Of a stretch of 64,000 bases of DNA, positions 1 to 64,000 are shown one piece after another; the stretch's first letter is position 1; every line of letters begins with the position of its first letter. Made by a program: the position numbers and the translations under genes. The notes under the pieces are model-generated. The model saw only the letters and a program-made list of their open reading frames with translations, had not been told where the DNA came from and searched no databases. Source of the DNA: Nitrospiria bacterium (GTDB lineage: Bacteria > Nitrospirota > Nitrospiria > JACQBZ01); assembly GCA_035498035.1 (NCBI GenBank), contig DATKAN010000010.1, positions 62,001-126,000 on the forward strand, written 5' to 3'.

Positions 1-394
1 CCCATGGGACCATCAACGCAAACGGCATGCGCGCATGCGGCGTGTCACGCAGAAAATCAAAACTGTATCCCAGCCATGGAGTCAGTTTAACAATGACCCA
101 CAAATTGACAAGTCCGGTGAGACAGCCCACAAGTGAACCCACCCGCAGGCTTCCCGCCAGGTGACGCGTGACGATGAAAAGACCATCCAGACGACGGGTG
201 TTGACGGCCGACCACACCGCGAGGCAGGCATAGGCGACGCCTTGAGGAACCAGCGTCGACCATAACGACGCGGGGAGCGCGGAGGACCAAATCGAGTAGG
301 TAACGGTGAAGACGATTGGAATGACGGCCAGGCCGCTCCACCGTTCATTCCCGGGCCGGATAACCGTGGCTTTCGAAGATGAATCGAGCCGCAA
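1..394 (-). CDS. Membrane protein, C-terminus cut by window edge
   Basis: An open frame runs off the left edge. I place the start tentatively at a TTG, because no ATG or GTG lies further upstream in this frame and the frame is open almost to the end of the preceding gene. It encodes two or three hydrophobic stretches typical of transmembrane helices (GLAVIPIVFTVTYSIW, then VGSLVGCLTGLVNLWVIV), followed by a polar tail ending in PFALMVPW at the edge. It is the last visible gene of the tusA/dsrE-type operon, lying directly behind the small zinc-ribbon gene. I do not recognise the family; the frame is supported by hydrophobicity and lack of stops rather than homology. Confidence 0.4.
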   Translation of the reverse strand, partial: MRLDSSSKATVIRPGNERWSGLAVIPIVFTVTYSIWSSALPASLWSTLVPQGVAYACLAVWSAVNTRRLDGLFIVTRHLAGSLRVGSLVGCLTGLVNLWVIVKLTPWLGYSFDFLRDTPHARMPFALMVPW

Positions 395-441
395 ATCCGA
401 CGTCGTATCGGCTTCGGATTTTGATCGAGCGTCGGCGATGT

Positions 442-603
442 CTACTCCCCGCCGGCGATATCGGCCTTACAGTCGGCGCAGATCGTCATGATATCCGTCC
501 CGGAGTAGACCGGGAAGAATTTCTCGGCCTCCTGCCCGCAGACGTCGCAAGTCCGGGGAGGAAGAACGGAGGGACTGAATCGCTGGGACGGATCCTGGTT
601 CAT
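442..603 (-). CDS. 53-aa zinc-ribbon-type protein with two CxxC motifs
   Basis: Short protein starting MNQDPSQRFS and ending KADIAGGE. The two pairs CDVC (residues 19-22) and CADC (42-45) have the spacing of a zinc ribbon or rubredoxin-like knuckle. Its ATG overlaps the TGA stop of the upstream DsrE-family gene in an ATGA arrangement, so it is probably translationally coupled to it and belongs to the sulfur-trafficking operon. No signal peptide is seen, so it is probably cytoplasmic. The function is unknown; it could be a metal-binding accessory of the sulfur carriers. The overlap and the CxxC pairs make the gene credible despite its length. Confidence 0.65.
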   Translation of the reverse strand: MNQDPSQRFSPSVLPPRTCDVCGQEAEKFFPVYSGTDIMTICADCKADIAGGE

Positions 604-1031
604 ATATATAGAACGGTCTCGGCGCCCTTCACCATCGTCAGCACCTGGGGCAGCCCCCAGACATCGTCGATCAGGGAATCTTTTCGGGCATCCTGGGCTG
701 TTTTGTCGATATCCATGTACTCCAAACCGGCGCTGCAGACGATTACTTTCGCCCCGATTCCACGGGCCTCCCGGAACATTTCGCTGATGGGGGGTACTTT
801 TTTCTCCTTCATGAGCTGAGTGATTTTATGGCTCCAGGACTGGTACTCGACCGGAAAATCGGAATGGTCCAACTGGCCCGAGTAGAATTTCTTCAAGGCC
901 CAGAAAAACAGGATGATATAAACTTCGCTTCCCATCGCGGCCGCTGTCAGGGCGATCGTGGCCGTCTGGTACAGTTTATCATAGGTGCCGCTGTGGGCAA
1001 AGATGACGAATTTTCCCTTTTCTTGTTTCAT
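600..1031 (-). CDS. DsrE-family sulfur-trafficking protein
   Basis: A 143-aa protein read from the ATG of MKQEKGKFVIFAHSG; longer N-terminal extensions look non-coding. It has the alternating beta/alpha pattern of the DsrE/DsrF fold, including an early KFVIFAHSG strand, a hydrophobic helix with AAMGSEVYIILFFWAL, and KVIVCSAGLEYM near residue 100 with a single cysteine at the usual position. Proteins of this fold bind or pass sulfane sulfur or interact with TusA-type carriers. It lies downstream of tusA and a DsrE2-like gene on the same strand and overlaps the start of the zinc-ribbon gene. The exact partner, and whether the cysteine is loaded with sulfur, cannot be read from sequence. Confidence 0.8.
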   Translation of the reverse strand: MKQEKGKFVIFAHSGTYDKLYQTATIALTAAAMGSEVYIILFFWALKKFYSGQLDHSDFPVEYQSWSHKITQLMKEKKVPPISEMFREARGIGAKVIVCSAGLEYMDIDKTAQDARKDSLIDDVWGLPQVLTMVKGAETVLYI

Positions 1032-1090
1032 GCCAGGCAGGATAACAGACCCCCACGGGCAAGTCAATTCGCCGGAGTGTGGGAATTTCA

Positions 1091-1120
1091 CCAGCGAGCA
1101 CGGCGAGCGAGAGGGGGAGG
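1091..1120 (+). repeat. Copy of dispersed GCGAGC-type intergenic repeat
   Basis: The stretch reads ccagcgagcacggcgagcga followed by gagggggagg. Near-identical phrases occur after the stop codons at 4673, 44132 and 51325. It sits in the gap between the dsrE2-like and dsrE genes. Confidence 0.5.
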
Positions 1121-1183
1121 ACTTCGGCGAGCTCAGTCGAGCGGCTTTCCCGGTGAAAGCGAGGATCGGGCCTTGCCCGTCCG

Positions 1184-1232
1184 AGCGCGGGGTGTGGGGG
1201 CATCGGAGGAGCGAAGCCCGCACGGGCCCCAC
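1184..1232 (-). repeat. Palindromic extragenic element, copy 1 (inverted relative to copy 2)
   Basis: Read on the minus strand it matches the element at 1870-1926 over both arms: GTGGGGCCCGTGCGG on one side and TCCTCCGATGCCCCCACACC on the other, with a different centre. The arms GTGGGG and CCCCAC can form a hairpin. The two copies lie in opposite orientation on either side of the dsrE2-like gene. Confidence 0.65.
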
Positions 1233-1263
1233 AGATAATGACGGTGACGTGAGCCCCTAAAAA

Positions 1264-1851
1264 TCAGATAAACAATGTGATATCGGCCTCGCCGGCATAC
1301 TCGAGAAAAGTTGCCGCCCCGACCGGATCCGGGAGTCCGTCGATCAGATCCTCTTTCTTCAAGTTGAACATTTCCATTGCCATCTGGCAGGGCCACAGTT
1401 TGACTCCCGTCTCGAGCGCGATCTGCATGAGCTCCGGGACCGTGGCAATCTTTTTCTTCTTGATCTCCCGCTTCATCATGAAGGTCGCAAGGGATGTCAT
1501 TCCCGGAAGGACGCTCACGATGTTGGGCATGGCCACCGGCATGGCCGGGTTTCCCAACGGCACAACCTTAAGCGAATCCTGATTGCCCTTTTTAAGGATG
1601 TTCAGGCCGAAAAATGAAAAATAAACGCCGGCTTCCATGTCCAGCGCGGCCGCGGTCGTGGCCAGGATCAGGGCCGCATAGGCGGTTTCGATCGTTCCCT
1701 TCGAGACCACCGCGATCGCCAGGCGCTTCCGTCGGCTTTCCTTTTCCTTTTTAAGTTTTTCCGCCACCAGCGCCTCGACGCGCCGATCGAGGATCTCCTT
1801 GACTTTTGCCTCGATCAGGTCGTTCAGGCTCTTATCGAGAGTGGTTGACAT
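1264..1851 (-). CDS. DsrE2-like (DsrE/DsrF/DrsH-like) protein
   Basis: A 195-aa protein. Residues 1-45 form a charged, probably coiled helix rich in Lys and Glu. The rest is a DsrE-type fold with the features of the DsrE2/YrkE group: RLAIAVVSKGTIETAYAAL, an amphipathic VYFSFFGLNILKKG, a Met- and Pro-rich segment (NPAMPVAMPNIVSVLPGM), and a conserved cysteine in LWPCQMAMEMF near residue 155. In known sulfur-oxidising clusters a rhodanese, TusA and DsrE2 act together in cytoplasmic sulfur relay. Here it lies between tusA and dsrE, which supports that role by context. It is flanked by an inverted pair of palindromic elements. The physiological direction (sulfur oxidation or biosynthetic transfer) is not determined. 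Confidence 0.85.
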   Translation of the reverse strand: MSTTLDKSLNDLIEAKVKEILDRRVEALVAEKLKKEKESRRKRLAIAVVSKGTIETAYAALILATTAAALDMEAGVYFSFFGLNILKKGNQDSLKVVPLGNPAMPVAMPNIVSVLPGMTSLATFMMKREIKKKKIATVPELMQIALETGVKLWPCQMAMEMFNLKKEDLIDGLPDPVGAATFLEYAGEADITLFI

Positions 1852-1869
1852 CTTAAATCTCCTTTATAG

Positions 1870-1926
1870 GTGGGGGCCCGTGCGGATGAGACTTACAACG
1901 TCCTCCGATGCCCCCACACCCCGCGC
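1870..1926 (+). repeat. Palindromic extragenic element, copy 2
   Basis: Contains an 8-bp inverted repeat, GTGGGGGC at 1870 and GCCCCCAC ending at 1917, with inner CGGA/TCCG arms. It is homologous in reverse orientation to 1184-1232. It lies between the tusA stop and the dsrE2-like start. Confidence 0.65.
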
Positions 1927-1954
1927 CTCTCGCGGCACAGCCGCGAACCGGCTC

Positions 1955-2197
1955 TTACTTGGCCTTTCGGATATAAAATTGAAACAAGCCGTCGGCCTGC
2001 CGATGCTCCAGCATCTCATGGCCGGTTCGTTTTGACCAGGCCGCCATGTCGGCCACAGAACCCGGGTCGGTGGAGATCATTTCCAGGACCTGCCCTACGG
2101 CCATCTTGTCGATCGCCTGTTTCGTCCGGATCACCGGAAGCGGGCAGAGGAGACCCTTGCAATCCAAGGATTGATCCACTTTAATTGTATCGGCCAT
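1955..2197 (-). CDS. tusA: TusA-type sulfur carrier protein
   Basis: An 80-aa protein of exactly the SirA/TusA/YedF size. The CPxP signature occurs as CPLP near residues 18-21 (LDCKGLLCPLPVIRTKQAI), with the catalytic cysteine that carries persulfide sulfur, followed by the typical QVLEMISTDPGSVADM segment. It is the first gene of a minus-strand operon with dsrE2-like, dsrE and a zinc ribbon. A GGAGGG ribosome-binding site lies about ten bases before the ATG. TusA can serve tRNA 2-thiouridine synthesis, molybdenum cofactor sulfuration or dissimilatory sulfur oxidation; the DsrE2 neighbour favours the sulfur-relay role. Confidence 0.92.
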   Translation of the reverse strand: MADTIKVDQSLDCKGLLCPLPVIRTKQAIDKMAVGQVLEMISTDPGSVADMAAWSKRTGHEMLEHRQADGLFQFYIRKAK

Positions 2198-2317
2198 ATT
2201 GATTGTTTCCCTCCGTTTACGGCATGGAGACCGCTTATTTCGATGAGAATTATCATAGTCCGCCGTCCGACGTTAAGTCAAGGCTTGATTTGGCGCGGAG
2301 CCGGGCCCGATCCGCCA

Positions 2318-2346
2318 TTGAACTTTCGCATGGAATGGAATATGAT
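2318..2346 (+). promoter_or_regulatory. Sigma-70-type promoter TTGAAC-17-TATGAT
   Basis: -35 TTGAAC at 2318-2323 and -10 TATGAT at 2341-2346, separated by 17 bases. The ATG at 2356 is only nine bases after the -10, so the mRNA would have almost no leader. Confidence 0.6.
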
Positions 2347-2355
2347 TAATTGGTT

Positions 2356-2538
2356 ATGATGATGGACGAATTGGAAAGCTTGAGGGGACAACAGGTCGAA
2401 GTGGTCTATAACGCCCTCACCTATCGGGGCGAATTAACCGGCGCTTCGGAAGACGAAATCTATCTCAAAACGGGCACGGACTGGATTACGCTGCCGATGG
2501 ACGGTATCCAACAGGTCCGCAAAGCGGATACCCCTTAA
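2356..2538 (+). CDS. 60-aa Sm-like conserved small protein
   Basis: A 60-residue protein beginning MMMDELESLRG. The pattern LRGQQVEVVYNALTYRGELTGASEDEIYL is that of a short Sm/LSm-like or SH3-like barrel: a strand, a bend with YRGxL, and a strand with EIYLKTGTDWITLPM. It lacks recognisable Hfq RNA-binding motifs. It is followed after 14 bases by a site-2 protease gene and shares its promoter. Three consecutive ATG codons and an upstream TTG leave the exact start uncertain. The function is unknown. Confidence 0.7.
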   Translation: MMMDELESLRGQQVEVVYNALTYRGELTGASEDEIYLKTGTDWITLPMDGIQQVRKADTP

Positions 2539-2552
2539 ACCAGAGCTCGGCC

Positions 2553-3479
2553 ATGGAAAAACCTTCCCTACACCCCATCCCGATCAACGAACCCGGTTCA
2601 CCCGCGAAGACCGATTCCGAATCGTTTCGCTCGGGTGAAGAAGTCCGGATCCGCCAACAGATCCCCTGGGTCAACGCACTGCTTTTCATCGCAACGATCT
2701 TTACGACGCTCCTGGCCGGCGCCCTTCAACAGGGCGCGGAGGTCTTCCGCCATCCGGTCGAGCTGATCAGCGGAATACCCTTCTCCTTCACCCTGATGGC
2801 CATCCTCCTGACGCATGAGATGGGCCATTACCTCACCTCCCGCTACCACGGGGTCAGTGCCACGCTGCCCTACTTCATCCCGGCTCCGTCGATTATCGGA
2901 ACCTTCGGAGCCTTTATTCGAATGACCTCGCCGATCCTGAACAAACGCGCGCTTCTCGATATCGGCGCCTCCGGACCGATCGCCGGATTCGTCGTGGCGA
3001 TCATCGCCGTGGCGGTCGGATTGAATCATTCACGCATTGTCGAGGTTTCCACCCTCGAAGGAATGAAGCTCGGCACCCCGTTGATTTTCTCGATTATTTC
3101 CAATCTGACCATCGGCCCCGTGCCGGATAATTATGATGTGCTGTTGCACCCGATCGCGTTTGCCGGTTGGATCGGAATGTTCGTCACGGCCCTCAACCTG
3201 ATCCCGATCGGCCAACTGGACGGCGGTCATGTGGTGTATGCCGTCCTCGGCCGGCATCATCGGACCCTTTCATTGCTTATGGTCCCTACCCTGATTCTGC
3301 TCGGGATAATCGGCTGGCCGGGCTGGTTTCTCTGGGCCGTGCTTCCGCTCGTTTTCGGGATCAATCACCCGCCGGTGCTGGATGCGGACCGTCCCCTCGG
3401 CCGGAGCCGGCAGATCATCGGATGGGTCTCGCTTGCGATCTTCATCCTGACCTTCACGCCAACCCCTTTCATGGGATAG
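2553..3479 (+). CDS. Site-2-protease-family membrane metalloprotease
   Basis: A 308-aa polytopic membrane protein of peptidase family M50. The zinc-binding HEMGH is at residues 88-92, inside a hydrophobic helix (FTLMAILLTHEMGHYLTSRY). The third ligand is in NLIPIGQLDGGH (about 215-226, with the LDGG Asp at 223). There are about six to eight hydrophobic segments and no PDZ domain, which resembles the compact EGY1/SREBP-like branch rather than RseP. The first 35 residues are polar and probably cytoplasmic. Such proteases cut membrane-embedded regulators; the substrate here is not apparent. It is probably cotranscribed with the Sm-like mini-gene upstream. Confidence 0.9.
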   Translation: MEKPSLHPIPINEPGSPAKTDSESFRSGEEVRIRQQIPWVNALLFIATIFTTLLAGALQQGAEVFRHPVELISGIPFSFTLMAILLTHEMGHYLTSRYHGVSATLPYFIPAPSIIGTFGAFIRMTSPILNKRALLDIGASGPIAGFVVAIIAVAVGLNHSRIVEVSTLEGMKLGTPLIFSIISNLTIGPVPDNYDVLLHPIAFAGWIGMFVTALNLIPIGQLDGGHVVYAVLGRHHRTLSLLMVPTLILLGIIGWPGWFLWAVLPLVFGINHPPVLDADRPLGRSRQIIGWVSLAIFILTFTPTPFMG

Positions 3480-3533
3480 TCGTCGTGGGACCGCTCAGCA
3501 TGTCGCCAAAATATCGATTCGCCTTTTAACCCC

Positions 3534-3561
3534 TTGACAGGCGGCCTGAATTTGCTATTCT
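3534..3561 (+). promoter_or_regulatory. Promoter TTGACA-16-TATTCT for the HD-GYP regulator
   Basis: A perfect -35 at 3534-3539 and a -10 at 3556-3561. The predicted start of transcription is near 3568, giving a leader of about 35 bases with a GAGGG ribosome-binding site. Confidence 0.7.
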
Positions 3562-3602
3562 TAGGAAAACAATGTCCCTAAAAAAGTGAGGGTTTGGATC
3601 GG

Positions 3603-4673
3603 ATGCCCATCGAAACTGAAAAGATCCTGATCGTGGACGATGAACCCAATATCCGAACCATTCTGTCCCGTCATCTTGCCAAGGTCGGCTACTCCTGCAC
3701 CATCGCTGAAAATTCGCAGAACGCCATGGAGGTGCTGGAAACGACCCCCCATGCCCTGGTGATCACGGATATCCGAATGCCTGGACGGGACGGTGTTTGG
3801 CTTTTGCAAGCCCTGAAGGCCAAGTGGCCGGATACCGCCGTCCTGATGATCACCGCACTGGACGACTCCCAGATCGCAATCAATTGCCTCAAACTCGGCG
3901 CCTATGACTACCTCATCAAGCCCCTGCATCTCGAGGAGGTGACGCTGGCGACCCAGAGTGCCCTGGAAAAAAGGCGCTTGGTCGTCGAAAACAAGCACTA
4001 TCAGGAGGAACTCGAGTCCAAAGTCGTGGAGCGAACCGCCAAACTCCAGGACGCCCTGGCGGAGTTGGAACTCAATTACGATCATACCCTGGAGGCGCTG
4101 GTGGCCGCGCTGGACGCGCGCGAGCACGAAACCGGCAATCACTCGAAACGCGTCGCACAATACACGCTTTTATTGTCGGATCCCTTCGATATGTCCAAGA
4201 CGGACCGCCAGGACATTTATCGGGGGGCCTTTCTGCACGACCTCGGCAAGATCGGCGTCTCCGATAATATTCTCCTTAAGCCCGGCAAACTCACGGCCGA
4301 AGAATGGACCGAAATGCAACGGCACCCCTCCATCGGATACAACATCCTCAAACAGATCGGCTTCCTGGACGGCGCCCTCAAAACCGTCATCAGCCACCAC
4401 GAAAGGTTCGACGGCAAGGGGTATCCAAAGGGGCTTCGCGGCCAAGAGATCCCCCTGGGCGCGCGCATTTTCTCGGTTGCGGATGCCTTCGACACCATGA
4501 CCACCGATCGGCCCTACCGGAAGGCCTTGACGTATCCGGCCTCCCGGGACGAGATCCTCCGCTGCTCCGGATCGCAATTCGATCCCAAGGTGGTCGAGGC
4601 CTTTCTGAAGATCGCGGAGCGCGACTGGCTGGAATGTCAACGGGCCGGTCGGGATCCCCACTCGAAGAAGTAG
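3603..4673 (+). CDS. Response regulator with HD-GYP phosphodiesterase domain
   Basis: A 356-aa protein. Residues 4-120 form a CheY-like receiver (ILIVDDEPN, phospho-acceptor Asp56 in ITDIRMPGRDG, and a conserved Lys in YLIKPL). Residues about 125-165 are a coiled-coil linker. Residues about 165-350 form an HD-GYP domain with HDLGKIG (HD at 212-213) and FDGKGYP (GYP 273-275), the signature of cyclic-di-GMP phosphodiesterases. The ATG was chosen over a TTG nine bases upstream because the GAGGG ribosome-binding site is spaced for it. No histidine kinase lies beside it, so the input is an orphan. It is the likely c-di-GMP degrading counterpart in a window that also encodes a GGDEF-type protein. 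Confidence 0.92.
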   Translation: MPIETEKILIVDDEPNIRTILSRHLAKVGYSCTIAENSQNAMEVLETTPHALVITDIRMPGRDGVWLLQALKAKWPDTAVLMITALDDSQIAINCLKLGAYDYLIKPLHLEEVTLATQSALEKRRLVVENKHYQEELESKVVERTAKLQDALAELELNYDHTLEALVAALDAREHETGNHSKRVAQYTLLLSDPFDMSKTDRQDIYRGAFLHDLGKIGVSDNILLKPGKLTAEEWTEMQRHPSIGYNILKQIGFLDGALKTVISHHERFDGKGYPKGLRGQEIPLGARIFSVADAFDTMTTDRPYRKALTYPASRDEILRCSGSQFDPKVVEAFLKIAERDWLECQRAGRDPHSKK

Positions 4674-4676
4674 AAT

Positions 4677-4706
4677 CCCAGCGAGCCAAGCGAGCGAGAG
4701 GAGGGG
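4677..4706 (+). repeat. Copy of dispersed GCGAGC-type repeat after a stop codon
   Basis: Reads cccagcgagccaagcgagcg followed by agaggagggg, three bases after the HD-GYP stop. It is closely similar to the copies at 1091, 44135 and 51334. Confidence 0.55.
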
Positions 4707-4773
4707 CTCTATCCGGGTCCGCCCCTGCACCCGGCCGTTCGCAGCCGATGTGTGAAGGGGGCGCCGCGAGCTC

Positions 4774-6087
4774 CTACGTCGGCGGTTGATTGCCCGCCTC
4801 GATCGCCGCCTTCCGAACATCCACACGCAGCAATAAAACCAGGCCCAGGATAAAAAAGATCACCAGGGAAACAAGGGCGATACGATAGCTTCCGGTCAGC
4901 TGGAGCGATAGGCCGAAGAGCAGCGGGCCCAGCCAACTGGTCCCCCGTTCGCTCACCTCGTACAGGCTGAAATACTCCGCCTCCTGGCCTCTCGGTATCA
5001 TGAGCGAATAGACCGAGCGGCTCAAGGCCTGACTGCCGCCGAGAACGATGCCGATCACGGCGGCCAGAATGAAGAACTGGAATGCGGTTTGCAGGAAGCC
5101 ATAGGCGTAGATCAGACACCCGGTCCAGATCAGAAGACTGACCGCGATGGCCTGCCGGCTGCCGATGCCTTTGGCGACAAAATTGAAAAGGAGGGATCCG
5201 AAAAAGGCGACGAACTGCACCATTAAAATTACGGTCGTCAATGTGGAAAGCGGTAATTTCAATTCTTCCTGGCCGAATTCCGAAGACAATGTGATCACCG
5301 TTTGGATCCCGTCGTTGTAAAACAGATAGGCCACGACAAAGAGCAAGGTTTGCGGGTAGGCCCGCACTTTTCCGAGGGTGCGACCAAGCTGCTTAAACCC
5401 GACCGTCAGAAAGCTTTCCGTCGGCGGCAGCCGCTTGACCGGCTGCCGGCTTTTCAGGGTCAACAACGGGATGATCGTAAAGAATCCCCACCACACTCCG
5501 GCCGAGGCCAGACTGATCCGCACCGCCTGTCCGGTTGTCATCCCGAAAGCGTCGGCTTTTGAAAACAGGATCAGGTTCATCAGCAGGAGCAGGCCGCCGC
5601 CCAGATACCCGATCGCCCAGCCCATGGAGGAAACGGAGTCGCGCTGATCGGGGCCGGCGATCTCCGGGAGAAAGGCGTTGTATAAGACGACCGAGGCGCC
5701 GAAGCTGACATTGGCCAAAACGAAGAGCCCCCCGCCCACCAGATAGCGAGTCCCGTACAGAAAATACATGCCGGTCGTGGCCAAGGCGCCCAGATAGGCA
5801 AAGGCGGCCAGCAACTGCTTTTTCCGATGCGAGTAGTCCGCGATCGCGCCTAAGACGGGCAGAAAAATAACCTGAAGCAGCACGGATAAGGAAACCACGT
5901 AGGGGAAGAACGAGCCGGCCTTCAGGCGGAGGCCGAAAAGGTCCAGGAACCCATCGGGACCGGCGGCCGAAATGGCCAGTGTGGTGAGATATGGACCCAG
6001 GAAAACCGTTACTACGGTCGTGGAGAAGGCGGAGTTGGCCCAATCGTAAAAGTACCACCCGCGCTGCTCGGAACGATGGTTTTTCAA
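4774..6087 (-). CDS. MFS transporter of the UMF1/Atg22-like family
   Basis: A 437-aa protein with about twelve hydrophobic segments. The N-terminal GWYFYDWANSAFSTTVVTVF is the hallmark of the UMF1 (Atg22-like) branch of the major facilitator superfamily. A charged loop YSHRKKQ between helices 2 and 3 corresponds to MFS motif A, and GGSQALSRSVYSLMIP is typical of the C-terminal half. Members are thought to export amino acids or small metabolites, but bacterial substrates are mostly unknown. Translation probably starts at a TTG. It lies downstream of the inositol-monophosphatase-family gene on the same strand with a 61-base gap and may be cotranscribed. Confidence 0.88.
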   Translation of the reverse strand: MKNHRSEQRGWYFYDWANSAFSTTVVTVFLGPYLTTLAISAAGPDGFLDLFGLRLKAGSFFPYVVSLSVLLQVIFLPVLGAIADYSHRKKQLLAAFAYLGALATTGMYFLYGTRYLVGGGLFVLANVSFGASVVLYNAFLPEIAGPDQRDSVSSMGWAIGYLGGGLLLLMNLILFSKADAFGMTTGQAVRISLASAGVWWGFFTIIPLLTLKSRQPVKRLPPTESFLTVGFKQLGRTLGKVRAYPQTLLFVVAYLFYNDGIQTVITLSSEFGQEELKLPLSTLTTVILMVQFVAFFGSLLFNFVAKGIGSRQAIAVSLLIWTGCLIYAYGFLQTAFQFFILAAVIGIVLGGSQALSRSVYSLMIPRGQEAEYFSLYEVSERGTSWLGPLLFGLSLQLTGSYRIALVSLVIFFILGLVLLLRVDVRKAAIEAGNQPPT

Positions 6088-6148
6088 CAGGGAATCTCTG
6101 AAAGGGATCGATGATGGCGAATTGACAAGCGTCGCTCAACCCGAATAT

Positions 6149-6967
6149 CTACCGACCCGAGCGCTTGGCCGATTCCAGAACCTCGACCATCTCCCGGTGA
6201 ATCTTGCCGTTGCTGGCCAGGATCTCCTTCAAGTAGATCTGATACGGTCGGTTTCCAAAATCGGTCACGGTCGCCCCGGCTTCGGTGGCGATCAGAGAAC
6301 CCGCGGCCGTATCCCACGGCGAAAGCTTCATTTCCCAGAATCCGTCGAAGCGACCGCAGGCCACATAACAGAGGTCCAGCGCGGCCGAACCGGTCCGCCT
6401 CACACCCTGGACACGAAGGCTGAAGTTTGAAAAGTGATCCAGATTGTTCAACAGGTCCTGCCGCACATCGTAGGCGAAGCCGGTCACGAGCAAACTGGCG
6501 TTGAGTTTTTCGGTCTTCGACACATGGATCCGGCGGCCGTTCAGTGTAGCCCCCTTACCTTTCTCGGCCAGAAACATCTCCTCGTGCAGCGGATCGTACA
6601 CCAGGCCCAGGACGACTTCGCCACGGGTTTCCAACCCGATGGAGACGCAGAACATCGGAAAGCTGTGGGCAAAGTTGGTGGTGCCGTCCAGCGGATCGAC
6701 GATCCATTTGTGGTCGGATCCGATCGATTCGGGCGTGGCATGTTCCCCACCCTCCTCGGCCAGGAACCGATGATCCGGAAATCGTCTGCGGATCGTGCGA
6801 ACAATGACCGCTTCGGCCGCCCGGTCCGCCTCGGTCACCAGATTCACCTCGCCCTTGAAATCGATCCGCATATCGGTGGCGAAAAACTTCCTCAGAACTT
6901 TTCCACCGGCCTTTGCCGCCTGGAGGGCGACATCGAGAAAGGGGCTTGGCTCGGTCTTATTTCGCAT
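6149..6967 (-). CDS. Inositol-monophosphatase-family phosphatase (SuhB-like)
   Basis: A 272-aa protein of the usual family size. It has the Mg-binding motifs EEGG (about residue 70), WIVDPLDGTTNF (about 88-99) and SPWDTAAGSLIATEAGA (about 217-233). The enzyme hydrolyses inositol-1-phosphate or related sugar phosphates in the cytoplasm; in some bacteria SuhB also assists rRNA antitermination, and sequence alone does not separate these roles. The ATG lies only six bases after a TATAGT -10 element, so the mRNA is probably leaderless. It is divergent from the MATE gene. Confidence 0.88.
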   Translation of the reverse strand: MRNKTEPSPFLDVALQAAKAGGKVLRKFFATDMRIDFKGEVNLVTEADRAAEAVIVRTIRRRFPDHRFLAEEGGEHATPESIGSDHKWIVDPLDGTTNFAHSFPMFCVSIGLETRGEVVLGLVYDPLHEEMFLAEKGKGATLNGRRIHVSKTEKLNASLLVTGFAYDVRQDLLNNLDHFSNFSLRVQGVRRTGSAALDLCYVACGRFDGFWEMKLSPWDTAAGSLIATEAGATVTDFGNRPYQIYLKEILASNGKIHREMVEVLESAKRSGR

Positions 6968-6973
6968 GAGGTG

Positions 6974-7003
6974 ACTATATCATAATCCCGCGATCTTTGT
7001 GAA
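6974..7003 (-). promoter_or_regulatory. Promoter TTCACA-18-TATAGT, six bases before the phosphatase ATG
   Basis: -10 at 6974-6979 and -35 at 6998-7003, both read on the minus strand. The ATG begins at 6967, so transcription would start at or next to the start codon. Confidence 0.55.
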
Positions 7004-7014
7004 ATGGGTTGTCT

Positions 7015-7042
7015 TTGACTTGAAATGAAAATGCACTATAAT
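7015..7042 (+). promoter_or_regulatory. Promoter TTGACT-16-TATAAT, six bases before a GTG start
   Basis: -35 at 7015-7020 and a consensus -10 at 7037-7042. The in-frame GTG at 7049 begins six bases later, predicting a leaderless MATE transcript. The nominal upstream ATG codons at 7025 and 7031 would lie inside the promoter spacer. Confidence 0.65.
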
Positions 7043-7048
7043 GTGGAA

Positions 7049-8410
7049 GTGGGCAAGTCACTCCTTCGTAAACAGGTCCGCCGCGAGGTTGTCGCCCTCG
7101 CCATGCCGGTGGTCCTCAGCAGCCTCCTCCAGCGGTCCGTAAGCATCGTCGACATCTTTCTGGTCGGCGGGCTGGGTGCCCCGGCCATCGCGGCCGTCGG
7201 AATCGGCCAGCTCCTGATTTTCATCTCGCTGACGGTGATCTGGGCGCTGTCCTCCGGCACTACGGTCGTGGTCGCCCAACTCTGCGGGGGCCGCCGGCGG
7301 CCGGAAGCGGCCCGAATCGCTTTCCAGTCCATCCTGTTATGCATTTTTCTTTCCGTTCTGATCAGTCTGTTGGGCGGCTTCTTCGGACTGGAGGGCGGGC
7401 GCCTTCTCGGAGCCGAGCCCGACGTGGTGAATCTGGCGGACGGTTACCTTAAAGTCATCTTCGGGGTGTTCGGATTCATCGCCCTCGTGAACCTTCTCTC
7501 CAACATTCTGTACGGGGTGGGGGACACCCGAAGCCCCCTCATCGCCGTGATCATCGCCAACGTGCTTCATGTGCTGATCGCCTATCCCCTCATCTACGGA
7601 CTCTGGGGAGCGCCGCAGCTCGGCATCGTGGGGGCGGCGATCGCGGTCGGAATCTCGGAGGCCGTCGCCGTGCTGATCCTTTTCTGGGCGCTCTACCGGC
7701 ACGGGGCCGTTCATGCGGGACGGTTCAATTTGGTTTTGCTCAGGGAAGTCCTCCGCATCGGACTGCCGGTCTTTGGGGACCGGGCCTTGCAACAGGCCGG
7801 TCAGACCCTCTATCTCAAGATGATCATGTTTTACGGAACGGCCGCTTACGCCGCGCATCAGGTCGGCGTCTCGATCGAAGCGCTCTCTTTCATGCCAGGG
7901 TACGGGCTCTCGATCGCCGCGACCACCGCGGTCGGCCAGAGCCTGGGAGCCAATCAACGCGATCGGGCCAACATGGTCAACTGGGAAGCCAATCGGTTCG
8001 CCGTGATGCTCATGGCCGGCATGGCCGTGCTGTTTTTCTTCTTTCCGTACATTTTGCTCCGCCTATTCACCAGCGATCCCGAGGTGATCCGTTTGGGAAC
8101 CCTCTTCTTGAAAATCGTGGCGACGCTCCAGATCCCGCTGGCGATCACGATGGTTCTCTCCGGCTCGCTCAAGGCCGCCGGCGATACGCAATACCTCTTA
8201 TTCACCACGGTGGTCGGAAGCTGGGTGGTTCGGGTGCCGCTGGCCTATCTTTTTACCTACGGCCTGGGGTTAAGCCTCCCGTTCGTCTGGAGCATCATGG
8301 TGGTGGACTGGCTCGTGCGGATGACCCTCCTCCTGATCCGTTACCGCTCCGAGCGGTGGCATCGCCCCTCCCTCGTCCAAGGACAAACCTTTCATGAACT
8401 CCCGGATTGA
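7049..8410 (+). CDS. MATE-family multidrug/cation efflux transporter
   Basis: A 453-aa polytopic membrane protein with two homologous halves of six helices, as in NorM/DinF transporters. Recognisable features are the N-terminal [38 protein letters not shown], and the later [24 protein letters not shown], which is the MATE Q-x-L-G-A-N signature. These pumps exchange Na+ or H+ for cationic drugs or metabolites across the inner membrane. I chose the GTG at 7049 because a consensus promoter ends six bases before it and overlaps the upstream ATGs. The 3' end overlaps the threonine aldolase start by 17 bases, indicating translational coupling. Confidence 0.9.
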
Positions 8411-9428
8411 CCTCCGAAGCGACACCGTGACCCGTCCTACGCCGGCGATGCGAAGGGCGATGGCCGGGGCCGAAGTCGGAGACGACGTCTTCGGCGAGGA
8501 TCCCACCGTCAACCGCCTTCAGGAGCGTGCGGCCGAACGGGTGGGAAAAGAGGCCGCGCTGTTCGTTCCGTCGGGTATCATGGCCAACCAGCTCGCGGTC
8601 CGGCTCTTGACCCAACCCGGCGATGAAGTGATCATCGAGGCCCAGGCCCATATCTTCCATTACGAGGCCGGCGCCGGAGGAGCCCTCAGCGGAATTCAAT
8701 TTTATCCGCTGGCCGGCGCGCGCGGCATCCTGGAAGCGGAGCAGGTGGCCGATGCGATTCGCACGGATGAAAATTATTTGCCGCCCACGCGACTGATCTG
8801 TCTTGAAAACACGCATAACCGAGGCGGCGGGAGGATCTATCCTCTGGAGAAGATCAAGGCCATCGCCAAAATTGCGCGCAGCCGCGGCGTGGCGATGCAT
8901 CTGGACGGCGCAAGGATCTTCAATGCCTCCGTTGCAAGCGGAATACCGGCGGCCGAATATGCGAAGCCGTTCGATACCGTCTCGTTCTGTCTTTCGAAAG
9001 GACTCGGCGCGCCGGTCGGCTCGATGATTTGTACCTCGGCCGACCGGATTCCCTTCCTGAGACGACTGCGCCGAATGTTCGGCGGCGGAATGCGGCAGGC
9101 CGGCATCCTGGCGGCGGCCGGATTGTACGCTTTGGATCATAACGTCAAACGACTGGCGGAGGATCACGCCCATGCCAAACAACTGGCCACGGCGCTTTCG
9201 GACCGGCCCGGGGTTTCGATCGATCCGGATCATGTCGAGACGAATATCGTCATTTTTGATATTTCAAAGAGCCGTTATTCCCCGCCGCGGGCCGTCGAAA
9301 CTTTAAAGCAGGAAGGCGTTCTCGTCGTCCCTTTTGGGAAGACACTGCTCCGCGCCGTGACGCACTTGGATATCAGCGGGAAGGATATTGAAAAAGCGAT
9401 CGGGGCCTTTCGCAAGGTTTTCCGTTAA
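8394..9428 (+). CDS. ltaE: Low-specificity L-threonine aldolase
   Basis: A 344-aa PLP enzyme that splits L-threonine or L-allo-threonine into glycine and acetaldehyde. The N-terminus [19 protein letters not shown] and [16 protein letters not shown] are diagnostic of the family. LDGARIFNA and the PLP-lysine segment [14 protein letters not shown] (about residues 196-209) follow, then [11 protein letters not shown]. The length matches bacterial LtaE. It overlaps the 3' end of the MATE gene, so the two are expressed together; no functional link between them is obvious. Cytoplasmic. Confidence 0.93.
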
Positions 9429-9430
9429 GT

Positions 9431-9459
9431 TTGACTTCGACCCGTCGCAAAAGTAAAAT
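9431..9459 (+). promoter_or_regulatory. Promoter TTGACT-17-TAAAAT, five bases before the helicase ATG
   Basis: -35 at 9431-9436 immediately follows the aldolase stop; -10 at 9454-9459. The ATG is at 9465, again a near-leaderless arrangement. Confidence 0.65.
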
Positions 9460-9464
9460 GGGGC

Positions 9465-12374
9465 ATGGACCTCACCCCCCAACAGCGGGAAGCGATCAAG
9501 CACGAAAAGGGCCCGCTCCTGATCATCGCCGGCGCCGGGACCGGCAAGACCCTGGTCATCACCCACCGGATCGCCCACCTGATCCTGACTCAAACGGCCC
9601 GGCCGGAAGAGATCCTCGCACTGACCTTCACCGAAAAAGCCGCTCATGAAATGGAGGAGCGCGTGGACACCCTGGTGCCGATGGGTGCCTTCGGGTATCA
9701 TATCAGCACCTTCCATGCTTTCGGGGAGCGCGTACTGCGCGAACACGGTCTGGCCTTGGGTCTGACCACCGACTTTCAAGTTCTCTCCCGCCCGGAGCAG
9801 GTCATCTTTTTCCTCGACCATCTGTTCGAATTCGATCTGGACTATTACCGGCCCCTCGGCAATCCCACGAAACATGTCGAGGCGATTTTAACGCTCATCT
9901 CACGGGCCAAGGACGAGGACGTAAGCCCGGAGGAGTATCTCGCTTTTGCCGAAAGGCTGGACCGGCTGGCCCGGAAAAAACCAAAAGACAAAAATCTTGC
10001 GGAACAGGCCCAACAACAAATGGAGCTGGCCCGGACCTATGAAACTTACCAGCGGCTCCTGGGAAAAGAGGGACGTGTCGACTTCGGGGACCTCGTGCTG
10101 CTGCCCCTCCGTCTTTTTCGGACCCATCCCATGATCCTGCAGCGGTACCAGGAACGGTTCCGTTTCATCCTCGTGGACGAGTTCCAGGACACCAACTACA
10201 CCCAGTTCCAGCTGGTTCGCCTTCTGGCTCAAGACCATCAGAATATCGTCGTGGTGGGGGACGACGATCAAAGCATTTATAAATTCCGCGGGGCGGCGAT
10301 CAGCAACATCCTCAATTTTATGGAGCACTATCCGGAGGCCCGCCAAGTCGTCCTGACCGAAAACCACCGCGCCACACAGACCCTCCTGGACACCGCCTAC
10401 CGATTGATCCGCAACAACGACCCGGATCGGCTGGAGGTCCGGAACTCCGTAGACAAGCGTTTGAAGTCCAACCGCATGGGCGATGTTCCGGTGCTTCACC
10501 TGGCCTACGATACCGTATCGGCCGAAGCCGACGCCGTGGCCCGGACGATCGAAGAAAAGATGGATACGGGAAATTATCTCTATAAGGACTTCGCGATCCT
10601 CGTGCGGGCGAATCAGGATGCGGAAACGTTCATGCGGGCGCTCAACATGCGGGGGATCCCGTATTCCTTCACCGGAAATCGGGGGCTCTACCGCCGGGAG
10701 GAGATCCGGACCCTCGGGGCGTTCCTCCGGGTCCTGGCCGACCCCGCCGATAGCCTGAGCCTCTACCAACTGGCCGGTTCCGAAATTTACCGGCTCGATA
10801 TGGAAACCTTGATCCGGTGCTCCAACCTGGCCGACCGGAAAAATCTGAAACTGGAGGAGGCCTTGATTCAATTTAAGAACGAGCCTGACCTCTTCACCGC
10901 TTCGGGTCAGGCCATGACCGTGATCACTCGGCTGCTTCAGGACCTTCGACACTTTCGCGAGGAGTCGGGACACTATGCCGCCTCCGTGCTGCTTTACCGA
11001 TTTCTCCAACAGACCGGGTATCTGACCGAGCTCACCAAGGCCGAGTCCCTGGAAGCCGAACTCAAGATCAAAAACATCGGGGAATTTTTTGAAAAGATCC
11101 GCCGGATCGAGGCCGTTTTACAGCACGAACAGGTTCCCCGGGTCATCCGCTACCTGGACGCGCTGATCCAGGCCGGCGACGACCCGTCCGTGGCCGAGAT
11201 CGAAACCGATCAGGACAGGGTGAGCATCCTGACGGTCCACAAGGCCAAGGGGCTTGAATTCCGGGTCGTGTTCATGGTAAGTCTGGTGGAGCTGAAATTC
11301 CCCAGCCGCGAGCGGGGCGACCCGATCGATTTTCCCGAGACGCTGATCAAGGACAAACTGCCGGCCGGCGATTTTCACCTTCAGGAGGAGCGCCGCTTGT
11401 TCTACGTCGGCATGACCCGGGCCAAGGAAGAGCTGTATCTCACCTCGGCGCGGGACTACGGCAGCGGAAAATCCCGCCGGATCAGCCGCTTCGTTCTGGA
11501 GGCCCTGGGCTTGAATGAAAAGACCGTCCCGGTCCGTCGTTCGGCCGCCCTGGAGGTGATCCGCCGATCGGCCGGGCCGCCGCTCGATCCCAACATCGCG
11601 GCCTATCATCCGGTGGAAGCACCCGTCTTGAGTTATTACAAGATCGACGATTACCTCACGTGTCCGCTAAAATACAAGTTCGCCCACCTGATCCGGCCGC
11701 CCATCCCGCGCCACCCGACGGTGATGTACGGAAGCGCCTTGCACACGGCGGTCCAGGCCTACCTCCGGCAGAAAATGACGGGAAAATCCATGCCGCTGGA
11801 TCAGCTTTTGCAGGTCTTTGATAAGGCCTGGGTCAACGACGGCTTCCTGAGCCGGGAACATGAAGAGCGTCGTCTGGGGGCCGGGCGGGAAACGCTCCGG
11901 CGATTCTTCCAAAACGAGGAGGCCTCCCGCATCGTACCGGCCGCGGTCGAGAAGGGGTTCAAGTTTTTCATCGACCCGGGTCCGGAGTCCGCAAAGGTCA
12001 CGGGCCGCTGGGACCGCATCGACGAAATCGGCGGAGAGGTCCGCGTGATCGATTATAAATCGTCCAACGTTCCGAGCCAGAAGAAAGCGGACGTGGAAAC
12101 CCAAAAAAGCCTTCAGCTGTCCATCTACGCCCTGGCTTACCAGAAACAATACGGAAAAATCCCGGACGGCGTGGAGCTGCATTTTCTGGAATCCGGCCGT
12201 GTCGGCCGCGCGAAGAAGACGGAGGAGGATCTGGAAAAGACGGCGGCCGCGATCCGGAAGGTTTTTTCCGGAATACGCTCGGGAGATTTTTCCGCACGGC
12301 CCTCTTATATGGCCTGCCGGTATTGCGCTTATCAGAATATCTGCCCCCACACCCGCTTCGGAAAGGACGCCTGA
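9465..12374 (+). CDS. UvrD/PcrA-like helicase fused to an Fe-S PD-(D/E)xK nuclease
   Basis: A 969-aa fusion. The first 700 residues are a superfamily 1A helicase: Walker A AGAGTGKT (22-29), Walker B with LVDEFQDTN (about 235), VVVGDDDQSIYKFRGA, and motifs V/VI SILTVHKAKGLEF and RRLFYVGMTRAKEEL. From about 723 a RecB-type nuclease follows: a first cysteine in YLTCPLKYKF, YGSALHTAVQAYL, GRWDRIDE, VIDYKSSN, QLSIYALAYQ, and a C-terminal CRYCAYQNIC. The four cysteines fit the 4Fe-4S nuclease type of AddB, Dna2 and Cas4. It is related to AddA/RecB-like break-processing or repair helicase-nucleases; no AddB partner is visible. Its stop overlaps the start of the PHP lipoprotein. Confidence 0.9.
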   Translation: MDLTPQQREAIKHEKGPLLIIAGAGTGKTLVITHRIAHLILTQTARPEEILALTFTEKAAHEMEERVDTLVPMGAFGYHISTFHAFGERVLREHGLALGLTTDFQVLSRPEQVIFFLDHLFEFDLDYYRPLGNPTKHVEAILTLISRAKDEDVSPEEYLAFAERLDRLARKKPKDKNLAEQAQQQMELARTYETYQRLLGKEGRVDFGDLVLLPLRLFRTHPMILQRYQERFRFILVDEFQDTNYTQFQLVRLLAQDHQNIVVVGDDDQSIYKFRGAAISNILNFMEHYPEARQVVLTENHRATQTLLDTAYRLIRNNDPDRLEVRNSVDKRLKSNRMGDVPVLHLAYDTVSAEADAVARTIEEKMDTGNYLYKDFAILVRANQDAETFMRALNMRGIPYSFTGNRGLYRREEIRTLGAFLRVLADPADSLSLYQLAGSEIYRLDMETLIRCSNLADRKNLKLEEALIQFKNEPDLFTASGQAMTVITRLLQDLRHFREESGHYAASVLLYRFLQQTGYLTELTKAESLEAELKIKNIGEFFEKIRRIEAVLQHEQVPRVIRYLDALIQAGDDPSVAEIETDQDRVSILTVHKAKGLEFRVVFMVSLVELKFPSRERGDPIDFPETLIKDKLPAGDFHLQEERRLFYVGMTRAKEELYLTSARDYGSGKSRRISRFVLEALGLNEKTVPVRRSAALEVIRRSAGPPLDPNIAAYHPVEAPVLSYYKIDDYLTCPLKYKFAHLIRPPIPRHPTVMYGSALHTAVQAYLRQKMTGKSMPLDQLLQVFDKAWVNDGFLSREHEERRLGAGRETLRRFFQNEEASRIVPAAVEKGFKFFIDPGPESAKVTGRWDRIDEIGGEVRVIDYKSSNVPSQKKADVETQKSLQLSIYALAYQKQYGKIPDGVELHFLESGRVGRAKKTEEDLEKTAAAIRKVFSGIRSGDFSARPSYMACRYCAYQNICPHTRFGKDA

Positions 12375-13552
12375 TGTTTCGTCGAGGCGCGCGGGTCCTG
12401 GCGGTCCTCATAACGGTCGTTCTCACCGCCGGCTGCGCCACCCATTCCTACTGGCAAAGGCAACGGGAACAGATCGAGGGGCTGAAGCAAACGCGCCGAC
12501 CGGTTCCGCCGGTTGGAGGCTATCACGACTTCCCCGGCGTGATTCATGTCCACTCGCTCCTTTCTCACGACAGCAAGGGAACCGTGGATGAAATCGTCGA
12601 GGCGGCCAAACAGAATGGTTTGGCCTTTGTGATCATGACGGATCACCACAACCCACGGATCTACACCCGTGGCTTTGAGGGTTGGTATGATAACATCCTG
12701 GTTCTTCGGGGCTCCGAGATCATTAAAGGATGCGCCGGCCGTACGGGCGACACCTGCGACAGTCTGCTGGTGCTGGGGCTCAAGGACTATCTGGATCCCA
12801 AACCGCTGACCATGGCCCAGATCATCGACCGGGTGAAACAGCAAGGGGGGCTCGCCTTTGCCGCCCACCCGGGGGGGTTTAAAGATTGGGACCTCCCGGG
12901 GATTGACGGGATGGAGATCTACGATCTTCTGGACGACGCCGTCGATCACCCTTGGCGGTTCCCGGAATATTTAACCGATATCGAATATTCCTACAGCAAC
13001 TATTCCGATCAGGTTATCCTCTCCATCCTCGACCGGCCGGATGCCGCTCTTAAGAAATGGGACGAACTTTCCCGGCAGCGACGGTGGACGGGCATCGCCG
13101 GAAACGATGCGCATCAAAATATACGGGTCCTGGGCCATCAGATCGATCCCTATGCGCTGAGTTTCGGCTTCGTCCGGACCCACATTTTGGCGAAGGAATT
13201 GAACGAGTCCGAAGTCCTGCGGGCCCTGGCTTCCGGTCATGCCTATGTGGCCTTCGACACATTCTCGGATTCCACCGGATTTGTTTTCTGGGCAGGCGAT
13301 GATTCGTTTCAAGGGATACAAGGAGACGAAGTCCGGCAGACGCCCGGATTAACGTTGACGGTCGACAGCCCCGTCGTGGGATTGATGGAACTGGTGCGGA
13401 ATGGAACCGTCATCCGAACCGCGACTACGGCGCATCTCAGCGTACCGGTTGAAGAGGCCGGAGTTTATCGGGTCCAGATTTCTCTCAGAATTAGCGGGCA
13501 GTGGCGGCCGTGGATTTTCTCAAACCCGATCTTCGTCCGCCCGGGCGGTTAG
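12374..13552 (+). CDS. PHP-domain metal-dependent hydrolase lipoprotein
   Basis: A 392-aa protein with a lipoprotein signal (lipobox LTAGC, Cys21). The PHP domain spans about 50-290: VIHVHSLLSHDS, IMTDHHNPRIY, FAAHPGG and GIAGNDAHQN carry the His/Asp metal ligands of the PHP phosphoesterase fold. The C-terminal 100 residues look like beta-sandwich (LTLTVDSPVVGLMELVRNG). The PHP domain would therefore act in the periplasm, presumably as a phosphatase or phosphodiesterase; the substrate is unknown. Its ATG overlaps the TGA of the helicase gene by one base (TGATG), so it is translationally coupled to a DNA repair enzyme although it is exported, which is an odd pairing. Confidence 0.85.
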   Translation: MFRRGARVLAVLITVVLTAGCATHSYWQRQREQIEGLKQTRRPVPPVGGYHDFPGVIHVHSLLSHDSKGTVDEIVEAAKQNGLAFVIMTDHHNPRIYTRGFEGWYDNILVLRGSEIIKGCAGRTGDTCDSLLVLGLKDYLDPKPLTMAQIIDRVKQQGGLAFAAHPGGFKDWDLPGIDGMEIYDLLDDAVDHPWRFPEYLTDIEYSYSNYSDQVILSILDRPDAALKKWDELSRQRRWTGIAGNDAHQNIRVLGHQIDPYALSFGFVRTHILAKELNESEVLRALASGHAYVAFDTFSDSTGFVFWAGDDSFQGIQGDEVRQTPGLTLTVDSPVVGLMELVRNGTVIRTATTAHLSVPVEEAGVYRVQISLRISGQWRPWIFSNPIFVRPGG

Positions 13553-13566
13553 ACTGAACCGGCATG

Positions 13567-13755
13567 TCAACGGCCGCGGCGCTCCGCCTTCAGCCTTCGC
13601 TTTCGGGCGTCCTGCCGTTTTCGGCGCTTCTTGACACTCGGTTTTTCATAGGCCTGCTGGCGACGGAGTTCCCGGAAAATGCCTTCCTTGGCCATTTTCC
13701 GCTTGAGAATCTTGATCGCCTTTTCAAGGCCTTCCTGGTAAACTTTGACTTCCAT
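13567..13755 (-). CDS. rpsU: 30S ribosomal protein bS21
   Basis: A 62-aa highly basic protein, MEVKVYQEGLEKAIKILKRK and onward, with the typical bS21 pattern of an N-terminal short strand and helix, FRELRRQQAYEKPSVKKRRK, and an Arg/Lys-rich tail. bS21 sits in the 30S platform and helps mRNA base-pairing with 16S rRNA. I used the ATG preceded by GAAAGG eight bases upstream rather than the in-frame ATG 15 bases earlier. About 85-115 bases upstream on the same strand lie a strong intrinsic terminator and a consensus promoter, implying an attenuated leader or a separate small RNA. Confidence 0.95.
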   Translation of the reverse strand: MEVKVYQEGLEKAIKILKRKMAKEGIFRELRRQQAYEKPSVKKRRKRQDARKRRLKAERRGR

Positions 13756-13840
13756 GGACCAGCCTTTCAAACTTCATGTGACCGTAGGGCCGTCACGTAA
13801 CATCGATCGATGCATCAACTGCCGAATGATCAGCCTCACA

Positions 13841-13871
13841 AAATAAAAAGCCCTCAACGGTCGTTTGGGGC
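13841..13871 (-). terminator. Intrinsic terminator upstream of rpsU
   Basis: On the minus strand GCCCCAAACG pairs with CGTTGAGGGC (one mismatch, tight loop), followed by TTTTTATTT. It lies between the rpsU promoter and the rpsU start codon. Confidence 0.75.
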
Positions 13872-13925
13872 TTTCGGTCATCGCTCGCATATCTATAGGG
13901 ACTGCATCCTCTCCGGCTGGAGGGT
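13841..13925 (-). ncRNA. Predicted ~85-nt RNA: rpsU leader/attenuator or independent sRNA
   Basis: A consensus promoter (13932-13960) and an intrinsic terminator (13841-13871) frame a transcript of about 85 nt on the minus strand. It ends 86 bases before the rpsU start. It could be a terminated leader through which bS21 or another signal controls readthrough into rpsU, or a free-standing small RNA. A possible 35-codon reading frame (13881 to 13774) runs through the terminator to just before rpsU, which would also allow translation-coupled attenuation. I do not recognise an Rfam family. Confidence 0.5.
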
Positions 13926-13931
13926 CGAACC

Positions 13932-13960
13932 ATCATACGGCAGTTTGCGCGCGCTGTCAA
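13932..13960 (-). promoter_or_regulatory. Consensus promoter TTGACA-17-TATGAT
   Basis: -35 at 13955-13960 and -10 at 13932-13937 on the minus strand with ideal 17-base spacing. Transcription should start near 13925 toward rpsU. The rest of 13771-14267 holds this unit, the next promoter, and otherwise AT-rich sequence without visible genes. Confidence 0.8.
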
Positions 13961-14102
13961 GGGGTTTTGACCTGATCAAGGTTATTCTTAAAAAATTGCC
14001 TTGCGCGATATAAAGTTTCTCCAATTTTTAAAGACCATCGGCCGCCAATAAATTTAATCGAAATGCGAGGAGGAATATTGGAACCCTCTGAACATTTTTA
14101 AC

Positions 14103-14131
14103 TTGACAATCTTGAACAAGAATGCTAAAAA
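14103..14131 (+). promoter_or_regulatory. Promoter TTGACA-17-TAAAAA upstream of the TRL/DUF3015 genes
   Basis: -35 at 14103-14108 and -10 at 14126-14131 in an AT-rich stretch. The leader to the TRL-like gene would be about 130 bases. Confidence 0.55.
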
Positions 14132-14267
14132 CAAAACGCCTCGAACGCTAAATTCTGCGGGGCGCTTCGTAAAATCGCCAGTAATGTCCGGCGTGAGTAT
14201 TAAATAATGACGCGCATCAAGCGTTTTCCGTTCCGAATGAAAAACCACAATTGAAATAAAGGACCTA

Positions 14268-14579
14268 TTGCGTAGACACCTCATCATCTTGGCGGTCCTA
14301 TCGGTAAGCATATCTGGTTGCTTAGCCGTGGCCACGCCGGCGAGGGGTATTTTATACACGGATGTCCAGTTCGGCGACGTGTCCACATCGGCCACCGGTT
14401 CCACCAAAGAAGGAAAAGCCTGCGCGGAGTCATTTTTCTCTCTGATTGCAGTCGGCGATGCGCGAATCGCTACCGCAAAGGCCAATGCGGGAATCACTGA
14501 GGTTTCCGTGATTGATCACTCGACCAAAAATATCCTGGGCATCTATGGAGAATATTGCACCGTGGTCAAAGGTAAGTAA
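14268..14579 (+). CDS. TRL-like family lipoprotein
   Basis: A 103-aa protein starting at TTG with AAAGGA just upstream. The signal peptide ends in SISGC (Cys18), so it is lipid-anchored. The mature part follows the TRL-like pattern: GILYTDVQFGD, KEGKACAESFFSLIAVGDARIATAKANAG, ITEVSVIDHSTKNILGIYGEYCTV. The alternation of Gly, small residues and the GDARI.AA segment are family hallmarks. The molecular role of this family is not established. It is the first of four consecutive genes for exported proteins (TRL, two DUF3015, DUF4105) in a lower-GC stretch than its surroundings. Confidence 0.8.
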   Translation: MRRHLIILAVLSVSISGCLAVATPARGILYTDVQFGDVSTSATGSTKEGKACAESFFSLIAVGDARIATAKANAGITEVSVIDHSTKNILGIYGEYCTVVKGK

Positions 14580-14616
14580 GCGTGTATCCGTAACCTTCAA
14601 CCCTAAGGAGGGATTT

Positions 14617-15117
14617 ATGATTAGAAAAGTGGGGCTATCGGTCCTCATCGCAGCCATTGCATTAATCCCGACGTCCTTCGCTCTTGCGGCAGGCTACGGC
14701 GCCGCGGGCTGCGGATGGGGCGGCAAGGAGATTGGAAAGAACAATGATATCCTGGCTCAGCTCGGCGCAACAATTTTAAATGGTTTTCTTAGCAATCAGA
14801 CATTCGCCATGACTTCGGGTACTTCCGGATGCAAGAGTTCGATGGGAGCGGCCGAACTAGAGCAGAACCAATTTGTCGAAAGTAACTATCACAGTCTCGC
14901 AAAGGAAATGGCGGCGGGTGAGGGGGAAAACCTGGACACCTTGGCCGGCTTAATGGGTTGTTCCACAAACCAAACGCAACACTTCGCAACCTTCACCAGA
15001 GAAAACTACAATGCAATTTTTTCGAGTGAACAGGAAACGCCATCGGAAATGCTGGCCTCTCTGAAAAAAGACCTGTCGAGTGACCCGATAATGGCGGCAT
15101 CGTGTTCCAAGATATAA
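14617..15117 (+). CDS. DUF3015-family exported protein, copy A
   Basis: A 166-aa protein with an AAGGAGGG ribosome-binding site and a cleavable signal peptide (LIPTSFALAAGYG). The mature N-terminus GYGAAGCGWGGKEIG, the QTFAMTSGTSGC segment (about residue 65) and the paired cysteines further on (LMGCSTNQ, AASCSKI) are characteristic of DUF3015. It shares an obvious common plan with the next gene, so the pair arose by duplication. Members are periplasmic or secreted proteins of unknown function and are often found near DUF4105 genes (recalled, not checked). Confidence 0.85.
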   Translation: MIRKVGLSVLIAAIALIPTSFALAAGYGAAGCGWGGKEIGKNNDILAQLGATILNGFLSNQTFAMTSGTSGCKSSMGAAELEQNQFVESNYHSLAKEMAAGEGENLDTLAGLMGCSTNQTQHFATFTRENYNAIFSSEQETPSEMLASLKKDLSSDPIMAASCSKI

Positions 15118-15175
15118 AAAAATGAGATACGGATTACAGAATTGGCCTGTCAACCGAATCTTATAGGAGGATCAA

Positions 15176-15661
15176 ATGAAGAAATATATTTTAGCGATTG
15201 TTGGAACGATCCTGTTTTCCTCATCCGCATTCGCCGCCGGTTATGGCGATGCCGGTTGTGGTTTGGGCTCGCTGCTATTTGGAAACCAAAAAGGACCTGT
15301 TCAGATTCTTGCCGCTACGACAAACGGGACCTCCGACAATCAGACTTTTGCCATTTCCTCTGGCACTTCAAATTGCGACGCGAAAGGATTTGACACGTCT
15401 AAATTGGAACAGGAGCAGTTCGTCGCAATCAATTTCTCCGGGTTGGCCAAGGACATGGCCGTCGGTCAAGGAGAACAGCTTACCGCACTGGCTGGCATGA
15501 TGGGTTGCCCGACGGTACAGCAACCCCGATTCAACACCGTGGCCCAACATAATTACCCGGCGATCTTTGCGAGCGATTCCACCACGCCGGCAGAAGTCTT
15601 GACCGCCGTCCGGGGCGTGGTGTCACGCGACACCGAACTATCGACGACCTGTATCAACTAA
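15176..15661 (+). CDS. DUF3015-family exported protein, copy B
   Basis: A 161-aa paralog of the preceding protein, with AGGAGG seven bases before the ATG and a signal peptide ending SSAFAAGYG. Shared landmarks with copy A: AAGYGDAGCGLGS, NQTFAISSGTSNC, a conserved EQEQFV.INFSGLAKDMA.GQGEQL segment, and LAGMMGCPT. The mature protein has four cysteines at similar positions, suggesting two disulfides in an oxidising compartment. A strong intrinsic terminator follows, so TRL-DUF3015-DUF3015 form one transcription unit separate from, or attenuated before, the DUF4105 gene. The function is unknown. Confidence 0.85.
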   Translation: MKKYILAIVGTILFSSSAFAAGYGDAGCGLGSLLFGNQKGPVQILAATTNGTSDNQTFAISSGTSNCDAKGFDTSKLEQEQFVAINFSGLAKDMAVGQGEQLTALAGMMGCPTVQQPRFNTVAQHNYPAIFASDSTTPAEVLTAVRGVVSRDTELSTTCIN

Positions 15662-15680
15662 GGAAGATCATAACATTCAG

Positions 15681-15731
15681 GGGGTACGATCATTTTTGCC
15701 GTCCAAAGCAAATGGTCGTATCCCTTTTTTT
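15681..15731 (+). terminator. Intrinsic terminator with ~15-bp stem after DUF3015 copy B
   Basis: GGGGTACGATCATTT pairs with AAATGGTCGTATCCC (two G-T wobbles) across a 14-base loop and is followed by seven T. It excludes the ATG at 15712 as the start of the next gene. Confidence 0.8.
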
Positions 15732-15771
15732 ATCCGCCCGGAGCCGCCGCACTACCCCAAATCTTCATGCC

Positions 15772-17706
15772 ATGGCACGGATAAGTTTCCTCATTGCCAT
15801 CACCGCTCTCATGATCTCGTGGAACGCGGCTTCGGCTTATGCCGCTGGTGACGCCGATGGCGACCGAGAACGTTACCTAAACGAGCTCATTCTTCAGGCC
15901 CGAACGCAGGGTCTGGCTGAGAAACGAAACTGGCATCTTCTGGTTCATTACAAGAAAACGCTCTTCGGAACATACGAGAGTCAGGAAGACGGCCTCGATT
16001 TTTTCAATTCGCCCACCGGTAAGACGAATCCCGAGGAAGAGCTGATCGCGACACTCAAAAATTTCTTCACCCCTCCAGAAACCTTGAAGCCCGGGCAGGA
16101 ACATCCCCAGTGCAATTTCCCGGCTCGTTACAAATGGCTCAAACGCCAACTCGCCTTTGATCCCGCACGGCTTCCGGAACAGCAGTGCGAGCGTCTCGAA
16201 GGGTGGTTGAAAGATCTGAACCCGGAGAAGGTCACCGTCATTTTTGCCTCAAGCTACATGAACAATCCGGCCTCGATGTTCGGACACACCTTTTTGCGCA
16301 TCGACAAGAAACGGCAAGGCTCGGAGCAAAAGCTCCTGGATTACGGAGTGAGTTATGCGGCGACGGCCGACACGGACAATCCCTTGTTCTATATCGTTAA
16401 AGGACTGTTCGGGGGATTTAAAGGAGCCTTTTCTCTTGTCCCCTATTATGTTAAAGTCCAGGAATACAACAACCTTGAAAATCGGGACTTGTGGGAATAT
16501 GAATTGAATTTGAACGACGATCAGATTAATTACATGTTGCTTCACTTGTGGGAGTTGGGCGGCAACTATTTCGACTATTATTATTTTCAGGAAAACTGCT
16601 CCTACCACATCCTCTCATTGCTGGAAGTGGCCGATCCCGACATTCATTTGACGGATCAGTTTATCTTTCAAGTGATTCCGGCAGACACGATCAAAGCACT
16701 CACCCGAAACAGTGGCCTGATTTCAAAGGAGGTGTACCGTCCCTCTCTTCTGAGTCAGTTGAACAACAAACGGGTCCGGATGTCTGAAAGTGAAAATAAG
16801 ATATTCTATCGTCTGGTTAAGAATCCCTCCGCCACCGAGGAAGCAGACTACCAGAATTTGACTCTCCCCGAAAAGGCCCTCGTACTGGACGCCTATCTGG
16901 ATTACGCCCAGTATCGAAGCATGCAGAAGGAAAAAACCGCAACGGTGATCGATCCGACCACAAGGCGAATGCTCTTGGTGCGCAGTCAATTGAACTATCG
17001 GAATGACGAGTCACCGCAGGTGATCCAATTTTCCACACCGCCGGAGCTTGGGCACGGAAGCGCACGAGCTGGGATAGGGTATGGCCGAAATGGAAACGAA
17101 TTCTTTGAAGAGATTTCGATCCGGCCGGCCTATCATGACCTTCTGGCCAACGACACCGGCTACAGGAAGGACTCCCAGATCCTATTTTTTGATCTGACCG
17201 CGCGGAGATACAACGAATCCGAAAAAACCAAAATCGACAGCCTCAAACTCATCGATATCGTTTCATTGACACCGTACGATCCGCTCTTCAATAAACTTTC
17301 ATGGAAATTGAACGTCGGCGTGGACACCCCCAAGGATCTGGATTGCGGTTACTGCAACTCGTTCAAAGGGAACTACGGGCTGGGGATGTCCTATCAACCC
17401 CGTTTCTTCTCCCCGTTTATCTTTTATTCGATGGTCGATCTTGAAATGGAACTGTCCCATGATCTGGATCGCTGGTATCGGGCCGGAGGTGGAGGAACGT
17501 TCGGAGCCTTGATCGATCTCACTCACGATTGGCGAATCCAGATCACGGGAGATTATTTGAGTTTTCCGTTGGGCCAGGAATCCCATTATTATAAAGCCTC
17601 CGCCGTCCAACGCTACTCAATATCCCAAAACGCCGATATTCGAGCCGGATGGAACGTGATAAACAGCCGGCAGGAGTGGTCGGCAGGAATCAATTATTAT
17701 TTTTGA
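15772..17706 (+). CDS. DUF4105 / Lnb-type periplasmic protein with C-terminal barrel-like region
   Basis: A 644-aa protein. I start it at the ATG of MARISFLIAITALMI because an upstream in-frame ATG lies inside the terminator. After the signal peptide, residues about 30-330 form the DUF4105 (Lnb N-terminal) domain: SSYMNNPASMFGHTFLRID with its conserved His near 171, and YYFQENCSYHILSLLEV with its Cys near 275. These correspond to the His and Cys of a permuted NlpC/P60-like thiol active site. The C-terminal 300 residues are rich in alternating aromatic strands and end INYYF, like an outer-membrane barrel. Related Bacteroides proteins were reported as lipoprotein N-acyltransferases (Lnb); whether this one has that activity is inference. 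Confidence 0.8.
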   Translation: MARISFLIAITALMISWNAASAYAAGDADGDRERYLNELILQARTQGLAEKRNWHLLVHYKKTLFGTYESQEDGLDFFNSPTGKTNPEEELIATLKNFFTPPETLKPGQEHPQCNFPARYKWLKRQLAFDPARLPEQQCERLEGWLKDLNPEKVTVIFASSYMNNPASMFGHTFLRIDKKRQGSEQKLLDYGVSYAATADTDNPLFYIVKGLFGGFKGAFSLVPYYVKVQEYNNLENRDLWEYELNLNDDQINYMLLHLWELGGNYFDYYYFQENCSYHILSLLEVADPDIHLTDQFIFQVIPADTIKALTRNSGLISKEVYRPSLLSQLNNKRVRMSESENKIFYRLVKNPSATEEADYQNLTLPEKALVLDAYLDYAQYRSMQKEKTATVIDPTTRRMLLVRSQLNYRNDESPQVIQFSTPPELGHGSARAGIGYGRNGNEFFEEISIRPAYHDLLANDTGYRKDSQILFFDLTARRYNESEKTKIDSLKLIDIVSLTPYDPLFNKLSWKLNVGVDTPKDLDCGYCNSFKGNYGLGMSYQPRFFSPFIFYSMVDLEMELSHDLDRWYRAGGGGTFGALIDLTHDWRIQITGDYLSFPLGQESHYYKASAVQRYSISQNADIRAGWNVINSRQEWSAGINYYF

Positions 17707-17999
17707 CGGACAGCAAGGAGCGACCGCCATGAAAAGATTCACCATGCCGGTGTGATAACACGGATCGTGGTGCCTACGCATTTCAAGCGGCGTCTCTGTT
17801 TTATAAAAACCCGCAGCGATTTTCTGGGATGGGGAATTAAAATCTCTTTACAAATTTCCGGATCCGCTCCCGGTCCTCCGTCTTCGAGTTGGTGAACCGC
17901 CCCTATGCCGGTCCGGATATTCCGGTCCCCGTTGGATTTAGTACAGTCCATCGACCCGGATGCCGCAACGCAACAGAATGATTATGCTATAATTTGATC
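17707..17999 (+). other. Gap with an 8-codon remnant frame and a -10 element
   Basis: Directly after the DUF4105 stop an AAGGAG site precedes an ATG that opens only eight codons (MKRFTMPV, stop), possibly a decayed gene start. The remainder shows no credible frame. A TATAAT hexamer at 17988-17993 ends six bases before the next ATG; its -35 is poor. Confidence 0.4.
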
Positions 18000-19727
18000 A
18001 TGAAACTCTCGGGAGTGACTCGTTTATCGATCACGGCCTTTCTCCTGTCGCTCCTGACGTTCCCTTCGGTCTATTCAGGCTCCGTGCAAGACTCGACGCC
18101 CCCCGCGACGGCCCAACTGCTGGCCGGCGCCGCCGCTGAAACCATCACGCCGGTTGACGAGCAAGGACATCTCTGGCAGGAGCCTTATACAGACGACAAC
18201 GGGAACGGGCGCTACGACGCCCCGGACCCGTTAAATCCATCCGCCGCATCGGACCGCTTTGAAGACACCAACCACAACGGGAAGTGGGACGGACCGTTTC
18301 TGGCCGGATTTAAGCACAAAAAATCCTACTACACTGCCACCGGCGTGCATGATCCGCTCTGGACACGAGTCCTGGTCCTTCAATACGGTGACGTGAAATT
18401 GGCGCTGGTCGCCCTCGATGTCGTAGGATACCTTTACCCGGAGGTCCAGGCCATCCGGAAGGAAGCCGCGGATCTGGGGTTCCGCCAATTGATCGTGGCC
18501 AGCACGCACACGCACGAAGGTCCGGACACCGTCGGCCTCTGGGGGCCCAATCCTTTCACGGACGGAAAAGATCCGCGCCTGATGGAGCACATCCGGCGTC
18601 AGACCCTCGCGGCGCTTCGCGAAGCCGACCGCCGGCTCCAACCGGCCCGTCTCACCCTTGCCAAGACAACCCTGCCGGAGGCCTTTGGACAAATCATCGC
18701 GGACCTGCGGGATCCAATCGTGATTGACAATCGGCTCATGATCCTAAAGGTGGCTGACCTCCAGGGCCGGACCATCGCCACCGTGATTAACGGCGCCATT
18801 CATCCGGAGACCACGGGCGGGACGGGCAGCCTGATCACTTCCGATTTTCCCCACTACGTGCGCGAGGACATCGAGAAGGGGGGTTTTACCCTGCAAGGCC
18901 GGAGGGTTGAAGGCATTGGAGGAACCGCCATCTACGTCAACGGCGCGGTCGGGGGCCTCATGTCGACCTTGCGAACAAAGGTCAAAGACGAATCCGGGAA
19001 TATTTTGCCGCAGCGCTCCTGGGAAAAGATGCAACGCATCGGGGAATTGATCGCCGGAGCCGCCCTCGAATCGCTTCAGAGATCGTCCCCGGTATCGATC
19101 CTCGGACTGGATGTTAAGACAAAAACGCTCATGATCCCTCTCGACAACCGCTACCTCCAAACGCTTATCTCAAAGAGCGTGATCCAACGCGAAACGTACA
19201 CGAACGGCCGGCCGGTTAAGCCACCCGCCGTCGGACAGGATATCCGGACCGAGGTGGACCTCATCACCCTTCTGGGACGGACCGGCACGAAAGACGCCCG
19301 GCCCAAACCGATCGAGGCTCCCCTGGCACAGATCATCACGGTGCCGGGCGAACTGTTTCCGGAGATCGCGCTGGGCGGCTACCTGGAGGACACCGCCACC
19401 TGCTGGACGGTCACCGAACGTAAAAAATCCATTGACGGCATCGGCAAGGAGCGGACCGCGGCCTCCAACCCCGGTACGCCGAAAGAGCCTGTCCTGCGGG
19501 AATCCGTGACGGCCCCGTATTCTTTTTTGTTCGGTCTCGCCAACGATGAACTCGGTTATATCGTCCCGGCCAACGATTTCGTTTTTCCGACTTTCAATCC
19601 CGGACCGGTTTTCGGGACCGACCGTTGCGGATCCAAAGACCATTACGAAGAGACGCTTTCGACCAGTTCGAAGATGGCGCCCTTGGTGACCCGGGCCTTA
19701 ATCGATCTGATCCAGAACAAACCGTAG
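18000..19727 (+). CDS. Neutral-ceramidase-fold exported hydrolase, paralog 1, with Ca-binding insertion
   Basis: A 575-aa protein with an N-terminal signal peptide (cleavage near residue 27). It belongs to the neutral/alkaline non-lysosomal ceramidase N-terminal family: GVHDPLWTRVLVL (His117), STHTHEGPD (His170/172), NGAIHPETTGG (His268), and C-terminal TVPGELFPEIALG and ELGYIVPANDF, which supply the expected zinc-ligand His, Glu and Tyr. The NxG[DN][VL]SPN motif holding the catalytic serine of characterised ceramidases is replaced by NGAVGGLMS (314-322). Residues 65-97 add two EF-hand/dockerin-like loops, DDNGNGRYD and DTNHNGKWD, absent from the neighbouring paralogs. The substrate is therefore uncertain. 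The ATG follows a TATAAT by six bases, suggesting a leaderless mRNA. Confidence 0.85.
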   Translation: MKLSGVTRLSITAFLLSLLTFPSVYSGSVQDSTPPATAQLLAGAAAETITPVDEQGHLWQEPYTDDNGNGRYDAPDPLNPSAASDRFEDTNHNGKWDGPFLAGFKHKKSYYTATGVHDPLWTRVLVLQYGDVKLALVALDVVGYLYPEVQAIRKEAADLGFRQLIVASTHTHEGPDTVGLWGPNPFTDGKDPRLMEHIRRQTLAALREADRRLQPARLTLAKTTLPEAFGQIIADLRDPIVIDNRLMILKVADLQGRTIATVINGAIHPETTGGTGSLITSDFPHYVREDIEKGGFTLQGRRVEGIGGTAIYVNGAVGGLMSTLRTKVKDESGNILPQRSWEKMQRIGELIAGAALESLQRSSPVSILGLDVKTKTLMIPLDNRYLQTLISKSVIQRETYTNGRPVKPPAVGQDIRTEVDLITLLGRTGTKDARPKPIEAPLAQIITVPGELFPEIALGGYLEDTATCWTVTERKKSIDGIGKERTAASNPGTPKEPVLRESVTAPYSFLFGLANDELGYIVPANDFVFPTFNPGPVFGTDRCGSKDHYEETLSTSSKMAPLVTRALIDLIQNKP

Positions 19728-19856
19728 AAAGCGGGGGGCCGGAGGCGGGGCGCCCCACCTAGCGCAGCCGGGGTCCCTATACCGGGCGGGGTGGCGAGCA
19801 CGGTTGGGCTGCCGCAGGACAGGACCCGCGTCTGTAACGACTCCTGACTTAAATCT

Positions 19857-20894
19857 ATGATGAAGCGCCGAACAAAATTCCTCCGCTCATCCCTCTACGC
19901 GGTGGTCATCGCATCGCTGGGGGGATGTCTCTCGATCGACTACACACCGATTGATCAACAGCCCTTCTTTCACCGGACGGAACAGGCGCTGAACGCGTTG
20001 ACTCAGAAGGCGCCCGGGGAACATCCGCGTGGCCCCCTCCGGATCGGAACGGCGAAAATCGAAATCACGCCCCCCGTCGGCTTCCCCTTGGCCGCCTACG
20101 GCGCCCGGATATCCACCGGCGTCCACGACCCCATCATGGCCCGTGCGCTCGCGATTTCCGACGGCCGCGAGACGGTCGTTCTGGTAAGCGTGGAGCTTCT
20201 CGCGGTCACGGAAGATTTTTTTAACTCCGTTTCTCAGAAAATACGCGCCGTGATACCGCTCCCGGAGGACCATTTGCTGATCGCCGCCACGCATACCCAT
20301 TCCGGACCCGGAAGTCTCGGGAAACGTTTCTGGGAAAGTCTGGCGGCGGGGCCATACAACGACGGGCTCTTTGAAATGACGACGACCCGCGCGGCGCAGG
20401 CCGCGATCCAGGCGTATCGGCGTCTTCAAGCGGCCGACGTGGCCTACGGCCGCGTCGATGCGGGAGACCGGATCGCAAATCGCATGATCAAGGGAGGCCC
20501 CACCGATCCGGACCTGATCTTCCTCGTATTCAAAACGCCGGAAGGCCGACCCCTGGCCTATCTGGTCAACTTTTCGGCGCATCCGACCGTGTTGCGCAGC
20601 GAAATCCGACTGAAGTCGAGCGATTTTCCGGGAGTGCTAAGCCGCGTCCTTGAAGAACGGGCGAAACAGGAAGATCCGGAGATTGTCGCCCTTTATACCT
20701 CCGGGGCCGTGGCGGATCAACGGCCGCATCCTCCCGATGGAAAGGGCGTGTTCGAGCGCGCCGAAGGGATGGGACGGGATCTGGCCGGACGGATCTTGAG
20801 GGCCAGCACCGGTCGACCGTCCCAAGATCGGGTCCAAATTACCAGTCGAATGATCTGGATGGAACTCCCGCCTCCACAAAATTATTCTTTATGA
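19857..20894 (+). CDS. Neutral-ceramidase-fold lipoprotein, paralog 2, C-terminally short
   Basis: A 345-aa protein with lipobox SLGGC (Cys24). It has GFPLAAYGARISTGVHDPIMARALAIS, AATHTHSGPGSLG and VNFSAHPTVL, the first histidine ligands of the ceramidase fold. At the serine-motif position it reads TSGAVADQRPH, again without serine. It stops after MELPPPQNYSL, about 75-130 residues before the C-terminal PGE and Tyr segments present in the two paralogs, and the following 122 bases do not restore them in any frame. It is either a truncated, decaying copy or a minimal variant that lacks two metal ligands. No ribosome-binding site is evident. The gap before it (19728-19856) is very G/C-rich. Confidence 0.75.
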   Translation: MMKRRTKFLRSSLYAVVIASLGGCLSIDYTPIDQQPFFHRTEQALNALTQKAPGEHPRGPLRIGTAKIEITPPVGFPLAAYGARISTGVHDPIMARALAISDGRETVVLVSVELLAVTEDFFNSVSQKIRAVIPLPEDHLLIAATHTHSGPGSLGKRFWESLAAGPYNDGLFEMTTTRAAQAAIQAYRRLQAADVAYGRVDAGDRIANRMIKGGPTDPDLIFLVFKTPEGRPLAYLVNFSAHPTVLRSEIRLKSSDFPGVLSRVLEERAKQEDPEIVALYTSGAVADQRPHPPDGKGVFERAEGMGRDLAGRILRASTGRPSQDRVQITSRMIWMELPPPQNYSL

Positions 20895-21016
20895 TAGAAT
20901 TACGGTAAGGAATGCATGAGCACGATCCGAAATCCCCTATGTGGTTTGAAAACGCGTTTAAGATGAATCCGTTTACCGACAGCATTTTTTACACCCTAAG
21001 CTAACGGGAAATTCGC

Positions 21017-22285
21017 ATGGTACGGAAAAAAAGACATTTCATTGCGCTATTTCTGGCGGTCGGAGGATTGTTCGGGTGCGCGGAGAAGTACATCACATCC
21101 ACGGAACCGGCGCGGATTGAGAAAGAGAGCGTTGGCGCGCATTGGGAGGCGGGCGTCGCGATCAAAGACATAACACCGCAAAAGGCGGTGTATCTTGCCG
21201 GTTTTCAAAGCGGCCGAGTAAGCAAAGGCGTGCATGACCCCTTATCCGCGAGATGTTTCGTGCTTTCCAACGGAAAAACGCGCGTGGGCATCGTGAGCAT
21301 GGATCTCATCGGGATGCTCGGACCCGACATAGTCGCCATCAAGAGAGGGGTGCCCGCACTTGCACCGGAGCATATCATCGTGAGTTTCACTCATACTCAC
21401 AGCGGGCCGGACACCACTGGTTTGTGGGGCTTCGGGCCCTTAAGCGGGAGAGACGGGCCTTACATGCGAGAGACGATTGACGCCGCGGCGGCGTGTTTGA
21501 ACGATGCGATGCGTGATATGCAAGATATCACATTGCACTTTGGATCTACGACGGTTCAATATTCCAGATTTAAACACGATCTCACCATACCCGATCCCGC
21601 GTTCACGGTCATGCGCGCCACGAGGATCCGGGATGGAAAAGAAGAGGCGCTTTTCACTCTCGTCAACTATGCCGTGCATCCCACGATCATGCGAACAAAC
21701 TTTATCACCGCCGATTTTGTCGGCTCGTTCTACGAGCACGTGCGGGAACTCGGCGGCGGGATGGGCATCTTCATGAACGGGACCCAAGGGCATGTGGGTC
21801 CGGCCATCAAGCGCAATGGCGAGGACGATTGGCCGGCCGCGGACCGTTTCGGGCGGATGATCGGCGATACGGCCATGGAATTACACACCGTGCCGTCGGC
21901 TGATTATGCGATTACCGTGCGGGATGATGTCCTGAGGGTGCCGCTGGCAAATCCTTGGTTCAAAATCGCGGCGTTCTTCAACAAGGTGCCCGATCCACGC
22001 AACGGCGACGATCATACGATTCCGCTTGAGCTCAGCTATGTCAAAATGGGAGAACTGACGCTCCTGACCATTCCAGGAGAGGCGTTTCCCAACATCGGCA
22101 AGGACCTGCGGCGCGATATACACGCTCCCTTTGAAATGCTCTGCGGCCTTTGCAACGGGGCGTACGGGTACATCATGTATCCGTCGGATTACGAAAACAA
22201 AAATTACTCTTATTGGAGAGGGGTGTCCCTCGGCCCGATCGGAGACGCCGTGTACCGTTCATTGGTCCTTCTGGGAAACAACTGA
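21017..22285 (+). CDS. Neutral-ceramidase-fold lipoprotein, paralog 3
   Basis: A 422-aa protein with lipobox GLFGC (Cys21). Family landmarks in order: VYLAGFQSGRVSKGVHDPLSARCFVLS, VSFTHTHSGPDTTGLWG, VNYAVHPTIMRTNF, LLTIPGEAFPNIG and NGAYGYIMYPSDYEN, so all expected zinc ligands (two His, Glu, Tyr) are present. The serine motif reads NGTQGHVGPA, where ceramidases have NxGDVSPN: Asp is His and the catalytic Ser is Gly. It is shorter than mammalian or Pseudomonas enzymes because it lacks the C-terminal immunoglobulin-like domain. The protein should be anchored in the cell envelope with the hydrolase domain in the periplasm or on the surface. Confidence 0.85.
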   Translation: MVRKKRHFIALFLAVGGLFGCAEKYITSTEPARIEKESVGAHWEAGVAIKDITPQKAVYLAGFQSGRVSKGVHDPLSARCFVLSNGKTRVGIVSMDLIGMLGPDIVAIKRGVPALAPEHIIVSFTHTHSGPDTTGLWGFGPLSGRDGPYMRETIDAAAACLNDAMRDMQDITLHFGSTTVQYSRFKHDLTIPDPAFTVMRATRIRDGKEEALFTLVNYAVHPTIMRTNFITADFVGSFYEHVRELGGGMGIFMNGTQGHVGPAIKRNGEDDWPAADRFGRMIGDTAMELHTVPSADYAITVRDDVLRVPLANPWFKIAAFFNKVPDPRNGDDHTIPLELSYVKMGELTLLTIPGEAFPNIGKDLRRDIHAPFEMLCGLCNGAYGYIMYPSDYENKNYSYWRGVSLGPIGDAVYRSLVLLGNN

Positions 22286-22299
22286 CGCACAACAGGGAG

Positions 22300-22328
22300 A
22301 TGACAGAGTTTCTTAATTAAGATATACT
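22300..22328 (+). promoter_or_regulatory. Promoter ATGACA-17-TATACT
   Basis: -35-like ATGACA at 22300-22305 and -10 TATACT at 22323-22328, with a TTAATTAA palindrome in the spacer. It drives the following lipoprotein gene. Confidence 0.5.
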
Positions 22329-22365
22329 AACCTCCGGTATCATTCCCATCCATTCCTGAGGCCGG

Positions 22366-23010
22366 ATGAAGGAGATTCTTGCGGGGATCCTGCTCTGCAT
22401 CGGTCTGAGCGCCTGCGCGGGGCCATTAAGCCAGTTTAATTTTACCGCGGTCGAGTTGCAACGTTCGCCGGACTTCTCGCACCATAATCTTGAGGAAGGC
22501 AAGGTCGCCATCCTGTCCGCGGTCGCCGTGGATATTTTCCACGAGTACCGCCGTGTCCTTGGCGATTCCTTTTCCAAGGCCCTGCGCGAAACCTATCCCC
22601 AAATACCCCAGACCCCTCCCCAGGAAACCTTGAGCCTTCTGAACAACGACGATCTCGCGGATGAGTACGCTGAAATGGTTCGAACCTATGAAATTTCCGG
22701 AATCCTTCGAAAAACGAGCCAGCAAAAAATCGGACGGGCCCTGGACGTCCGCTATCTGATTCAGGTAAGCCTGCTTCAATTCTCCCAGGACACGGCGACG
22801 CGCTTTTCTTTCCTCGGCATCCGCTTCCTTCAAACCCGGTCCTCCTCCCTTCGCGTATTTGCCCAGATTTGGGATGTGTCCTCGGGAGCGATCGTCTGGG
22901 AAGGGTCCTCTTCGGCCACGGTCGCCGGCGAGGATGTCCGCGAGAAACCGATCCCGTTTGAAGAGGTCGCCAAACGGGCCTGGGAGGAATTGCTCAAAAA
23001 GCTGCCCTGA
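22366..23010 (+). CDS. Lipoprotein of unknown function
   Basis: A 214-aa protein with lipobox LSAC (Cys17). The mature part starts GPLSQFNFTAVELQRS and contains VAILSAVAVDIFHEYRRVLGDSF, DVRYLIQVSLLQFSQD and FAQIWDVSSGAIVWEGSSSATVAGED. The last segment resembles the strand pattern of envelope proteins of the LpoB/CsgG-like type that assemble near the outer membrane, but this is only a loose likeness. It lies between the ceramidase-fold genes and the hydrolase lipoprotein, each with its own promoter. A TGAGG site precedes the ATG. Confidence 0.65.
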   Translation: MKEILAGILLCIGLSACAGPLSQFNFTAVELQRSPDFSHHNLEEGKVAILSAVAVDIFHEYRRVLGDSFSKALRETYPQIPQTPPQETLSLLNNDDLADEYAEMVRTYEISGILRKTSQQKIGRALDVRYLIQVSLLQFSQDTATRFSFLGIRFLQTRSSSLRVFAQIWDVSSGAIVWEGSSSATVAGEDVREKPIPFEEVAKRAWEELLKKLP

Positions 23011-23058
23011 CGCCGAAACCCGCCCCTTTTTTTATCTCTTCCCCCCTCAAATGGAGTC

Positions 23059-23087
23059 ATGACACAGGTCCCCAATCAAGATATAAT
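23059..23087 (+). promoter_or_regulatory. Promoter ATGACA-17-TATAAT
   Basis: -35-like at 23059-23064 and a consensus -10 at 23082-23087. The -35 variant and spacing are the same as at 22300, so the two lipoprotein genes may share regulation. Confidence 0.6.
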
Positions 23088-23142
23088 TTACTAAAACCCT
23101 GAATGTTGAAAAATTTCTCAACGGCACCCGGCGGGAATCCGC

Positions 23143-24126
23143 ATGACCATGAATCTGAAATCGATGTCCATCCTCCATCGTCTCATCCTCATCCCATTTC
23201 TCCTCGGCCTGTCCCTCGACCTGGCCGGCTGTGTATATTACGGTCCGCAGAACGTCCGTCGCGAATCGCCGCCCATCCCTTCGATTGATCCGGATTATTT
23301 TCATACCGACCCTTCCCCCGCGCCCCCGCGAATCCTCTCCCGCGAGGTTCACGACGGCTACACGATAGAAAAACTTCAATTCCAACACCACGTAGCCTTC
23401 CTGTATGTCCCCGATCAAATTCAAACCGCCCCCGTCATCATCATCCATCCGATCACGCAGGGAGATTACTTCACGGAACGGATGGCCCTTTATTTCACCC
23501 GGGCGGGTTTCATCAGCCTTCGATTCAAAAGTCATGGCCACCTGATGCTGGCCAAAAACAGCGGCGACCCGCTGACCCGCTTTGAATCCCTGCTGAAGGA
23601 CGATGTGATGGATGTGATGGAAGGGGTCGACTGGCTCGACGGACAACCCTTCGTGGACCGCCAGCGCATCGGCATCATCGGGGTCAGCATGGGGGCGATC
23701 ATCAGCAGCGTCGCGGTCGGGGCGGATCCGAGGATCCGGGCCGGGGTCTTTATTCTGGGGGGCGGGGACCTGGCCGGCATACTCCTGTCGTCTTCGGAAC
23801 CCACGGTTGTTTCCCTCCGCAACCAATTCAAAAAGGAGGAAAACTTTTCACCCGATGAACTTCGGGCCGAGGTCGAACGCCGGCTTCGAAACGTGGATCC
23901 GCTGACTTATGCCAGCCGGCTCGATCCAAAACGAACCCTGATGATCGAAGGTTATTTTGATCACGTGATCAAACGACGGTACGCTATGGCCCTCTGGAAA
24001 GCCGCCGGAAAGCCTTCCATGGTCATGCTTCCCACCGGACATTATTCCGCCGCTCTTTTTTTCGATTACGCCCAGCACCTGGCCCTGATCCATTTCCAGA
24101 AGGTGTTCGGTCAGAAGAATAAATAA
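23143..24126 (+). CDS. Alpha/beta-hydrolase lipoprotein (dienelactone-hydrolase-like)
   Basis: A 327-aa protein with a long signal and lipobox LAGC (Cys30). The hydrolase domain spans about 75-325: VIIIHPITQGDYFTERMALYF (oxyanion region), DVMDVMEGVDWLDGQPFVDRQRIGIIGVSMGAIIS with the nucleophile elbow GVSMG, MIEGYFDHVIKRR carrying the likely acid, and LPTGHYSA with the catalytic His. This is the Ser-Asp-His order of dienelactone hydrolase or acyl-esterase types. It is lipid-anchored, so the substrate is probably extracytoplasmic (an ester or lipid). It belongs to the run of envelope genes from 14 to 24.7 kb. Confidence 0.82.
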   Translation: MTMNLKSMSILHRLILIPFLLGLSLDLAGCVYYGPQNVRRESPPIPSIDPDYFHTDPSPAPPRILSREVHDGYTIEKLQFQHHVAFLYVPDQIQTAPVIIIHPITQGDYFTERMALYFTRAGFISLRFKSHGHLMLAKNSGDPLTRFESLLKDDVMDVMEGVDWLDGQPFVDRQRIGIIGVSMGAIISSVAVGADPRIRAGVFILGGGDLAGILLSSSEPTVVSLRNQFKKEENFSPDELRAEVERRLRNVDPLTYASRLDPKRTLMIEGYFDHVIKRRYAMALWKAAGKPSMVMLPTGHYSAALFFDYAQHLALIHFQKVFGQKNK

Positions 24127-24164
24127 TTAACGGCAAGACATCTTCTCGGGGGGCGCCGGAAACA

Positions 24165-24740
24165 TCAGTTCGGCGGGGTCAGGAGAGCGTCCACCGACCG
24201 TTCCAGTTCCCGGTCGTCCCAGCTGTTCACGATCTCGTCCACCATCTTCCGGCTCAGCGAAACCTCCACCCCGTGGTTGGACGGAAATGGCTCCTCCTCG
24301 ATCACCTGTTTCATGAGATCGTCGAACCGGGTCCGTTGAAGATCGGAAAGCCATCCGGTTTGCGCAAGCCCGTCTTCCCATCGAGCCCGCTCCGGGCTCT
24401 TCACCATCCGATGGAACTGCAAGGCTTCCTGGGCGTCCCGCCAAAAGAGGGGATGGCCGCGGGCGATGATGCGAAATTGGGTCCTCAGCCCTTCGAGTTG
24501 ACCGGGGGTGGGCGAGCCCCGCCTTTTCAGAATGGCCCAGAGCTCCTCCCTCGCCGGACGGACGCTTTCCTCCGGGTCTTCGGCCACCGAGAGTACCAGT
24601 TCCGTGATCTTTTGCCGCTCCTCCGGTGCCAGAGACACCGTCCCGCTACCTCCGGAAGCGCAACCCAGGAAGAGGGACAGACTAAACCCGAGGAAGACCG
24701 AGAGGATCTTGGACCATTCCGGTGCTTCTAGCTTGGCCAC
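24165..24740 (-). CDS. Lipoprotein of unknown function
   Basis: A 191-aa protein starting at GTG, with lipobox LFLGC (Cys27). The mature part is almost entirely predicted helix: APEERQKITELVLSVAEDPEESVRPAREEL, then LEGLRTQFRIIARGHPLFWRDAQEALQF and LQRTRFDDLMKQVIEEEPF, ending in a helix with SVDALLTPPN. I do not recognise a family. It is convergent with the hydrolase lipoprotein (39-base gap) and lies 28 bases downstream of the flavin disulfide reductase gene, so it may be the last gene of the fbp transcription unit. Confidence 0.65.
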   Translation of the reverse strand: MAKLEAPEWSKILSVFLGFSLSLFLGCASGGSGTVSLAPEERQKITELVLSVAEDPEESVRPAREELWAILKRRGSPTPGQLEGLRTQFRIIARGHPLFWRDAQEALQFHRMVKSPERARWEDGLAQTGWLSDLQRTRFDDLMKQVIEEEPFPSNHGVEVSLSRKMVDEIVNSWDDRELERSVDALLTPPN

Positions 24741-24768
24741 GTGACGATCGCTTCCCCCCGCGGTTCTC

Positions 24769-26211
24769 TTAGGGCGGCTTGGGACGAACCCGTTTCAACC
24801 ACCAAGAAAGGAGTTTCGGAATACGGCCCGCAAAGAATTTATCGGCATAATACTGGTCGCTCGCCCGTTTATTGGCCTGGGCCTGGGTCGGATAGACATG
24901 GATCATTCCCGAGATATCGGCCACCCTTCCCCTTTTCTTAAGCGCCAGGGCATATTCATGGATCAGATCCCCGGCATGGGCGCTTAAGATCGTGCCGCCG
25001 ATGATCCGGCCGTTCGGGCGGGTGAGCAGTTTTACGGTTCCCTGCGTCTCCCCGTCGATGATGTGCCGGTCGTTGTCGGCCACCGCGAACCGCCAGACCC
25101 GGTAACCCCCTTCGCCGAATTGTTGCCGGGCCTGTTCCTCGGTCAGGCCGACCTGGGCCAGCTCGGGATCGGTAAAGGTGCACCAGGGAACCACGGAATA
25201 ATCGGCCTTCCGCCTCAGGAGAGGAACCAGCGCATTGGTAACGACCAGCCCGGCCTGGTACTCGGCCGTATGCGTAAACGGAAAGCCGCCCGTCACATCG
25301 CCGCAGGCGAAGATCCTCGGATTGGTCGTCCGCATGGTTCGGTCCACCTTGATTCCACTTTGATCGAACGCAACCCCCGCCTCGTCCAGCCCGAGCCCAT
25401 CCACCCGCGGACGTTTTCCCGCCGCCACGAGCATCGCGTCCGCCTCGACCGGAAAGGATTGACCGTCGCGAACACAATGGAGACGGATCCGGTCGCCTTG
25501 CCGCTCGACCCGTTCGGCCCTCGTATTCAGCTCGATCCGCAGGCCCTCCTTTACAAGGATCTCGTGAAGCCGGCCGGCCGTTTCCCGATCATCCCTGTTG
25601 AGAATGCGACCGAGCGTCTCAACGACCGTGACACGGCTTCCCAGCCGATGAAAGGTCTGCCCCATCTCGCATCCGACGGGGCCCCCGCCCACCACCAGGA
25701 GATGTTCCGGTTGCCGGGACTGTTCGAAGAAGTTCTGGTGTGTCATGTAAGGGACGCGGTCGAGCCCCTCGATCGGAGGGAGGAGCGGATCGGCGCCGAC
25801 CGCGATGCAGAACCGTCTCGACTTGAGTACGCGGCCGTTGACCTCCAGCCGGTCGTGGCCGGCGAACACGGCCCGGCCTTGAATCACTTCCACACCCATC
25901 TTTCGAAAACGGTCCGGATCATCGTGAGGTTGGATCGTCAAAATCACGTCCCGCATATGCTGCATCACCCGGGCGAAGTCGACCGGAAGCGTCTGGTCCC
26001 GGAACCCGTAGGAGCCGGCATGCTCCGTCAGGTGCTTGATCTTGGCCGAGCGGATCAAGGCCTTGCTGGGGACGCAGCCCGTCCAGAGGCATTCCCCGCC
26101 GAGACGTTCCCGCTCGATGAGGGCCACCTTGGCGCCCAGGCGCACCGCGCCGCTTGCCGTCACCAACCCTCCCGCGCCACCCCCGATCACGACCAGGTCA
26201 AAGATTTCCAC
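24769..26211 (-). CDS. Mercuric-reductase-like FAD-dependent disulfide reductase
   Basis: A 480-aa two-dinucleotide-binding flavoprotein. FAD site VVIGGGAGG (about 7-15); redox disulfide GGECLWTGCVPSK (Cys41/Cys46); NAD(P) site LLVVGGGPVGCEMGQTF (about 172-188); second FAD motif RIFACGDVTGG. At the C-terminal interface, where dihydrolipoamide dehydrogenases have HPTxSE, it reads IHVYPTQAQANKRASD, so the catalytic His-Glu pair is missing. This matches the large group annotated as mercuric reductase or dihydrolipoamide-dehydrogenase-like of unknown substrate; no N-terminal heavy-metal domain or C-terminal Cys pair supports real mercury reduction. It is 17 bases downstream of fbp on the same strand. 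Confidence 0.85.
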   Translation of the reverse strand: MEIFDLVVIGGGAGGLVTASGAVRLGAKVALIERERLGGECLWTGCVPSKALIRSAKIKHLTEHAGSYGFRDQTLPVDFARVMQHMRDVILTIQPHDDPDRFRKMGVEVIQGRAVFAGHDRLEVNGRVLKSRRFCIAVGADPLLPPIEGLDRVPYMTHQNFFEQSRQPEHLLVVGGGPVGCEMGQTFHRLGSRVTVVETLGRILNRDDRETAGRLHEILVKEGLRIELNTRAERVERQGDRIRLHCVRDGQSFPVEADAMLVAAGKRPRVDGLGLDEAGVAFDQSGIKVDRTMRTTNPRIFACGDVTGGFPFTHTAEYQAGLVVTNALVPLLRRKADYSVVPWCTFTDPELAQVGLTEEQARQQFGEGGYRVWRFAVADNDRHIIDGETQGTVKLLTRPNGRIIGGTILSAHAGDLIHEYALALKKRGRVADISGMIHVYPTQAQANKRASDQYYADKFFAGRIPKLLSWWLKRVRPKPP

Positions 26212-26228
26212 CGACGCACCCGTCCGAT

Positions 26229-27263
26229 CTATCTTTTTTCTCTTTTTCCGCGGACGCGCTTTTTCCGTCCCCCGGAAAATTCTTCCGCCAGGCTCACGGC
26301 CTCCGGACTGCCGATGATCAGCGGAACTCTCTGGTGAAGGTCGACGGGACGGACTTCCATGATTCGTTCCCGGCCGCTAATGGCCCGTCCGCCGGCCTGC
26401 TCGACGACGAAGGCGAGCGGGGCCGCTTCGTAGAGCAGGCGAAGCTTTCCCCGCGGATTCCTGGCATCGGCGGGGTATAGGAAAATGCCGCCGTGGAGAA
26501 GTGTTCGATGGAAATCGGCCACCAGCGAACCCACGTAGCGGGATGAGTAAGGCCGGCCGGTGGCGGGATCCTTCTCCTTTAAATAGTCGACGAAGGCGCG
26601 GATATGGGGCTCCCAGACCGGATAATTGGCTTCATTGATGCTGTAGGTCTTCCCCCGGGACGGGATGCGGATGTTCTCGTGCGAGAGGAGAAACTCGCCG
26701 ATGGAAGGATCGAGCGTGAAACCGTGCACGCCGTTCCCCGCGGTATAGACCAGGAGAGTGCTGGGGCCGTACATCACATATCCGGCCGCAACCTGGTCCG
26801 AGCCGAGTTGAAACCATTCCTCCTCGGTCCGGTGCCGATCCCCGCCCAGCCTGTGATGGATCGAGAAGATCGTCCCGATCGTCCCGTTCACGTCGATATT
26901 GGACGAACCGTCAAGCGGATCAAAAAAAAGCGTGTACTTCGAACGGGAGCAGTTCTCCGAAAGGTGCCTGGGCTTTTCCATTTCCTCCGAGACCAGTGTG
27001 CAGACCAGTCGGCTGTGTCCGAAAACGTTGATGAAGGTTTGATTGGCGTATTCGTCCAGCCTTTTGACCTCTTCCCCGTGTACATTGACTTGACCGGTCA
27101 CGCCCAGAATATCCACCAGCCCGGCGCGACTTACCGCCCGGGCGATGATCTTGGCCGCGAGGCCGATCTGGTCGAGCAGAATTGACAGCTCGCCCGTCGC
27201 GGAGGGGTGAGCCCGTTGCTCCAGCAGAATGTGACGCGTGAGCGTGATCCCTTTTGTGTTCAT
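26229..27263 (-). CDS. fbp: Fructose-1,6-bisphosphatase class 1
   Basis: A 344-aa enzyme converting fructose-1,6-bisphosphate to fructose-6-phosphate in gluconeogenesis or the Calvin cycle. Diagnostic segments: LVSEEMEKP, FFDPLDGSSNIDVNGTIGTIFSI (metal- and phosphate-binding), YVMYGPSTLLVYT, and the C-terminal KLRLLYEAAPLAFVVEQAGG. Usual length for class I. I chose the ATG of MNTKGITLTRH because GAGGAG lies just before it; an extended start eight codons upstream is possible. A flavoprotein disulfide reductase follows in the same direction. Confidence 0.95.
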   Translation of the reverse strand: MNTKGITLTRHILLEQRAHPSATGELSILLDQIGLAAKIIARAVSRAGLVDILGVTGQVNVHGEEVKRLDEYANQTFINVFGHSRLVCTLVSEEMEKPRHLSENCSRSKYTLFFDPLDGSSNIDVNGTIGTIFSIHHRLGGDRHRTEEEWFQLGSDQVAAGYVMYGPSTLLVYTAGNGVHGFTLDPSIGEFLLSHENIRIPSRGKTYSINEANYPVWEPHIRAFVDYLKEKDPATGRPYSSRYVGSLVADFHRTLLHGGIFLYPADARNPRGKLRLLYEAAPLAFVVEQAGGRAISGRERIMEVRPVDLHQRVPLIIGSPEAVSLAEEFSGGRKKRVRGKREKR

Positions 27264-27350
27264 CGGCTCCTCTTTCATCATGCCCATGACCGGAATAGGG
27301 TTTTAGTTTACACCATTTCATCGTGACTGTCATCCGGCCGCTGCAGACGA

Positions 27351-28196
27351 TTATTGGAAGGCCGCCGGGACGGCCTTCCAATCCGTAACCTTCTTCGCCC
27401 CTGCCGGCCTGTCGTCCTCCTCATCCTCCTCCGCCATAAGGACCGCCTTGATCTTCAGTCGTATGAGCGCCTCGGCCTCCGCCACGGAACGGGTGATTCC
27501 GGCCGAAATCTTCCTCCATCCCGCGTCCCGTACTTCCTGAAGCCGTTCGACAAAGCGCTCCATACGGCGTTCCGCATCGTCCGGCATCGGCCAGGCCGCA
27601 AGAGGCGCCGGTGGAAAACCTTGGTGAGTCAGCCAATCTTTTGCCTCCGTGATCAGCGCCTCGTCTCCGGTCTCGACATATAAAAGCTGATACGGTTTGG
27701 AAAGTCGGGAAAGAACCTTGACCGCCTCCGGCATCGCGTCCGAAGGGGGAGTCGGGCTAAATGGCGCGGGTGAGGGCTCGCCGGGGATTCGGACGGAGGA
27801 GACGGCCACGAGTAAAATCGGGGTCGAGGCATTACGGCAAGCAATCGATAGCTCAACCGGCCCGGCTTCATACCTCGGGTTTTCTACAAGACGGACCGTG
27901 ACGGTATACAGCCCCGGCTTGGAAGGGACAAAGCTTTTGACGGCCATTCCATCGCCCCCCGAGAGGGTCTGCCCCAGGGAGCGGTCTTTCAGAAGAAACT
28001 CGATCCGTTCGCCGCTCACGGGCCGGTTCACCAATCCCAATCCGCCCGTCACCAAGCGGACGGCCATCCGGACCGGTTGCTTCGGCTGGGCGAGTTGATC
28101 GAAGGGAATGATCGAGGCGGATGATCGGGCCGAAACCAGATTTACAGAGAATAAAACGAGAAAAAAACCGATAGGAACCGGGAGGATCCGAGCCAT
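27351..28196 (-). CDS. Exported protein of unknown function
   Basis: A 281-aa protein starting MARILPVPIGFFLVLFSVNL with a cleavable signal (VSARSSAS). Residues about 40-140 look like an immunoglobulin-like beta domain (PVSGERIEFLLKDRSLGQTLSGG, PGLYTVTVRLVENPRYEAG). The second half contains VLSRLSKPYQLLYVETGD and AKDWLTHQGFPPAPLAAWP, faintly reminiscent of LNS2/APP1 phosphatidate-phosphatase C-termini but without an obvious DxDxT motif. The tail is Glu/Asp-rich (MAEEDEEDDRP). It lies 87 bases upstream of fbp on the same strand. I cannot assign a function. Confidence 0.6.
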   Translation of the reverse strand: MARILPVPIGFFLVLFSVNLVSARSSASIIPFDQLAQPKQPVRMAVRLVTGGLGLVNRPVSGERIEFLLKDRSLGQTLSGGDGMAVKSFVPSKPGLYTVTVRLVENPRYEAGPVELSIACRNASTPILLVAVSSVRIPGEPSPAPFSPTPPSDAMPEAVKVLSRLSKPYQLLYVETGDEALITEAKDWLTHQGFPPAPLAAWPMPDDAERRMERFVERLQEVRDAGWRKISAGITRSVAEAEALIRLKIKAVLMAEEDEEDDRPAGAKKVTDWKAVPAAFQ

Positions 28197-28293
28197 CTTG
28201 AAAGGACTCCGGCCTTCCGGCCGGCGCTTCAATACCGAACCGGTCTGCATGGTTCCGCATTCACCCGAATCGGTAAATCTCCCACCTCCACCC

Positions 28294-30510
28294 TTATTGA
28301 ATCGTCCCCGTCACGGCAATGGAGACCGGGGTTGTACCAGCCGTAACCGGAGAGCCGACCCCCGTCAACCCGCCCGACGTTTGATTGATCTTGAAGGTTG
28401 AAATGCTGCCCGAGGTGTTCGACACATACACAAAATGACCGGACGGATCCACGGTGACCGCGGTCAGGCTTGCGCCGACCGGGACCGGCGAGCCGACCGC
28501 CGTCAACCCGCCGCTCGTTTGATTGATCTTATAGACTGAGATATTGAACCCAAACTCATTGGCCACATAGACAAAACGACCGGAGGGATCCACGGCGATT
28601 CCGATCGGAAATGTACCGGCATTAACGAGCGCGCCGCCACTCAACGCGCCCGTCGTTTGATTAATCGTGTAGGCCGATACGTTGCTTGAACCCTGATTCG
28701 CCACATAGACGAATCGACCGGTGGGATCCACGGCAACGGCCCTCGGGGTTGTGCCGGCATTAAACTGTGAAACGCTGCTCAAAGCACCCGTCGCTTGATT
28801 AATCGTGTAGGCCGAGACATTGTTCGAGGTGTTCGCTACATAGGCAAACCGGCCTGTAGGGTCCACGGCGACTCCGGTGGGGCTTGTGCCGGCCGAAACT
28901 GTCGAGGGGGACCCCAAAGCACCGGTTGTTTGATTGATGGCAAATCCTGAGATACTGTTCAAACTGTTCGTTACGTATAAAAACCGGCTGGTGGGTTCCA
29001 CGGCAATAGCAGTTTCGATAGCGCCGGACGCGGCCGTAAACGGCGAATTGCTGAGCTCCGTCAACATACCATTGGTTGGATTACTCGTGTAGGCCGAGAC
29101 ACTGCTAAGACTGTTAGCCACATAGGCAAACTGCCCTGTCGGATCCACGGTGACCGCGTTAGGGTTCGTGCCGGCATTAAAAAGTGAGCCGCCACTCAAC
29201 ACGCCGGTCGTCGGATTAATCGTATAGGCCGAGACGTTGCTCGAGCCCCAATTCGCCACATAGGCAAACGTCGGTGTGTACACGACCGGGTTGGTGCCCG
29301 TGGTGATGGCCATCGCGTTGGCCCCGCGGCATGCGACTGTACCGAGCGAGGTGAGCGCGCCGCTGGAGCCGATACTGTAACTCAGGATGTTATGCGCTCC
29401 GTTGATCCCCACGTAAACAAATTGGCCCGAGGAGTCCACGGTGATTGCGTTGGGGTTCGTTCCGGTCTTAAACGGCGAGCCGTTGATCTTGGCCAAGGCC
29501 CCGGTCGTTTGGTCGATGGTGTAGGCCGAAATGTCATTCGAGCCCTGATTCGACACGTAAGCAAACTTCCCGGTGGGATCCACCGTCACGGTAACAGGGT
29601 TCGTGCCGGCCCCAAACGGCGAGTTGAGGTCCTCGGTTAGTTCGCCGGTCGTTTGATCGATGGTGTAGGCCGAGACGTTTTTCCCACCTTCATTGGCCAC
29701 ATAGGCAAATTTTCCCGAGGGATCGATAGTGACAGAGACGGGATTCGTGCCCGCCAGAAAATTCATGCCGTTGCACCCGGCTCCCCCGCCGCAGTCGATC
29801 TGCGTTAGCGCCCCTGTGTTCACGTCGATTGTATAGGCCGAGACGTCGCCGCTGGCATTGTTCGCCACGTAGGCAAACTGACCCGAAGGATCTACGGTCA
29901 CGGAGGCGGGATTCGTGTTTGCCAAAAAATTCTTGGTTTTGCACCCGGGTCCCCCGCCGCAGTCGATCTGCATGAGCGCCCCCGTGCTTGGGTTGATCGT
30001 ATAAGCCGAGACGTCGTCGCTGCCATTGTTGGCCACGTAGGCGAACTTCCCGGTGGGATCCACCGTCACGGAAACAGGGTCTGTTCCGGCCCCGAACGGC
30101 GAGTTGAGGTCTTCCGTCAACGCCCCGGTCGAAAGATCGACGGCATAGGCCGAAACATCGTTAGAGGATCCATTCGCCACGTAGACAAATTTACCGGCCG
30201 GATCGACGGCGACCGACTGCGGAAGCGATCCGGTCGCCGTATACCCACGGTGGCGCAGTTGACCCGTGGCGGCGTCTACCGTGAAGATGGATAGGGTGCT
30301 ATCGGAGGCACTCGCCACATAGGCAAAGCGGGCCGGAGGGCCCTGGGGGCCGCGCCCGCCACCGCCTCCTCCGCCACCCCCGCCACCTCCGCCCCCACCG
30401 CCACCCCCGCCCCCGCCACCACCACCGATGCTACTCCCCCCACATCCCGCCAAAGAGAAAAGCAAAACAAGGAGCCATCCTTTTATGCGGTTTTTATGAT
30501 CTGTTCCCAT
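28294..30510 (-). CDS. Double seven-bladed beta-propeller lipoprotein with a 24-Gly linker
   Basis: A 738-aa protein with lipobox SLAGC (Cys23). Next comes an uninterrupted run of 24 glycines, then PQGPPARFAYVAS and fourteen tandem repeats of about 44-55 residues. The repeat consensus is FAYVAN..S..VSAYTIN..TGAL......AGT.P..V.VDP.G, the YVTN/lactonase-type propeller blade. Fourteen blades fit two seven-bladed propellers. Repeats 3 and 4 carry inserted IDCGGG.GC segments with two cysteines each. The protein should be outer-membrane or surface anchored; ligand or enzymatic activity is unknown. I start at the ATG preceding MGTDHKNRIKG; an ATG four codons upstream is possible. It follows the leucine dehydrogenase gene by about 25 bases. 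Confidence 0.85.
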   Translation of the reverse strand: MGTDHKNRIKGWLLVLLFSLAGCGGSSIGGGGGGGGGGGGGGGGGGGGGGGGRGPQGPPARFAYVASASDSTLSIFTVDAATGQLRHRGYTATGSLPQSVAVDPAGKFVYVANGSSNDVSAYAVDLSTGALTEDLNSPFGAGTDPVSVTVDPTGKFAYVANNGSDDVSAYTINPSTGALMQIDCGGGPGCKTKNFLANTNPASVTVDPSGQFAYVANNASGDVSAYTIDVNTGALTQIDCGGGAGCNGMNFLAGTNPVSVTIDPSGKFAYVANEGGKNVSAYTIDQTTGELTEDLNSPFGAGTNPVTVTVDPTGKFAYVSNQGSNDISAYTIDQTTGALAKINGSPFKTGTNPNAITVDSSGQFVYVGINGAHNILSYSIGSSGALTSLGTVACRGANAMAITTGTNPVVYTPTFAYVANWGSSNVSAYTINPTTGVLSGGSLFNAGTNPNAVTVDPTGQFAYVANSLSSVSAYTSNPTNGMLTELSNSPFTAASGAIETAIAVEPTSRFLYVTNSLNSISGFAINQTTGALGSPSTVSAGTSPTGVAVDPTGRFAYVANTSNNVSAYTINQATGALSSVSQFNAGTTPRAVAVDPTGRFVYVANQGSSNVSAYTINQTTGALSGGALVNAGTFPIGIAVDPSGRFVYVANEFGFNISVYKINQTSGGLTAVGSPVPVGASLTAVTVDPSGHFVYVSNTSGSISTFKINQTSGGLTGVGSPVTAGTTPVSIAVTGTIQ
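30355..30426 (-). repeat. 72-bp G-rich tract coding 24 glycines
   Basis: All four glycine codons are mixed (GGT, GGC, GGG, GGA), so the protein run rather than a simple DNA microsatellite has been kept. It forms the spacer between the lipid anchor and the propellers. Confidence 0.85.
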
Positions 30511-30535
30511 GAATAAATGCATCGGAAATAATCTT

Positions 30536-31594
30536 TCAGCCTTCCGAGCGCCCCGCACGAGCCTTCGCCAGTCGCTCTTCCACCAGACGGTTGGAGGCTT
30601 CCAGAGGCGTAATTTTTTCTTCCTTCGCACGAGCGAACACCCGGGACAGGGTTTCCGAGATCCCGGCCACACGCTCCTCCGCCTTTTCTTTGTGATAACC
30701 TTCCATTTCACAGGCGATGTTGATCAAACCTCCGGCATTGATGACATAGTCCGGGGCATAAAGAATGCGCCGGCGTTGAAGAAGGTTCGCATCCGCCCAG
30801 CTGGCCAGCGGATTGTTCGCCGCGCCGGCGACAATCCGGCAACGGAGTTTTGAAATCGCGGCCGAATTCAGCACCCCTCCCATCGCGCAGGGTGCGAAGA
30901 TATCGCAAACCGCGGTATGAATTCTTGCGGGCGGTAAGGTCTCGGCTTTCAATTCGGCCACCGCAGCCTTCACCCTTGACGCATCCAGATCCGAAACGAT
31001 CAGCCGGGCTCCTTCTCCATGAAGCAGTCCGGCCAAATGCCGCCCGACTTTCCCAAGACCCTGCACCGCAACGGTTCGATCCCGGAACGAATCGGATCCG
31101 AACACCTCCTTTAGACAGCACCGCATCCCGCCCAAAACGCCACGGGCCGTCATGGAAGACGGATCGCCGCTTCCCCCCTTTTCTTCGGGGATTCCCGCGG
31201 CGTAGCGGGTCAGTTCGCGGATCGTCTCCATATCGGAGAGGGTCATTCCCACGTCCTGCGCCGTAACATAGAGACCGGCCAGGGAATCGACCGATCGACC
31301 GAACGCGCGGAGCAATCGCGGGGTTTTCTCCTGCGGCCGCGCGCAGATTACCGCCTTTCCGCCGCCCAAGTTCAACCCGCTGATGGCGGCCTTATAGGTC
31401 ATCGCTTTCGAAAGCCGGAGCGCGTCGGTGGCCGCCTCCTCGAAGGTCTTGTAGGACCAGAAACGGCAGCCGCCCAGGGCGGGTCCGAGCAGGGTGCTGT
31501 GAATGGCGATGATCGCGTTCAGACCGGTCTCCGAATCGGTCGTGACAATCAATTGCTCGTGCCCCTCTTTGGCCATCACCTTGAACAGTTCCAT
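30536..31594 (-). CDS. Leucine/valine-dehydrogenase-type amino acid dehydrogenase
   Basis: A 352-aa member of the Glu/Leu/Phe/Val dehydrogenase superfamily, the size of leucine dehydrogenase. LGPALGGCRFW, KAMTYKAAISGLNLGGGKAVI (Lys68 and catalytic Lys80), and VTAQDVGM form the substrate pocket. VAVQGLGKVGRHLAGLLHGEGARLIVSDLD is the NAD-binding Rossmann site. IVAGAANNPLA and the C-terminal YVINAGGLINIACE are also typical. It reversibly deaminates branched-chain amino acids to keto acids with NAD. It lies between an exported protein and the propeller lipoprotein on one strand, with gaps of 17 and about 25 bases; a functional connection is not obvious. Confidence 0.92.
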   Translation of the reverse strand: MELFKVMAKEGHEQLIVTTDSETGLNAIIAIHSTLLGPALGGCRFWSYKTFEEAATDALRLSKAMTYKAAISGLNLGGGKAVICARPQEKTPRLLRAFGRSVDSLAGLYVTAQDVGMTLSDMETIRELTRYAAGIPEEKGGSGDPSSMTARGVLGGMRCCLKEVFGSDSFRDRTVAVQGLGKVGRHLAGLLHGEGARLIVSDLDASRVKAAVAELKAETLPPARIHTAVCDIFAPCAMGGVLNSAAISKLRCRIVAGAANNPLASWADANLLQRRRILYAPDYVINAGGLINIACEMEGYHKEKAEERVAGISETLSRVFARAKEEKITPLEASNRLVEERLAKARAGRSEG

Positions 31595-31611
31595 CGCGCG
31601 ATCCCCTGCGA

Positions 31612-32139
31612 TCAGATGCTTTTTTTCTTGGTCCCGGCCTTCGCTTTGTTTTGATTCGCCGCCTTATCGATCCGGACTTGATAAATGAAACCGGCCCCCT
31701 TGCGAAGATCTAATATAGAGTCGGCATCTTCCCACCGCGTATGTTGGATGGGCAGACCGAAAAAATCTTCCTGATAAACCTCATTGGGCTCACCGAAGTT
31801 TTTCTTCATTTCCCCGACGAGGTCTTCGTAAAACCGCGTGTGGAAATAAATCCGGTCATAGATGATAAACACCTTATAGAGACGGGCCTGATAGAAATAA
31901 TATTCAACCCGCTCGTGGTTCGGTGTCATTCGAAAATAGACATCCGGATCCGCTTCCAGGTGCTCCGCATATCCGAACCCATCCGTCATCTCGGCCCGCT
32001 CGATATCGACCTGCTTCTGAAGCTCGGCCACGGTGATGCCCCAACCGGCCCGGTCATAACCGCCGGGTAAGGCCGCTCCGGCCGCGGCATACGATGGCAG
32101 GATCAGGCTGAGTAGGATGATGAGGATCCGCATCGGCAT
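31612..32139 (-). CDS. Exported protein of unknown function
   Basis: A 175-aa protein starting MPMRILIILLSLI with GGAGG six bases upstream and a signal peptide ending SYAAAG. The mature part begins LPGGYDRAGWGITVAELQKQV, a pattern seen in small periplasmic proteins whose strands mimic a structure-factor comparison (AGWGITVAEL; VEYYFYQARLYKVFIIYDRIY; MKKNFGEPNEVYQEDFFG; HTRWEDADSILDLRKG). It ends in a Lys-rich tail. The function is unknown. It is the first gene of a minus-strand run with the amino acid dehydrogenase and the propeller. Confidence 0.65.
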   Translation of the reverse strand: MPMRILIILLSLILPSYAAAGAALPGGYDRAGWGITVAELQKQVDIERAEMTDGFGYAEHLEADPDVYFRMTPNHERVEYYFYQARLYKVFIIYDRIYFHTRFYEDLVGEMKKNFGEPNEVYQEDFFGLPIQHTRWEDADSILDLRKGAGFIYQVRIDKAANQNKAKAGTKKKSI

Positions 32140-32312
32140 TTTCCGCCTCCAAGGTATCATGTTTATGATCCAGTGGCAAGAGGCGGGAAAAAAGGGCTTT
32201 ATACTTCATGGAAATAAAAAAACGCCGCCCTTGGCGATGGGAGAAGTCGGCGAGAGAATAAACACCGACAATGTTGCACATCGCGGCGGGACCGGGGTAA
32301 GATAAGGTCACC

Positions 32313-33053
32313 ATGGCGGCGCGCGATCAAAAACAAATGAGCCTGGTCGTCAGTGAGATTCGACAAGAGACGCCGGAGATCAAATCGATTCGCTTGGATC
32401 TGGGGGCGAACAAGCCTTTCTCTTTCCGACCCGGCCAGTTTGTCATCCTCACGTCCGAGGTCTGGAATCCGAAACGCAACCGGATGGGAACGGCAAACCG
32501 CGCCTTCTCCTTGTCGTCCTCCCCCACCGAGGAAGATTACATCGAGATCGCGGCCAAACGGTATCCGGAAGGCCGCCTTACACCGTGGCTTCACGATACC
32601 GTCAAGGTGGGCGATACCCTGAACGTCAAAGGGCCGGAGGGGAACTTTGTGTTCACGGAGGGTGAGAGTGAGGAAATTGTTCTGATCGCCGGTGGGATCG
32701 GAATCGCACCCTACCGCAGTATGATCCGCTACATCCTCGCTAAAAAACTGCCGGTCCGCGTCACCCTTCTCTACAGTGCCCGGACAAGCGAGGACTTTGC
32801 CTTCAAAGCGGAATTCGACGCGGCGATGAAAATGCACCCCAATCTTAACTGTACCTATACGGTTACACGTCCGGACAAAACATCTTGGACAGGCCGCATA
32901 GGACGATTTGACGAGGCCTTTCTTAAAAACCATATCGGGCCTATCGGGACATTATACTGTCTCTGTGGACCGGACCGGATGATCAAGGAATGCGGCCAAA
33001 TCCTCACAAACCTGGGCGTCCCTTTCCCCTTGATCAGGTCGGAACGTTGGTAG
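32313..33053 (+). CDS. FAD/NAD(P)-dependent ferredoxin-reductase-like oxidoreductase
   Basis: A 246-aa single-chain flavoprotein with no ferredoxin domain. The FAD-binding barrel is at 1-105: FRPGQFVILTSEVW, then ANRAFSLSSSPTEEDYIEIAAKR (the RxxS-type flavin motif) and GDTLNVKGPEGNFVF. The NAD(P) domain follows: IVLIAGGIGIAPYRSMIRYIL, LLYSARTSEDFAF, and the C-terminal YCLCGPDRMIKECGQIL. Such proteins deliver electrons to oxygenases, globins or iron-sulfur partners. A TAAGAT -10-like element lies nine bases before the ATG. It stands alone between a divergent exported-protein gene and the DUF6502 gene, so the redox partner is unknown. Confidence 0.88.
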   Translation: MAARDQKQMSLVVSEIRQETPEIKSIRLDLGANKPFSFRPGQFVILTSEVWNPKRNRMGTANRAFSLSSSPTEEDYIEIAAKRYPEGRLTPWLHDTVKVGDTLNVKGPEGNFVFTEGESEEIVLIAGGIGIAPYRSMIRYILAKKLPVRVTLLYSARTSEDFAFKAEFDAAMKMHPNLNCTYTVTRPDKTSWTGRIGRFDEAFLKNHIGPIGTLYCLCGPDRMIKECGQILTNLGVPFPLIRSERW

Positions 33054-33143
33054 CATTTTTTCCTTTTGCTATCGATAAGCTCCAGCCCTCCGGTATCAAA
33101 TCCTTTTTCCGTTTTTTTTTATTCAAACGAAATTAAAATTAGC

Positions 33144-33180
33144 TTGACAATAATCATAATTTGGGAATATTATCCCAAAT
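33144..33180 (+). promoter_or_regulatory. Promoter TTGACA-18-TATTAT overlapped by a 22-bp perfect palindrome (operator)
   Basis: -35 TTGACA at 33144-33149 and -10 TATTAT at 33168-33173. The palindrome at 33159-33180 has arms ATTTGGGA and TCCCAAAT around a 6-base centre and covers the -10 and start site. It ends one base before the DUF6502 ATG, so a bound protein would block initiation and the mRNA would be nearly leaderless. Confidence 0.7.
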
Positions 33181-33181
33181 A

Positions 33182-34027
33182 ATGAGTGAAATTAAAAAAG
33201 CACTGTATACAGCCGCGTTGAATATTCTTCGTCCGCTGATCAGAATTCTTCTACGCAATCATATCCCCTTCGGGGCCTTTGCCGATCTCGCCAAGCGCGT
33301 CTATGTCGATGTGGCGCTCGAAGAGTTTGGCATTCCAGGGCGAAAGCCGTCCATCTCCCGCGTCTCGATCATCACAGGACTGACACGTAAAGAGGTGAGT
33401 CTCATCAAAAAACCTCCCTCGCTGGAAAATGGCGAAGAGCTTGAGCGGTATAATCGCGGCGCACGGGTCATCAGCGGCTGGATTAGGGACAGGGCCTTTT
33501 GGAATAAGGAGGGTCAACCGAGCGAGCTTCCCATTGAAGGCAAAGAGACATCCTTCAACGAATTGGTGAGACGCTACGGAGGGGATGTCCCTTCACGCGC
33601 CGTGCTGGATGAGCTCTTGAGAGTGGGGGCCGTCGAGCGATTGCCGGACGGCCGGGTCCGGCTGATCGCGCGAGCCTTCATTCCGCACGCCCAAGAAGCG
33701 GACAAAATAAGAATACTTGGTACCGATGTCAGGGATCTGATCTCCACCATCGATCACAACCTGCAGAGCCACCCGTCCGACAGCTTTCTTCAGCGGAAAG
33801 TATCCTACGATAACTTGCCGGCCGAAGCCCTGTCAGAGATCCGTATTCAGGCCGTCCAAAAGGGACAGTCACTGCTGGAGGAGTTGGACCGCCTGATGTC
33901 TCAAAAAGACCGGGACATCAATCCGTCATCGAAAGGAACCGGTCGAAAACGAGCGACGATTGGAATTTTCTATTTTGAGGATGACGCGCAGCCACCCGAT
34001 AAGGAGAAGAAGAATGAAGGGGTTTAG
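33182..34027 (+). CDS. DUF6502-like protein, possible DNA-binding autoregulator
   Basis: A 281-aa cytoplasmic protein. The N-terminal half has an amphipathic start (LRPLIRILLRNHIPFGAFADLAKRVYVDVALEEFG) and then SISRVSIITGLTRKEVSLIKK, which looks like a helix-turn-helix (about residues 57-77). A second winged-helix-like segment reads ALDELLRVGAVERLPDGRVRLIARAF around 140-165. The remainder is helical. This resembles the DUF6502 family as I recall it, commonly next to DUF5666 genes. The start was chosen at the ATG directly after the palindrome and promoter. It overlaps the DUF5666 gene by 14 bases. A DNA-binding role and autoregulation are inferred from the helix-turn-helix and operator. Confidence 0.72.
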   Translation: MSEIKKALYTAALNILRPLIRILLRNHIPFGAFADLAKRVYVDVALEEFGIPGRKPSISRVSIITGLTRKEVSLIKKPPSLENGEELERYNRGARVISGWIRDRAFWNKEGQPSELPIEGKETSFNELVRRYGGDVPSRAVLDELLRVGAVERLPDGRVRLIARAFIPHAQEADKIRILGTDVRDLISTIDHNLQSHPSDSFLQRKVSYDNLPAEALSEIRIQAVQKGQSLLEELDRLMSQKDRDINPSSKGTGRKRATIGIFYFEDDAQPPDKEKKNEGV

Positions 34028-34997
34028 AGTTGTGCCCGCAATCTATAGTTTATTCATTCTAACGGCCCTAACCTCCTGCGGAAGCAGCGGCGGGCCCACC
34101 GCCGGCGGGGGGGTGGGTGGAACGGGGATCAGCGTGGGTCCGATCACGGGATTCGGAAGTGTATTCGTCAACGGTGTGGAGTTCTCAACAACAACCGAAA
34201 CCTCCATCACAAAGAACGGAAGCGCGTCCGACGAGAACGACCTTCGGGTCGGGATGGTCGTCGCCGTCCAGGGCACGTTCGACGCCAACGGAACAAGCGG
34301 GACGGCCGAAAAGATCGACTTCAACGATATTCTCGAGGGCCCCATCCAAACCGGAAGCATCCAGACGGTGGATCAATCCTTTATGGTGATGGGCCAGCCG
34401 GTGAAGACCGATTCAAAAACACAGTATGCAGTCGTCACAGGATTCGACGATTTAAAGGATGGATATGTCATCGAGGTGAGCGGCCTGCCGCAGTCCAATG
34501 GAACTCTCCTGGCCACCTATATCGAACTAAAATCCACGTCCTGCTCTCCCGGAGACGAATCCGAGGTCAAGGGCACGATCCGAAACTTGGATGCCACGGC
34601 GAAGACCTTCCAGATTGGCAACCTGATGGTAGACTACAGCGCAGTTCATCCCGAGGATCTTCCCTCCGGGGGCCTCAGCGACGGGATGTTCGTCGAGGTG
34701 AAAACCACGGCCTGCTACAGCAGCGGGGTCCTGACCGCCAGCCAGGTGGAAGTCCAGACGCAGGAGATCCCGAGCACCGAAGGAACCCGAGTGGAACTGG
34801 AAGGCTTTATCACCCAGTTTCTCTCCCCCGCCAACTTCAATGTCAACGGCCAGCCTGTTTCGACAACGGGAGCGACCGTGTACGAACCCCTCGGAAAAAC
34901 TTCGAATGATCTGGCTCTAAACGTGCAGGTGGAAGTGGAAGGACATTTGAACGCGCTCGGAGTCTTGATCGCCGATAAAATCTCTTTTGACGACTAA
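34014..34997 (+). CDS. DUF5666-domain lipoprotein
   Basis: A 327-aa protein, AAGGAG before the ATG, lipobox LTSC (Cys22), then a Gly-rich spacer (GSSGGPTAGGGVGGTG). The mature part has repeated DUF5666-type beta modules: GPITGFGSVFVNGVEFSTT, LRVGMVVAVQGTFDANGTSGTAEKI, GSIQTVDQSFMVMGQPVKTD, then further copies with LKDGYVIEVSGLPQSNGTLLATYI and VEVEGHLNALGVLIADKI. Each module is an OB-like small barrel; about four are present. The function is unknown; it is surface- or periplasm-facing. It is cotranscribed with the DUF6502 gene, whose product may control it. Confidence 0.8.
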   Translation: MKGFRVVPAIYSLFILTALTSCGSSGGPTAGGGVGGTGISVGPITGFGSVFVNGVEFSTTTETSITKNGSASDENDLRVGMVVAVQGTFDANGTSGTAEKIDFNDILEGPIQTGSIQTVDQSFMVMGQPVKTDSKTQYAVVTGFDDLKDGYVIEVSGLPQSNGTLLATYIELKSTSCSPGDESEVKGTIRNLDATAKTFQIGNLMVDYSAVHPEDLPSGGLSDGMFVEVKTTACYSSGVLTASQVEVQTQEIPSTEGTRVELEGFITQFLSPANFNVNGQPVSTTGATVYEPLGKTSNDLALNVQVEVEGHLNALGVLIADKISFDD

Positions 34998-35023
34998 GAT
35001 GGGCGGAGTGAAAGGAGGAAAAT

Positions 35024-35125
35024 ATGACGCTAAGGGATACATGGATCGTGGCCGTTTATCTGGTCACCCTGGTGTTGTGGATCTCCGCGACCGAAATGCT
35101 CGGCGGCTGGTTCAGCGTCGACTAG
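35024..35125 (+). CDS. 33-aa single-span membrane mini-protein
   Basis: The frame MTLRDTWIVAVYLVTLVLWI, then SATEMLGGWFSVD, has an excellent ribosome-binding site (AAAGGAGG, five bases before the ATG). It encodes one hydrophobic span of about 17 residues. It lies 26 bases after the DUF5666 stop and before the TauE permease. Small membrane proteins of this sort often modulate a neighbouring transporter or sensor, but no partner can be shown. The strong ribosome-binding site is the main support. Confidence 0.6.
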   Translation: MTLRDTWIVAVYLVTLVLWISATEMLGGWFSVD

Positions 35126-35179
35126 CGCTGCTTTGACGGTTGACAATGCGGGTCGTCTTCGGCAACAATCCGGGTCACC

Positions 35180-35929
35180 ATGCCCTCGGACCTGATCTGG
35201 CTTCTTCCTCTATTTCTGCTGGCCGCGATGCTCTATTCCTCGGTCGGACACGGCGGCGCTTCGGCCTATCTCGCCATTCTGGTCCTCGCCGGCTACGCCC
35301 GGCCGGAGATCGCGCCGACGGTTTTGATCCTGAACATCCTGGTCACCGTGACCGGGTTAACCAACTATTATCGCGCCGGCTATTTCACCTCTCGGATCCT
35401 ATGGCCCTTCATCCTCGCGTCCATCCCGGCCGCCTACCTGGGGGGGATGATCCCCCTTTCACAGCCGGTCTTCTCCGGCATCCTCGGAGGGACGCTCTTC
35501 ATCGCCGGCCTCCGGTTCATCCTGTTTACAAAGCCGATTCTGCCCCGCCCTCCCGTAAATGCGGTTTGGATCTACGCCATCGGGCTCCCCGTCGGACTGG
35601 TTCTCGGATTTCTGGCCGGATTGATCGGCATCGGGGGAGGGATCTTTTTGAGCCCCCTTCTGTTGTTGATGGGCTGGGCGAACGCCAAACAAACGGCCGC
35701 GGTTTCGGCCGCCTTTATTATCTTAAACTCGTTAAGCGGGCTTGCCGCCCATGCCCTCAACGGAACAATGCATCCGGGCCTGGCCCTTCCGCTGGGGCTC
35801 ACGGTATTGATCGGAGGGCAGATCGGCTCCTGGTGGGGGGCCCGAAAAATTCCGCCCAAAGTCCTGCAACAAGTCCTAGGCACGGTTCTGTTGACCGCAT
35901 CGCTCAGGATGATCTACGACCTTCTCTGA
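35180..35929 (+). CDS. TauE/SafE-family sulfite/organosulfonate-type permease
   Basis: A 249-aa polytopic membrane protein with eight hydrophobic helices in two homologous halves. N-terminal LLAAMLYSSVGHGGASAYLAIL and the mid-protein LGFLAGLIGIGGGIFLSPLLLLMGWANAKQTAAVSAAFI carry the two glycine-rich TauE repeats. The C-terminus with GQIGSWWGARKIPPKVLQQVLG is typical. Family members move sulfite, sulfoacetate or other small anions across the inner membrane; the direction and substrate are not readable. It might relate to the sulfur-relay genes at the window start, but they are 33 kb apart. Confidence 0.88.
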   Translation: MPSDLIWLLPLFLLAAMLYSSVGHGGASAYLAILVLAGYARPEIAPTVLILNILVTVTGLTNYYRAGYFTSRILWPFILASIPAAYLGGMIPLSQPVFSGILGGTLFIAGLRFILFTKPILPRPPVNAVWIYAIGLPVGLVLGFLAGLIGIGGGIFLSPLLLLMGWANAKQTAAVSAAFIILNSLSGLAAHALNGTMHPGLALPLGLTVLIGGQIGSWWGARKIPPKVLQQVLGTVLLTASLRMIYDLL

Positions 35930-35941
35930 GATTCCGCCGGT

Positions 35942-35970
35942 TTGATTCGCGGAGGACGATGACGTATAAT
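35942..35970 (+). promoter_or_regulatory. Promoter TTGATT-17-TATAAT, six bases before the GGDEF-type ATG
   Basis: -35 at 35942-35947 and a consensus -10 at 35965-35970. The ATG at 35977 follows after six bases, so the transcript is predicted to be leaderless. An ATG at 35959 with GGAGG just before it lies inside the promoter. Confidence 0.65.
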
Positions 35971-35976
35971 TTGCAT

Positions 35977-36711
35977 ATGGACAAACTACCCGTCCGATCC
36001 GGCATTTTATCGATCCTATTTTATCTCCTCATCATCGTGCCCTGGTTGATTCGTTATCTGGAAGAAGGACGCTTCGCTCAATATCCCCGTGAGCTTATCC
36101 CCCAGTTCGGCCTTTCGGTCTTGATCGGGACGGGCGTTTATGTCTCGCTCCATTATCGGCGTCGATGTCTTCGGCAGCAGAGCGAAATTGAACGGTTGGC
36201 TCAGACCGATCCCGTGACGATGCTGGGCCATCCACGGGCCTTGGAAGAAGCCCTCGTCAAAGAGATCGCACGGGCGCGCCGGATGGACCGACCGCTGTCC
36301 TGCATTTTCGCCGATCTGGACGATTTCAAGATGATCAACGACCGCTTCGGCCATGCCGCCGGAAACGCCGTCCTCCAGACCGTCGGCAAAACCATCCAGG
36401 GCATCATCCGGCAGGGAATGGATTTGGCCTTCCGCTACGGCGGGGACCAGTTCGTCGTTATCCTTCCCGAAGCGGCCAAGGCCCAGGCCTACGTCATCGC
36501 CCAGCGCCTGCACCAGGCCCTGTCGAAACTCCGCCCGCCGGTGATTCCGCTAAAAACAGTTCGGGCCGTTCTGGCGGTGGCCCAGCTCCGGCCTTACCAG
36601 AAAGCGACCGACCTTCTCGGCTTGGTCGACAAAGCGACCCGCCTGGCCAAGACCCGAACTAAAGATTTCATCATCGATGCGGAAGAGCTTGAAAAGGAAT
36701 TAGGGGCTTGA
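35977..36711 (+). CDS. Membrane diguanylate-cyclase-type protein with GGDQF variant
   Basis: A 244-aa protein. Two N-terminal hydrophobic helices ([35 protein letters not shown]) anchor it in the inner membrane, with a very short periplasmic loop. The GGDEF-type domain starts at about 80: [37 protein letters not shown], then [14 protein letters not shown]. The signature loop reads GGDQF instead of GG[D/E]EF, changing the catalytic glutamate to glutamine, and no RxxD product-inhibition site lies five residues upstream. It may therefore be inactive or act as a c-di-GMP or GTP sensor. It ends 12 bases inside the convergent lipA gene. A start 18 bases upstream with GGAGG is an alternative. Confidence 0.8.
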
Positions 36712-37596
36712 TCGAATAGTCAGGGCCTGTTCCTCGGCGTGGTAGGAACTCCGTACCAACGGACCGGATTCGATGTGTCGGAATCCAAGACGCAGTCCTT
36801 CTTCCTTCAGGGAAGAAAATTCATCCGGGGCGTAATACCGGATGACGGGAAGATGGGCGGTCGTGGGCTGCAGGTACTGGCCCAGCGTCAGAATATCGCA
36901 GCCGGCTTCAACCAAATCACCCATCACCGACCGAATTTCATCGTCCGTTTCTCCCAATCCCAGCATCAGGCCGCTTTTGGTGACGAGGCCCGCTTGCTTG
37001 GCCCGGGAAATAACCTCAAGACTCCAGGAATATTTTCCCTGCGGACGCACGGTGCGGTAGAGGCGCGGGGCGGTCTCGGTGTTGTGATTGAGGATCTCCG
37101 GTCGGGCTTCGAATACCCGGTCCTGCGCCGCCCGGGAGCCTTTAAAGTCCGGGATCAGAACCTCGATCGTGCAGTCGTGCCGCCTTCGGATCGCATCAAT
37201 CGTCTCGGAAAAGATTCCCGCGCCGCCGTCGGCCAATTCATCCCGGTTCACGGAGGTGATCACGGCATGACGGAGGTTTAACGCCCGGACGGCATCCGCC
37301 ACACGGCGGGGCTCATCGGTGTCCAGGCCGGGCGGGCGGCCGGTGGCGACGGCGCAGAAACCGCAGCTGCGTGTACAGACATCGCCCAGGATCATGAAGG
37401 TCGCCGTCCCCCGGTTCCAACAGTCCCAGACATTCGGACAACGGGCCTCTTCGCAAACCGTGTGAAGCCGGAGCTCCGAAAGGAGGCCCTTCATATCCCG
37501 ATAACGCGGACCCGGAAAGGCTCGCACTCGAAACCACGGCGGCAACCGCGTCCGGCCTTCCCTTGAACCGTCTTGAAGAACCGGAAGGGGATTCAT
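36700..37596 (-). CDS. lipA: Lipoyl synthase
   Basis: A 298-aa radical-SAM enzyme that inserts two sulfurs into protein-bound octanoyl groups to make lipoate. The auxiliary cluster motif is [12 protein letters not shown] (Cys48, 53, 59), and the radical-SAM motif is CTRSCGFC (Cys74, 78, 81). [13 protein letters not shown] and the C-terminal [14 protein letters not shown], with the Ser that ligates the auxiliary cluster, complete the diagnosis. No lipB is visible nearby. It follows a 74-aa conserved gene by three bases on the same strand. The 3' end overlaps the convergent GGDEF-type gene by 12 bases. Confidence 0.96.
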
Positions 37597-37599
37597 GGA

Positions 37600-37824
37600 T
37601 CAGTCTTTCTCAATAATCGACTCGATCATATCTTTGTTGATCGAAATGTAGGGAACCTTCTCGTTTGAACCGTCGACTTGAACATCCGTTAGATTGATGA
37701 AGGTTCGATCTTCCTCGTTTAATACGTCGGAGACCCGCTTGCGCATGGGCGGAATGAGCAGAAACCCCTCGTAGCTCGCATACGGGGTTCGAACCTTGAC
37801 ATGCACTTTTTTTCCGGCGGCCAT
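37600..37824 (-). CDS. 74-aa conserved protein (DUF6812-like)
   Basis: A small soluble protein: KKVHVKVRTPYASYEGFLLI, then PPMRKRVSDVLNEEDRTFINL and a C-terminal VPYISINKDMIESIIEKD. The pattern of a strand, a Y-x-G turn, an R-x-S-D-x-L-N segment and F-I-N-L-T-D-V resembles the short PilZ-like or DUF6812 domain, as I recall it. A GGAGGGAAAGGT site precedes the ATG. It lies immediately upstream of lipA (three-base gap), so the two are cotranscribed. The function is unknown. Confidence 0.72.
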   Translation of the reverse strand: MAAGKKVHVKVRTPYASYEGFLLIPPMRKRVSDVLNEEDRTFINLTDVQVDGSNEKVPYISINKDMIESIIEKD

Positions 37825-37929
37825 GGTGGACCTTTCCCTCCTGGTGTGTGAATAATAACCCGCTTCCCGGTTTCGGCCGTAGAGCGAGACCGGACGGACT
37901 TTCTTCGCAAAGCCTCGAGCGCTCGACGC

Positions 37930-38025
37930 TTACCGTTTCTTGCGCTGATGGCGCATCTTCTTTCGAAGCTTTCGGTATTTGTGCTTCCGCATCTTTTTGC
38001 GCCGTTTCTTGACCACTCTCGACAT
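37930..38025 (-). CDS. 31-aa basic AURKAIP1/COX24-domain protein (bS22-like)
   Basis: MSRVVKKRRKKMRKHKYRKL, then RKKMRHQRKKR, with GAGGAGG six bases before the ATG. The motif KKRRKKM.KHKYRKLRK is the AURKAIP1/COX24 C-terminal signature shared by mitochondrial mS38 and the mycobacterial bS22 mini-protein, both bound near the decoding region of the small ribosomal subunit. It is therefore a likely ribosome-associated peptide. The reading frame is short but the match and ribosome-binding site are strong. It is upstream of the 74-aa gene and lipA on the same strand. Confidence 0.8.
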   Translation of the reverse strand: MSRVVKKRRKKMRKHKYRKLRKKMRHQRKKR

Positions 38026-38164
38026 GGATATCCTCCTCTGGAACGATCATTCTATCGATATCGGCCGCAAAAGGCAAATCCCCAAGGCACCGACCTTTGA
38101 AGAACCCCGGGCTTCCATCCGGGGATTCTTCGATCCGGGTGGAAACGCCCCTATTTTAATTCGC

Positions 38165-38192
38165 TCGCTAACCCCGCCTCCACAGGCGGGAG
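38165..38192 (-). terminator. GC-rich hairpin after the stress-protein gene
   Basis: On the minus strand CCCGCCT-GTGG-AGGCGGG forms a stable 7-bp stem about 20 bases past the stop, without a clear U-tract. Confidence 0.4.
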
Positions 38193-38211
38193 TTGCGCTC
38201 GCTAAACGGAT

Positions 38212-39159
38212 TCAACCGGCCCTTCGGCCCGTGCTGCGCCGTTTGGTTTCGGGCTTCTCCCGAACCAAAAGGACCGGACATGCGCCGTATTCGATCACCT
38301 TGAGCGGAACACTGCCCAGAAAAAACCGCCGGACCGCCGAGCTCCCGCTGGCCCCCATGACCACGATGTCGTGATCCTTGGCCTCGTCGATAATCACCTC
38401 CGAGGGACGGCCGGAGCGCACCTTGACATCGGCCTGGACCCCCAATTGGGCCAGGATCATCTCCGCCCGCCGCACCTGCTCCTGGGAGGCCTTCTGCCCC
38501 TCCGGCTCCGCGGCGACGGACAGAATGGTCACCCGCGCATTCAGGGCCTGCGCGATCTGGGCGCCGAACAATTCGGCCTTCTCCGCCAGCTTTGAACCAT
38601 CCGTGCACATGAGAAAGTCGTGGCTCTCTCGGATGTTTTTTGCAATTAAAACCGAACAAGGGGCAAATTCGGCGATCCGCAACGCCGTGCTGCCCACAAA
38701 GTAACTGGCGATGCCTTCATGGCCCCGGGATCCGGTCAGGACCAAGTCGTAGCGTCCCTGACCGGCCTCCGTCAGGATTTCCTCCGCCGATTCGCCCTCA
38801 CGAAGTTTCAGCCGCACGCGTTCGGAATTGCGGCCGATCAGATGCAGTTCAACCCCTCCCTCGGCCGACCCCCGGAAGGTCTGACGGACCCCGGAATCCT
38901 TTTCGGCTGAGAAGGCCACCAAACCGGCCCCGGCCAGGATGTCCCTCGCACGCTTCAGGTATTGAACCCCAGGAATGTCCAGATCCCACTCCCCCATCTT
39001 CTTCCGTGCCGTCGTCAGATAGATCGAGTCCCCCCCGGGAGCCACGGGACGGACGTATAGAACCGTCACGTCCGCATCCAGCTCGTGGGCAAATTTCCCG
39101 CCGAATCGAATCGCCTCCTCCGCGTACGTCTGGCCGTCGGTGCACATTAATATCTTCAT
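38212..39159 (-). CDS. Tandem universal stress protein (two USP domains)
   Basis: A 315-aa protein of two UspA-like domains. Domain 1 (about 1-165) begins MKILMCTDGQTYAEEAIRFG and ends with the ATP-loop motif DLVLTGSRGHEGIASYFVGSTALRIAEFAPCSVLIAK. Domain 2 (about 170-300) begins HDFLMCTDGSKLAEKAELFG and ends IVVMGASGSSAVRRFFLGSVPLKVIEYGACPVLLV. Both G-x2-G-x9-G-S/T phosphate-binding loops are nearly complete, suggesting ATP binding. The ATG overlaps the stop of the SLC13-type permease (ATGA), so it is translated with it and may modulate transport or respond to it. Confidence 0.9.
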   Translation of the reverse strand: MKILMCTDGQTYAEEAIRFGGKFAHELDADVTVLYVRPVAPGGDSIYLTTARKKMGEWDLDIPGVQYLKRARDILAGAGLVAFSAEKDSGVRQTFRGSAEGGVELHLIGRNSERVRLKLREGESAEEILTEAGQGRYDLVLTGSRGHEGIASYFVGSTALRIAEFAPCSVLIAKNIRESHDFLMCTDGSKLAEKAELFGAQIAQALNARVTILSVAAEPEGQKASQEQVRRAEMILAQLGVQADVKVRSGRPSEVIIDEAKDHDIVVMGASGSSAVRRFFLGSVPLKVIEYGACPVLLVREKPETKRRSTGRRAG

Positions 39160-40577
39160 TCGCCACCCCCCGGAAACGCCAACAGCCTCCAGTAGCCAAA
39201 GGCCACCAGCAAGAGCAGCCCCAATGATGCGATATTCATTTTCCAACCGGCCCTGATAAAATCAGCTCGTTTCAGATATCCGCTGCTGTACACCATTCCG
39301 CAGGCCGGAGACCCGATGGTGGTCATAAACGTGAAAGCCGACGCCACGGCCGTGACCAGACCGGTGGCCACGATCGATGTGCCGGAAAGATCCGCCATGT
39401 GCAGGGTGATCGGGGCCAATAATCCGACCGTGGCGCCGCTGCTCATCACGGAAGCCAGGGCCATCGTCAATAAGGCCACAAATAACAGCATCGGGATTCC
39501 GCCGTGCAGTCCCAAAGGCTCGACCCCTCGGAGCACCCACTGGGCCGTCCAGTTCGCCGCGCCGGTATCCCGCATCGCGATTCCGATTGAAATGGCCCCC
39601 GCATAGATGAAGATCACTCCCCAATTGATTCCCCGGCTGAAATCCTCCCAATGGGCAATTCCGGTCATCAGATATAAGGCCACGCCGATCATGGCCGTGG
39701 TTCCCAGTCCGATTTGATCGCTCACGGTGATCCATAAGAACACGGTGAAAAAAAATATGATAACCGTCCACCCATCCCGTGCGGTGACGGTTCCTTCTTC
39801 CGCAACCCGGCCTCGAAGTTCCTCGATGGACCGGCTGAGGTCCACCACCTCGGGTCGAAAAGTTTTGAGAAGGACCCAGGCGACCAGCGGAATTTGAATA
39901 AGGACCATGGGATAGAGATACTCCATCCACTGGAGATAACTCACGTGCAGATGAAAAAGCTGCTTCCAGTAGGTCAGCATGATGGCATTGCGGGCTCCCC
40001 CGGACGGACTTCCGATTCCGGCCAAAACCGCACCATAGGCGATCGCCAGCATGATCAGAGGCGGAAGATTTTTCAGTTCCCGGCGGTCCGGCCCGGCGTA
40101 GGAAATCAAGGTCATCCCCACCGGCATCATCATGGCCACGACCGTATGCTCCCCGATAAACGATGCGATCAGGGCCGAAACGACAATGAGCCCGACCACC
40201 ACGCGCTCCACGCGGGGCCCCGTGACCCGTACGATGGCCAGCGCGAGTCGTTTATCCAGTTTCTGCTTTACGATCGTCTCGGCGATCATCAGCGAGCCCA
40301 TGATAAAAAGAAGGGAATCGCTGACAAAGGACCGCGATACCTCCATCGGACCGGCAATGCCCAGGAGTACCTCGAATATGCCGATCAGAATGGCGACCGT
40401 GGGAAGCGGCATGGGCTCCGTGACAAAAAACACGATCGCCGCGATGGCGATGGCCAACGATTTCTGGCCCGACGCCGTTAGGCCGGCAGGGGGCGGAAAA
40501 AGCAGAATGACGCCGCCCAAAATAAAACCCGCCGCGATCCACCTCCGCCGGACCAAGAAATTGAAAAGGCCACCCAT
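39156..40577 (-). CDS. SLC13/DASS-type anion or dicarboxylate permease
   Basis: A 473-aa polytopic membrane protein with about twelve helices of the divalent-anion:sodium symporter (ArsB/NhaD superfamily). Features: LTASGQKSLAIAIAAIVFFVTEPMPLP, ALASFIGEHTVVAMMMPVGM, GIGSPSGGARNAIML (first hairpin motif), and SVMSSGATVGLLAPIT and FTFMTTIGSPACGMVYSSGYL (second motif with its serine/threonine/glycine signature). The substrate could be a dicarboxylate, sulfate or phosphate. The start used (MGGLFNFLVRR) has AGGAAA upstream; a start nine codons earlier is possible. It is translationally coupled to the downstream tandem stress protein. Confidence 0.85.
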   Translation of the reverse strand: MGGLFNFLVRRRWIAAGFILGGVILLFPPPAGLTASGQKSLAIAIAAIVFFVTEPMPLPTVAILIGIFEVLLGIAGPMEVSRSFVSDSLLFIMGSLMIAETIVKQKLDKRLALAIVRVTGPRVERVVVGLIVVSALIASFIGEHTVVAMMMPVGMTLISYAGPDRRELKNLPPLIMLAIAYGAVLAGIGSPSGGARNAIMLTYWKQLFHLHVSYLQWMEYLYPMVLIQIPLVAWVLLKTFRPEVVDLSRSIEELRGRVAEEGTVTARDGWTVIIFFFTVFLWITVSDQIGLGTTAMIGVALYLMTGIAHWEDFSRGINWGVIFIYAGAISIGIAMRDTGAANWTAQWVLRGVEPLGLHGGIPMLLFVALLTMALASVMSSGATVGLLAPITLHMADLSGTSIVATGLVTAVASAFTFMTTIGSPACGMVYSSGYLKRADFIRAGWKMNIASLGLLLLVAFGYWRLLAFPGGGE

Positions 40578-40632
40578 CGGGTTGTTTCCTAACATACCGA
40601 TCAAGGCATGTCAAGAGCAATCCCTTGCAACC

Positions 40633-40662
40633 TTGACCTGGCGATGGAGTCCACCGTATAAT
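40633..40662 (+). promoter_or_regulatory. Promoter TTGACC-18-TATAAT, six bases before an ATG
   Basis: -35 at 40633-40638 and a consensus -10 at 40657-40662. The lipoprotein ATG at 40669 follows six cytosines, with no room for a ribosome-binding site. Confidence 0.7.
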
Positions 40663-40668
40663 CCCCCC

Positions 40669-41136
40669 ATGCCGTATAAATACCGCGTCGTGATCGTCGT
40701 CTTAATCGGAGGGCTTCTATGGATTTCCGGATGCGAACACGCCCCGGTCAAACCCACAGAGGATTCGAAGCGTCTCCAACAAATCGATGCCTTCGTCGAA
40801 AACCTGCGCGTGACGTACGAGAGCCGAAATGGACAGGCCTTCTCGACCCAGTACCTCGACACGCGCCCGGATGATCTGCGGGCGATCGTTTCGTTTCTCG
40901 TCGCCGTAAACTCCCTGCGCCTGAATTTTATGATCGATCAGATCGTGCTTCAGGATGACAAGGTCCAGGTTGCCCTTCATTGGGAGAATCGTTGGAAATC
41001 CGAAAAGACCGATTGGGTTAAACAACGGGGCGATGCCCTTTTTCATCTCGCCGGCAAGTCCGACCTGCATCTGCAAAGCATTGATGGGGAAAATCCCTTC
41101 ACCGCTCCCATCAATTCCCCGGTATCGCCCCCATGA
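40669..41136 (+). CDS. Lipoprotein of unknown function upstream of nadB
   Basis: A 155-aa protein with lipobox WISGC (Cys22). The mature part contains DSKRLQQIDAFVENLRVTYESRN and FSTQYLDTRPDDLRAIVSFLV, then a cystatin/NTF2-like stretch of strands (LNFMIDQIVLQDDKVQVALHWENRW, GDALFHLAGKSDLHL). The layout of a long helix followed by a curved sheet is NTF2-like in appearance; this is only a structural guess. It has its own leaderless-type promoter. The stop overlaps the nadB start (ATGA), so translation is coupled. Confidence 0.68.
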   Translation: MPYKYRVVIVVLIGGLLWISGCEHAPVKPTEDSKRLQQIDAFVENLRVTYESRNGQAFSTQYLDTRPDDLRAIVSFLVAVNSLRLNFMIDQIVLQDDKVQVALHWENRWKSEKTDWVKQRGDALFHLAGKSDLHLQSIDGENPFTAPINSPVSPP

Positions 41137-42749
41137 GCCCGGGGCCGAAAGTCGATCGGACCATTCATGTGACCGATTTCCTCGTCATCGGGAGCGGCAT
41201 TGCCGGAGTTCGGGCCGCCATCGAGTTAGGACGCCACGGTCGGGTGCTCATCGTCAACAAAGGAAATCCCGCCGAGAGCGCTTCGGAATTTGCCCAGGGC
41301 GGGATTGCGGTTGCGCTGGACCCGCAGGACAGCGTCAAGGCCCACAGGGCCGACACGCTCCGGGCGGGCAAGGGCCTCTGCCGCCTGGAAGCCGTCGAAA
41401 TCCTGGTCAAAGAAGGGCCGGCCCGGGTCCGGGAACTGATCCGGTGGGGCGCCCGGTTTGACCGGCGGGGAAAGCGTTATGTCCTCGCCCGGGAGGCCGC
41501 CCATCGTTGCGCCCGAATTCTGCGGCGGGGGGACGCCACCGGAACCGAGATCATGAGGACCTTGCTGGCCAAGGCGAAACCGTTTCGAACCATCCGCTGG
41601 CTCCCGCGGCATTTTACGTCCGATCTGCTGACCGACCAGGGGCGGTGCGTTGGAGCCATCCTGTTATCCGAATCCGGCGATGTTCGTGTGATCGGGGCCA
41701 AGGCCGTGATGCTCGCTTCCGGCGGGGCCGGTCAGATTTATTCCCGAACCACCAATCCCCCTGTCGCGACGGGGGACGGAATGGCGATGGCTTACCGGGC
41801 CGGTTGTACCCTCGAAGATATGGAGTTCGTCCAGTTCCACCCGACCGCGCTCGCGCTCCCGAACGCCCCGGCCTTCTTGCTTACCGAAGCCCTGAGGGGG
41901 GAGGGGGCGATCCTTCGCAACGCCCGCGGCGAGGCCTTTATGAAGCGATACGATCCGGCCGGCGAACTGGCGACGCGAGACGTCGTCAGTCAGGCGATTT
42001 GGCAAGAGATGCACGCCAGCCAGGTCGATCATGTTTATCTGGATGTCACCCACTTGAAAGCCGGGTATATTCATGAGCGGTTTCCGACCGTTTCCCAGAC
42101 TTGCCTCCGGTACGGTCTGGACATCACACAGACACCTATCCCCGTCGCACCGAGCGCTCATTTTATGATCGGGGGGGCCAAGACGACCTTGTCGGGGGCG
42201 ACTTCCTTGGACGGTCTGTACGCCGCAGGCGAAGTGTCCTGCAGCGGGGTTCACGGGGCCAATCGTCTGGCGAGCAATTCCTTGTTGGAAGGGTTGGTAT
42301 TCGGCGCCCGGGCCGGCGAGGCGATGGCTGGCTCCGCGCGGAAAGGGGCGGTGAAGTCCTCCGAGATTCAGTCCGTCTTTGAGAAAAACCGACCGGGTTG
42401 CATCGGCCTTCAATCGGTCTTCCCGACCTCCCTGGAGACGGCCACGGCCCGGCTTAAGGAAACGATGTGGAATCGGGTCGGCATTGTCCGGGATCATTCA
42501 TCGCTGACGGATGCGTTGACGGTTTTGGAAAAATGGAAATCCCTGACGACCGCCCCCGTCGTTTCCCAGCAGGAAGGGGAATTCAAGAATATGGTGACGG
42601 TGGCCTCAATGATCGTGCGGGCCGCGTTGTTGAGAAAGCACAGCATCGGCGCACATCACCGTTCGGATGATCCCAAACCGGGGACACGGTCCGAACCGCG
42701 GCATATCGCGTTCCGTCTTTCGGATCGTCCTCAGGGGGACTGGGTATAG
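41133..42749 (+). CDS. nadB: L-aspartate oxidase
   Basis: A 538-aa flavoenzyme that oxidises L-aspartate to iminoaspartate, the first step of de novo NAD synthesis. FAD site DFLVIGSGIAGVRAAIEL; SASEFAQGGIAVALD (flavin-binding and substrate loop); HRCARILRRGDATGTEI; GGAGQIYSRTTNPPVATGDGMAMAYRAGC; EFVQFHPTAL with the catalytic His; FMIGGAKTTLSGATSLDGLYAAGEVSCSGVHGANRLASNSLLEGLVFG. The length and order are those of NadB rather than succinate dehydrogenase. nadA and nadC are not in the window. The 3' end overlaps the convergent transglycosylase gene by 19 bases. Confidence 0.94.
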   Translation: MSPGPKVDRTIHVTDFLVIGSGIAGVRAAIELGRHGRVLIVNKGNPAESASEFAQGGIAVALDPQDSVKAHRADTLRAGKGLCRLEAVEILVKEGPARVRELIRWGARFDRRGKRYVLAREAAHRCARILRRGDATGTEIMRTLLAKAKPFRTIRWLPRHFTSDLLTDQGRCVGAILLSESGDVRVIGAKAVMLASGGAGQIYSRTTNPPVATGDGMAMAYRAGCTLEDMEFVQFHPTALALPNAPAFLLTEALRGEGAILRNARGEAFMKRYDPAGELATRDVVSQAIWQEMHASQVDHVYLDVTHLKAGYIHERFPTVSQTCLRYGLDITQTPIPVAPSAHFMIGGAKTTLSGATSLDGLYAAGEVSCSGVHGANRLASNSLLEGLVFGARAGEAMAGSARKGAVKSSEIQSVFEKNRPGCIGLQSVFPTSLETATARLKETMWNRVGIVRDHSSLTDALTVLEKWKSLTTAPVVSQQEGEFKNMVTVASMIVRAALLRKHSIGAHHRSDDPKPGTRSEPRHIAFRLSDRPQGDWV

Positions 42750-43504
42750 GCCACTCGAAAACGCCGGGTGTCCTGATACTGCTCCGGGACATTGGTATAG
42801 ATCACCTGGCCATTGGGAGAGAAAATTTTGTAAATGGATTTCCGGGAGGACTCTTTTCCACGGTAGGTTTTATAAGCGGCCAGCACCTTCTGTATATAAC
42901 GATGCGTTTTCTCGATGGGCGGAACCTGGCGGTAGCGGTTGACGGTCTTTTCTCCGGCATGGTAGGCCGCCAGCGCCAACGTAAGATCTCCGTTGAACCG
43001 GCCCAGAAGATAGCTCAGGAGTTTCACGCCGCCGGAAATATTTTCGGACGGATTGAATGGATTCTGGACATCCAGGGTTGAGGCCGTCGCTGGCATCAGC
43101 TGCATCAGGCCCATCGCACCGGCATTTGAAACCGCACGCGGGTCAAAATCCGACTCCACTTTGATCACCGCCTTGACCAAGTCCGGATCCACGCGGTACT
43201 GGCGGGAGGCGCTTAGAATCGTCTCGTGGATGTCCTCAATTCGGACCGGGATGATCGGGGCCGGCACCCGAATCTGCCGGAAACGCGGATCAGTCGGCAC
43301 GTTCGAAAAATGAACCACTCCGGCGGAGTCGATGAATTGATATACCTCGCCCGCGGCCGAGGCGGCCCAACCGATCAGGCCCCCCAATGTCAGGATAACG
43401 GCGAACGAGATTCCCCGACCCGTTCCGATTCGTGCAAAGAATTTCATCGACCTTTTTGAACGGTTGACCGACATTGGATGCACCGCTATCTGTTGATTAT
43501 TCAT
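42731..43504 (-). CDS. Lytic transglycosylase (SLT domain) with DUF4124-like flanks
   Basis: A 257-aa exported protein. An N-terminal hydrophobic signal (GISFAVILTLGGLIGWAASA) precedes GEVYQFIDSAGVVHFSNVPTD, a DUF4124-like module. The SLT domain (about 95-205) has the catalytic Glu in VKVESDFDPRAVSNAGAMGLMQLMPATA and then NISGGVKLLSYLLGRF and LALAAYHAGEKTVNRYR. A second DUF4124-like module ends the protein (SIYKIFSPNGQVIYTNVP). It cleaves peptidoglycan glycan strands in the periplasm. The ATG lies ten bases after a TATGCT -10; an internal ATG (MKFFARIG, with AAAAGG before it) is an alternative start. Confidence 0.88.
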   Translation of the reverse strand: MNNQQIAVHPMSVNRSKRSMKFFARIGTGRGISFAVILTLGGLIGWAASAAGEVYQFIDSAGVVHFSNVPTDPRFRQIRVPAPIIPVRIEDIHETILSASRQYRVDPDLVKAVIKVESDFDPRAVSNAGAMGLMQLMPATASTLDVQNPFNPSENISGGVKLLSYLLGRFNGDLTLALAAYHAGEKTVNRYRQVPPIEKTHRYIQKVLAAYKTYRGKESSRKSIYKIFSPNGQVIYTNVPEQYQDTRRFRVAYTQSP

Positions 43505-43514
43505 AATTTTTTAA

Positions 43515-43543
43515 AGCATACCATTCATATCGAACGGTGTCAA
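43515..43543 (-). promoter_or_regulatory. Promoter TTGACA-17-TATGCT for the transglycosylase
   Basis: -35 at 43538-43543 and -10 at 43515-43520 on the minus strand, ten bases before the first ATG. Confidence 0.65.
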
Positions 43544-43582
43544 TACATTTGGAGCATCACCCCCGGGGATTAACAGACTATC

Positions 43583-43611
43583 TTGACTGCAAAACACGAT
43601 GATTTTATAAT
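43583..43611 (+). promoter_or_regulatory. Promoter TTGACT-17-TATAAT for hsp20-clpB
   Basis: -35 at 43583-43588 and a consensus -10 at 43606-43611, with start of transcription near 43618. The 60-base leader ends in AAGGAGGG. No CIRCE inverted repeat is seen in the leader. Confidence 0.7.
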
Positions 43612-43679
43612 GACAATCGATCCATTGAATGCGGGCCGTCGTGTTTTGAACGATTCCGTTATAAATTAAGGAGGGCGCA

Positions 43680-44132
43680 ATGCCACCTATCCGATGGGAC
43701 CCTTTCCGAGACCTCTTGTCCCTCCAGGAACGAATGAACAAGCTGTTCGAGGACAGCCTCGTTCGATCGAGCAGTCAACTGGGGGACTCCTCCGAAGGCA
43801 CCTGGACGCCCGTGGTCGATATTCTGGAAAAAGACGACGCGATCATTCTGAAGGCGGAGCTTCCCGGCGTGCGCCTGGACGACGTCGATTTGCAGATCAA
43901 AGACGACGTCCTGATCTTAAAGGGCGAACGCCATTTTGAGAAAGAAACGAAGAAAGAAAACTATCATCGCATCGAACGCTCCTACGGTACATTTTCAAGA
44001 TCCTTCACGCTGCCCGGCATTGTGGATCAATCCGGGATCAGCGCCAAACTCAAAGACGGCATTCTGGAGGTCAAGCTGCCCAAGGCGCGGTCGACGGAGT
44101 CGAAGCCCATCCCGATCGAGATCAAAAAATAG
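43680..44132 (+). CDS. Small heat-shock protein Hsp20
   Basis: A 150-aa alpha-crystallin-domain chaperone. N-terminal WDPFRDLLSLQERMNKLFEDS is the usual Hsp20 amphipathic arm. The alpha-crystallin domain (about 45-140) shows WTPVVDILEKDDAIILKAELPGV, DDVDLQIKDDVLILKGER, YHRIERSYGTFSRSFTLPG and the C-terminal A.LKDGILEVKLPKA. A short tail carries KPIPIEI, the I-x-I anchor. It holds unfolding proteins for refolding. It is followed by clpB with its own strong ribosome-binding region, so the two form a heat-shock disaggregation operon. Confidence 0.95.
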   Translation: MPPIRWDPFRDLLSLQERMNKLFEDSLVRSSSQLGDSSEGTWTPVVDILEKDDAIILKAELPGVRLDDVDLQIKDDVLILKGERHFEKETKKENYHRIERSYGTFSRSFTLPGIVDQSGISAKLKDGILEVKLPKARSTESKPIPIEIKK

Positions 44133-44134
44133 AC

Positions 44135-44163
44135 ACCCCGCGAGCAACGCGAACGGGAGGACG
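44135..44163 (+). repeat. Copy of dispersed GCGAGC-type repeat between hsp20 and clpB
   Basis: Reads ccccgcgagcaacgcgaacg followed by ggaggacgg, two bases after the hsp20 stop; compare 4677 and 51334. Confidence 0.5.
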
Positions 44164-44207
44164 GCCCGGGACCGACAAGAATTTAGCTTAGCGGACGGAG
44201 AAAGCCG

Positions 44208-46823
44208 ATGATCCAGTTTGACCGACTCACCATCAAGGCGCAAGAGGCCGTGATCGATGCCCAAAAATCGGCCGAACAGCATCAACATCAACAGGTGGAT
44301 GTCGAACATCTCCTCCTCGCCCTCCTGAACCAGACGGACGGGATCACCCCCCCGCTTCTCAAGAAACTGGGCGTCGACCCGGAAGTCCTGCGCAAGGAAC
44401 TCCAGCAAAACCTCAATGAGCGTCCCCGGGTCACCGGGAGCGGCCTCGGTCAATTGTACGCCACGCCGCGGCTCAATCAGGCCTTCGATCAAGCTCAGAC
44501 CGAGGCGGCCCAGCTTCGGGATGAATACATCAGCGTGGAGCACATCCTTCTGGGCTTCCTCGCCGGCGACGGTTTCACGGCACAACTCCTGCAGCGATAC
44601 GGCGTAACCAAAGAGCGGGTGCTGAGCGCGCTGGTCACCATCCGGGGATCCCAGCGGATCACGGATCAAAATCCGGAGGATAAATACCAGGCCCTGACCC
44701 GCTACAGCCGGAACCTGACCGATCTGGCCCGGCGGGGAAAGTTGGACCCCGTCATCGGACGCGATGATGAGATTCGCCGCGTCATCCAAGTCCTTTCCCG
44801 ACGAACCAAGAACAATCCGGTCTTGATCGGCGAGCCGGGCGTCGGGAAAACCGCCATCGCGGAGGGGCTGGCCCAACGCATCGTCAACGGGGACGTCCCG
44901 GAAGGCCTGAAAAACAAACAGGTCGTCGCGTTGGATTTGGGCGCCTTGATCGCGGGGGCGAAATTCCGGGGAGAGTTTGAGGATCGACTGAAGGCCGTCC
45001 TCCGGGAAGTGACGGAGGCTCAAGGCAGCATAATCCTTTTTATCGACGAACTGCACACGCTGATCGGGGCCGGGGCCGCCGAAGGGGCGATGGATGCCTC
45101 CAACATGCTGAAACCCGCGTTGGCGCGCGGCGAATTGCGTTGCGTCGGCGCCACCACGCTCGATGAGTATCGTAAACACATCGAGAAAGATGCGGCGCTG
45201 GAGCGCCGATTCCAGCCCGTCCTGGTGACCGAGCCCTCCGTCGAAGACACCATTTCCATTCTTCGAGGCCTCAAAGAGCGGTACGAGGTGCATCACGGCG
45301 TCCGAATCAAGGATTCCGCCTTGGTGGCCGCGGCCATGCTTTCGCATCGGTATATCTCGGACCGGTTTCTTCCCGACAAAGCCATCGACTTGATCGACGA
45401 AGCGGCCTCCCGGCTTCGGATGGAAATCGACAGCATGCCCACCGAGCTGGATGAGATCGAGCGCCGCATTCGACAGCTCGAAATTGAAAAGGAGGCGATA
45501 AAAAAGGAAAAGGACCCCGGCTCCAAAGATCGGCTGGCCAAAATCGATCGCGAAATATCTCACCTGAAGGAGGACAGGGACCGGCTTCGTCTTCAGTGGG
45601 ACGCCGAAAAAGAATCCATACGCAAGATCCGCAATGCGAAAGAAGAAATCGAGCGGGCCCGAATCGAGGCGGAAAAGGCCGAGCGGGACGGGAACCTCGG
45701 CCGCGCGGCCGAGCTCCGTTACGGCCGGCTGATCGACCTCTCCAAGCAGCTTGAGGCCGAGAATCGTCGGCTCCAGGAACTCCAGTCCCGCCAGAAGATG
45801 TTGAAGGAAGAGGTGGATGAAGAGGATGTGGCCGAGATCGTCTCCAAATGGACGGGCATCCCGCTCAACCGAATGCTGGAAGGCGAAATTCAGAAACTGG
45901 TCAAGATGGAGCAGCGACTCAAAGAACGTGTGGTCGGCCAGGACGAGGCGATCACGGTCGTCTCCAACGCGGTGCGACGGAGTCGGGCCGGCATCCAGGA
46001 ACCCAATCGTCCGATGGGCTCGTTTATATTCCTGGGACCCACCGGCGTCGGCAAGACCGAATTGGCCCGGGCCCTCGCCCAATTTCTTTTTGATGATGAA
46101 CAGGCCCTGGTCCGCATCGACATGTCCGAATATATGGAAAAACACGCCGTGTCGAGATTGATCGGGGCTCCGCCGGGTTATGTGGGATATGAAGAGGGCG
46201 GACAACTCACCGAGGCCGTCCGTCGCAAACCCTATTCCATCATCCTCTTTGATGAAATTGAGAAGGCCCACCCCGACGTTTTCAACATCCTCCTTCAACT
46301 CCTCGATGACGGTCGCCTGACGGACGGACAGGGCCGCACCGTGGATTTTAAAAACACCGTGGTCATCATGACATCTAATATCGGTAGCCAGCAAATTCAG
46401 GAACTGGGAACCAAAAATGAGGACGAAATGCGCAAAAACGTCCTGACGGCGCTTCGTTCGCAATTTCGTCCGGAGTTCCTGAATCGAATCGATGATATTG
46501 TAATTTTCCATCCCCTGGGACTGCCGGAGTTGACATCCATCATCGAAATCCAGATGAAGAATCTGCAGCACCGATTGGCCGAGAAGAAACTCACGCTCGC
46601 GCTGACGGATCGTGCGAAAAAATACCTGGCCCAGGAGGGATACGACCCGGTCTACGGAGCCCGCCCCCTGAAACGCATAATCCAACGAGATATCTTGAAT
46701 CCCCTGGCATTGCAATTGCTCCAGGGAGATTTCAAAGAGGGGGACACCATCGAAGCGGATGTTTCACCCAACCGGAGTTTGATCCTCAAACGCGCCCGGA
46801 CGGACGGCAAGATCGCCTCGTAA
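44208..46823 (+). CDS. clpB: ATP-dependent disaggregase ClpB
   Basis: An 871-aa Hsp100 of normal ClpB length. The N-domain (1-145) has two Clp repeats ([33 protein letters not shown]). NBD1 has Walker A GEPGVGKT (about 208) and Walker [15 protein letters not shown]. The middle coiled-coil domain (about 410-530) is Glu/Lys/Arg-rich with [20 protein letters not shown], which separates ClpB from ClpA and ClpC. NBD2 has [11 protein letters not shown] (about 611), [15 protein letters not shown] and [11 protein letters not shown]. With DnaK it threads aggregated proteins for refolding. It is cotranscribed with hsp20. Confidence 0.96.
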
Positions 46824-46830
46824 TTATGTA

Positions 46831-46859
46831 TTGACAGATTTTACCGGATTGTGATAAAC
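46831..46859 (+). promoter_or_regulatory. Promoter TTGACA-17-ATAAAC (TG-extended) before the Fis-like gene
   Basis: -35 at 46831-46836 just after the clpB stop; the -10 is weaker but preceded by TTGTG. The leader to the GTG start would be about 80 bases. Confidence 0.5.
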
Positions 46860-46946
46860 AGGGCCTGCATCGTTGTTCGGAGCGCTTCGTCTTCGCGTTC
46901 CCTGAAACCCATTCACCCAAGACTTTTCCCTTGTCCAGGTGTCATC

Positions 46947-47567
46947 GTGTCCGCAAAAAACATCCTCCTGGTCAACGATGATCCTTCCCTCCTTGAATGC
47001 TTTCAGAAAGCCACCCCTTCAGCGGTACTTTCGATACGGGATACCTCCCGCCTCCGTCAAAAATTGGAACACCAGGTCTTCCCCCTCATCATCCTGGAAA
47101 CAAAAAAAGATTGGATGAGGGATCTCAGGCGCCTGATCCGCAACGGCAAACACCCCGAGGACCGATACGTGATCATCGGCTCCTCCGGAATGCTTAAACT
47201 GACCGCGGATCGCATCAACGACATCACGACGCAGCTGATCGGAAAACCATCCCCCGGCTCGACGTCCCAGACCAAGCCGGTCCAGCCGAAGACGACCCCG
47301 AATCTGGCCCTGGAAGAATTCATGGAACACCGGCTCAAAGATTTCGTCAGGCAAATGAAAGCCTCCGGAGGCCGTAATCTTCACCCCATGTTGCTGCGGG
47401 AAATCGAACGGCCGCTGATCACCGTCACGCTGAGAGAGACGAACGGCAATCAGATTCAAGCGGCTCATCTGCTCGGAATGAACCGGAACACGCTTCGAAA
47501 AAAGATTAAGGATCTCAAGATTCGGGTTTCCAAAAACCGCCAGAATACCTCTCAAAAATCCGCTTGA
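46947..47567 (+). CDS. Fis-type DNA-binding regulator with degenerate receiver domain
   Basis: A 206-aa protein starting at GTG. Residues 1-105 follow the CheY fold (KNILLVNDDPSLLECFQKA; PLIILETKKDW; VIIGSSGML), but the phospho-acceptor position in FPLIILETKKD reads Glu-Thr instead of Asp, so it is probably a pseudo-receiver. A Pro/Thr/Lys-rich linker (PSPGSTSQTKPVQPKTTPN) precedes the C-terminal Fis/NtrC-type helix-turn-helix: LHPMLLREIERPLITVTLRETNGNQIQAAHLLGMNRNTLRKKIKDL. No AAA+ domain is present. It lies between clpB and the HU gene with its own promoter. Targets are unknown. Confidence 0.85.
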   Translation: MSAKNILLVNDDPSLLECFQKATPSAVLSIRDTSRLRQKLEHQVFPLIILETKKDWMRDLRRLIRNGKHPEDRYVIIGSSGMLKLTADRINDITTQLIGKPSPGSTSQTKPVQPKTTPNLALEEFMEHRLKDFVRQMKASGGRNLHPMLLREIERPLITVTLRETNGNQIQAAHLLGMNRNTLRKKIKDLKIRVSKNRQNTSQKSA

Positions 47568-47592
47568 CAATGGCCGAACGAGTTGATATTTT
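47564..47592 (+). promoter_or_regulatory. Promoter TTGACA-17-TATTTT for the HU gene
   Basis: -35 at 47564-47569 overlaps the stop codon of the Fis-like gene; -10 at 47587-47592. The predicted HU leader is about 150 bases. Confidence 0.65.
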
Positions 47593-47751
47593 ACACACGC
47601 TCTTTATACGGATTACCCGATCTTGCGGTTTTAGGCCACCCGCCACTCATCGTGTGATCGCTTGTACTGAGAGACAACGTTAATTTTTCGGCGGATTATC
47701 CAAACGCCGGCGATCCATTCCCAAGCCCGGAATGTGGGGAGGACTTTTTCC

Positions 47752-48024
47752 ATGACCAAGCAGCAACTGATTGAAAAAATTTCAGGGACGGCCGGTATCA
47801 GCAAGGTGGCTGCCGTGGATGCCCTGAACGCCGCCATCGAAGGAATTACGACCGCCCTCCGGAGAGGTCAGAAGGTCAGTCTGGTCGGTTTTGGAACTTT
47901 TTCAGTCACAAAAAGGAAGCCTCGCGTCGGACGAAACCCCAAGACCGGCGACGTCATTAAGATCCCAGCCTGTCGTGTCCCGAAATTCTCTGCCGGCAAA
48001 GAACTCAAGGCCGCCGTAAAATAG
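47752..48024 (+). CDS. HU-family nucleoid-associated DNA-binding protein
   Basis: A 90-aa protein with all HU/IHF landmarks: MTKQQLIEKISGTAGISKVAAVDALNAAI, VSLVGFGTFSVTKRKPR, and the DNA-bending arm VGRNPKTGDVIKIPACRVPKFSAGKELKAAV. The arm tip reads RNPKTG, the common HU type. GGGGAGGA lies eight bases before the ATG. The initial basic leader is short, so it is HU-like rather than a histone-like fusion. It has its own promoter with an unusually long leader (about 150 bases) in which I see no clear structure. Confidence 0.93.
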   Translation: MTKQQLIEKISGTAGISKVAAVDALNAAIEGITTALRRGQKVSLVGFGTFSVTKRKPRVGRNPKTGDVIKIPACRVPKFSAGKELKAAVK

Positions 48025-48137
48025 GTTGCACACCGCACTTGACCGGTCGAAGTTTACACGGGCCTGTTTCGCCCCCGTTACCCGATCGGCCAGGCATTCT
48101 CTTCTTGTTGTGTCGGGCCGTGGCCAAGCCTATTCAC

Positions 48138-48166
48138 TTGACAAATCAAGCGGTTTATATTAGGAT
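48138..48166 (+). promoter_or_regulatory. Promoter TTGACA-17-TAGGAT for tRNA-Val
   Basis: -35 at 48138-48143 and -10 at 48161-48166; the tRNA begins 12 bases later. Confidence 0.65.
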
Positions 48167-48178
48167 TCAACCCACGAT

Positions 48179-48253
48179 AGGCGCGTAGCTCAGGGGTAGA
48201 GCGCTACCTTGACACGGTAGAGGTCGGCGGTTCAAGACCGCCCGTGCCTACCA
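48179..48253 (+). tRNA. tRNA-Val (anticodon GAC)
   Basis: A 75-base cloverleaf: acceptor AGGCGCG pairs with CGTGCCT (one G-T pair); D-arm GCTC-AGGGGTAGA-GCGC; anticodon stem CTACC/GGTAG with loop TTGACAC, anticodon GAC; T-arm with GGTTCAAGACC; discriminator A and an encoded CCA. It lies between the HU gene and thrS. Confidence 0.95.
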
Positions 48254-48444
48254 TATTTCTAATACATCGGGTTCTATAGCGACGGATGAAAAGGCATCGT
48301 GACGAACGGGTTGTGTGACGTTGTTCTGCGATGAGTCATGATCCTGCGTAGACTCTGACACGTACACCACCGGGTTCGGAGGGGTGCCTTTGCCGTTTCT
48401 AATGGCCATAAGGCCCCGTGTCCCGATGCCTCTTTGAAGATGAA

Positions 48445-50409
48445 ATGAAAATGACGCGTTCACCATTACAAGAAGTCAGGGTGCGATTTCCCGACCGGAC
48501 GGAGCGCCGTTTCAGCCATGACACGCTTTTGTCGGATGTGCTGGCTCAAGCCAAAGCGTCCTGGAAGGAAGCGCCCGTGGCCCTCAAGGTCAACGGAACC
48601 GTGATGGGTCTCGGCCAGCGTCTGTCCGACGCCTCTCCGGGAACGGATCCTTTTATCATCGAGCCGGTGTTTTTCTCCTCTCCCGAAGGGCAGGAAATCT
48701 ACCGCCACAGCAGCGCCCATATCATGGCTCAGGCCGTAAAAGAACTCTTCCCGAATGCCAAACTGGCCATCGGCCCCCCGATTGAAGACGGGTTTTATTA
48801 TGATTTCGACCTCGGACGGCCCTTTACACCCGAGGACCTTGACAAGATCGAGCGTCGGATGAAGGAGATCGCGGCCTCCCACTACGCTTTCGAGCGGAAG
48901 GTGCTTTCGAAACAGGATGCGATCCGTTTCTTTGAGGAGAAGGGCGAATCGTATAAGGTGGAACTGATCCGGGAGCTGCCGGAAACCGAACCCATCACGA
49001 TTTACGAACAAGGCCCGTTCGCCGATTTGTGCCGTGGGCCCCATGTCCTCTCCACCCAACACGTCTCGGCCTTCAAACTGCTCACCACCGCCGGGGCGTA
49101 TTGGCGGGGGGATGAACGAAACCCGATGCTGCAAAGAATTTACGGAACCTCCTTTCCGAGTCAGGAGGCCCTGGATCAACATCTGAAACGGCTTGAGGAG
49201 ATCAAGCGGCGCGATCACCGCCGGCTGGGAAGGGATCTGGATCTTTACAATGTCATGGATGAAATCGGCCCGGGGCTTGTGATCTGGCACCCCAAAGGGG
49301 CGCTGATCCGCAAACTGATCGAGGATTTCTGGAGGGAACAGCACCAGCGTCATGGTTATGACTTTGTTTACTCTCCGCACATCGCGCGCCTGGATCTTTG
49401 GAGGCAAAGCGGTCATCTGGACTTCTACCGAGAGAATATGTACGCCCCGATGTCCATTGAAGGGATCGAGTATGAACTCAAACCGATGAACTGCCCTTTT
49501 CACATCATGATCTATAAATCCCACCTCCGGAGTTACCGGGACCTTCCGATCCGCTTCGCGGAACTGGGCACCGTTTATCGCTACGAACGCTCCGGCGTCC
49601 TTCACGGCTTGATGAGAGTCCGGGGCTTTACACAGGACGACGCCCATCTTTTCTGCCGACCGGACCAGATCGAGGAGGAGATCCTCAAGGTTTTGGACCT
49701 TACGGTCTTTACCTTGAAGACGTTCGGATTCACCGAATACGATATCTATGTCTCCACCCGACCCGAAAAAGCGGTGGGCTCCCCAGAAAACTGGGAGCGG
49801 GCCACCTCGGCCCTGGAGTCGGCGCTCAAGACCAAGGGCATGGCTTACCGAATCGATCCCGGCGAGGGTGTTTTTTACGGTCCCAAGATCGACCTGAAAA
49901 TCAAGGACGTGCTCGGACGGGCCTGGCAATGCACCACCGTTCAGGTCGACTTCAATCTGCCGCAGCGGTTCAAGCTGTCCTATATCGGGGAAGACGGCAA
50001 GGAGCATCAGCCCATCATGATCCATCGCGCGCTCATGGGTTCGATCGAGCGGTTCTTCGGTGTGCTGATCGAGCACTATGCCGGCGCCTTTCCGCTCTGG
50101 CTCGCCCCGGTTCAGGTCAAAATCATGCCGATTACGGACCCGCAGCACGCTTACGCCGTCGACGTCGCCCGCCTGTTGACCGAAGCCGGTTTTCGGGTGG
50201 AAACGGATCCGCGAAACGAAAAGATCGGATTAAAAATCCGCGAAGCGGAAATGGCCAAGGTCCCCTACATGGTCATCCTCGGCGCGCGTGAAGCCCAGAG
50301 CCGGAAACTGTCTGTGCGCAAACGCAGCGGAGACAATCTCGGCGAGATGGACATCACCGCTTTTGTTGATCGGCTGAACGGTGAAGTCGGTCAACGAGTA
50401 TCATCCTAA
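48445..50409 (+). CDS. thrS: Threonyl-tRNA synthetase
   Basis: A 654-aa class II synthetase with full domain order: TGS domain (1-62), second N-terminal editing domain with HSSAHIMAQAVKELFP and the C-x3-H motif in DLCRGPHV (about 75-225), catalytic core with MNCPFHIMIYKSH and FTQDDAHLFCRPDQ, motif 3 region GSIERFFGVLIEHYAGAFPLW, and the anticodon-binding domain (KIMPITDPQHAYAVDVARLL). Several Met codons cluster at the start; I used MKMTRSPLQEV, nine codons after a possible GTG start. The 190-base region between tRNA-Val and thrS holds a GGGGTGCCTT/AAGGCCCC hairpin but no recognised T-box. First gene of the thrS-infC-rpmI-rplT cluster. Confidence 0.95.
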   Translation: MKMTRSPLQEVRVRFPDRTERRFSHDTLLSDVLAQAKASWKEAPVALKVNGTVMGLGQRLSDASPGTDPFIIEPVFFSSPEGQEIYRHSSAHIMAQAVKELFPNAKLAIGPPIEDGFYYDFDLGRPFTPEDLDKIERRMKEIAASHYAFERKVLSKQDAIRFFEEKGESYKVELIRELPETEPITIYEQGPFADLCRGPHVLSTQHVSAFKLLTTAGAYWRGDERNPMLQRIYGTSFPSQEALDQHLKRLEEIKRRDHRRLGRDLDLYNVMDEIGPGLVIWHPKGALIRKLIEDFWREQHQRHGYDFVYSPHIARLDLWRQSGHLDFYRENMYAPMSIEGIEYELKPMNCPFHIMIYKSHLRSYRDLPIRFAELGTVYRYERSGVLHGLMRVRGFTQDDAHLFCRPDQIEEEILKVLDLTVFTLKTFGFTEYDIYVSTRPEKAVGSPENWERATSALESALKTKGMAYRIDPGEGVFYGPKIDLKIKDVLGRAWQCTTVQVDFNLPQRFKLSYIGEDGKEHQPIMIHRALMGSIERFFGVLIEHYAGAFPLWLAPVQVKIMPITDPQHAYAVDVARLLTEAGFRVETDPRNEKIGLKIREAEMAKVPYMVILGAREAQSRKLSVRKRSGDNLGEMDITAFVDRLNGEVGQRVSS

Positions 50410-50466
50410 CTTAAACCCGATTTCGGAATCGAAGTCGGACCACCGTAAAGAAAGGAGGCGTCCACT

Positions 50467-50985
50467 ATCGCGGTCAAACAGCGTGTCAATAACGAAATCC
50501 GGGTTCGGGAAGTCCGGGTCATCGGGGTCGAGGGAGAACAGCTCGGCGTCCTGCCGACGCGGGAGGCCATCGCCAAGGCCGCCGAACAGGGCTTCGATCT
50601 GGTGGAGGTGGCGCCGACGTCTCAGCCGCCCGTCTGTCGTATTATGGATTACGGAAAATTCAAATACGAACAGAACAAGAAACTCCATGCGATGAAACAG
50701 CATCAGAAGACGACGCATGTGAAAGAGATCAAATTGAGGCCCCACACGGACAAACACGATCTGGATTTCAAGATTCGTCATATTCGCGAATTTTTGCAGG
50801 CCAGTGATAAAGTCAAAGTGACGATGATGTTCCGGGGCCGGGAAATGGTGTACCTCGACGCCGGCAAGATGACCCTGGCCAAGGTCATCGAGTCCGTGAA
50901 CGATATCGGAATCATTGAACAACAACCCCGACTGGAAGGGCGCAACATGATCTTGATCCTGTCGCCCAAACCCCAAACCGCCTAA
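50467..50985 (+). CDS. infC: Translation initiation factor IF-3 with AUC start codon
   Basis: A 172-aa protein. No ATG, GTG or TTG precedes the conserved N-terminus; the frame begins at ATC with AAGGAGG eight bases upstream and reads VKQRVNNEIRVREVRVIG, the standard IF-3 opening. IF3-N has EAIAKAAEQGFDLVEVAP; the linker and IF3-C have PPVCRIMDYGKFKYEQNKK, HVKEIKLRPHTDKHDLDFKI and KVTMMFRGREMVY. IF-3 rejects non-AUG starts, so its own rare start codon provides negative feedback, as known for E. coli AUU. It lies 57 bases after thrS, in the usual order before rpmI and rplT. Confidence 0.93.
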   Translation: MAVKQRVNNEIRVREVRVIGVEGEQLGVLPTREAIAKAAEQGFDLVEVAPTSQPPVCRIMDYGKFKYEQNKKLHAMKQHQKTTHVKEIKLRPHTDKHDLDFKIRHIREFLQASDKVKVTMMFRGREMVYLDAGKMTLAKVIESVNDIGIIEQQPRLEGRNMILILSPKPQTA

Positions 50986-51127
50986 AGGGGCGGTCCTCTG
51001 GCTGGCGCCATTCGTGAGAATCCATCTAGTGAGGTCGGCGAGCGATAGGAAATTCAGAATCTTTGGAAGCTTAAAGAGAGGGGGCGACGCAAGCCCCTAA
51101 AATTAACGGAAAGGACTTGAAACAAAA

Positions 51128-51325
51128 ATGCCAAAGCTAAAATCGCACAAAGGGGTGGCCAAACGGTTCAAGCGAACCGGAACCGGCAAGATCAAACACA
51201 AGCAAACCGGTAAGAGCCATCTGTTGACTCACAAAACCCGGTCCCGGAAGCGGCACCTCAGGGCCTCCGGGCTGGTTTCGAAGGCCGATCAACAGACGGT
51301 CAAACGCCTGTTGCCGTATTCCTAA
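51128..51325 (+). CDS. rpmI: 50S ribosomal protein bL35
   Basis: A 65-aa basic protein: MPKLKSHKGVAKRFKRTGTG, then KIKHKQTGKSHLLTHKTRSRKRHLR and a C-terminal VKRLLPY. This is the canonical bL35 sequence layout, and it is located between infC and rplT as in most bacteria. AACGGAAAGGA lies before the ATG. The following 217 bases contain a dispersed repeat and a structured AT-rich region before rplT. Confidence 0.96.
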   Translation: MPKLKSHKGVAKRFKRTGTGKIKHKQTGKSHLLTHKTRSRKRHLRASGLVSKADQQTVKRLLPYS

Positions 51326-51333
51326 AATGAATC

Positions 51334-51366
51334 ACCCCAGCGAACAAAGCGAGTGAGAAGGGAAGG
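51334..51366 (+). repeat. Copy of dispersed GCGAGC-type repeat after rpmI
   Basis: Reads ccccagcgaacaaagcgagt followed by gagaagggaagg, a few bases after the rpmI stop; compare 4677 and 44135. Confidence 0.5.
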
Positions 51367-51369
51367 CTG

Positions 51370-51467
51370 AAAAGTCCCCGCCCGGGGGGATTTTCCCTTA
51401 TTTTCCATTTTCAATTTACGACTACCGGCGGGTAATTTTGGAAAATGGAGAATGGTAATTCGTAAAT
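51370..51467 (+). promoter_or_regulatory. Structured leader of rplT: hairpin plus pseudoknot-type interleaved repeats
   Basis: A hairpin AAAGTCCCC/GGGGATTTT (about 51370-51394) is followed by two crossing complementary pairs: TCCATTTTC (51404-51412) with GAAAATGGA (51441-51449), and ATTTACGA (51414-51421) with TCGTAAAT (51460-51467). The A-B-A'-B' order is that of an H-type pseudoknot. bL20 is a known translational repressor acting on structured leaders, so a regulatory role is plausible but unproven. Confidence 0.45.
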
Positions 51468-51542
51468 AGGGAATCCACAAATCTCGGGAAATGAATCGGA
51501 GGGGGCGACCTGAGCCCCTTCAAATAGAAAAGGAGTGAAGGT

Positions 51543-51905
51543 ATGCCACGCGCAAAAGGAGGTCCAAAAACAAGAGCACGCCGAAAAGGCCGGCTGAAAC
51601 TGGCCAAAGGGTTTTACGGCGGGAAACACCGTCTTTTCCGGACGGCGACGGAGCTGGTGGACAAAGGCCGGCAATATGCCTATCGCGACCGGCGGCAACG
51701 GAAACGGGATTTTCGCCGTCTTTGGATCGTGCGGATCAACGCCGCCGTGTCCAATCACGGGCTGTCTTACTCGAAATTCATGGCCGGATTGAAAAAGGCC
51801 GGCATCGGGCTCGATCGAAAAGTCCTGGCCGATCTGGCCATCACGGATCCGCAGGGTTTTGCGAAGATCGCGGAAACGGCGAAGTCCAAGCTGGCCGCGG
51901 CTTAG
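51543..51905 (+). CDS. rplT: 50S ribosomal protein bL20
   Basis: A 120-aa protein with the full bL20 pattern: [87 protein letters not shown] and [24 protein letters not shown] lies shortly before the ATG. It is required for 23S rRNA folding and often controls rpmI-rplT translation. The downstream neighbour is not pheST in the usual direction: the gene ends 16 bases from the tail of an oppositely oriented archaeal-type pheT. Confidence 0.97.
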
Positions 51906-51921
51906 GCGGCCGGGTTTCCCT

Positions 51922-53640
51922 CTACGATTGAGGGGCCTGTATCAGCGATCCTTCGGGCGGAAAGTCCAATGCCAGCTCAAAAACCGCGCAGGGCATCGCG
52001 ATTTGCCAGTTCGCGAGGACCTGCGGATGAAGTTCGCCGATCAACCCAAGGTCACGGCCCCCGGCCACGATCTTTCCGACCCGTCCCTCGATGAAGGAGG
52101 GATGGGAGGCGGGCTCCAATTGATAGATCCCGCCCATATAGTACATCAACAGGTCCAGACAGGAATGAAGCTCCGAAAAGTTGGCCGCCGGATGGGCGAT
52201 CAGCGCGGCCAGTTTCAGCAGGGTTCGTGTTCCCTCGGGCGCGTTCCCGTCCGTGAGGGCCGTTTCGCCCGCCTCGAAGATCCGGTGGGGATAGAAGCTC
52301 TTCGAGCTGGCGGCCTCCACCCGCAACAGAGAAGGGACAAGGCTGCTCCGTAAGGCCGAGTAGGTCTGCGACATCACGTTTTCAACCAGGACCAGATCCG
52401 CTTGCATATCGGAGAGGGACATCCGGTCGACCGATTCTTCCCGATTCGTCAGGATATTTGAGATCACTTCCTGGAAACCCATTCCGATCATGGATTCCCT
52501 GACCCGATCCGAGACCTGTTCGATGGACGAAAGCCCTCCGAGCGTAAATTCGGTCGGCATCTCGGATTCAAAGCTTTCATAGCCCCGGCTGATCGCAAAA
52601 TCCTCCACCACATCCACCGGATGAAGCAAATCATCCCGGTAAGCCGGCACCGACACGGTCAGGCGGCGACCGCGGGTCCGAACGGTGTATCCGTAGGCCT
52701 TCAGGGTCGAAACGGCCGTCGGGGCCTCGATCGCTTCCCCCAAAGCCGCGCTCAGATGGTCCAGCGTCATTTCCATCGGCCTCGCCAACACGGCCGGCAT
52801 CGTAATCTTTCGTCCGTAATCCGTGGCATAAGGATAACGGACCTCGACCGGGTCGATCCCGGCGCCCCGGTCGGCGAGATTCGCCGCCAAGATATTCACG
52901 GTCAGGATCACCATGCGAAGATCGGTCCCGGTGACTTCGACAAACAGATCGCGGTCCCCGACCCGCACTTCGCCGACCTCGCGGCTGTTGATGATCGGCG
53001 GGAATGAGAGAACCTTGTCTTCCCGGTCGGCCAACAACGGATAGGCGGCCGCCCCGGATAAGATCCCGGCGTAGGTTTTTCCCTTGGGATGCTCCTTCAA
53101 GATCTCGGCCGGGGTCATCGACGATTCGGACCCGAGCGGGACGAACCGGGCTCCGTCGGGCTGAACCGTTTTGTACGTGACGGGAAAAGCGATCCGGGCC
53201 AGTCGATAAAGACCGATCGAAACCAGGTGACGTTTCCGTCCGAAACTCTCGCTCAGCTTTTCCTGGGTCTGGATCAGCTGGACCAGCGCTTCCCCGTCGA
53301 TGGACAGGCCGCGCGCGATGCAGGCTCCGATGTACGGTCGGACGCTTTTCAAGGGAGGCGAGACCTCAATGACGGCCGCGGGTTTCCTCTTGCCGCCGTA
53401 GAAGGGATACGGAACGCCTCTCCTCCGCAGATGCGTCTTGATCTGCCGGGCCACGCCCTCCACACACCACAGATCCGGCCGGTTCGTATCGTTCAGCTCG
53501 AGCTTCAGCTTTCCGGTCGATTCATCGTGCTCCTTGATCTCGCCTTTGACCAAGGGCAGCCGGTCGGCCAGTTCTGCAAGCGTCAGGGAGCGGCCGAGCA
53601 GACTTTCAAGATCCTTCATCTTGACCTGAATTGTCGGCAT
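51922..53640 (-). CDS. pheT: Phenylalanyl-tRNA synthetase beta subunit, archaeal/eukaryotic type
   Basis: A 572-aa protein, the length of archaeal PheT (about 550) rather than the roughly 800 of bacterial PheT. It lacks the N-terminal EMAP/tRNA-binding-type domain and the C-terminal ferredoxin-fold anticodon domain of bacterial forms. Landmarks: LELNDTNRPDLWCVEGVARQI, IGACIARGLSIDGEALVQLIQTQEKLSESFGRKR, PPIINSREVGEV, DVVEDFAISRGYESF and ISNILTNREESVDRM. These are the archaeal B1, B3/4 and B5 patterns. It follows pheS by three bases on the same strand and is convergent with rplT. The pair has evidently replaced the bacterial-type pheST normally found after rplT. Confidence 0.93.
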   Translation of the reverse strand: MPTIQVKMKDLESLLGRSLTLAELADRLPLVKGEIKEHDESTGKLKLELNDTNRPDLWCVEGVARQIKTHLRRRGVPYPFYGGKRKPAAVIEVSPPLKSVRPYIGACIARGLSIDGEALVQLIQTQEKLSESFGRKRHLVSIGLYRLARIAFPVTYKTVQPDGARFVPLGSESSMTPAEILKEHPKGKTYAGILSGAAAYPLLADREDKVLSFPPIINSREVGEVRVGDRDLFVEVTGTDLRMVILTVNILAANLADRGAGIDPVEVRYPYATDYGRKITMPAVLARPMEMTLDHLSAALGEAIEAPTAVSTLKAYGYTVRTRGRRLTVSVPAYRDDLLHPVDVVEDFAISRGYESFESEMPTEFTLGGLSSIEQVSDRVRESMIGMGFQEVISNILTNREESVDRMSLSDMQADLVLVENVMSQTYSALRSSLVPSLLRVEAASSKSFYPHRIFEAGETALTDGNAPEGTRTLLKLAALIAHPAANFSELHSCLDLLMYYMGGIYQLEPASHPSFIEGRVGKIVAGGRDLGLIGELHPQVLANWQIAMPCAVFELALDFPPEGSLIQAPQS

Positions 53641-53643
53641 GGG

Positions 53644-55215
53644 TTAGGGCCTCGCCCGCCTGGTCCGGATCAGGTCCAGATCGCTCGAGAAAAGATCGCG
53701 GATGTCCCCGATGCCCAGCGCGACCATCGCCATCCGGTCCAGACCCAGCCCCCAGGCAATCACGGGGACTTTGACTCCGAGCGGCGACGTGACCTCCGGA
53801 CGGAACAGGCCCGCTCCGCCCAGCTCCATCCAGCCCAGGCGGGGATGCTTGACATGCATCTCGACCGACGGCTCGGTGTAGGGAAAATAGGCCGGCAGGT
53901 ATTTGATTTCCGTCGCATGCGCCATTTCGGTCGCAAACAGTTTTAACAGACCCAACAACGTCCGGAATGTGATCTTCTCGCCCAGGGCGATCCCCTCGAC
54001 CTGGAAGAAATCGGGCGCATGGGTCGCATCGACCAGATCGTAGCGGAAGCAGCGGGCGATCGAGAAATATTTTCCGGGGATTCGGGGAGAGGCCGCCAGG
54101 GTCCGGGCCGAGACGGCCGTCCCCTGACTCCGGAGGACGAGGCGCTTGGCTCTTTCGGGATCGAAAGCGTAGCGCCATCCGCGCGAGCCGGTTTTCCAGC
54201 CCGACTCGTGCGTTTTGGCGACCTGGGCCGCATAGGGTTCGGGGAGGGACCCGACCCTTTTGGGACGATCGACGAAATAGACGTCGTGAATATCCCGCGC
54301 CGGGTGAAATTGGGGCATGAACAGCGCGTCGCTGTTCCAGAACTCCGATTCGACCAGCGGCCCGCGCATTTCCTGAAAGCCCATCGAGACCAGCCGGGTC
54401 TTGACGCTGTCGAGAAACTCCCGATAGGGATGCTTTCGCCCGGCGGCCGTCCGGGCGGGCTTGAGGCCGATATTATATTTTCGGAAGGACTTCCCCCGCC
54501 ACGCTCCGTCCTTGAGCAACTCCGGCGTGAGTTGGGCGATTTCATCGGCCCCGGCCGCTTCGGGGGTCCATCGTTCGACGAGGCCGCGTCCCAATTCAGT
54601 CAGAGCCAGGCGCTTGGATTTTTTCTCGGTTCGCTTTATGACCCCCCGGGTCTTCCACTGCTTTTCAAGACAATCATCAAGTAGATGCTTTTCCTCGGCC
54701 GACAATTCCGATTCATCGAGCGCCCCTGCGGCGGACCGCAAGCGCCTTAATAGGCCCGGAAGCACCGATTCAATCATCGACGGCAACGATGCGCCCGTCG
54801 GCTCCAGGATCCCGCCCGGTCCCATCCGAACCGTTTCATGATCTTTGCTTCGCAGATTTCCCAAGACCGTGCTGACTTCGGAGGACTCCAGATCCTCAAG
54901 CCGGGACAGGTCCTTTACCGTAACCTGCTGGCCCGCTTTCAGCCTGTCGAGAATTCGTTGTTCCGGCAATTCATGGTCCGCATATTTGCGGCCAAGCTCT
55001 GTAATGGATGAGAACCGCGTCACCCTTTCATCTTCGACCTTGATCACCCCTTTGGTGATGAGCCACCCCAGGGCCATCGAAAGGCGGGACTCGTCCAGGG
55101 CGGTTTCCCGGATCAATTCATGGTCCCATAATGCCGCACGGACCTTGAGCATCGCGAGCACTTTGCGCTCGAGCGGATGCAGACCGGATAGAAGCTGTGC
55201 GATGTCCTGCGACAT
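53644..55215 (-). CDS. pheS: Phenylalanyl-tRNA synthetase alpha subunit, archaeal/eukaryotic type
   Basis: A 523-aa protein, far longer than bacterial PheS (about 330-350). The first 200 residues are tandem winged-helix domains (LHPLERKVLAMLKVRAALWD; MALGWLITKGVIKVEDERV; ELGRKYADHELPEQRIL) as in archaeal and eukaryotic PheS. The class II catalytic core follows: HPYREFLDSVKTRLVSMGFQ, SEFWNSDALFMPQFHPARDIHD, motif 2 around YFSIARCFRYDLVDATHAPDFFQVEG, and motif 3 GLGLDRMAMVALGIGDIRDL. It charges tRNA-Phe as an (alpha-beta)2 enzyme with PheT. It has its own promoter (55248-55276). Confidence 0.94.
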   Translation of the reverse strand: MSQDIAQLLSGLHPLERKVLAMLKVRAALWDHELIRETALDESRLSMALGWLITKGVIKVEDERVTRFSSITELGRKYADHELPEQRILDRLKAGQQVTVKDLSRLEDLESSEVSTVLGNLRSKDHETVRMGPGGILEPTGASLPSMIESVLPGLLRRLRSAAGALDESELSAEEKHLLDDCLEKQWKTRGVIKRTEKKSKRLALTELGRGLVERWTPEAAGADEIAQLTPELLKDGAWRGKSFRKYNIGLKPARTAAGRKHPYREFLDSVKTRLVSMGFQEMRGPLVESEFWNSDALFMPQFHPARDIHDVYFVDRPKRVGSLPEPYAAQVAKTHESGWKTGSRGWRYAFDPERAKRLVLRSQGTAVSARTLAASPRIPGKYFSIARCFRYDLVDATHAPDFFQVEGIALGEKITFRTLLGLLKLFATEMAHATEIKYLPAYFPYTEPSVEMHVKHPRLGWMELGGAGLFRPEVTSPLGVKVPVIAWGLGLDRMAMVALGIGDIRDLFSSDLDLIRTRRARP

Positions 55216-55247
55216 GAAATTCCGCCGATGATAAAAGTTCGGCCCTT

Positions 55248-55276
55248 ACGATACCTTCCGAGGGGAATTTTGTCAA
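55248..55276 (-). promoter_or_regulatory. Promoter TTGACA-17-TATCGT for pheS-pheT
   Basis: -35 at 55271-55276 and -10 at 55248-55253 on the minus strand; start of transcription near 55241, about 26 bases before the pheS ATG. Confidence 0.65.
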
Positions 55277-55321
55277 GGCGAGACCGGGCGGATCAACGAT
55301 TTCAGCCGGGCATCGATGGGT

Positions 55322-56332
55322 CTAAAACCGATACCCAATATTCGTGCCCAGGGTAAAGTCCGCCGCGGCGCCTTCCGGATTCGCGAAGTTTTCGATTCCG
55401 AACAGTTGGAAGAGGATGCGGGACTTGAAGCGATAATTAATTCCCCAAACGGATTCAAACACTCCATTATCCAGCACGCGGGCCCCCGTTCCGTGAAAGG
55501 GAGAGTTATAATAATCCAATTGCCCGACAAGGGAAAAGGAAGGTGTCCACATAAACTCGGCGGCCAGCGCGGCGGAATAAATCGCCCTCAGCGTCAGATC
55601 GGTCGGACCAAAATCGCCGCCCGGGAGGACCACGCTTTGATTTAAATAAAAGAGCCACCGACGGCCCAAGCTTTTCTGGAGCACAAGTCCCAGGCCGAAA
55701 TCCGACTTTCCCGAACCGAAAGCCTTTTCTAAATCCCCCGTCGAAAATTTAACGGCGACTCGCAGCGCCGCGGCCGGGGTTGCGGGCCCCTCCTGGAGGA
55801 CGAGATATTTGCCGCTCAAGGACACATCCCCCACCCCCGCTTGATGATCCTGGCCCGATACGATAACCGTTCCGTCCTGTATGATGGCATAGCCTCCGAA
55901 TGAACCGTCGTGAAATTTGATGCGATCCGGGTTAAGCGTGCCGAAGTCGTGTTCCACGCTCATTATAAAGGGATCCAGAAATCCCCCGTTTCTGTAATAA
56001 AACGGAATTTCCAGGCCGATCTCCGCCCGATCCGTGAAACCATACTTGAGGTGCAGGGCCGAACGGAACGTTTCAAATTTCAGCGTGGCATCGACCTGCG
56101 GGGTCGATTCACTCAGTATGGTGTTGCTCTCGGCCACCTCGAGGCTTACCTCAAACGAATCGCGGGGCAGCGTTGTGGCTTTTTCAGATGGAAGGGAGAG
56201 AAATAAGAGCTGGACGGGATTGTAGTTTCGGTTGGGAAAAGGCCCGCCTCCATCCACATACGGTTCGGCCAAGGAAAACCGATCCGGTCCCCAGCCCCAC
56301 AGGGCGCAGAAGAAAAGAAGACATAACTTCAT
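55322..56332 (-). CDS. DUF3187-family outer-membrane-type protein
   Basis: A 336-aa protein; I start at MKLCLLFFCALWGWG, whose signal peptide ends SLAEPY. The mature part begins GGGPFPNRNYNPVQLLFLSLPSE, the DUF3187 opening, followed by alternating-strand segments: FRSALHLKYGFTDRAEIGLEIPFYYRNGGFLDPFI, LGLVLQKSLGRRWLFYLNQSV, LVGQLDYYNSPFHGTG. It ends LGTNIGYRF, with a C-terminal aromatic as in outer-membrane barrels. The family is annotated only as an uncharacterised outer-membrane or transporter-like group. It stands between pheS and arsC with no obvious operon partner. Confidence 0.82.
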   Translation of the reverse strand: MKLCLLFFCALWGWGPDRFSLAEPYVDGGGPFPNRNYNPVQLLFLSLPSEKATTLPRDSFEVSLEVAESNTILSESTPQVDATLKFETFRSALHLKYGFTDRAEIGLEIPFYYRNGGFLDPFIMSVEHDFGTLNPDRIKFHDGSFGGYAIIQDGTVIVSGQDHQAGVGDVSLSGKYLVLQEGPATPAAALRVAVKFSTGDLEKAFGSGKSDFGLGLVLQKSLGRRWLFYLNQSVVLPGGDFGPTDLTLRAIYSAALAAEFMWTPSFSLVGQLDYYNSPFHGTGARVLDNGVFESVWGINYRFKSRILFQLFGIENFANPEGAAADFTLGTNIGYRF

Positions 56333-56554
56333 ACGCCAGAGGCCGATGAGCTCCCGGAACAGATTTCCCCTGATAACCCCGTTGATATCACGAACGTTCA
56401 GGATTCGCCCCATGGCCGAACATTATGCAAGCGGGAAACCCCTTGGAATCCAGTTGCCATTCAGGACATTTTTATCCTCTTCACGAAGTTAATCTATACT
56501 TATTGATTATAAATGATCTGAGGCGAAACCGCGACTGTGGGTCTGACGGAAGAA

Positions 56555-56905
56555 TTACAGGATTTGTTCAACATTTTCAGGGGGCCGACCCAGAGCGGCG
56601 CGACCTTTGGAGAGCACGATCGGCCGCTGGATCAGGATCGGATGCCGGACCATCGCCGCGATCAGGGCGGCGCGGGAGAGTTTCGGGTTTTCCAGTTTCA
56701 GTCTCTTGTAGACCTCCTCCTTCGTCCGAAGCAGCTCCCGCGGATCCATCCCGAGAAGCTTCAAGATCGCGTCGAGTTCTTTCTCGGTCGGGGGCGTCTT
56801 GAGGTACTCGACGACCTTCGGCTCGATCCCCTTCTTCCGGATCAGATCCAATGTCTTACGGGACGTTCCGCAGCGCGGATTATGGTAAATCGTTACGTCG
56901 GCCAT
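56555..56905 (-). CDS. arsC: ArsC-family arsenate reductase (glutaredoxin type)
   Basis: A 116-aa protein of the E. coli plasmid ArsC fold. The catalytic Cys12 lies in IYHNPRCGTSRKTLDLIR, followed by VEYLKTPPTEKELDAILKLLGM and the C-terminal RPILIQRPIVL-type segment with an arginine (HPILIQRPIVLSKGRAALG). It would reduce arsenate with glutaredoxin and glutathione, or a thioredoxin equivalent. It lies five bases after the kelch lipoprotein stop. No arsB or arsR is seen, so the role may be general thiol chemistry. Confidence 0.88.
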   Translation of the reverse strand: MADVTIYHNPRCGTSRKTLDLIRKKGIEPKVVEYLKTPPTEKELDAILKLLGMDPRELLRTKEEVYKRLKLENPKLSRAALIAAMVRHPILIQRPIVLSKGRAALGRPPENVEQIL

Positions 56906-56910
56906 AACGC

Positions 56911-57930
56911 TTATGGAATCGACGGTGTAAAGGTCTCGACCGTTCCTTGATCGTCTCCTCCAACGGCATAAAGGATCCCGTTCACCACGCCGGCCGCCAG
57001 CAAGGTCCTTCCGGTGGGCATCGGGTCCAGGGCGGTCCAGGTATTCGTCGCCGGATTATAGGCCTCGAGCCTTTTCGGCACCGTGTCGCCGGGCTGGATA
57101 TCCGGCAATTGGCCTCCAACGGCGTAAATAATCCCGTCGTTTTCCCCAACGGCCAGTCCGCCTCGTGCGGTGGGCATCGAGGTCTCGGGGGTCCACGTGT
57201 CCGTCCCTGGATCGAAGGCCTCGACCGTCGAAAGATTATTTGAACCGTCGGTGCTTCCTCCAACGGCATATAGGATATCGTTCGCCACGCCGACCCCGAG
57301 CAAAATCCGCTCGGTCGGCATCATGGTCTTCGATACCCAGGTGTCGGTCCCGGGATTGTATTCCTCGACCGGTGCCGGCGGGCTGGGTGCGATGACACCC
57401 CCAACAGCATAGATCCGGCCATTCACCACACCGACCCCCAGGCCATATCGCCCCGTGGACATCGAAGCCCTGGGTGTCCAACTATTGGCCACAGGATCGT
57501 AGGCTTCGACAGTAGCAAGAGTGCTCACTCCATCGCTCCCTCCGATCGCATAGAGGATGTCATGGCCATTGACATTGACGACCCCGACGGCCAGCCCCGA
57601 CCGTGCGGTTGGCATCGGGGGCTTCGCGGTCCATTTGTTCGTCGCTGGATCGTAGGCCTCGACGGTCGGGAGAAAATCTCCGACGCAGGTAGAACCGTTG
57701 CAGACGATGTCGTCTCCCCCAACCGCATAAAGGATGCCGTTCAAGACCCCGACACCCAGTCCCGTTCGCCACGTAGGCATCGGAGTCTTCGTGGTCCAGG
57801 CGCTGCCACTGCCTGGGCTGTTCTTCTGAGTTCCCCCGCCCAGGCAACCGGCCGGAAGACCGGAAGCGAGGACTACGGCCAATAGATAGGAAATTTTGAA
57901 TAAGATTGCAGATCGTCTCGGCCCCATCAA
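56911..57930 (-). CDS. Kelch-repeat beta-propeller lipoprotein
   Basis: A 339-aa protein with lipobox LPAGC (Cys29) and six kelch repeats of about 48 residues: MPTWRTGLGVGVLNGILYAVGGDD...VEAYDPATNKWTAKPPMPT and five similar units (MPTARSGLAVGVV; MSTGRYGLGVGVVNGRIYAVGG; MPTERILLGVGVANDILYAVGG; MPTARGGLAVGEN; MPTGRTLLAAGVVNGILYAVGG). Six blades suggest a six-bladed propeller exposed on the outer membrane or periplasm. The repeats are unusually similar, which implies recent duplication. It is cotranscribed with arsC (five-base gap). Binding partner unknown. Confidence 0.88.
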   Translation of the reverse strand: MMGPRRSAILFKISYLLAVVLASGLPAGCLGGGTQKNSPGSGSAWTTKTPMPTWRTGLGVGVLNGILYAVGGDDIVCNGSTCVGDFLPTVEAYDPATNKWTAKPPMPTARSGLAVGVVNVNGHDILYAIGGSDGVSTLATVEAYDPVANSWTPRASMSTGRYGLGVGVVNGRIYAVGGVIAPSPPAPVEEYNPGTDTWVSKTMMPTERILLGVGVANDILYAVGGSTDGSNNLSTVEAFDPGTDTWTPETSMPTARGGLAVGENDGIIYAVGGQLPDIQPGDTVPKRLEAYNPATNTWTALDPMPTGRTLLAAGVVNGILYAVGGDDQGTVETFTPSIP

Positions 57931-57960
57931 AGAAACCCGGATACCAGACCCAAACGCCGG

Positions 57961-58635
57961 CTAAGAACCGACCGCACGTCGCATCTTCTGAATCGTGTCC
58001 TTGTAATCCTTGCTCTCGAAGATGGCCGAACCCGAAACCAGGATGTCCGCTCCGGCCTGGGCGATGGCCCCAACGTTTTCGACCTTGATGCCCCCGTCGA
58101 TCTCCAGCTCGACCTTCGCCCCGCGTTGATCGATCATCGTTCGGGCCCGCCGCAGTTTTTCCAAGGCGGACGGAATGAAGCCCTGGCCGCCGAATCCCGG
58201 ATTGACCGACATGATCAAGAGGAGATCCACTTCGCCCAGGATTTCCTCCACGCTCGAGAGCGGGGTGGCGGGGTTCAAGGTCACGCCGGCCTTCACGCCC
58301 TCCTCCTTGATCGATTGGATCGTCCGATGAAGATGAGGACAGGTCTCGACATGAACCGTGATATAGTTGCTCCCGGCCTTGATGAAGTCATGGATGAAAT
58401 CGTCCGGATTCGTCATCATCAGATGAACGTCCAGAGGCAGACGGGTCACCTTGCGGATGGCCTTCACGATCGGAGGCCCGATCGTGAAGTTCGGAACAAA
58501 ATGTCCGTCCATCACGTCCACATGGATCATATCGGCCCCGGCCTCCGTGACCTTGGCGATCTCCTCCGCCAAATGGGCAAAGTCCGCCGAGAGAATCGAG
58601 GGGGCGATCTTTTTGGACCCGGCCGTCGTCGTCAT
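57961..58635 (-). CDS. rpe: Ribulose-phosphate 3-epimerase
   Basis: A 224-aa TIM-barrel enzyme interconverting D-ribulose-5-phosphate and D-xylulose-5-phosphate. APSILSADFAHLAEEI, MIHVDVMDGHFVPNFTIGPPIVKAI (catalytic Asp and metal His), PLDVHLMMTNPDDFI, LLIMSVNPGFGGQGFIPSALEKL, and VELEIDGGIKVENVGAI followed by GADILVSGSAIF are all canonical. Last gene of the def-fmt-htpX-rsmB-rpe unit; its ATG begins one base after the rsmB stop. Confidence 0.95.
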   Translation of the reverse strand: MTTTAGSKKIAPSILSADFAHLAEEIAKVTEAGADMIHVDVMDGHFVPNFTIGPPIVKAIRKVTRLPLDVHLMMTNPDDFIHDFIKAGSNYITVHVETCPHLHRTIQSIKEEGVKAGVTLNPATPLSSVEEILGEVDLLLIMSVNPGFGGQGFIPSALEKLRRARTMIDQRGAKVELEIDGGIKVENVGAIAQAGADILVSGSAIFESKDYKDTIQKMRRAVGS

Positions 58636-58636
58636 C

Positions 58637-59944
58637 TTAGGCTCCTTTCGACTGTTTGATCAGCTTCGCGGCAAAAAAGTTGTCCATTTGACAGGAATTC
58701 AATACGGTATCGAGGTAGCCTTCCGGCGTCACCAACTCCGGCGCTTCCGACCAGAACGTCCGCAGAGAATCGACGCGAAATTCTCGGTGCCCGGCCAGAA
58801 AGGCGCCGATCACCTCCTCGTTTTCCTCGGGCTCGGTCGTGCAGGTACTGTACACCAACACGCCGCCGGGTTTCAAGCGCGGGGAAACCCGGTCAAGGAT
58901 TTTCGACTGGAGGGCGGCCAGCCTCCCGATCAGGGCCTCGGTTTTATACCACTTGGCCTCCGGATTCCGGCGCAGTATTCCCAGTCCGCTGCAGGGGGCG
59001 TCGATCAGAATCCGGTCGTACAGGACCCGGCCCAGCGCCTCGAGGCTTCGGGTCGCATCGACCGCGACCGGACGGACGGAACCGAGACCCAGCCGCGCGG
59101 CGTTTTGAGCGACCCGTTCCAGCCGTTTCGGATCGGCATCGGCCGCCGTGATCTCGCCCCGATCGCCCATCAGCTCGGCCAGGTGCGTGCTCTTCCCCCC
59201 CGGCGCGGCGCATGCGTCGAGGAGGCGTTCCCCGGGTTTCGGATCGACGGTAAAACCCACGAGCTGCGCGGCTTCGTCCTGGATGTAGAAAGCGCCCCGG
59301 CGATAGGCCGCCAACTGTCTCAGATCCGCCACCCCGCGGAGCATCAGGCCGGCGGATGATACCCGGCAGGGCGTCGCCTCTATCCCCTCGCCTTTCAATT
59401 CGGCTGCCAGGGCCTCGCGCGCGGCACGAAGCGAATTGACGCGCACGGTGACCGGAGGAATTTCATTGTTCGCGACGCAAAGCGCAACGGTCCGTTCCGG
59501 CCCCAGTCTTCCGAGCCAGCGCTTCACCAACCATTCGGGATGGGAATATTTTACCGATATATGAAGGACCGGATCGTCGGACGGATCCGGCAGGGGAATC
59601 GTTTCGGCCCGCGTCAGGGCCCGCAGGACGGCATTGACGAACCCGGCGACCGATTTTCCGCCGAAGGTTTTGGCCAAACGCACGGACTCGTCCACGGCCG
59701 CCGAGGCGGGAACGCGGTCCAAAAACAGGAGCTGGTAGCTCCCCAACCGCAGCAGATTTTTCAATTTGACGGATTGTCGTTGGCGGGCCCGTGCGGCGAA
59801 GCGGCCGATCGCCCAGTCCAGATAGCCGCGACGTCGCAGGACGCCGTAAACCAGCTCGGTGATGAAGGCCCGGTCAAGGGGGCTCAGGTCGCTCGCGCCG
59901 AGCGCCCGTTCCATGACAGGATCGGACGACTTCGCCGACTCCAC
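58637..59944 (-). CDS. rsmB: 16S rRNA (cytosine-967-C5) methyltransferase
   Basis: A 435-aa protein from the GTG used here. NusB-like N-terminal RNA-binding domain (about 1-130), then the SAM methyltransferase with RLLDACAAPGGKSTHLAELM, ILIDAPCSGLGILRRNPEAKW (first catalytic Cys) and VLVYSTCTTEPEENEEVI (second Cys). It modifies C967 in 16S rRNA. The conserved opening helix (ARRVAWDILCQVES) is encoded upstream of the GTG in the same frame, with only ATC codons (59995, 59992, 59989) available as starts after the htpX stop, and AAAGGA five bases before the last one. Translation may therefore begin at 59989. Confidence 0.9.
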   Translation of the reverse strand: MESAKSSDPVMERALGASDLSPLDRAFITELVYGVLRRRGYLDWAIGRFAARARQRQSVKLKNLLRLGSYQLLFLDRVPASAAVDESVRLAKTFGGKSVAGFVNAVLRALTRAETIPLPDPSDDPVLHISVKYSHPEWLVKRWLGRLGPERTVALCVANNEIPPVTVRVNSLRAAREALAAELKGEGIEATPCRVSSAGLMLRGVADLRQLAAYRRGAFYIQDEAAQLVGFTVDPKPGERLLDACAAPGGKSTHLAELMGDRGEITAADADPKRLERVAQNAARLGLGSVRPVAVDATRSLEALGRVLYDRILIDAPCSGLGILRRNPEAKWYKTEALIGRLAALQSKILDRVSPRLKPGGVLVYSTCTTEPEENEEVIGAFLAGHREFRVDSLRTFWSEAPELVTPEGYLDTVLNSCQMDNFFAAKLIKQSKGA

Positions 59945-59998
59945 CTGACAGAGGATATCCCAGGCTACTCGCCGCGCATCGGGTTTGATGATGATCCT

Positions 59999-60856
59999 TT
60001 AGGCCGCCCGGCGGATGCCGGCCATCGCCTCCAGGCGCGCGATTCGGTCCTCGATGGGCGGATGGGTTGAAAACAGGGACAAGACACCCTTGCCCGTCAA
60101 CGGGCTTACGATGAACAAATGGGCCGTCGAGGGATTGGCCTGCATCGGAAACCGTTGAACACCCGTATGCAGTTTGCGCAAGGCCTCCGCCAGCCACAGG
60201 GGCTGGCCGCAGAGCTGCGCCCCGCCCAGGTCGGCGTCGTATTCACGCGACCGCGAAACGGCCAAATGGATCAAGGTCGCCGCGATCGGGGCCAGGATCA
60301 TGACGGCGATCTCGGCCACAAAGCTGAGCGGATGCCGCTCCTCGCGGTCTCCCCCGCCGAAGATCAGGGCCCACTGAAGCATCTGGGCCAGATAGGAGAT
60401 CGCCCCCGCGATCGTGGCCGCCACCGTGCTGATCAGGATGTCCCGATGGGTCACGTGGGACAATTCATGGGCCATCACGCCCGTGAGCTCTTCTTCCGAG
60501 AGGATTCGAAGGATGCCCGTTGTGGCGGCGACCGCCGCATGCTGCGGGTCGCGCCCCGTGGCGAAGGCATTGGGGGTATCGCTCTCGATGAGATAGACCT
60601 TCGGCATCGGCAGCTGCGCGCGCGTGGCCAAATTCCGGACGATCCGGTACAGGGCCGGGGCCTCGGCCTCCGAAACCTGCTTGGCCCCGTACATCCTCAG
60701 CACGATTTTGTCCGAAAACCAGTAGGCGCCGAAATTCATGACCAAGGCGATCACGAACGCAACCGTCGCGCCGGACCGGCCCCCGATCAGGGAGCCCACA
60801 ACGACGAACAACCCGGCGAGCAACGCCAGAAAAAAAGTCGTCTTCAGCTTATTCAT
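59999..60856 (-). CDS. htpX: HtpX-family membrane zinc metalloprotease
   Basis: A 285-aa M48 peptidase. Two N-terminal helices ([38 protein letters not shown]); zinc motif [13 protein letters not shown] with HELSH at 130-134; the third ligand in [13 protein letters not shown] (about 205). Two further membrane helices separate these. HtpX helps degrade damaged inner-membrane proteins and is typically heat- or envelope-stress induced. Here it is embedded between fmt and rsmB, an insertion into the ancient def-fmt-rsmB order. Confidence 0.93.
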
Positions 60857-60930
60857 GTCCTTAACAAACCTCCCTTTACACTCGAAGAATGTATTTTCAT
60901 TCTACATCAGATTGAAACCGATATGCAAGA

Positions 60931-61863
60931 TCACCCCCCCAGCACTACGCCCGTTTCGACCGGGTGTCCGGCTAAAAAATCCCGGACGCTCATTCGACGT
61001 CGGTTGGCCGGTTGAAGTTCCAGGATCTCGAGGAGACCTTGACCCGTCGCCACCGAAATTCCCTCTCGGCCGGTTTTCAGAATCGTCCCCGGAGGACCGC
61101 CCGCCGTCGGATCCCCCAGATCCGCCTTCCAGAGGCTCCACCGCTCCTCCTGATAAAAGGTGTAGGCCCCGGGCCAGGGGGAGAGCCCACGGATTCGGTT
61201 CAGGATATGGACCGCCGGCCGGGTCCAGTCGATTTCGCCCGCTTCCTTCTCCAGGATCGGCGCGAGGGTGGCCTGGGCATGATCCTGCGGCACGGGAACG
61301 ATGTCCCCCGATTCGAGGCCTTTCAAGGTCCGGATCATCAGGTCCGCTCCCCGTTCGGCCATCCGAGCCGACAGGCTTCCGGCCGTATCCTCCGGCAATA
61401 TCGGCATCCGTTCCTGAAGGAGGATGTCGCCCGTATCCATGCCCGGATCCAGCCGCATCGTCGTCACGCCGGTTTCCTGTTCCCCGTTGATGATGGCCCA
61501 CTGAATCGGGGCGGCGCCCCTATATTTGGGCAGAAGCGAGGCATGGAGATTGATGCACCCGCGCGGGGGCAGATCGAGGATGGCCGGGGGAAGGATTCGA
61601 CCAAAGGCCACCACCACGATGACCTCCGGGTCCAAGTCGCGGAGGCCTTCAAGGAAGGCGGGATCTTTCATTTTGGCCGGTTGGAGGACCGGCAGCTCGA
61701 ACCGTTCGGCCATCCCTTTGACGGGGGGAGGCGTGAGACGGCCCCCGCGTCCCTTGGGCCGATCGGGCTGGCACACGACGGCCAATATGGCATGGCCCGA
61801 CTGATGCAACGCGTTCAGGCTGGGCAGCGCAAATTCCGGCGTTCCCATGAAGATCAGTCGCAT
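60931..61863 (-). CDS. fmt: Methionyl-tRNA formyltransferase
   Basis: A 310-aa enzyme formylating initiator Met-tRNA with 10-formyl-tetrahydrofolate. N-terminal MRLIFMGTPEFALPSLNAL, CQPDRPKGRGGRLTPPPVK, GCINLHASLLPKYRGAAPIQWAI (catalytic Asn-His), LDPGMDTGDILLQ, and the C-terminal OB-like domain with RGLSPWPGAYTFYQ. Normal length. It lies 71 bases after def. The initiator tRNA it acts on is encoded divergently only 660 bases away. Confidence 0.96.
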   Translation of the reverse strand: MRLIFMGTPEFALPSLNALHQSGHAILAVVCQPDRPKGRGGRLTPPPVKGMAERFELPVLQPAKMKDPAFLEGLRDLDPEVIVVVAFGRILPPAILDLPPRGCINLHASLLPKYRGAAPIQWAIINGEQETGVTTMRLDPGMDTGDILLQERMPILPEDTAGSLSARMAERGADLMIRTLKGLESGDIVPVPQDHAQATLAPILEKEAGEIDWTRPAVHILNRIRGLSPWPGAYTFYQEERWSLWKADLGDPTAGGPPGTILKTGREGISVATGQGLLEILELQPANRRRMSVRDFLAGHPVETGVVLGG

Positions 61864-61934
61864 TGGACAATGGCCCCCTCACCCCGCGCCCGGAAGGCCG
61901 AAGCCGGCCGATCGCTTATCCGATTGTGACGGAT

Positions 61935-62450
61935 TTATCTCGCTTCCGCCTTCATGCGCTTCTTCAGGCGTTTGAGGTACATTTGCCGTTTAAGACTGCT
62001 CAACCGGTCCACGAACAAGGTCCCGTCGAGATGATCCATCTCGTGCTGAAGCAGGCGGGCCATGAGCCCTTCGCCCTCCACGGTGACCTCCTTCCCGTTC
62101 CGATCGACCCCTTTGACGACGACCCGGTTGGCCCGTGTCACCTGGGTCCGATAATCCGAGACGCTCAGACAGCCTTCCTCCCCCGTCTGAGTTCCCGACC
62201 TGGAAATAAATTCCGGATTGATCAGAACGCCGCTGTGGCGCGGATGATCCTCCCCTTCCTTCAGGTCGTACACGAACAGCCGAAGCGACCGTCCGATCTG
62301 CGGCGCGGCCAGACCCAAACCCGGCGCGGCATACATTGTCTCGAACATGTCGTCGATCAGCTTCTGCAGTTCCTGATCAAACTCGGTCACCGGCTGGGCC
62401 TTCGCCTTCAAAACCGGGTCCGGAAATTCATGGATGGGAAGAACCGCCAT
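61935..62450 (-). CDS. def: Peptide deformylase
   Basis: A 171-aa metallo-enzyme removing the formyl group from nascent chains. All three motifs are present: GLGLAAPQ (about 44-51), EGCLS (about 93-97, metal Cys) and HEMDH (about 138-142). N-terminal VLPIHEFPDPVLKAKAQPV. I use the ATG at 62450 because a TTGATT-17-TAGAAA promoter ends six bases before it, leaving no leader; an ATG two codons upstream would fall directly at the -10. First gene of the def-fmt-htpX-rsmB-rpe operon. Confidence 0.95.
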   Translation of the reverse strand: MAVLPIHEFPDPVLKAKAQPVTEFDQELQKLIDDMFETMYAAPGLGLAAPQIGRSLRLFVYDLKEGEDHPRHSGVLINPEFISRSGTQTGEEGCLSVSDYRTQVTRANRVVVKGVDRNGKEVTVEGEGLMARLLQHEMDHLDGTLFVDRLSSLKRQMYLKRLKKRMKAEAR

Positions 62451-62456
62451 GATCAT

Positions 62457-62485
62457 TTTCTACCATGACGGGGTCTCGAAATCAA
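62457..62485 (-). promoter_or_regulatory. Promoter TTGATT-17-TAGAAA, six bases before the def ATG
   Basis: -35 at 62480-62485 and -10 at 62457-62462 on the minus strand. It lies back-to-back with the initiator tRNA promoter (four bases between the two -35 elements). Confidence 0.55.
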
Positions 62486-62488
62486 GCC

Positions 62489-62517
62489 TTGACAGCCCTC
62501 CCCCAAGTTGTTATGAT
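62489..62517 (+). promoter_or_regulatory. Promoter TTGACA-17-TATGAT for the initiator tRNA
   Basis: -35 at 62489-62494 and -10 at 62512-62517. The tRNA 5' end at 62523 coincides with the expected start of transcription. Confidence 0.8.
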
Positions 62518-62522
62518 GCCTT

Positions 62523-62599
<77 letters not shown>

Positions 62600-62628
62600 A
62601 CATATTTTATCCTTATTTTCGGGCAGGT

Positions 62629-62660
62629 AAAGGGTCACGGCAGCGTGACCCTTTTTCTTT
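62629..62660 (+). terminator. Intrinsic terminator of the tRNA-fMet gene
   Basis: AAAGGGTCACG/CGTGACCCTTT 11-bp stem with GCAG loop, continuing TTCTTT. It lies 30 bases past the tRNA 3' end. Confidence 0.85.
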
Positions 62661-62693
62661 GGAACGATCGGACAGGCGGCTTCAGGAAGACGA

Positions 62694-63650
62694 TCAAAAT
62701 TTGACGAAGGCCGACGCCATCAACCCGCTCTGGTGTCCCAGACTTCCTCCGGCCCAATTCCCCTCGAGGATCATCCCGGCCCAATCGACAGGGGTGATGG
62801 TAAGCCCGAATACTCCGCCTATTAATGAATCCGTGGCCACATCCGTATTCCACGATAACGTAATAGGCTTAGTCCCTGGTGAAGCATTGCAGGTCGGATG
62901 ACAAGTAATAAAATCACCCTGTCCGGAAAAAGACCCCTTTTCAGTCCTGTTTTGAAACGACACGAGAAGTCCGGCATAGGGTCGGACATACTGGATATTT
63001 TGAACCCCGACGCCCAACACCATATCGTAACTGATCAACCTCAATTGATCCTTCGCGGTTCCATCGCCGGTGATTTGATAGTGCACACCCTTCGGATCGG
63101 TTTGGGTCAAAATATCGACCGACGTATCATAACCGTTGTTTTCGCTCGTGCCGTAAAAGGCCTGCATCTGAAACCCAAAATTCAAAAAACCAGTCTGAGG
63201 AGGGCTGAACCGAAACCCCAGTCCACCCGACGGCTTGAATTCTCCATCGAAAGGGTCTTGGGTCTTGAATTTTCCCACCTTGATAAAAAGATCCAGGGCC
63301 CTTCCCATTCCCATAGTAGCGGCAAGAAAACGTTGTTCCGTCTTGATCGATTCACTGGTTTCGGTAGCAACCAAACTATGACTTATACCATTGGGGTCCG
63401 TGACCGAGTAGTGTTTGTTGTCAATTTTAATATTCGGGTTGTCGATAAAGCCCGCACCCGCCTCCAATTTGAACTTTCCCCATCCGCCCAATGTCGAGGA
63501 GGGATCGCCCAGCAAGCCTTGACCGTATCCGTTGAGGGGGGAAAGGAGGGTTGTGGCCAGAAGAATCGCGCCGCAAATCGGACCGCCGAATCCGGTGAAC
63601 CGCCGGTAATTGGAACCGCGGACCAACTGCCTTTTGAAAAGACCTCTCAT
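62694..63650 (-). CDS. Outer-membrane-barrel-like exported protein
   Basis: A 318-aa protein; I start at MRGLFKRQLVRGSNY. An arginine-rich n-region and hydrophobic core (FGGPICGAILLATTLLSPL) form a long signal ending GYGQG. The mature part is made of alternating strands with aromatic ends (WGKFKLEAGAGFIDN; LDLFIKVGKFKTQDPF; LGFRFSPPQTGFLNFGFQMQAFYG; VGVQNIQYVRPYAGLLVSFQNR) and ends LMASAFVKF, with a terminal Phe as recognised by the BAM machinery. Two cysteines in FITCHPTCNASPG lie in a presumed loop. I do not recognise the family. A TTGACG-18-TTAAAT promoter lies about 67 bases upstream of the start. Confidence 0.75.
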   Translation of the reverse strand: MRGLFKRQLVRGSNYRRFTGFGGPICGAILLATTLLSPLNGYGQGLLGDPSSTLGGWGKFKLEAGAGFIDNPNIKIDNKHYSVTDPNGISHSLVATETSESIKTEQRFLAATMGMGRALDLFIKVGKFKTQDPFDGEFKPSGGLGFRFSPPQTGFLNFGFQMQAFYGTSENNGYDTSVDILTQTDPKGVHYQITGDGTAKDQLRLISYDMVLGVGVQNIQYVRPYAGLLVSFQNRTEKGSFSGQGDFITCHPTCNASPGTKPITLSWNTDVATDSLIGGVFGLTITPVDWAGMILEGNWAGGSLGHQSGLMASAFVKF

Positions 63651-63716
63651 CAAACAACGTCCCCAACGATACATAGAACCCCGGGATGGGTGGAACGGAA
63701 TGCGGCAAATCGGCCT

Positions 63717-63746
63717 ATTTAACACCAGTTGGTAGGGCCGCGTCAA
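63717..63746 (-). promoter_or_regulatory. Promoter TTGACG-18-TTAAAT
   Basis: -35 at 63741-63746 and -10 at 63717-63722 on the minus strand, upstream of the barrel-like protein gene. Confidence 0.5.
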
Positions 63747-63796
63747 ACCCATGATGAAAGCTGCCTTGCGGCCCCGGGAGCGGTTTTATGTTTCGC

Positions 63797-63825
63797 TTGA
63801 TTAAAAGACCCTTCTCTCATAGGAT
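63797..63825 (+). promoter_or_regulatory. Promoter TTGATT-17-TAGGAT
   Basis: -35 at 63797-63802 and -10 at 63820-63825, about 57 bases before the antiporter ATG. Confidence 0.55.
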
Positions 63826-63882
63826 AACATGAACTAAATCGGCTCGTTCTTCCAGGAATGCATCTACTTGGGGAATTCTTAA

Positions 63883-64000
63883 ATGGAAGTCACCAATCTG
63901 ATCGAGATCGTCCTTGTGTTGATCGCCGCCATGGTCGGATTGACGATCCTGTCCAATCGATTGTCGGTTCCCGTACCGCTGATCCTCGTTCCTGCCGGAG
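63883..64000 (+). CDS. Monovalent cation/proton antiporter (CPA1-like), N-terminus only
   Basis: The first 39 codons before the window ends: MEVTNLIEIVLVLIAAMVGL, then TILSNRLSVPVPLILVPAG. A hydrophobic helix followed by a NRLSVPVPLILVPAG-like segment is the opening of CPA1 (NhaP/KefB-like) exchangers, where xRxxxPxPxLLVxxG leads into the second helix. GGGGAA lies before the ATG. The family assignment rests on a short sequence and could change with the rest of the gene. Confidence 0.6.
   Translation, partial: MEVTNLIEIVLVLIAAMVGLTILSNRLSVPVPLILVPAG

Follow-up and report, generated by a model that had tools for sequence, protein, structure and literature searches.

An archaeal/eukaryotic-type phenylalanyl-tRNA synthetase next to rplT in a Nitrospiria genome and in much of its phylum

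In the 64,000-nucleotide stretch of Nitrospiria DNA analysed here (the window, on contig C10 of a 2.67 Mb genome that is 98.96% complete), the genes thrS, infC, rpmI and rplT are followed by pheS and pheT, which point the opposite way and are of unusual size for a bacterium. This raises the question of which kind of phenylalanyl-tRNA synthetase (PheRS) the pair encodes, whether it is the only one in the cell, and whether it displaced a native bacterial pair in place. Archaeal PheRS in bacteria is reportedly a spirochaete story, usually told as a single transfer. The features of the site are listed in Table 1.

Table 1. Features around the pheS-pheT pair, in window coordinates
Feature	Coordinates	Strand	Description	Evidence
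pheT, archaeal/eukaryotic-type PheRS beta subunit	51922-53640	-	572 aa: B1, B3/B4 editing, B5, CLM; no B2, no FDX-ACB	TIGR00471, Pfam domains, 2cxi and 3l4g matches
pheS, archaeal/eukaryotic-type PheRS alpha subunit	53644-55215	-	523 aa: N-terminal winged-helix-like units (~1-220), class II catalytic core (~230-520)	NF003210, PF01409, motifs, model of N-terminus
sigma-70-like promoter candidate, TTGACA-17-TATCGT	55248-55276	-	immediately upstream of pheS	
thrS	48418-50409	+		TIGR00418, 747 bits
infC	50602-50985	+	as listed; start codon uncertain	sequence and position
rpmI	51128-51325	+	65 aa	sequence and position
rplT	51543-51905	+	fixed landmark of the site	sequence and position; TIGR01032 finds rplT in relatives
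rpe	57961-58635	-	partner upstream of pheST, conserved within the class	TIGR01163, 321 bits; synteny
rsmB	58637-59944	-	upstream of rpe, same direction	TIGR00563, 397 bits; synteny

The original prediction was exact in its lengths and coordinates (PheS, 523 aa; PheT, 572 aa; 51922-55215). Its description of pheS and pheT as convergent holds for the pair with respect to rplT, the two stop codons of rplT and pheT being separated by 16 nt, but not for the two genes with respect to each other, which are in tandem with pheS upstream and 3 nt between them. The promoter candidate is argued for by its position and not by its count, as 1.3 chance matches were expected in the region. GC3 of pheS (0.74) and pheT (0.75) resembles that of the neighbouring genes, and such native-like composition indicates that the acquisition was not recent. 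Some details of the surroundings differ between relatives. Three genes lie between pheS and rpe in the window (55322-57930), encoding an outer-membrane-like protein that matched no NCBIfam model, ArsC, and a kelch-like repeat protein, whereas pheS adjoins rpe directly in other families of the class. In two close relatives rplT and pheT are spaced by unassigned DNA of ~0.9 kb (L067, 10374-11269) and ~1.2 kb (L068, 2298-3540), compared to 16 nt in the window.

Family models placed both subunits in the archaeal/eukaryotic type. PheT matched TIGR00471 (pheT_arch) over its full length with 503 bits (cut-off 283), while TIGR00472 (pheT_bact) gave 119 bits, for the C-terminal part only and below its cut-off of 403, and PheS matched NF003210 (PRK04172) with 572 bits over residues 11-520. 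Bacterial PheRS has a beta subunit of ~800 aa with B8 that scores above the TIGR00472 cut-off, and with 119 bits the window PheT falls outside it. Both subunits have instead the layout of the archaeal/eukaryotic enzyme, i.e., an alpha subunit of ~500 aa with an N-terminal DBD/winged-helix extension and a beta subunit of ~550-600 aa without B8 and B2, with family scores that exceed both the curated cut-off and the score of the bacterial model. Pfam domains found in PheT were only B1, B5, and CLM, and the domain search detected neither FDX-ACB (B8) nor the tRNA-binding (B2) domain, in agreement with the predicted lack of bacterial terminal domains; PF01409 was matched in PheS. The winged-helix repeats foreseen at the N-terminus of PheS were also recovered, as ~220 residues for which the model shows helical/winged units, mostly at pLDDT 75-90. 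The whole PheS model was weak in the catalytic part (mean pLDDT 64.6, pTM 0.39), and only its N-terminal part was used. Among solved structures, the archaeal PheRS of P. horikoshii and the eukaryotic cytosolic enzyme came nearest, and over its full length the PheS model fitted human cytosolic PheRS alpha best (E 1.3e-18), with a TM of only 0.29 and parts misplaced. The class II motifs and Phe pocket of PheS are intact (FRYD, FPYTEPS, and GLGLDR), and the editing-site positions of PheT (L203, S212, E235, and T237) are conserved in the alignment; their P. horikoshii counterparts we take to be L202, S211, D234, and T236. As published, archaeal/eukaryotic PheRS carries three DBD units at the N-terminus and lacks B8 (PMC3275996), with which the N-terminal winged units and missing B8 of the window pair agree. 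Positions 51922-55215 thus encode a complete archaeal/eukaryotic-type PheRS.

Among 296 sampled Nitrospirota genomes, pheT was of the archaeal type in 165 and of the bacterial type in 119, counting matches above the cut-off, and no genome had both. In the class of the window genome (families f1-f11), every member with a clear call was archaeal-type; a small number of genomes had fragments or received no call. Outside the class, f12, f13, f16, f19, f20, and f37 were archaeal-type, and the remaining families with a clear call were bacterial-type. PheT of named Nitrospirae/Nitrospiria contigs was 79-86% identical to that of the window, and a plasmid search with the PheRS query gave weak matches to the shared C-terminal part only, none covering 80% of the query. 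The archaeal-type swap is thus ancient, common to the whole class and several related families, and not peculiar to the window genome. A literature search for PheRS in Nitrospira, Nitrospirae, Nitrospirota, and Leptospirillum found no report of an archaeal enzyme, which is weak evidence as most subscription journals lay outside the search. With archaeal PheRS known in spirochaetes, this large and old Nitrospirota set appears to be a new addition to the inter-domain replacements.

Gene order was compared across the same families. In most bacterial-type genomes examined, thrS-infC-rplT-pheS-pheT run in one direction as in E. coli, as had been assumed for the normal continuation of thrS-infC-rpmI-rplT. 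The convergent arrangement of thrS-infC-rplT with pheT-pheS, often followed by rpe-rsmB, recurs in many class families and, outside the class, in f13, f19, and f20. The archaeal pair directly follows rplT in the same direction in f37. In f12 it is still joined to rpe-rsmB but is not beside rplT, and it is likewise separated from rplT in f16 and in those genomes of f7 and f6 that were checked. Bacterial pheST is kept at the canonical site in f17, f18, and f24. Unlike other bacterial-type families, f14 (L111, L112, and L221-L223) has bacterial pheST away from thrS-infC-rplT, which may be a later re-acquisition.

Two explanations confined to the window genome were weighed against these data. The pair might be an additional copy, accessory or for resistance, in a cell that also has a normal bacterial PheRS, since second copies of PheRS are possible in principle. 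However, no bacterial pheT was found in this 98.96%-complete genome, in answer to the suggestion that a second, bacterial pheST be looked for, and the archaeal and bacterial types were mutually exclusive in 284 genomes above the cut-off; we consider the accessory copy refuted and its chance negligible, save for the ~1% of the genome possibly missing. The genome contained one match to the PheS core besides a weak one, and two weak matches tried as a second PheRS were rejected, being HisRS (TIGR00442, 497 bits) and MetRS. From the only-copy status of the pair and its conservation, we infer that it functions as a working PheRS. It is also very improbable that the window lineage itself swapped a native bacterial pheST for an inverted archaeal pair. 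The location of the pair exactly at the canonical site adjoining rplT speaks for such a local event, but several further class families, as well as f13, f19, and f20 outside the class, have the identical convergent gene order, every clear call in the class is archaeal-type, and the composition is native. All of this speaks against a local event, and we count it as refuted by synteny and survey together.

The rplT site is therefore the usual home of either PheRS type, but the steps of the original swap are recorded in no genome seen. For the ancient event, displacement in place is a plausible course; it is clearest in f37, the only clean same-site, same-direction swap observed. Since the pair has links to rpe-rsmB and to rplT alike, and is off rplT in f12, f16, and the checked f7 and f6 genomes, the first landing may have been either in place with a subsequent inversion, or by the pair joining an rsmB-rpe unit that abutted rplT. 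In-place displacement, as originally read from the position of the pair, stands at the phylum level, where a bacterial pair is found at rplT in most bacterial-type relatives and an archaeal pair in many archaeal-type ones. It does not stand as an event of the window genome, since the replacement is ancient, mostly vertical, and off rplT in some families.

Phylogeny of the two subunits linked the phylum to spirochaetes. In the PheT tree (57 rows), all phylum sequences were monophyletic (98/99) and grouped with ten spirochaetes as their sisters (100/99); of the sampled archaea, Aenigmatarchaeota came closest. In the PheS tree (50 rows), the joint clade with spirochaetes had 100/100 and the phylum clade a modest 84/74. 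The predicted archaeal ancestry and the parallel with spirochaetes were thus supported by both subunits, which joined the spirochaetes, apart from the sampled archaea. Archaeal sampling was thin (18 loci, no Thermococcales) and the bacteria covered were those of this phylum and the spirochaetes, so the sisterhood may be an effect of sampling. On the RpoB tree (42 rows), the single-gene species backbone used here, 20 archaeal-type rows formed a clade (93/96), while f37 was placed beside a large bacterial-type group (93/98) and f16 beside f14 (91/71). A single clade of all archaeal-type rows was rejected on RpoB (AU p 0.0017), which implies further exchange inside the phylum or several losses. 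RpoB of f20 (L158 and L159) is an open frame of ~1725 aa on a long branch, with an apparent large insertion between model positions ~220 and ~260.

These trees bear on two further explanations. Spirochaetes and Nitrospirota could have received their genes in two separate transfers from related archaea, appearing as sisters only because the true donors were unsampled. Thin sampling and the long stem of the spirochaete group would fit this, yet the joint clade in both subunits, obtained with limited sampling, and the FRYD form of motif 2, which most sequences of both groups have and which is replaced by FRPD in most archaea, argue for a common origin, and we consider two transfers rather unlikely. 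Somewhat less likely still is a single gain in the phylum ancestor followed by several losses to bacterial pheST, in which f16 and f37 would not be later transfers. It would account for the RpoB placement of f16 and f37, which have bacterial-type families as neighbours and do not belong to the main carrier clade, and for the f14 pheST away from rplT, as expected of a later arrival. Against it, both PheRS trees join f16 with f37 as sisters (100/100 and 100/99) even though RpoB rejects their pairing (AU p 0.013, for a pair picked after viewing the trees), and in f17, f18, and f24 the canonical site is still occupied by bacterial pheST.

The reading we prefer, with a probability of about 0.9, is that the pair is the sole working PheRS of the cell, of archaeal type, acquired by an ancestor in the phylum with loss of bacterial pheST, inherited mainly vertically since, and reading a bacterial tRNA. 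The activity of the enzyme, its donor, the direction of transfer, and the steps of the swap are what we infer within this reading. The pair would be the only phenylalanine--tRNA ligase of the cell, a predicted (alpha beta)2 enzyme in which PheS activates Phe and charges tRNA-Phe and the B3/B4 region of PheT presumably removes wrongly attached Tyr. The ancestor would have gained pheS and pheT together, either from archaea or via a bacterium already carrying them, spirochaete genes being the sisters, and the bacterial pheST normally found after rplT would then have been lost. Inheritance in the class and in f12, f13, f19, and f20 was probably vertical in the main, accompanied by one or more later exchanges within the phylum (f16/f37) or else by several losses.

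The tRNA-Phe genes of 26 genomes (17 with the archaeal-type and 9 with the bacterial-type enzyme) were examined. With a search pattern that contained U20 and allowed three mismatches, U20 and the GAA anticodon (G34 A35 A36) were found in all genomes of both types, and U59 in 17 of 17 archaeal-type and in all but one bacterial-type genome. The tRNA of f16 (archaeal-type, L190/L191) is identical over 73 nt to that of an f14 genome (G003, bacterial-type, L166). tRNA-Phe has therefore stayed bacterial whichever enzyme is present: U20 and U59 are identity elements in E. coli, and G20 is used in the archaeon A. pernix (PMC9976931). As the tRNA did not follow the enzyme, adaptation must have been on the side of the enzyme, unless its recognition was sufficiently broad; lacking the B8 domain that binds the anticodon in bacterial PheRS, it would have to accept the native bacterial tRNA-Phe. 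A review states that PheRS-tRNA pairs of the archaeal/eukaryotic and bacterial types do not cross-react (PMC3275996), and identical tRNA-Phe genes served by one or the other enzyme type form a natural experiment on this point, which makes exchange of an essential synthetase without change of its tRNA a directly testable question. That one tRNA is paired with two types of enzyme is the most useful part of this result. The same PheRS clade through much of a second phylum also changes the single-transfer history of the spirochaetes. More tentatively, and somewhat short of an even chance, a single archaeal PheRS may have entered Bacteria only once, be common to spirochaetes and much of Nitrospirota, and have been re-tuned to bacterial tRNA-Phe without B8, so that both types replaced each other over one unchanged tRNA.

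Spirochaetaceae PheRS is the closest known parallel in the trees. Archaeal PheRS has been described in Borrelia, Treponema, and Spirochaeta, with alpha subunits of 513-528 aa, beta subunits of 514-573 aa, and Thermococcales as the proposed relatives of the donor (PMC3191353). Like the window pair, it has archaeal/eukaryotic subunit sizes, replaces the bacterial type, and is encoded by adjacent pheS and pheT; FRYD is shared by most phylum and spirochaete sequences. It differs in belonging to another phylum, in a PheT identity of 39-42% (full-length spirochaete matches), and in the position of pheST, which is not near rplT in the spirochaete stretches examined. Archaeal PheRS (P. horikoshii beta N-terminal part, 2cxi; Aenigmatarchaeota loci) shares the family models and aligned editing positions, while the window enzyme must serve a tRNA-Phe with U20 in place of the A. 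pernix G20. Human cytosolic PheRS (3l4g), whose beta subunit was aligned over 51-557, differs in sequence much more strongly than the spirochaete enzymes do. Bacterial PheRS (E. coli, T. thermophilus, and bacterial-type Nitrospirota families) has the same reaction and class II core and occupies the rplT-pheS-pheT site, but its alpha subunit is ~330-350 aa without N-terminal DBD units and its beta subunit ~650-810 aa, normally with a C-terminal B8. In most bacterial-type families of the phylum (L115-L130), PheT is ~650-720 aa and its match starts near TIGR00472 position 157, which suggests that it lacks the N-terminal B2 (EMAP-like) region; full-length bacterial PheT was observed in f14, f17, and one f27 genome.
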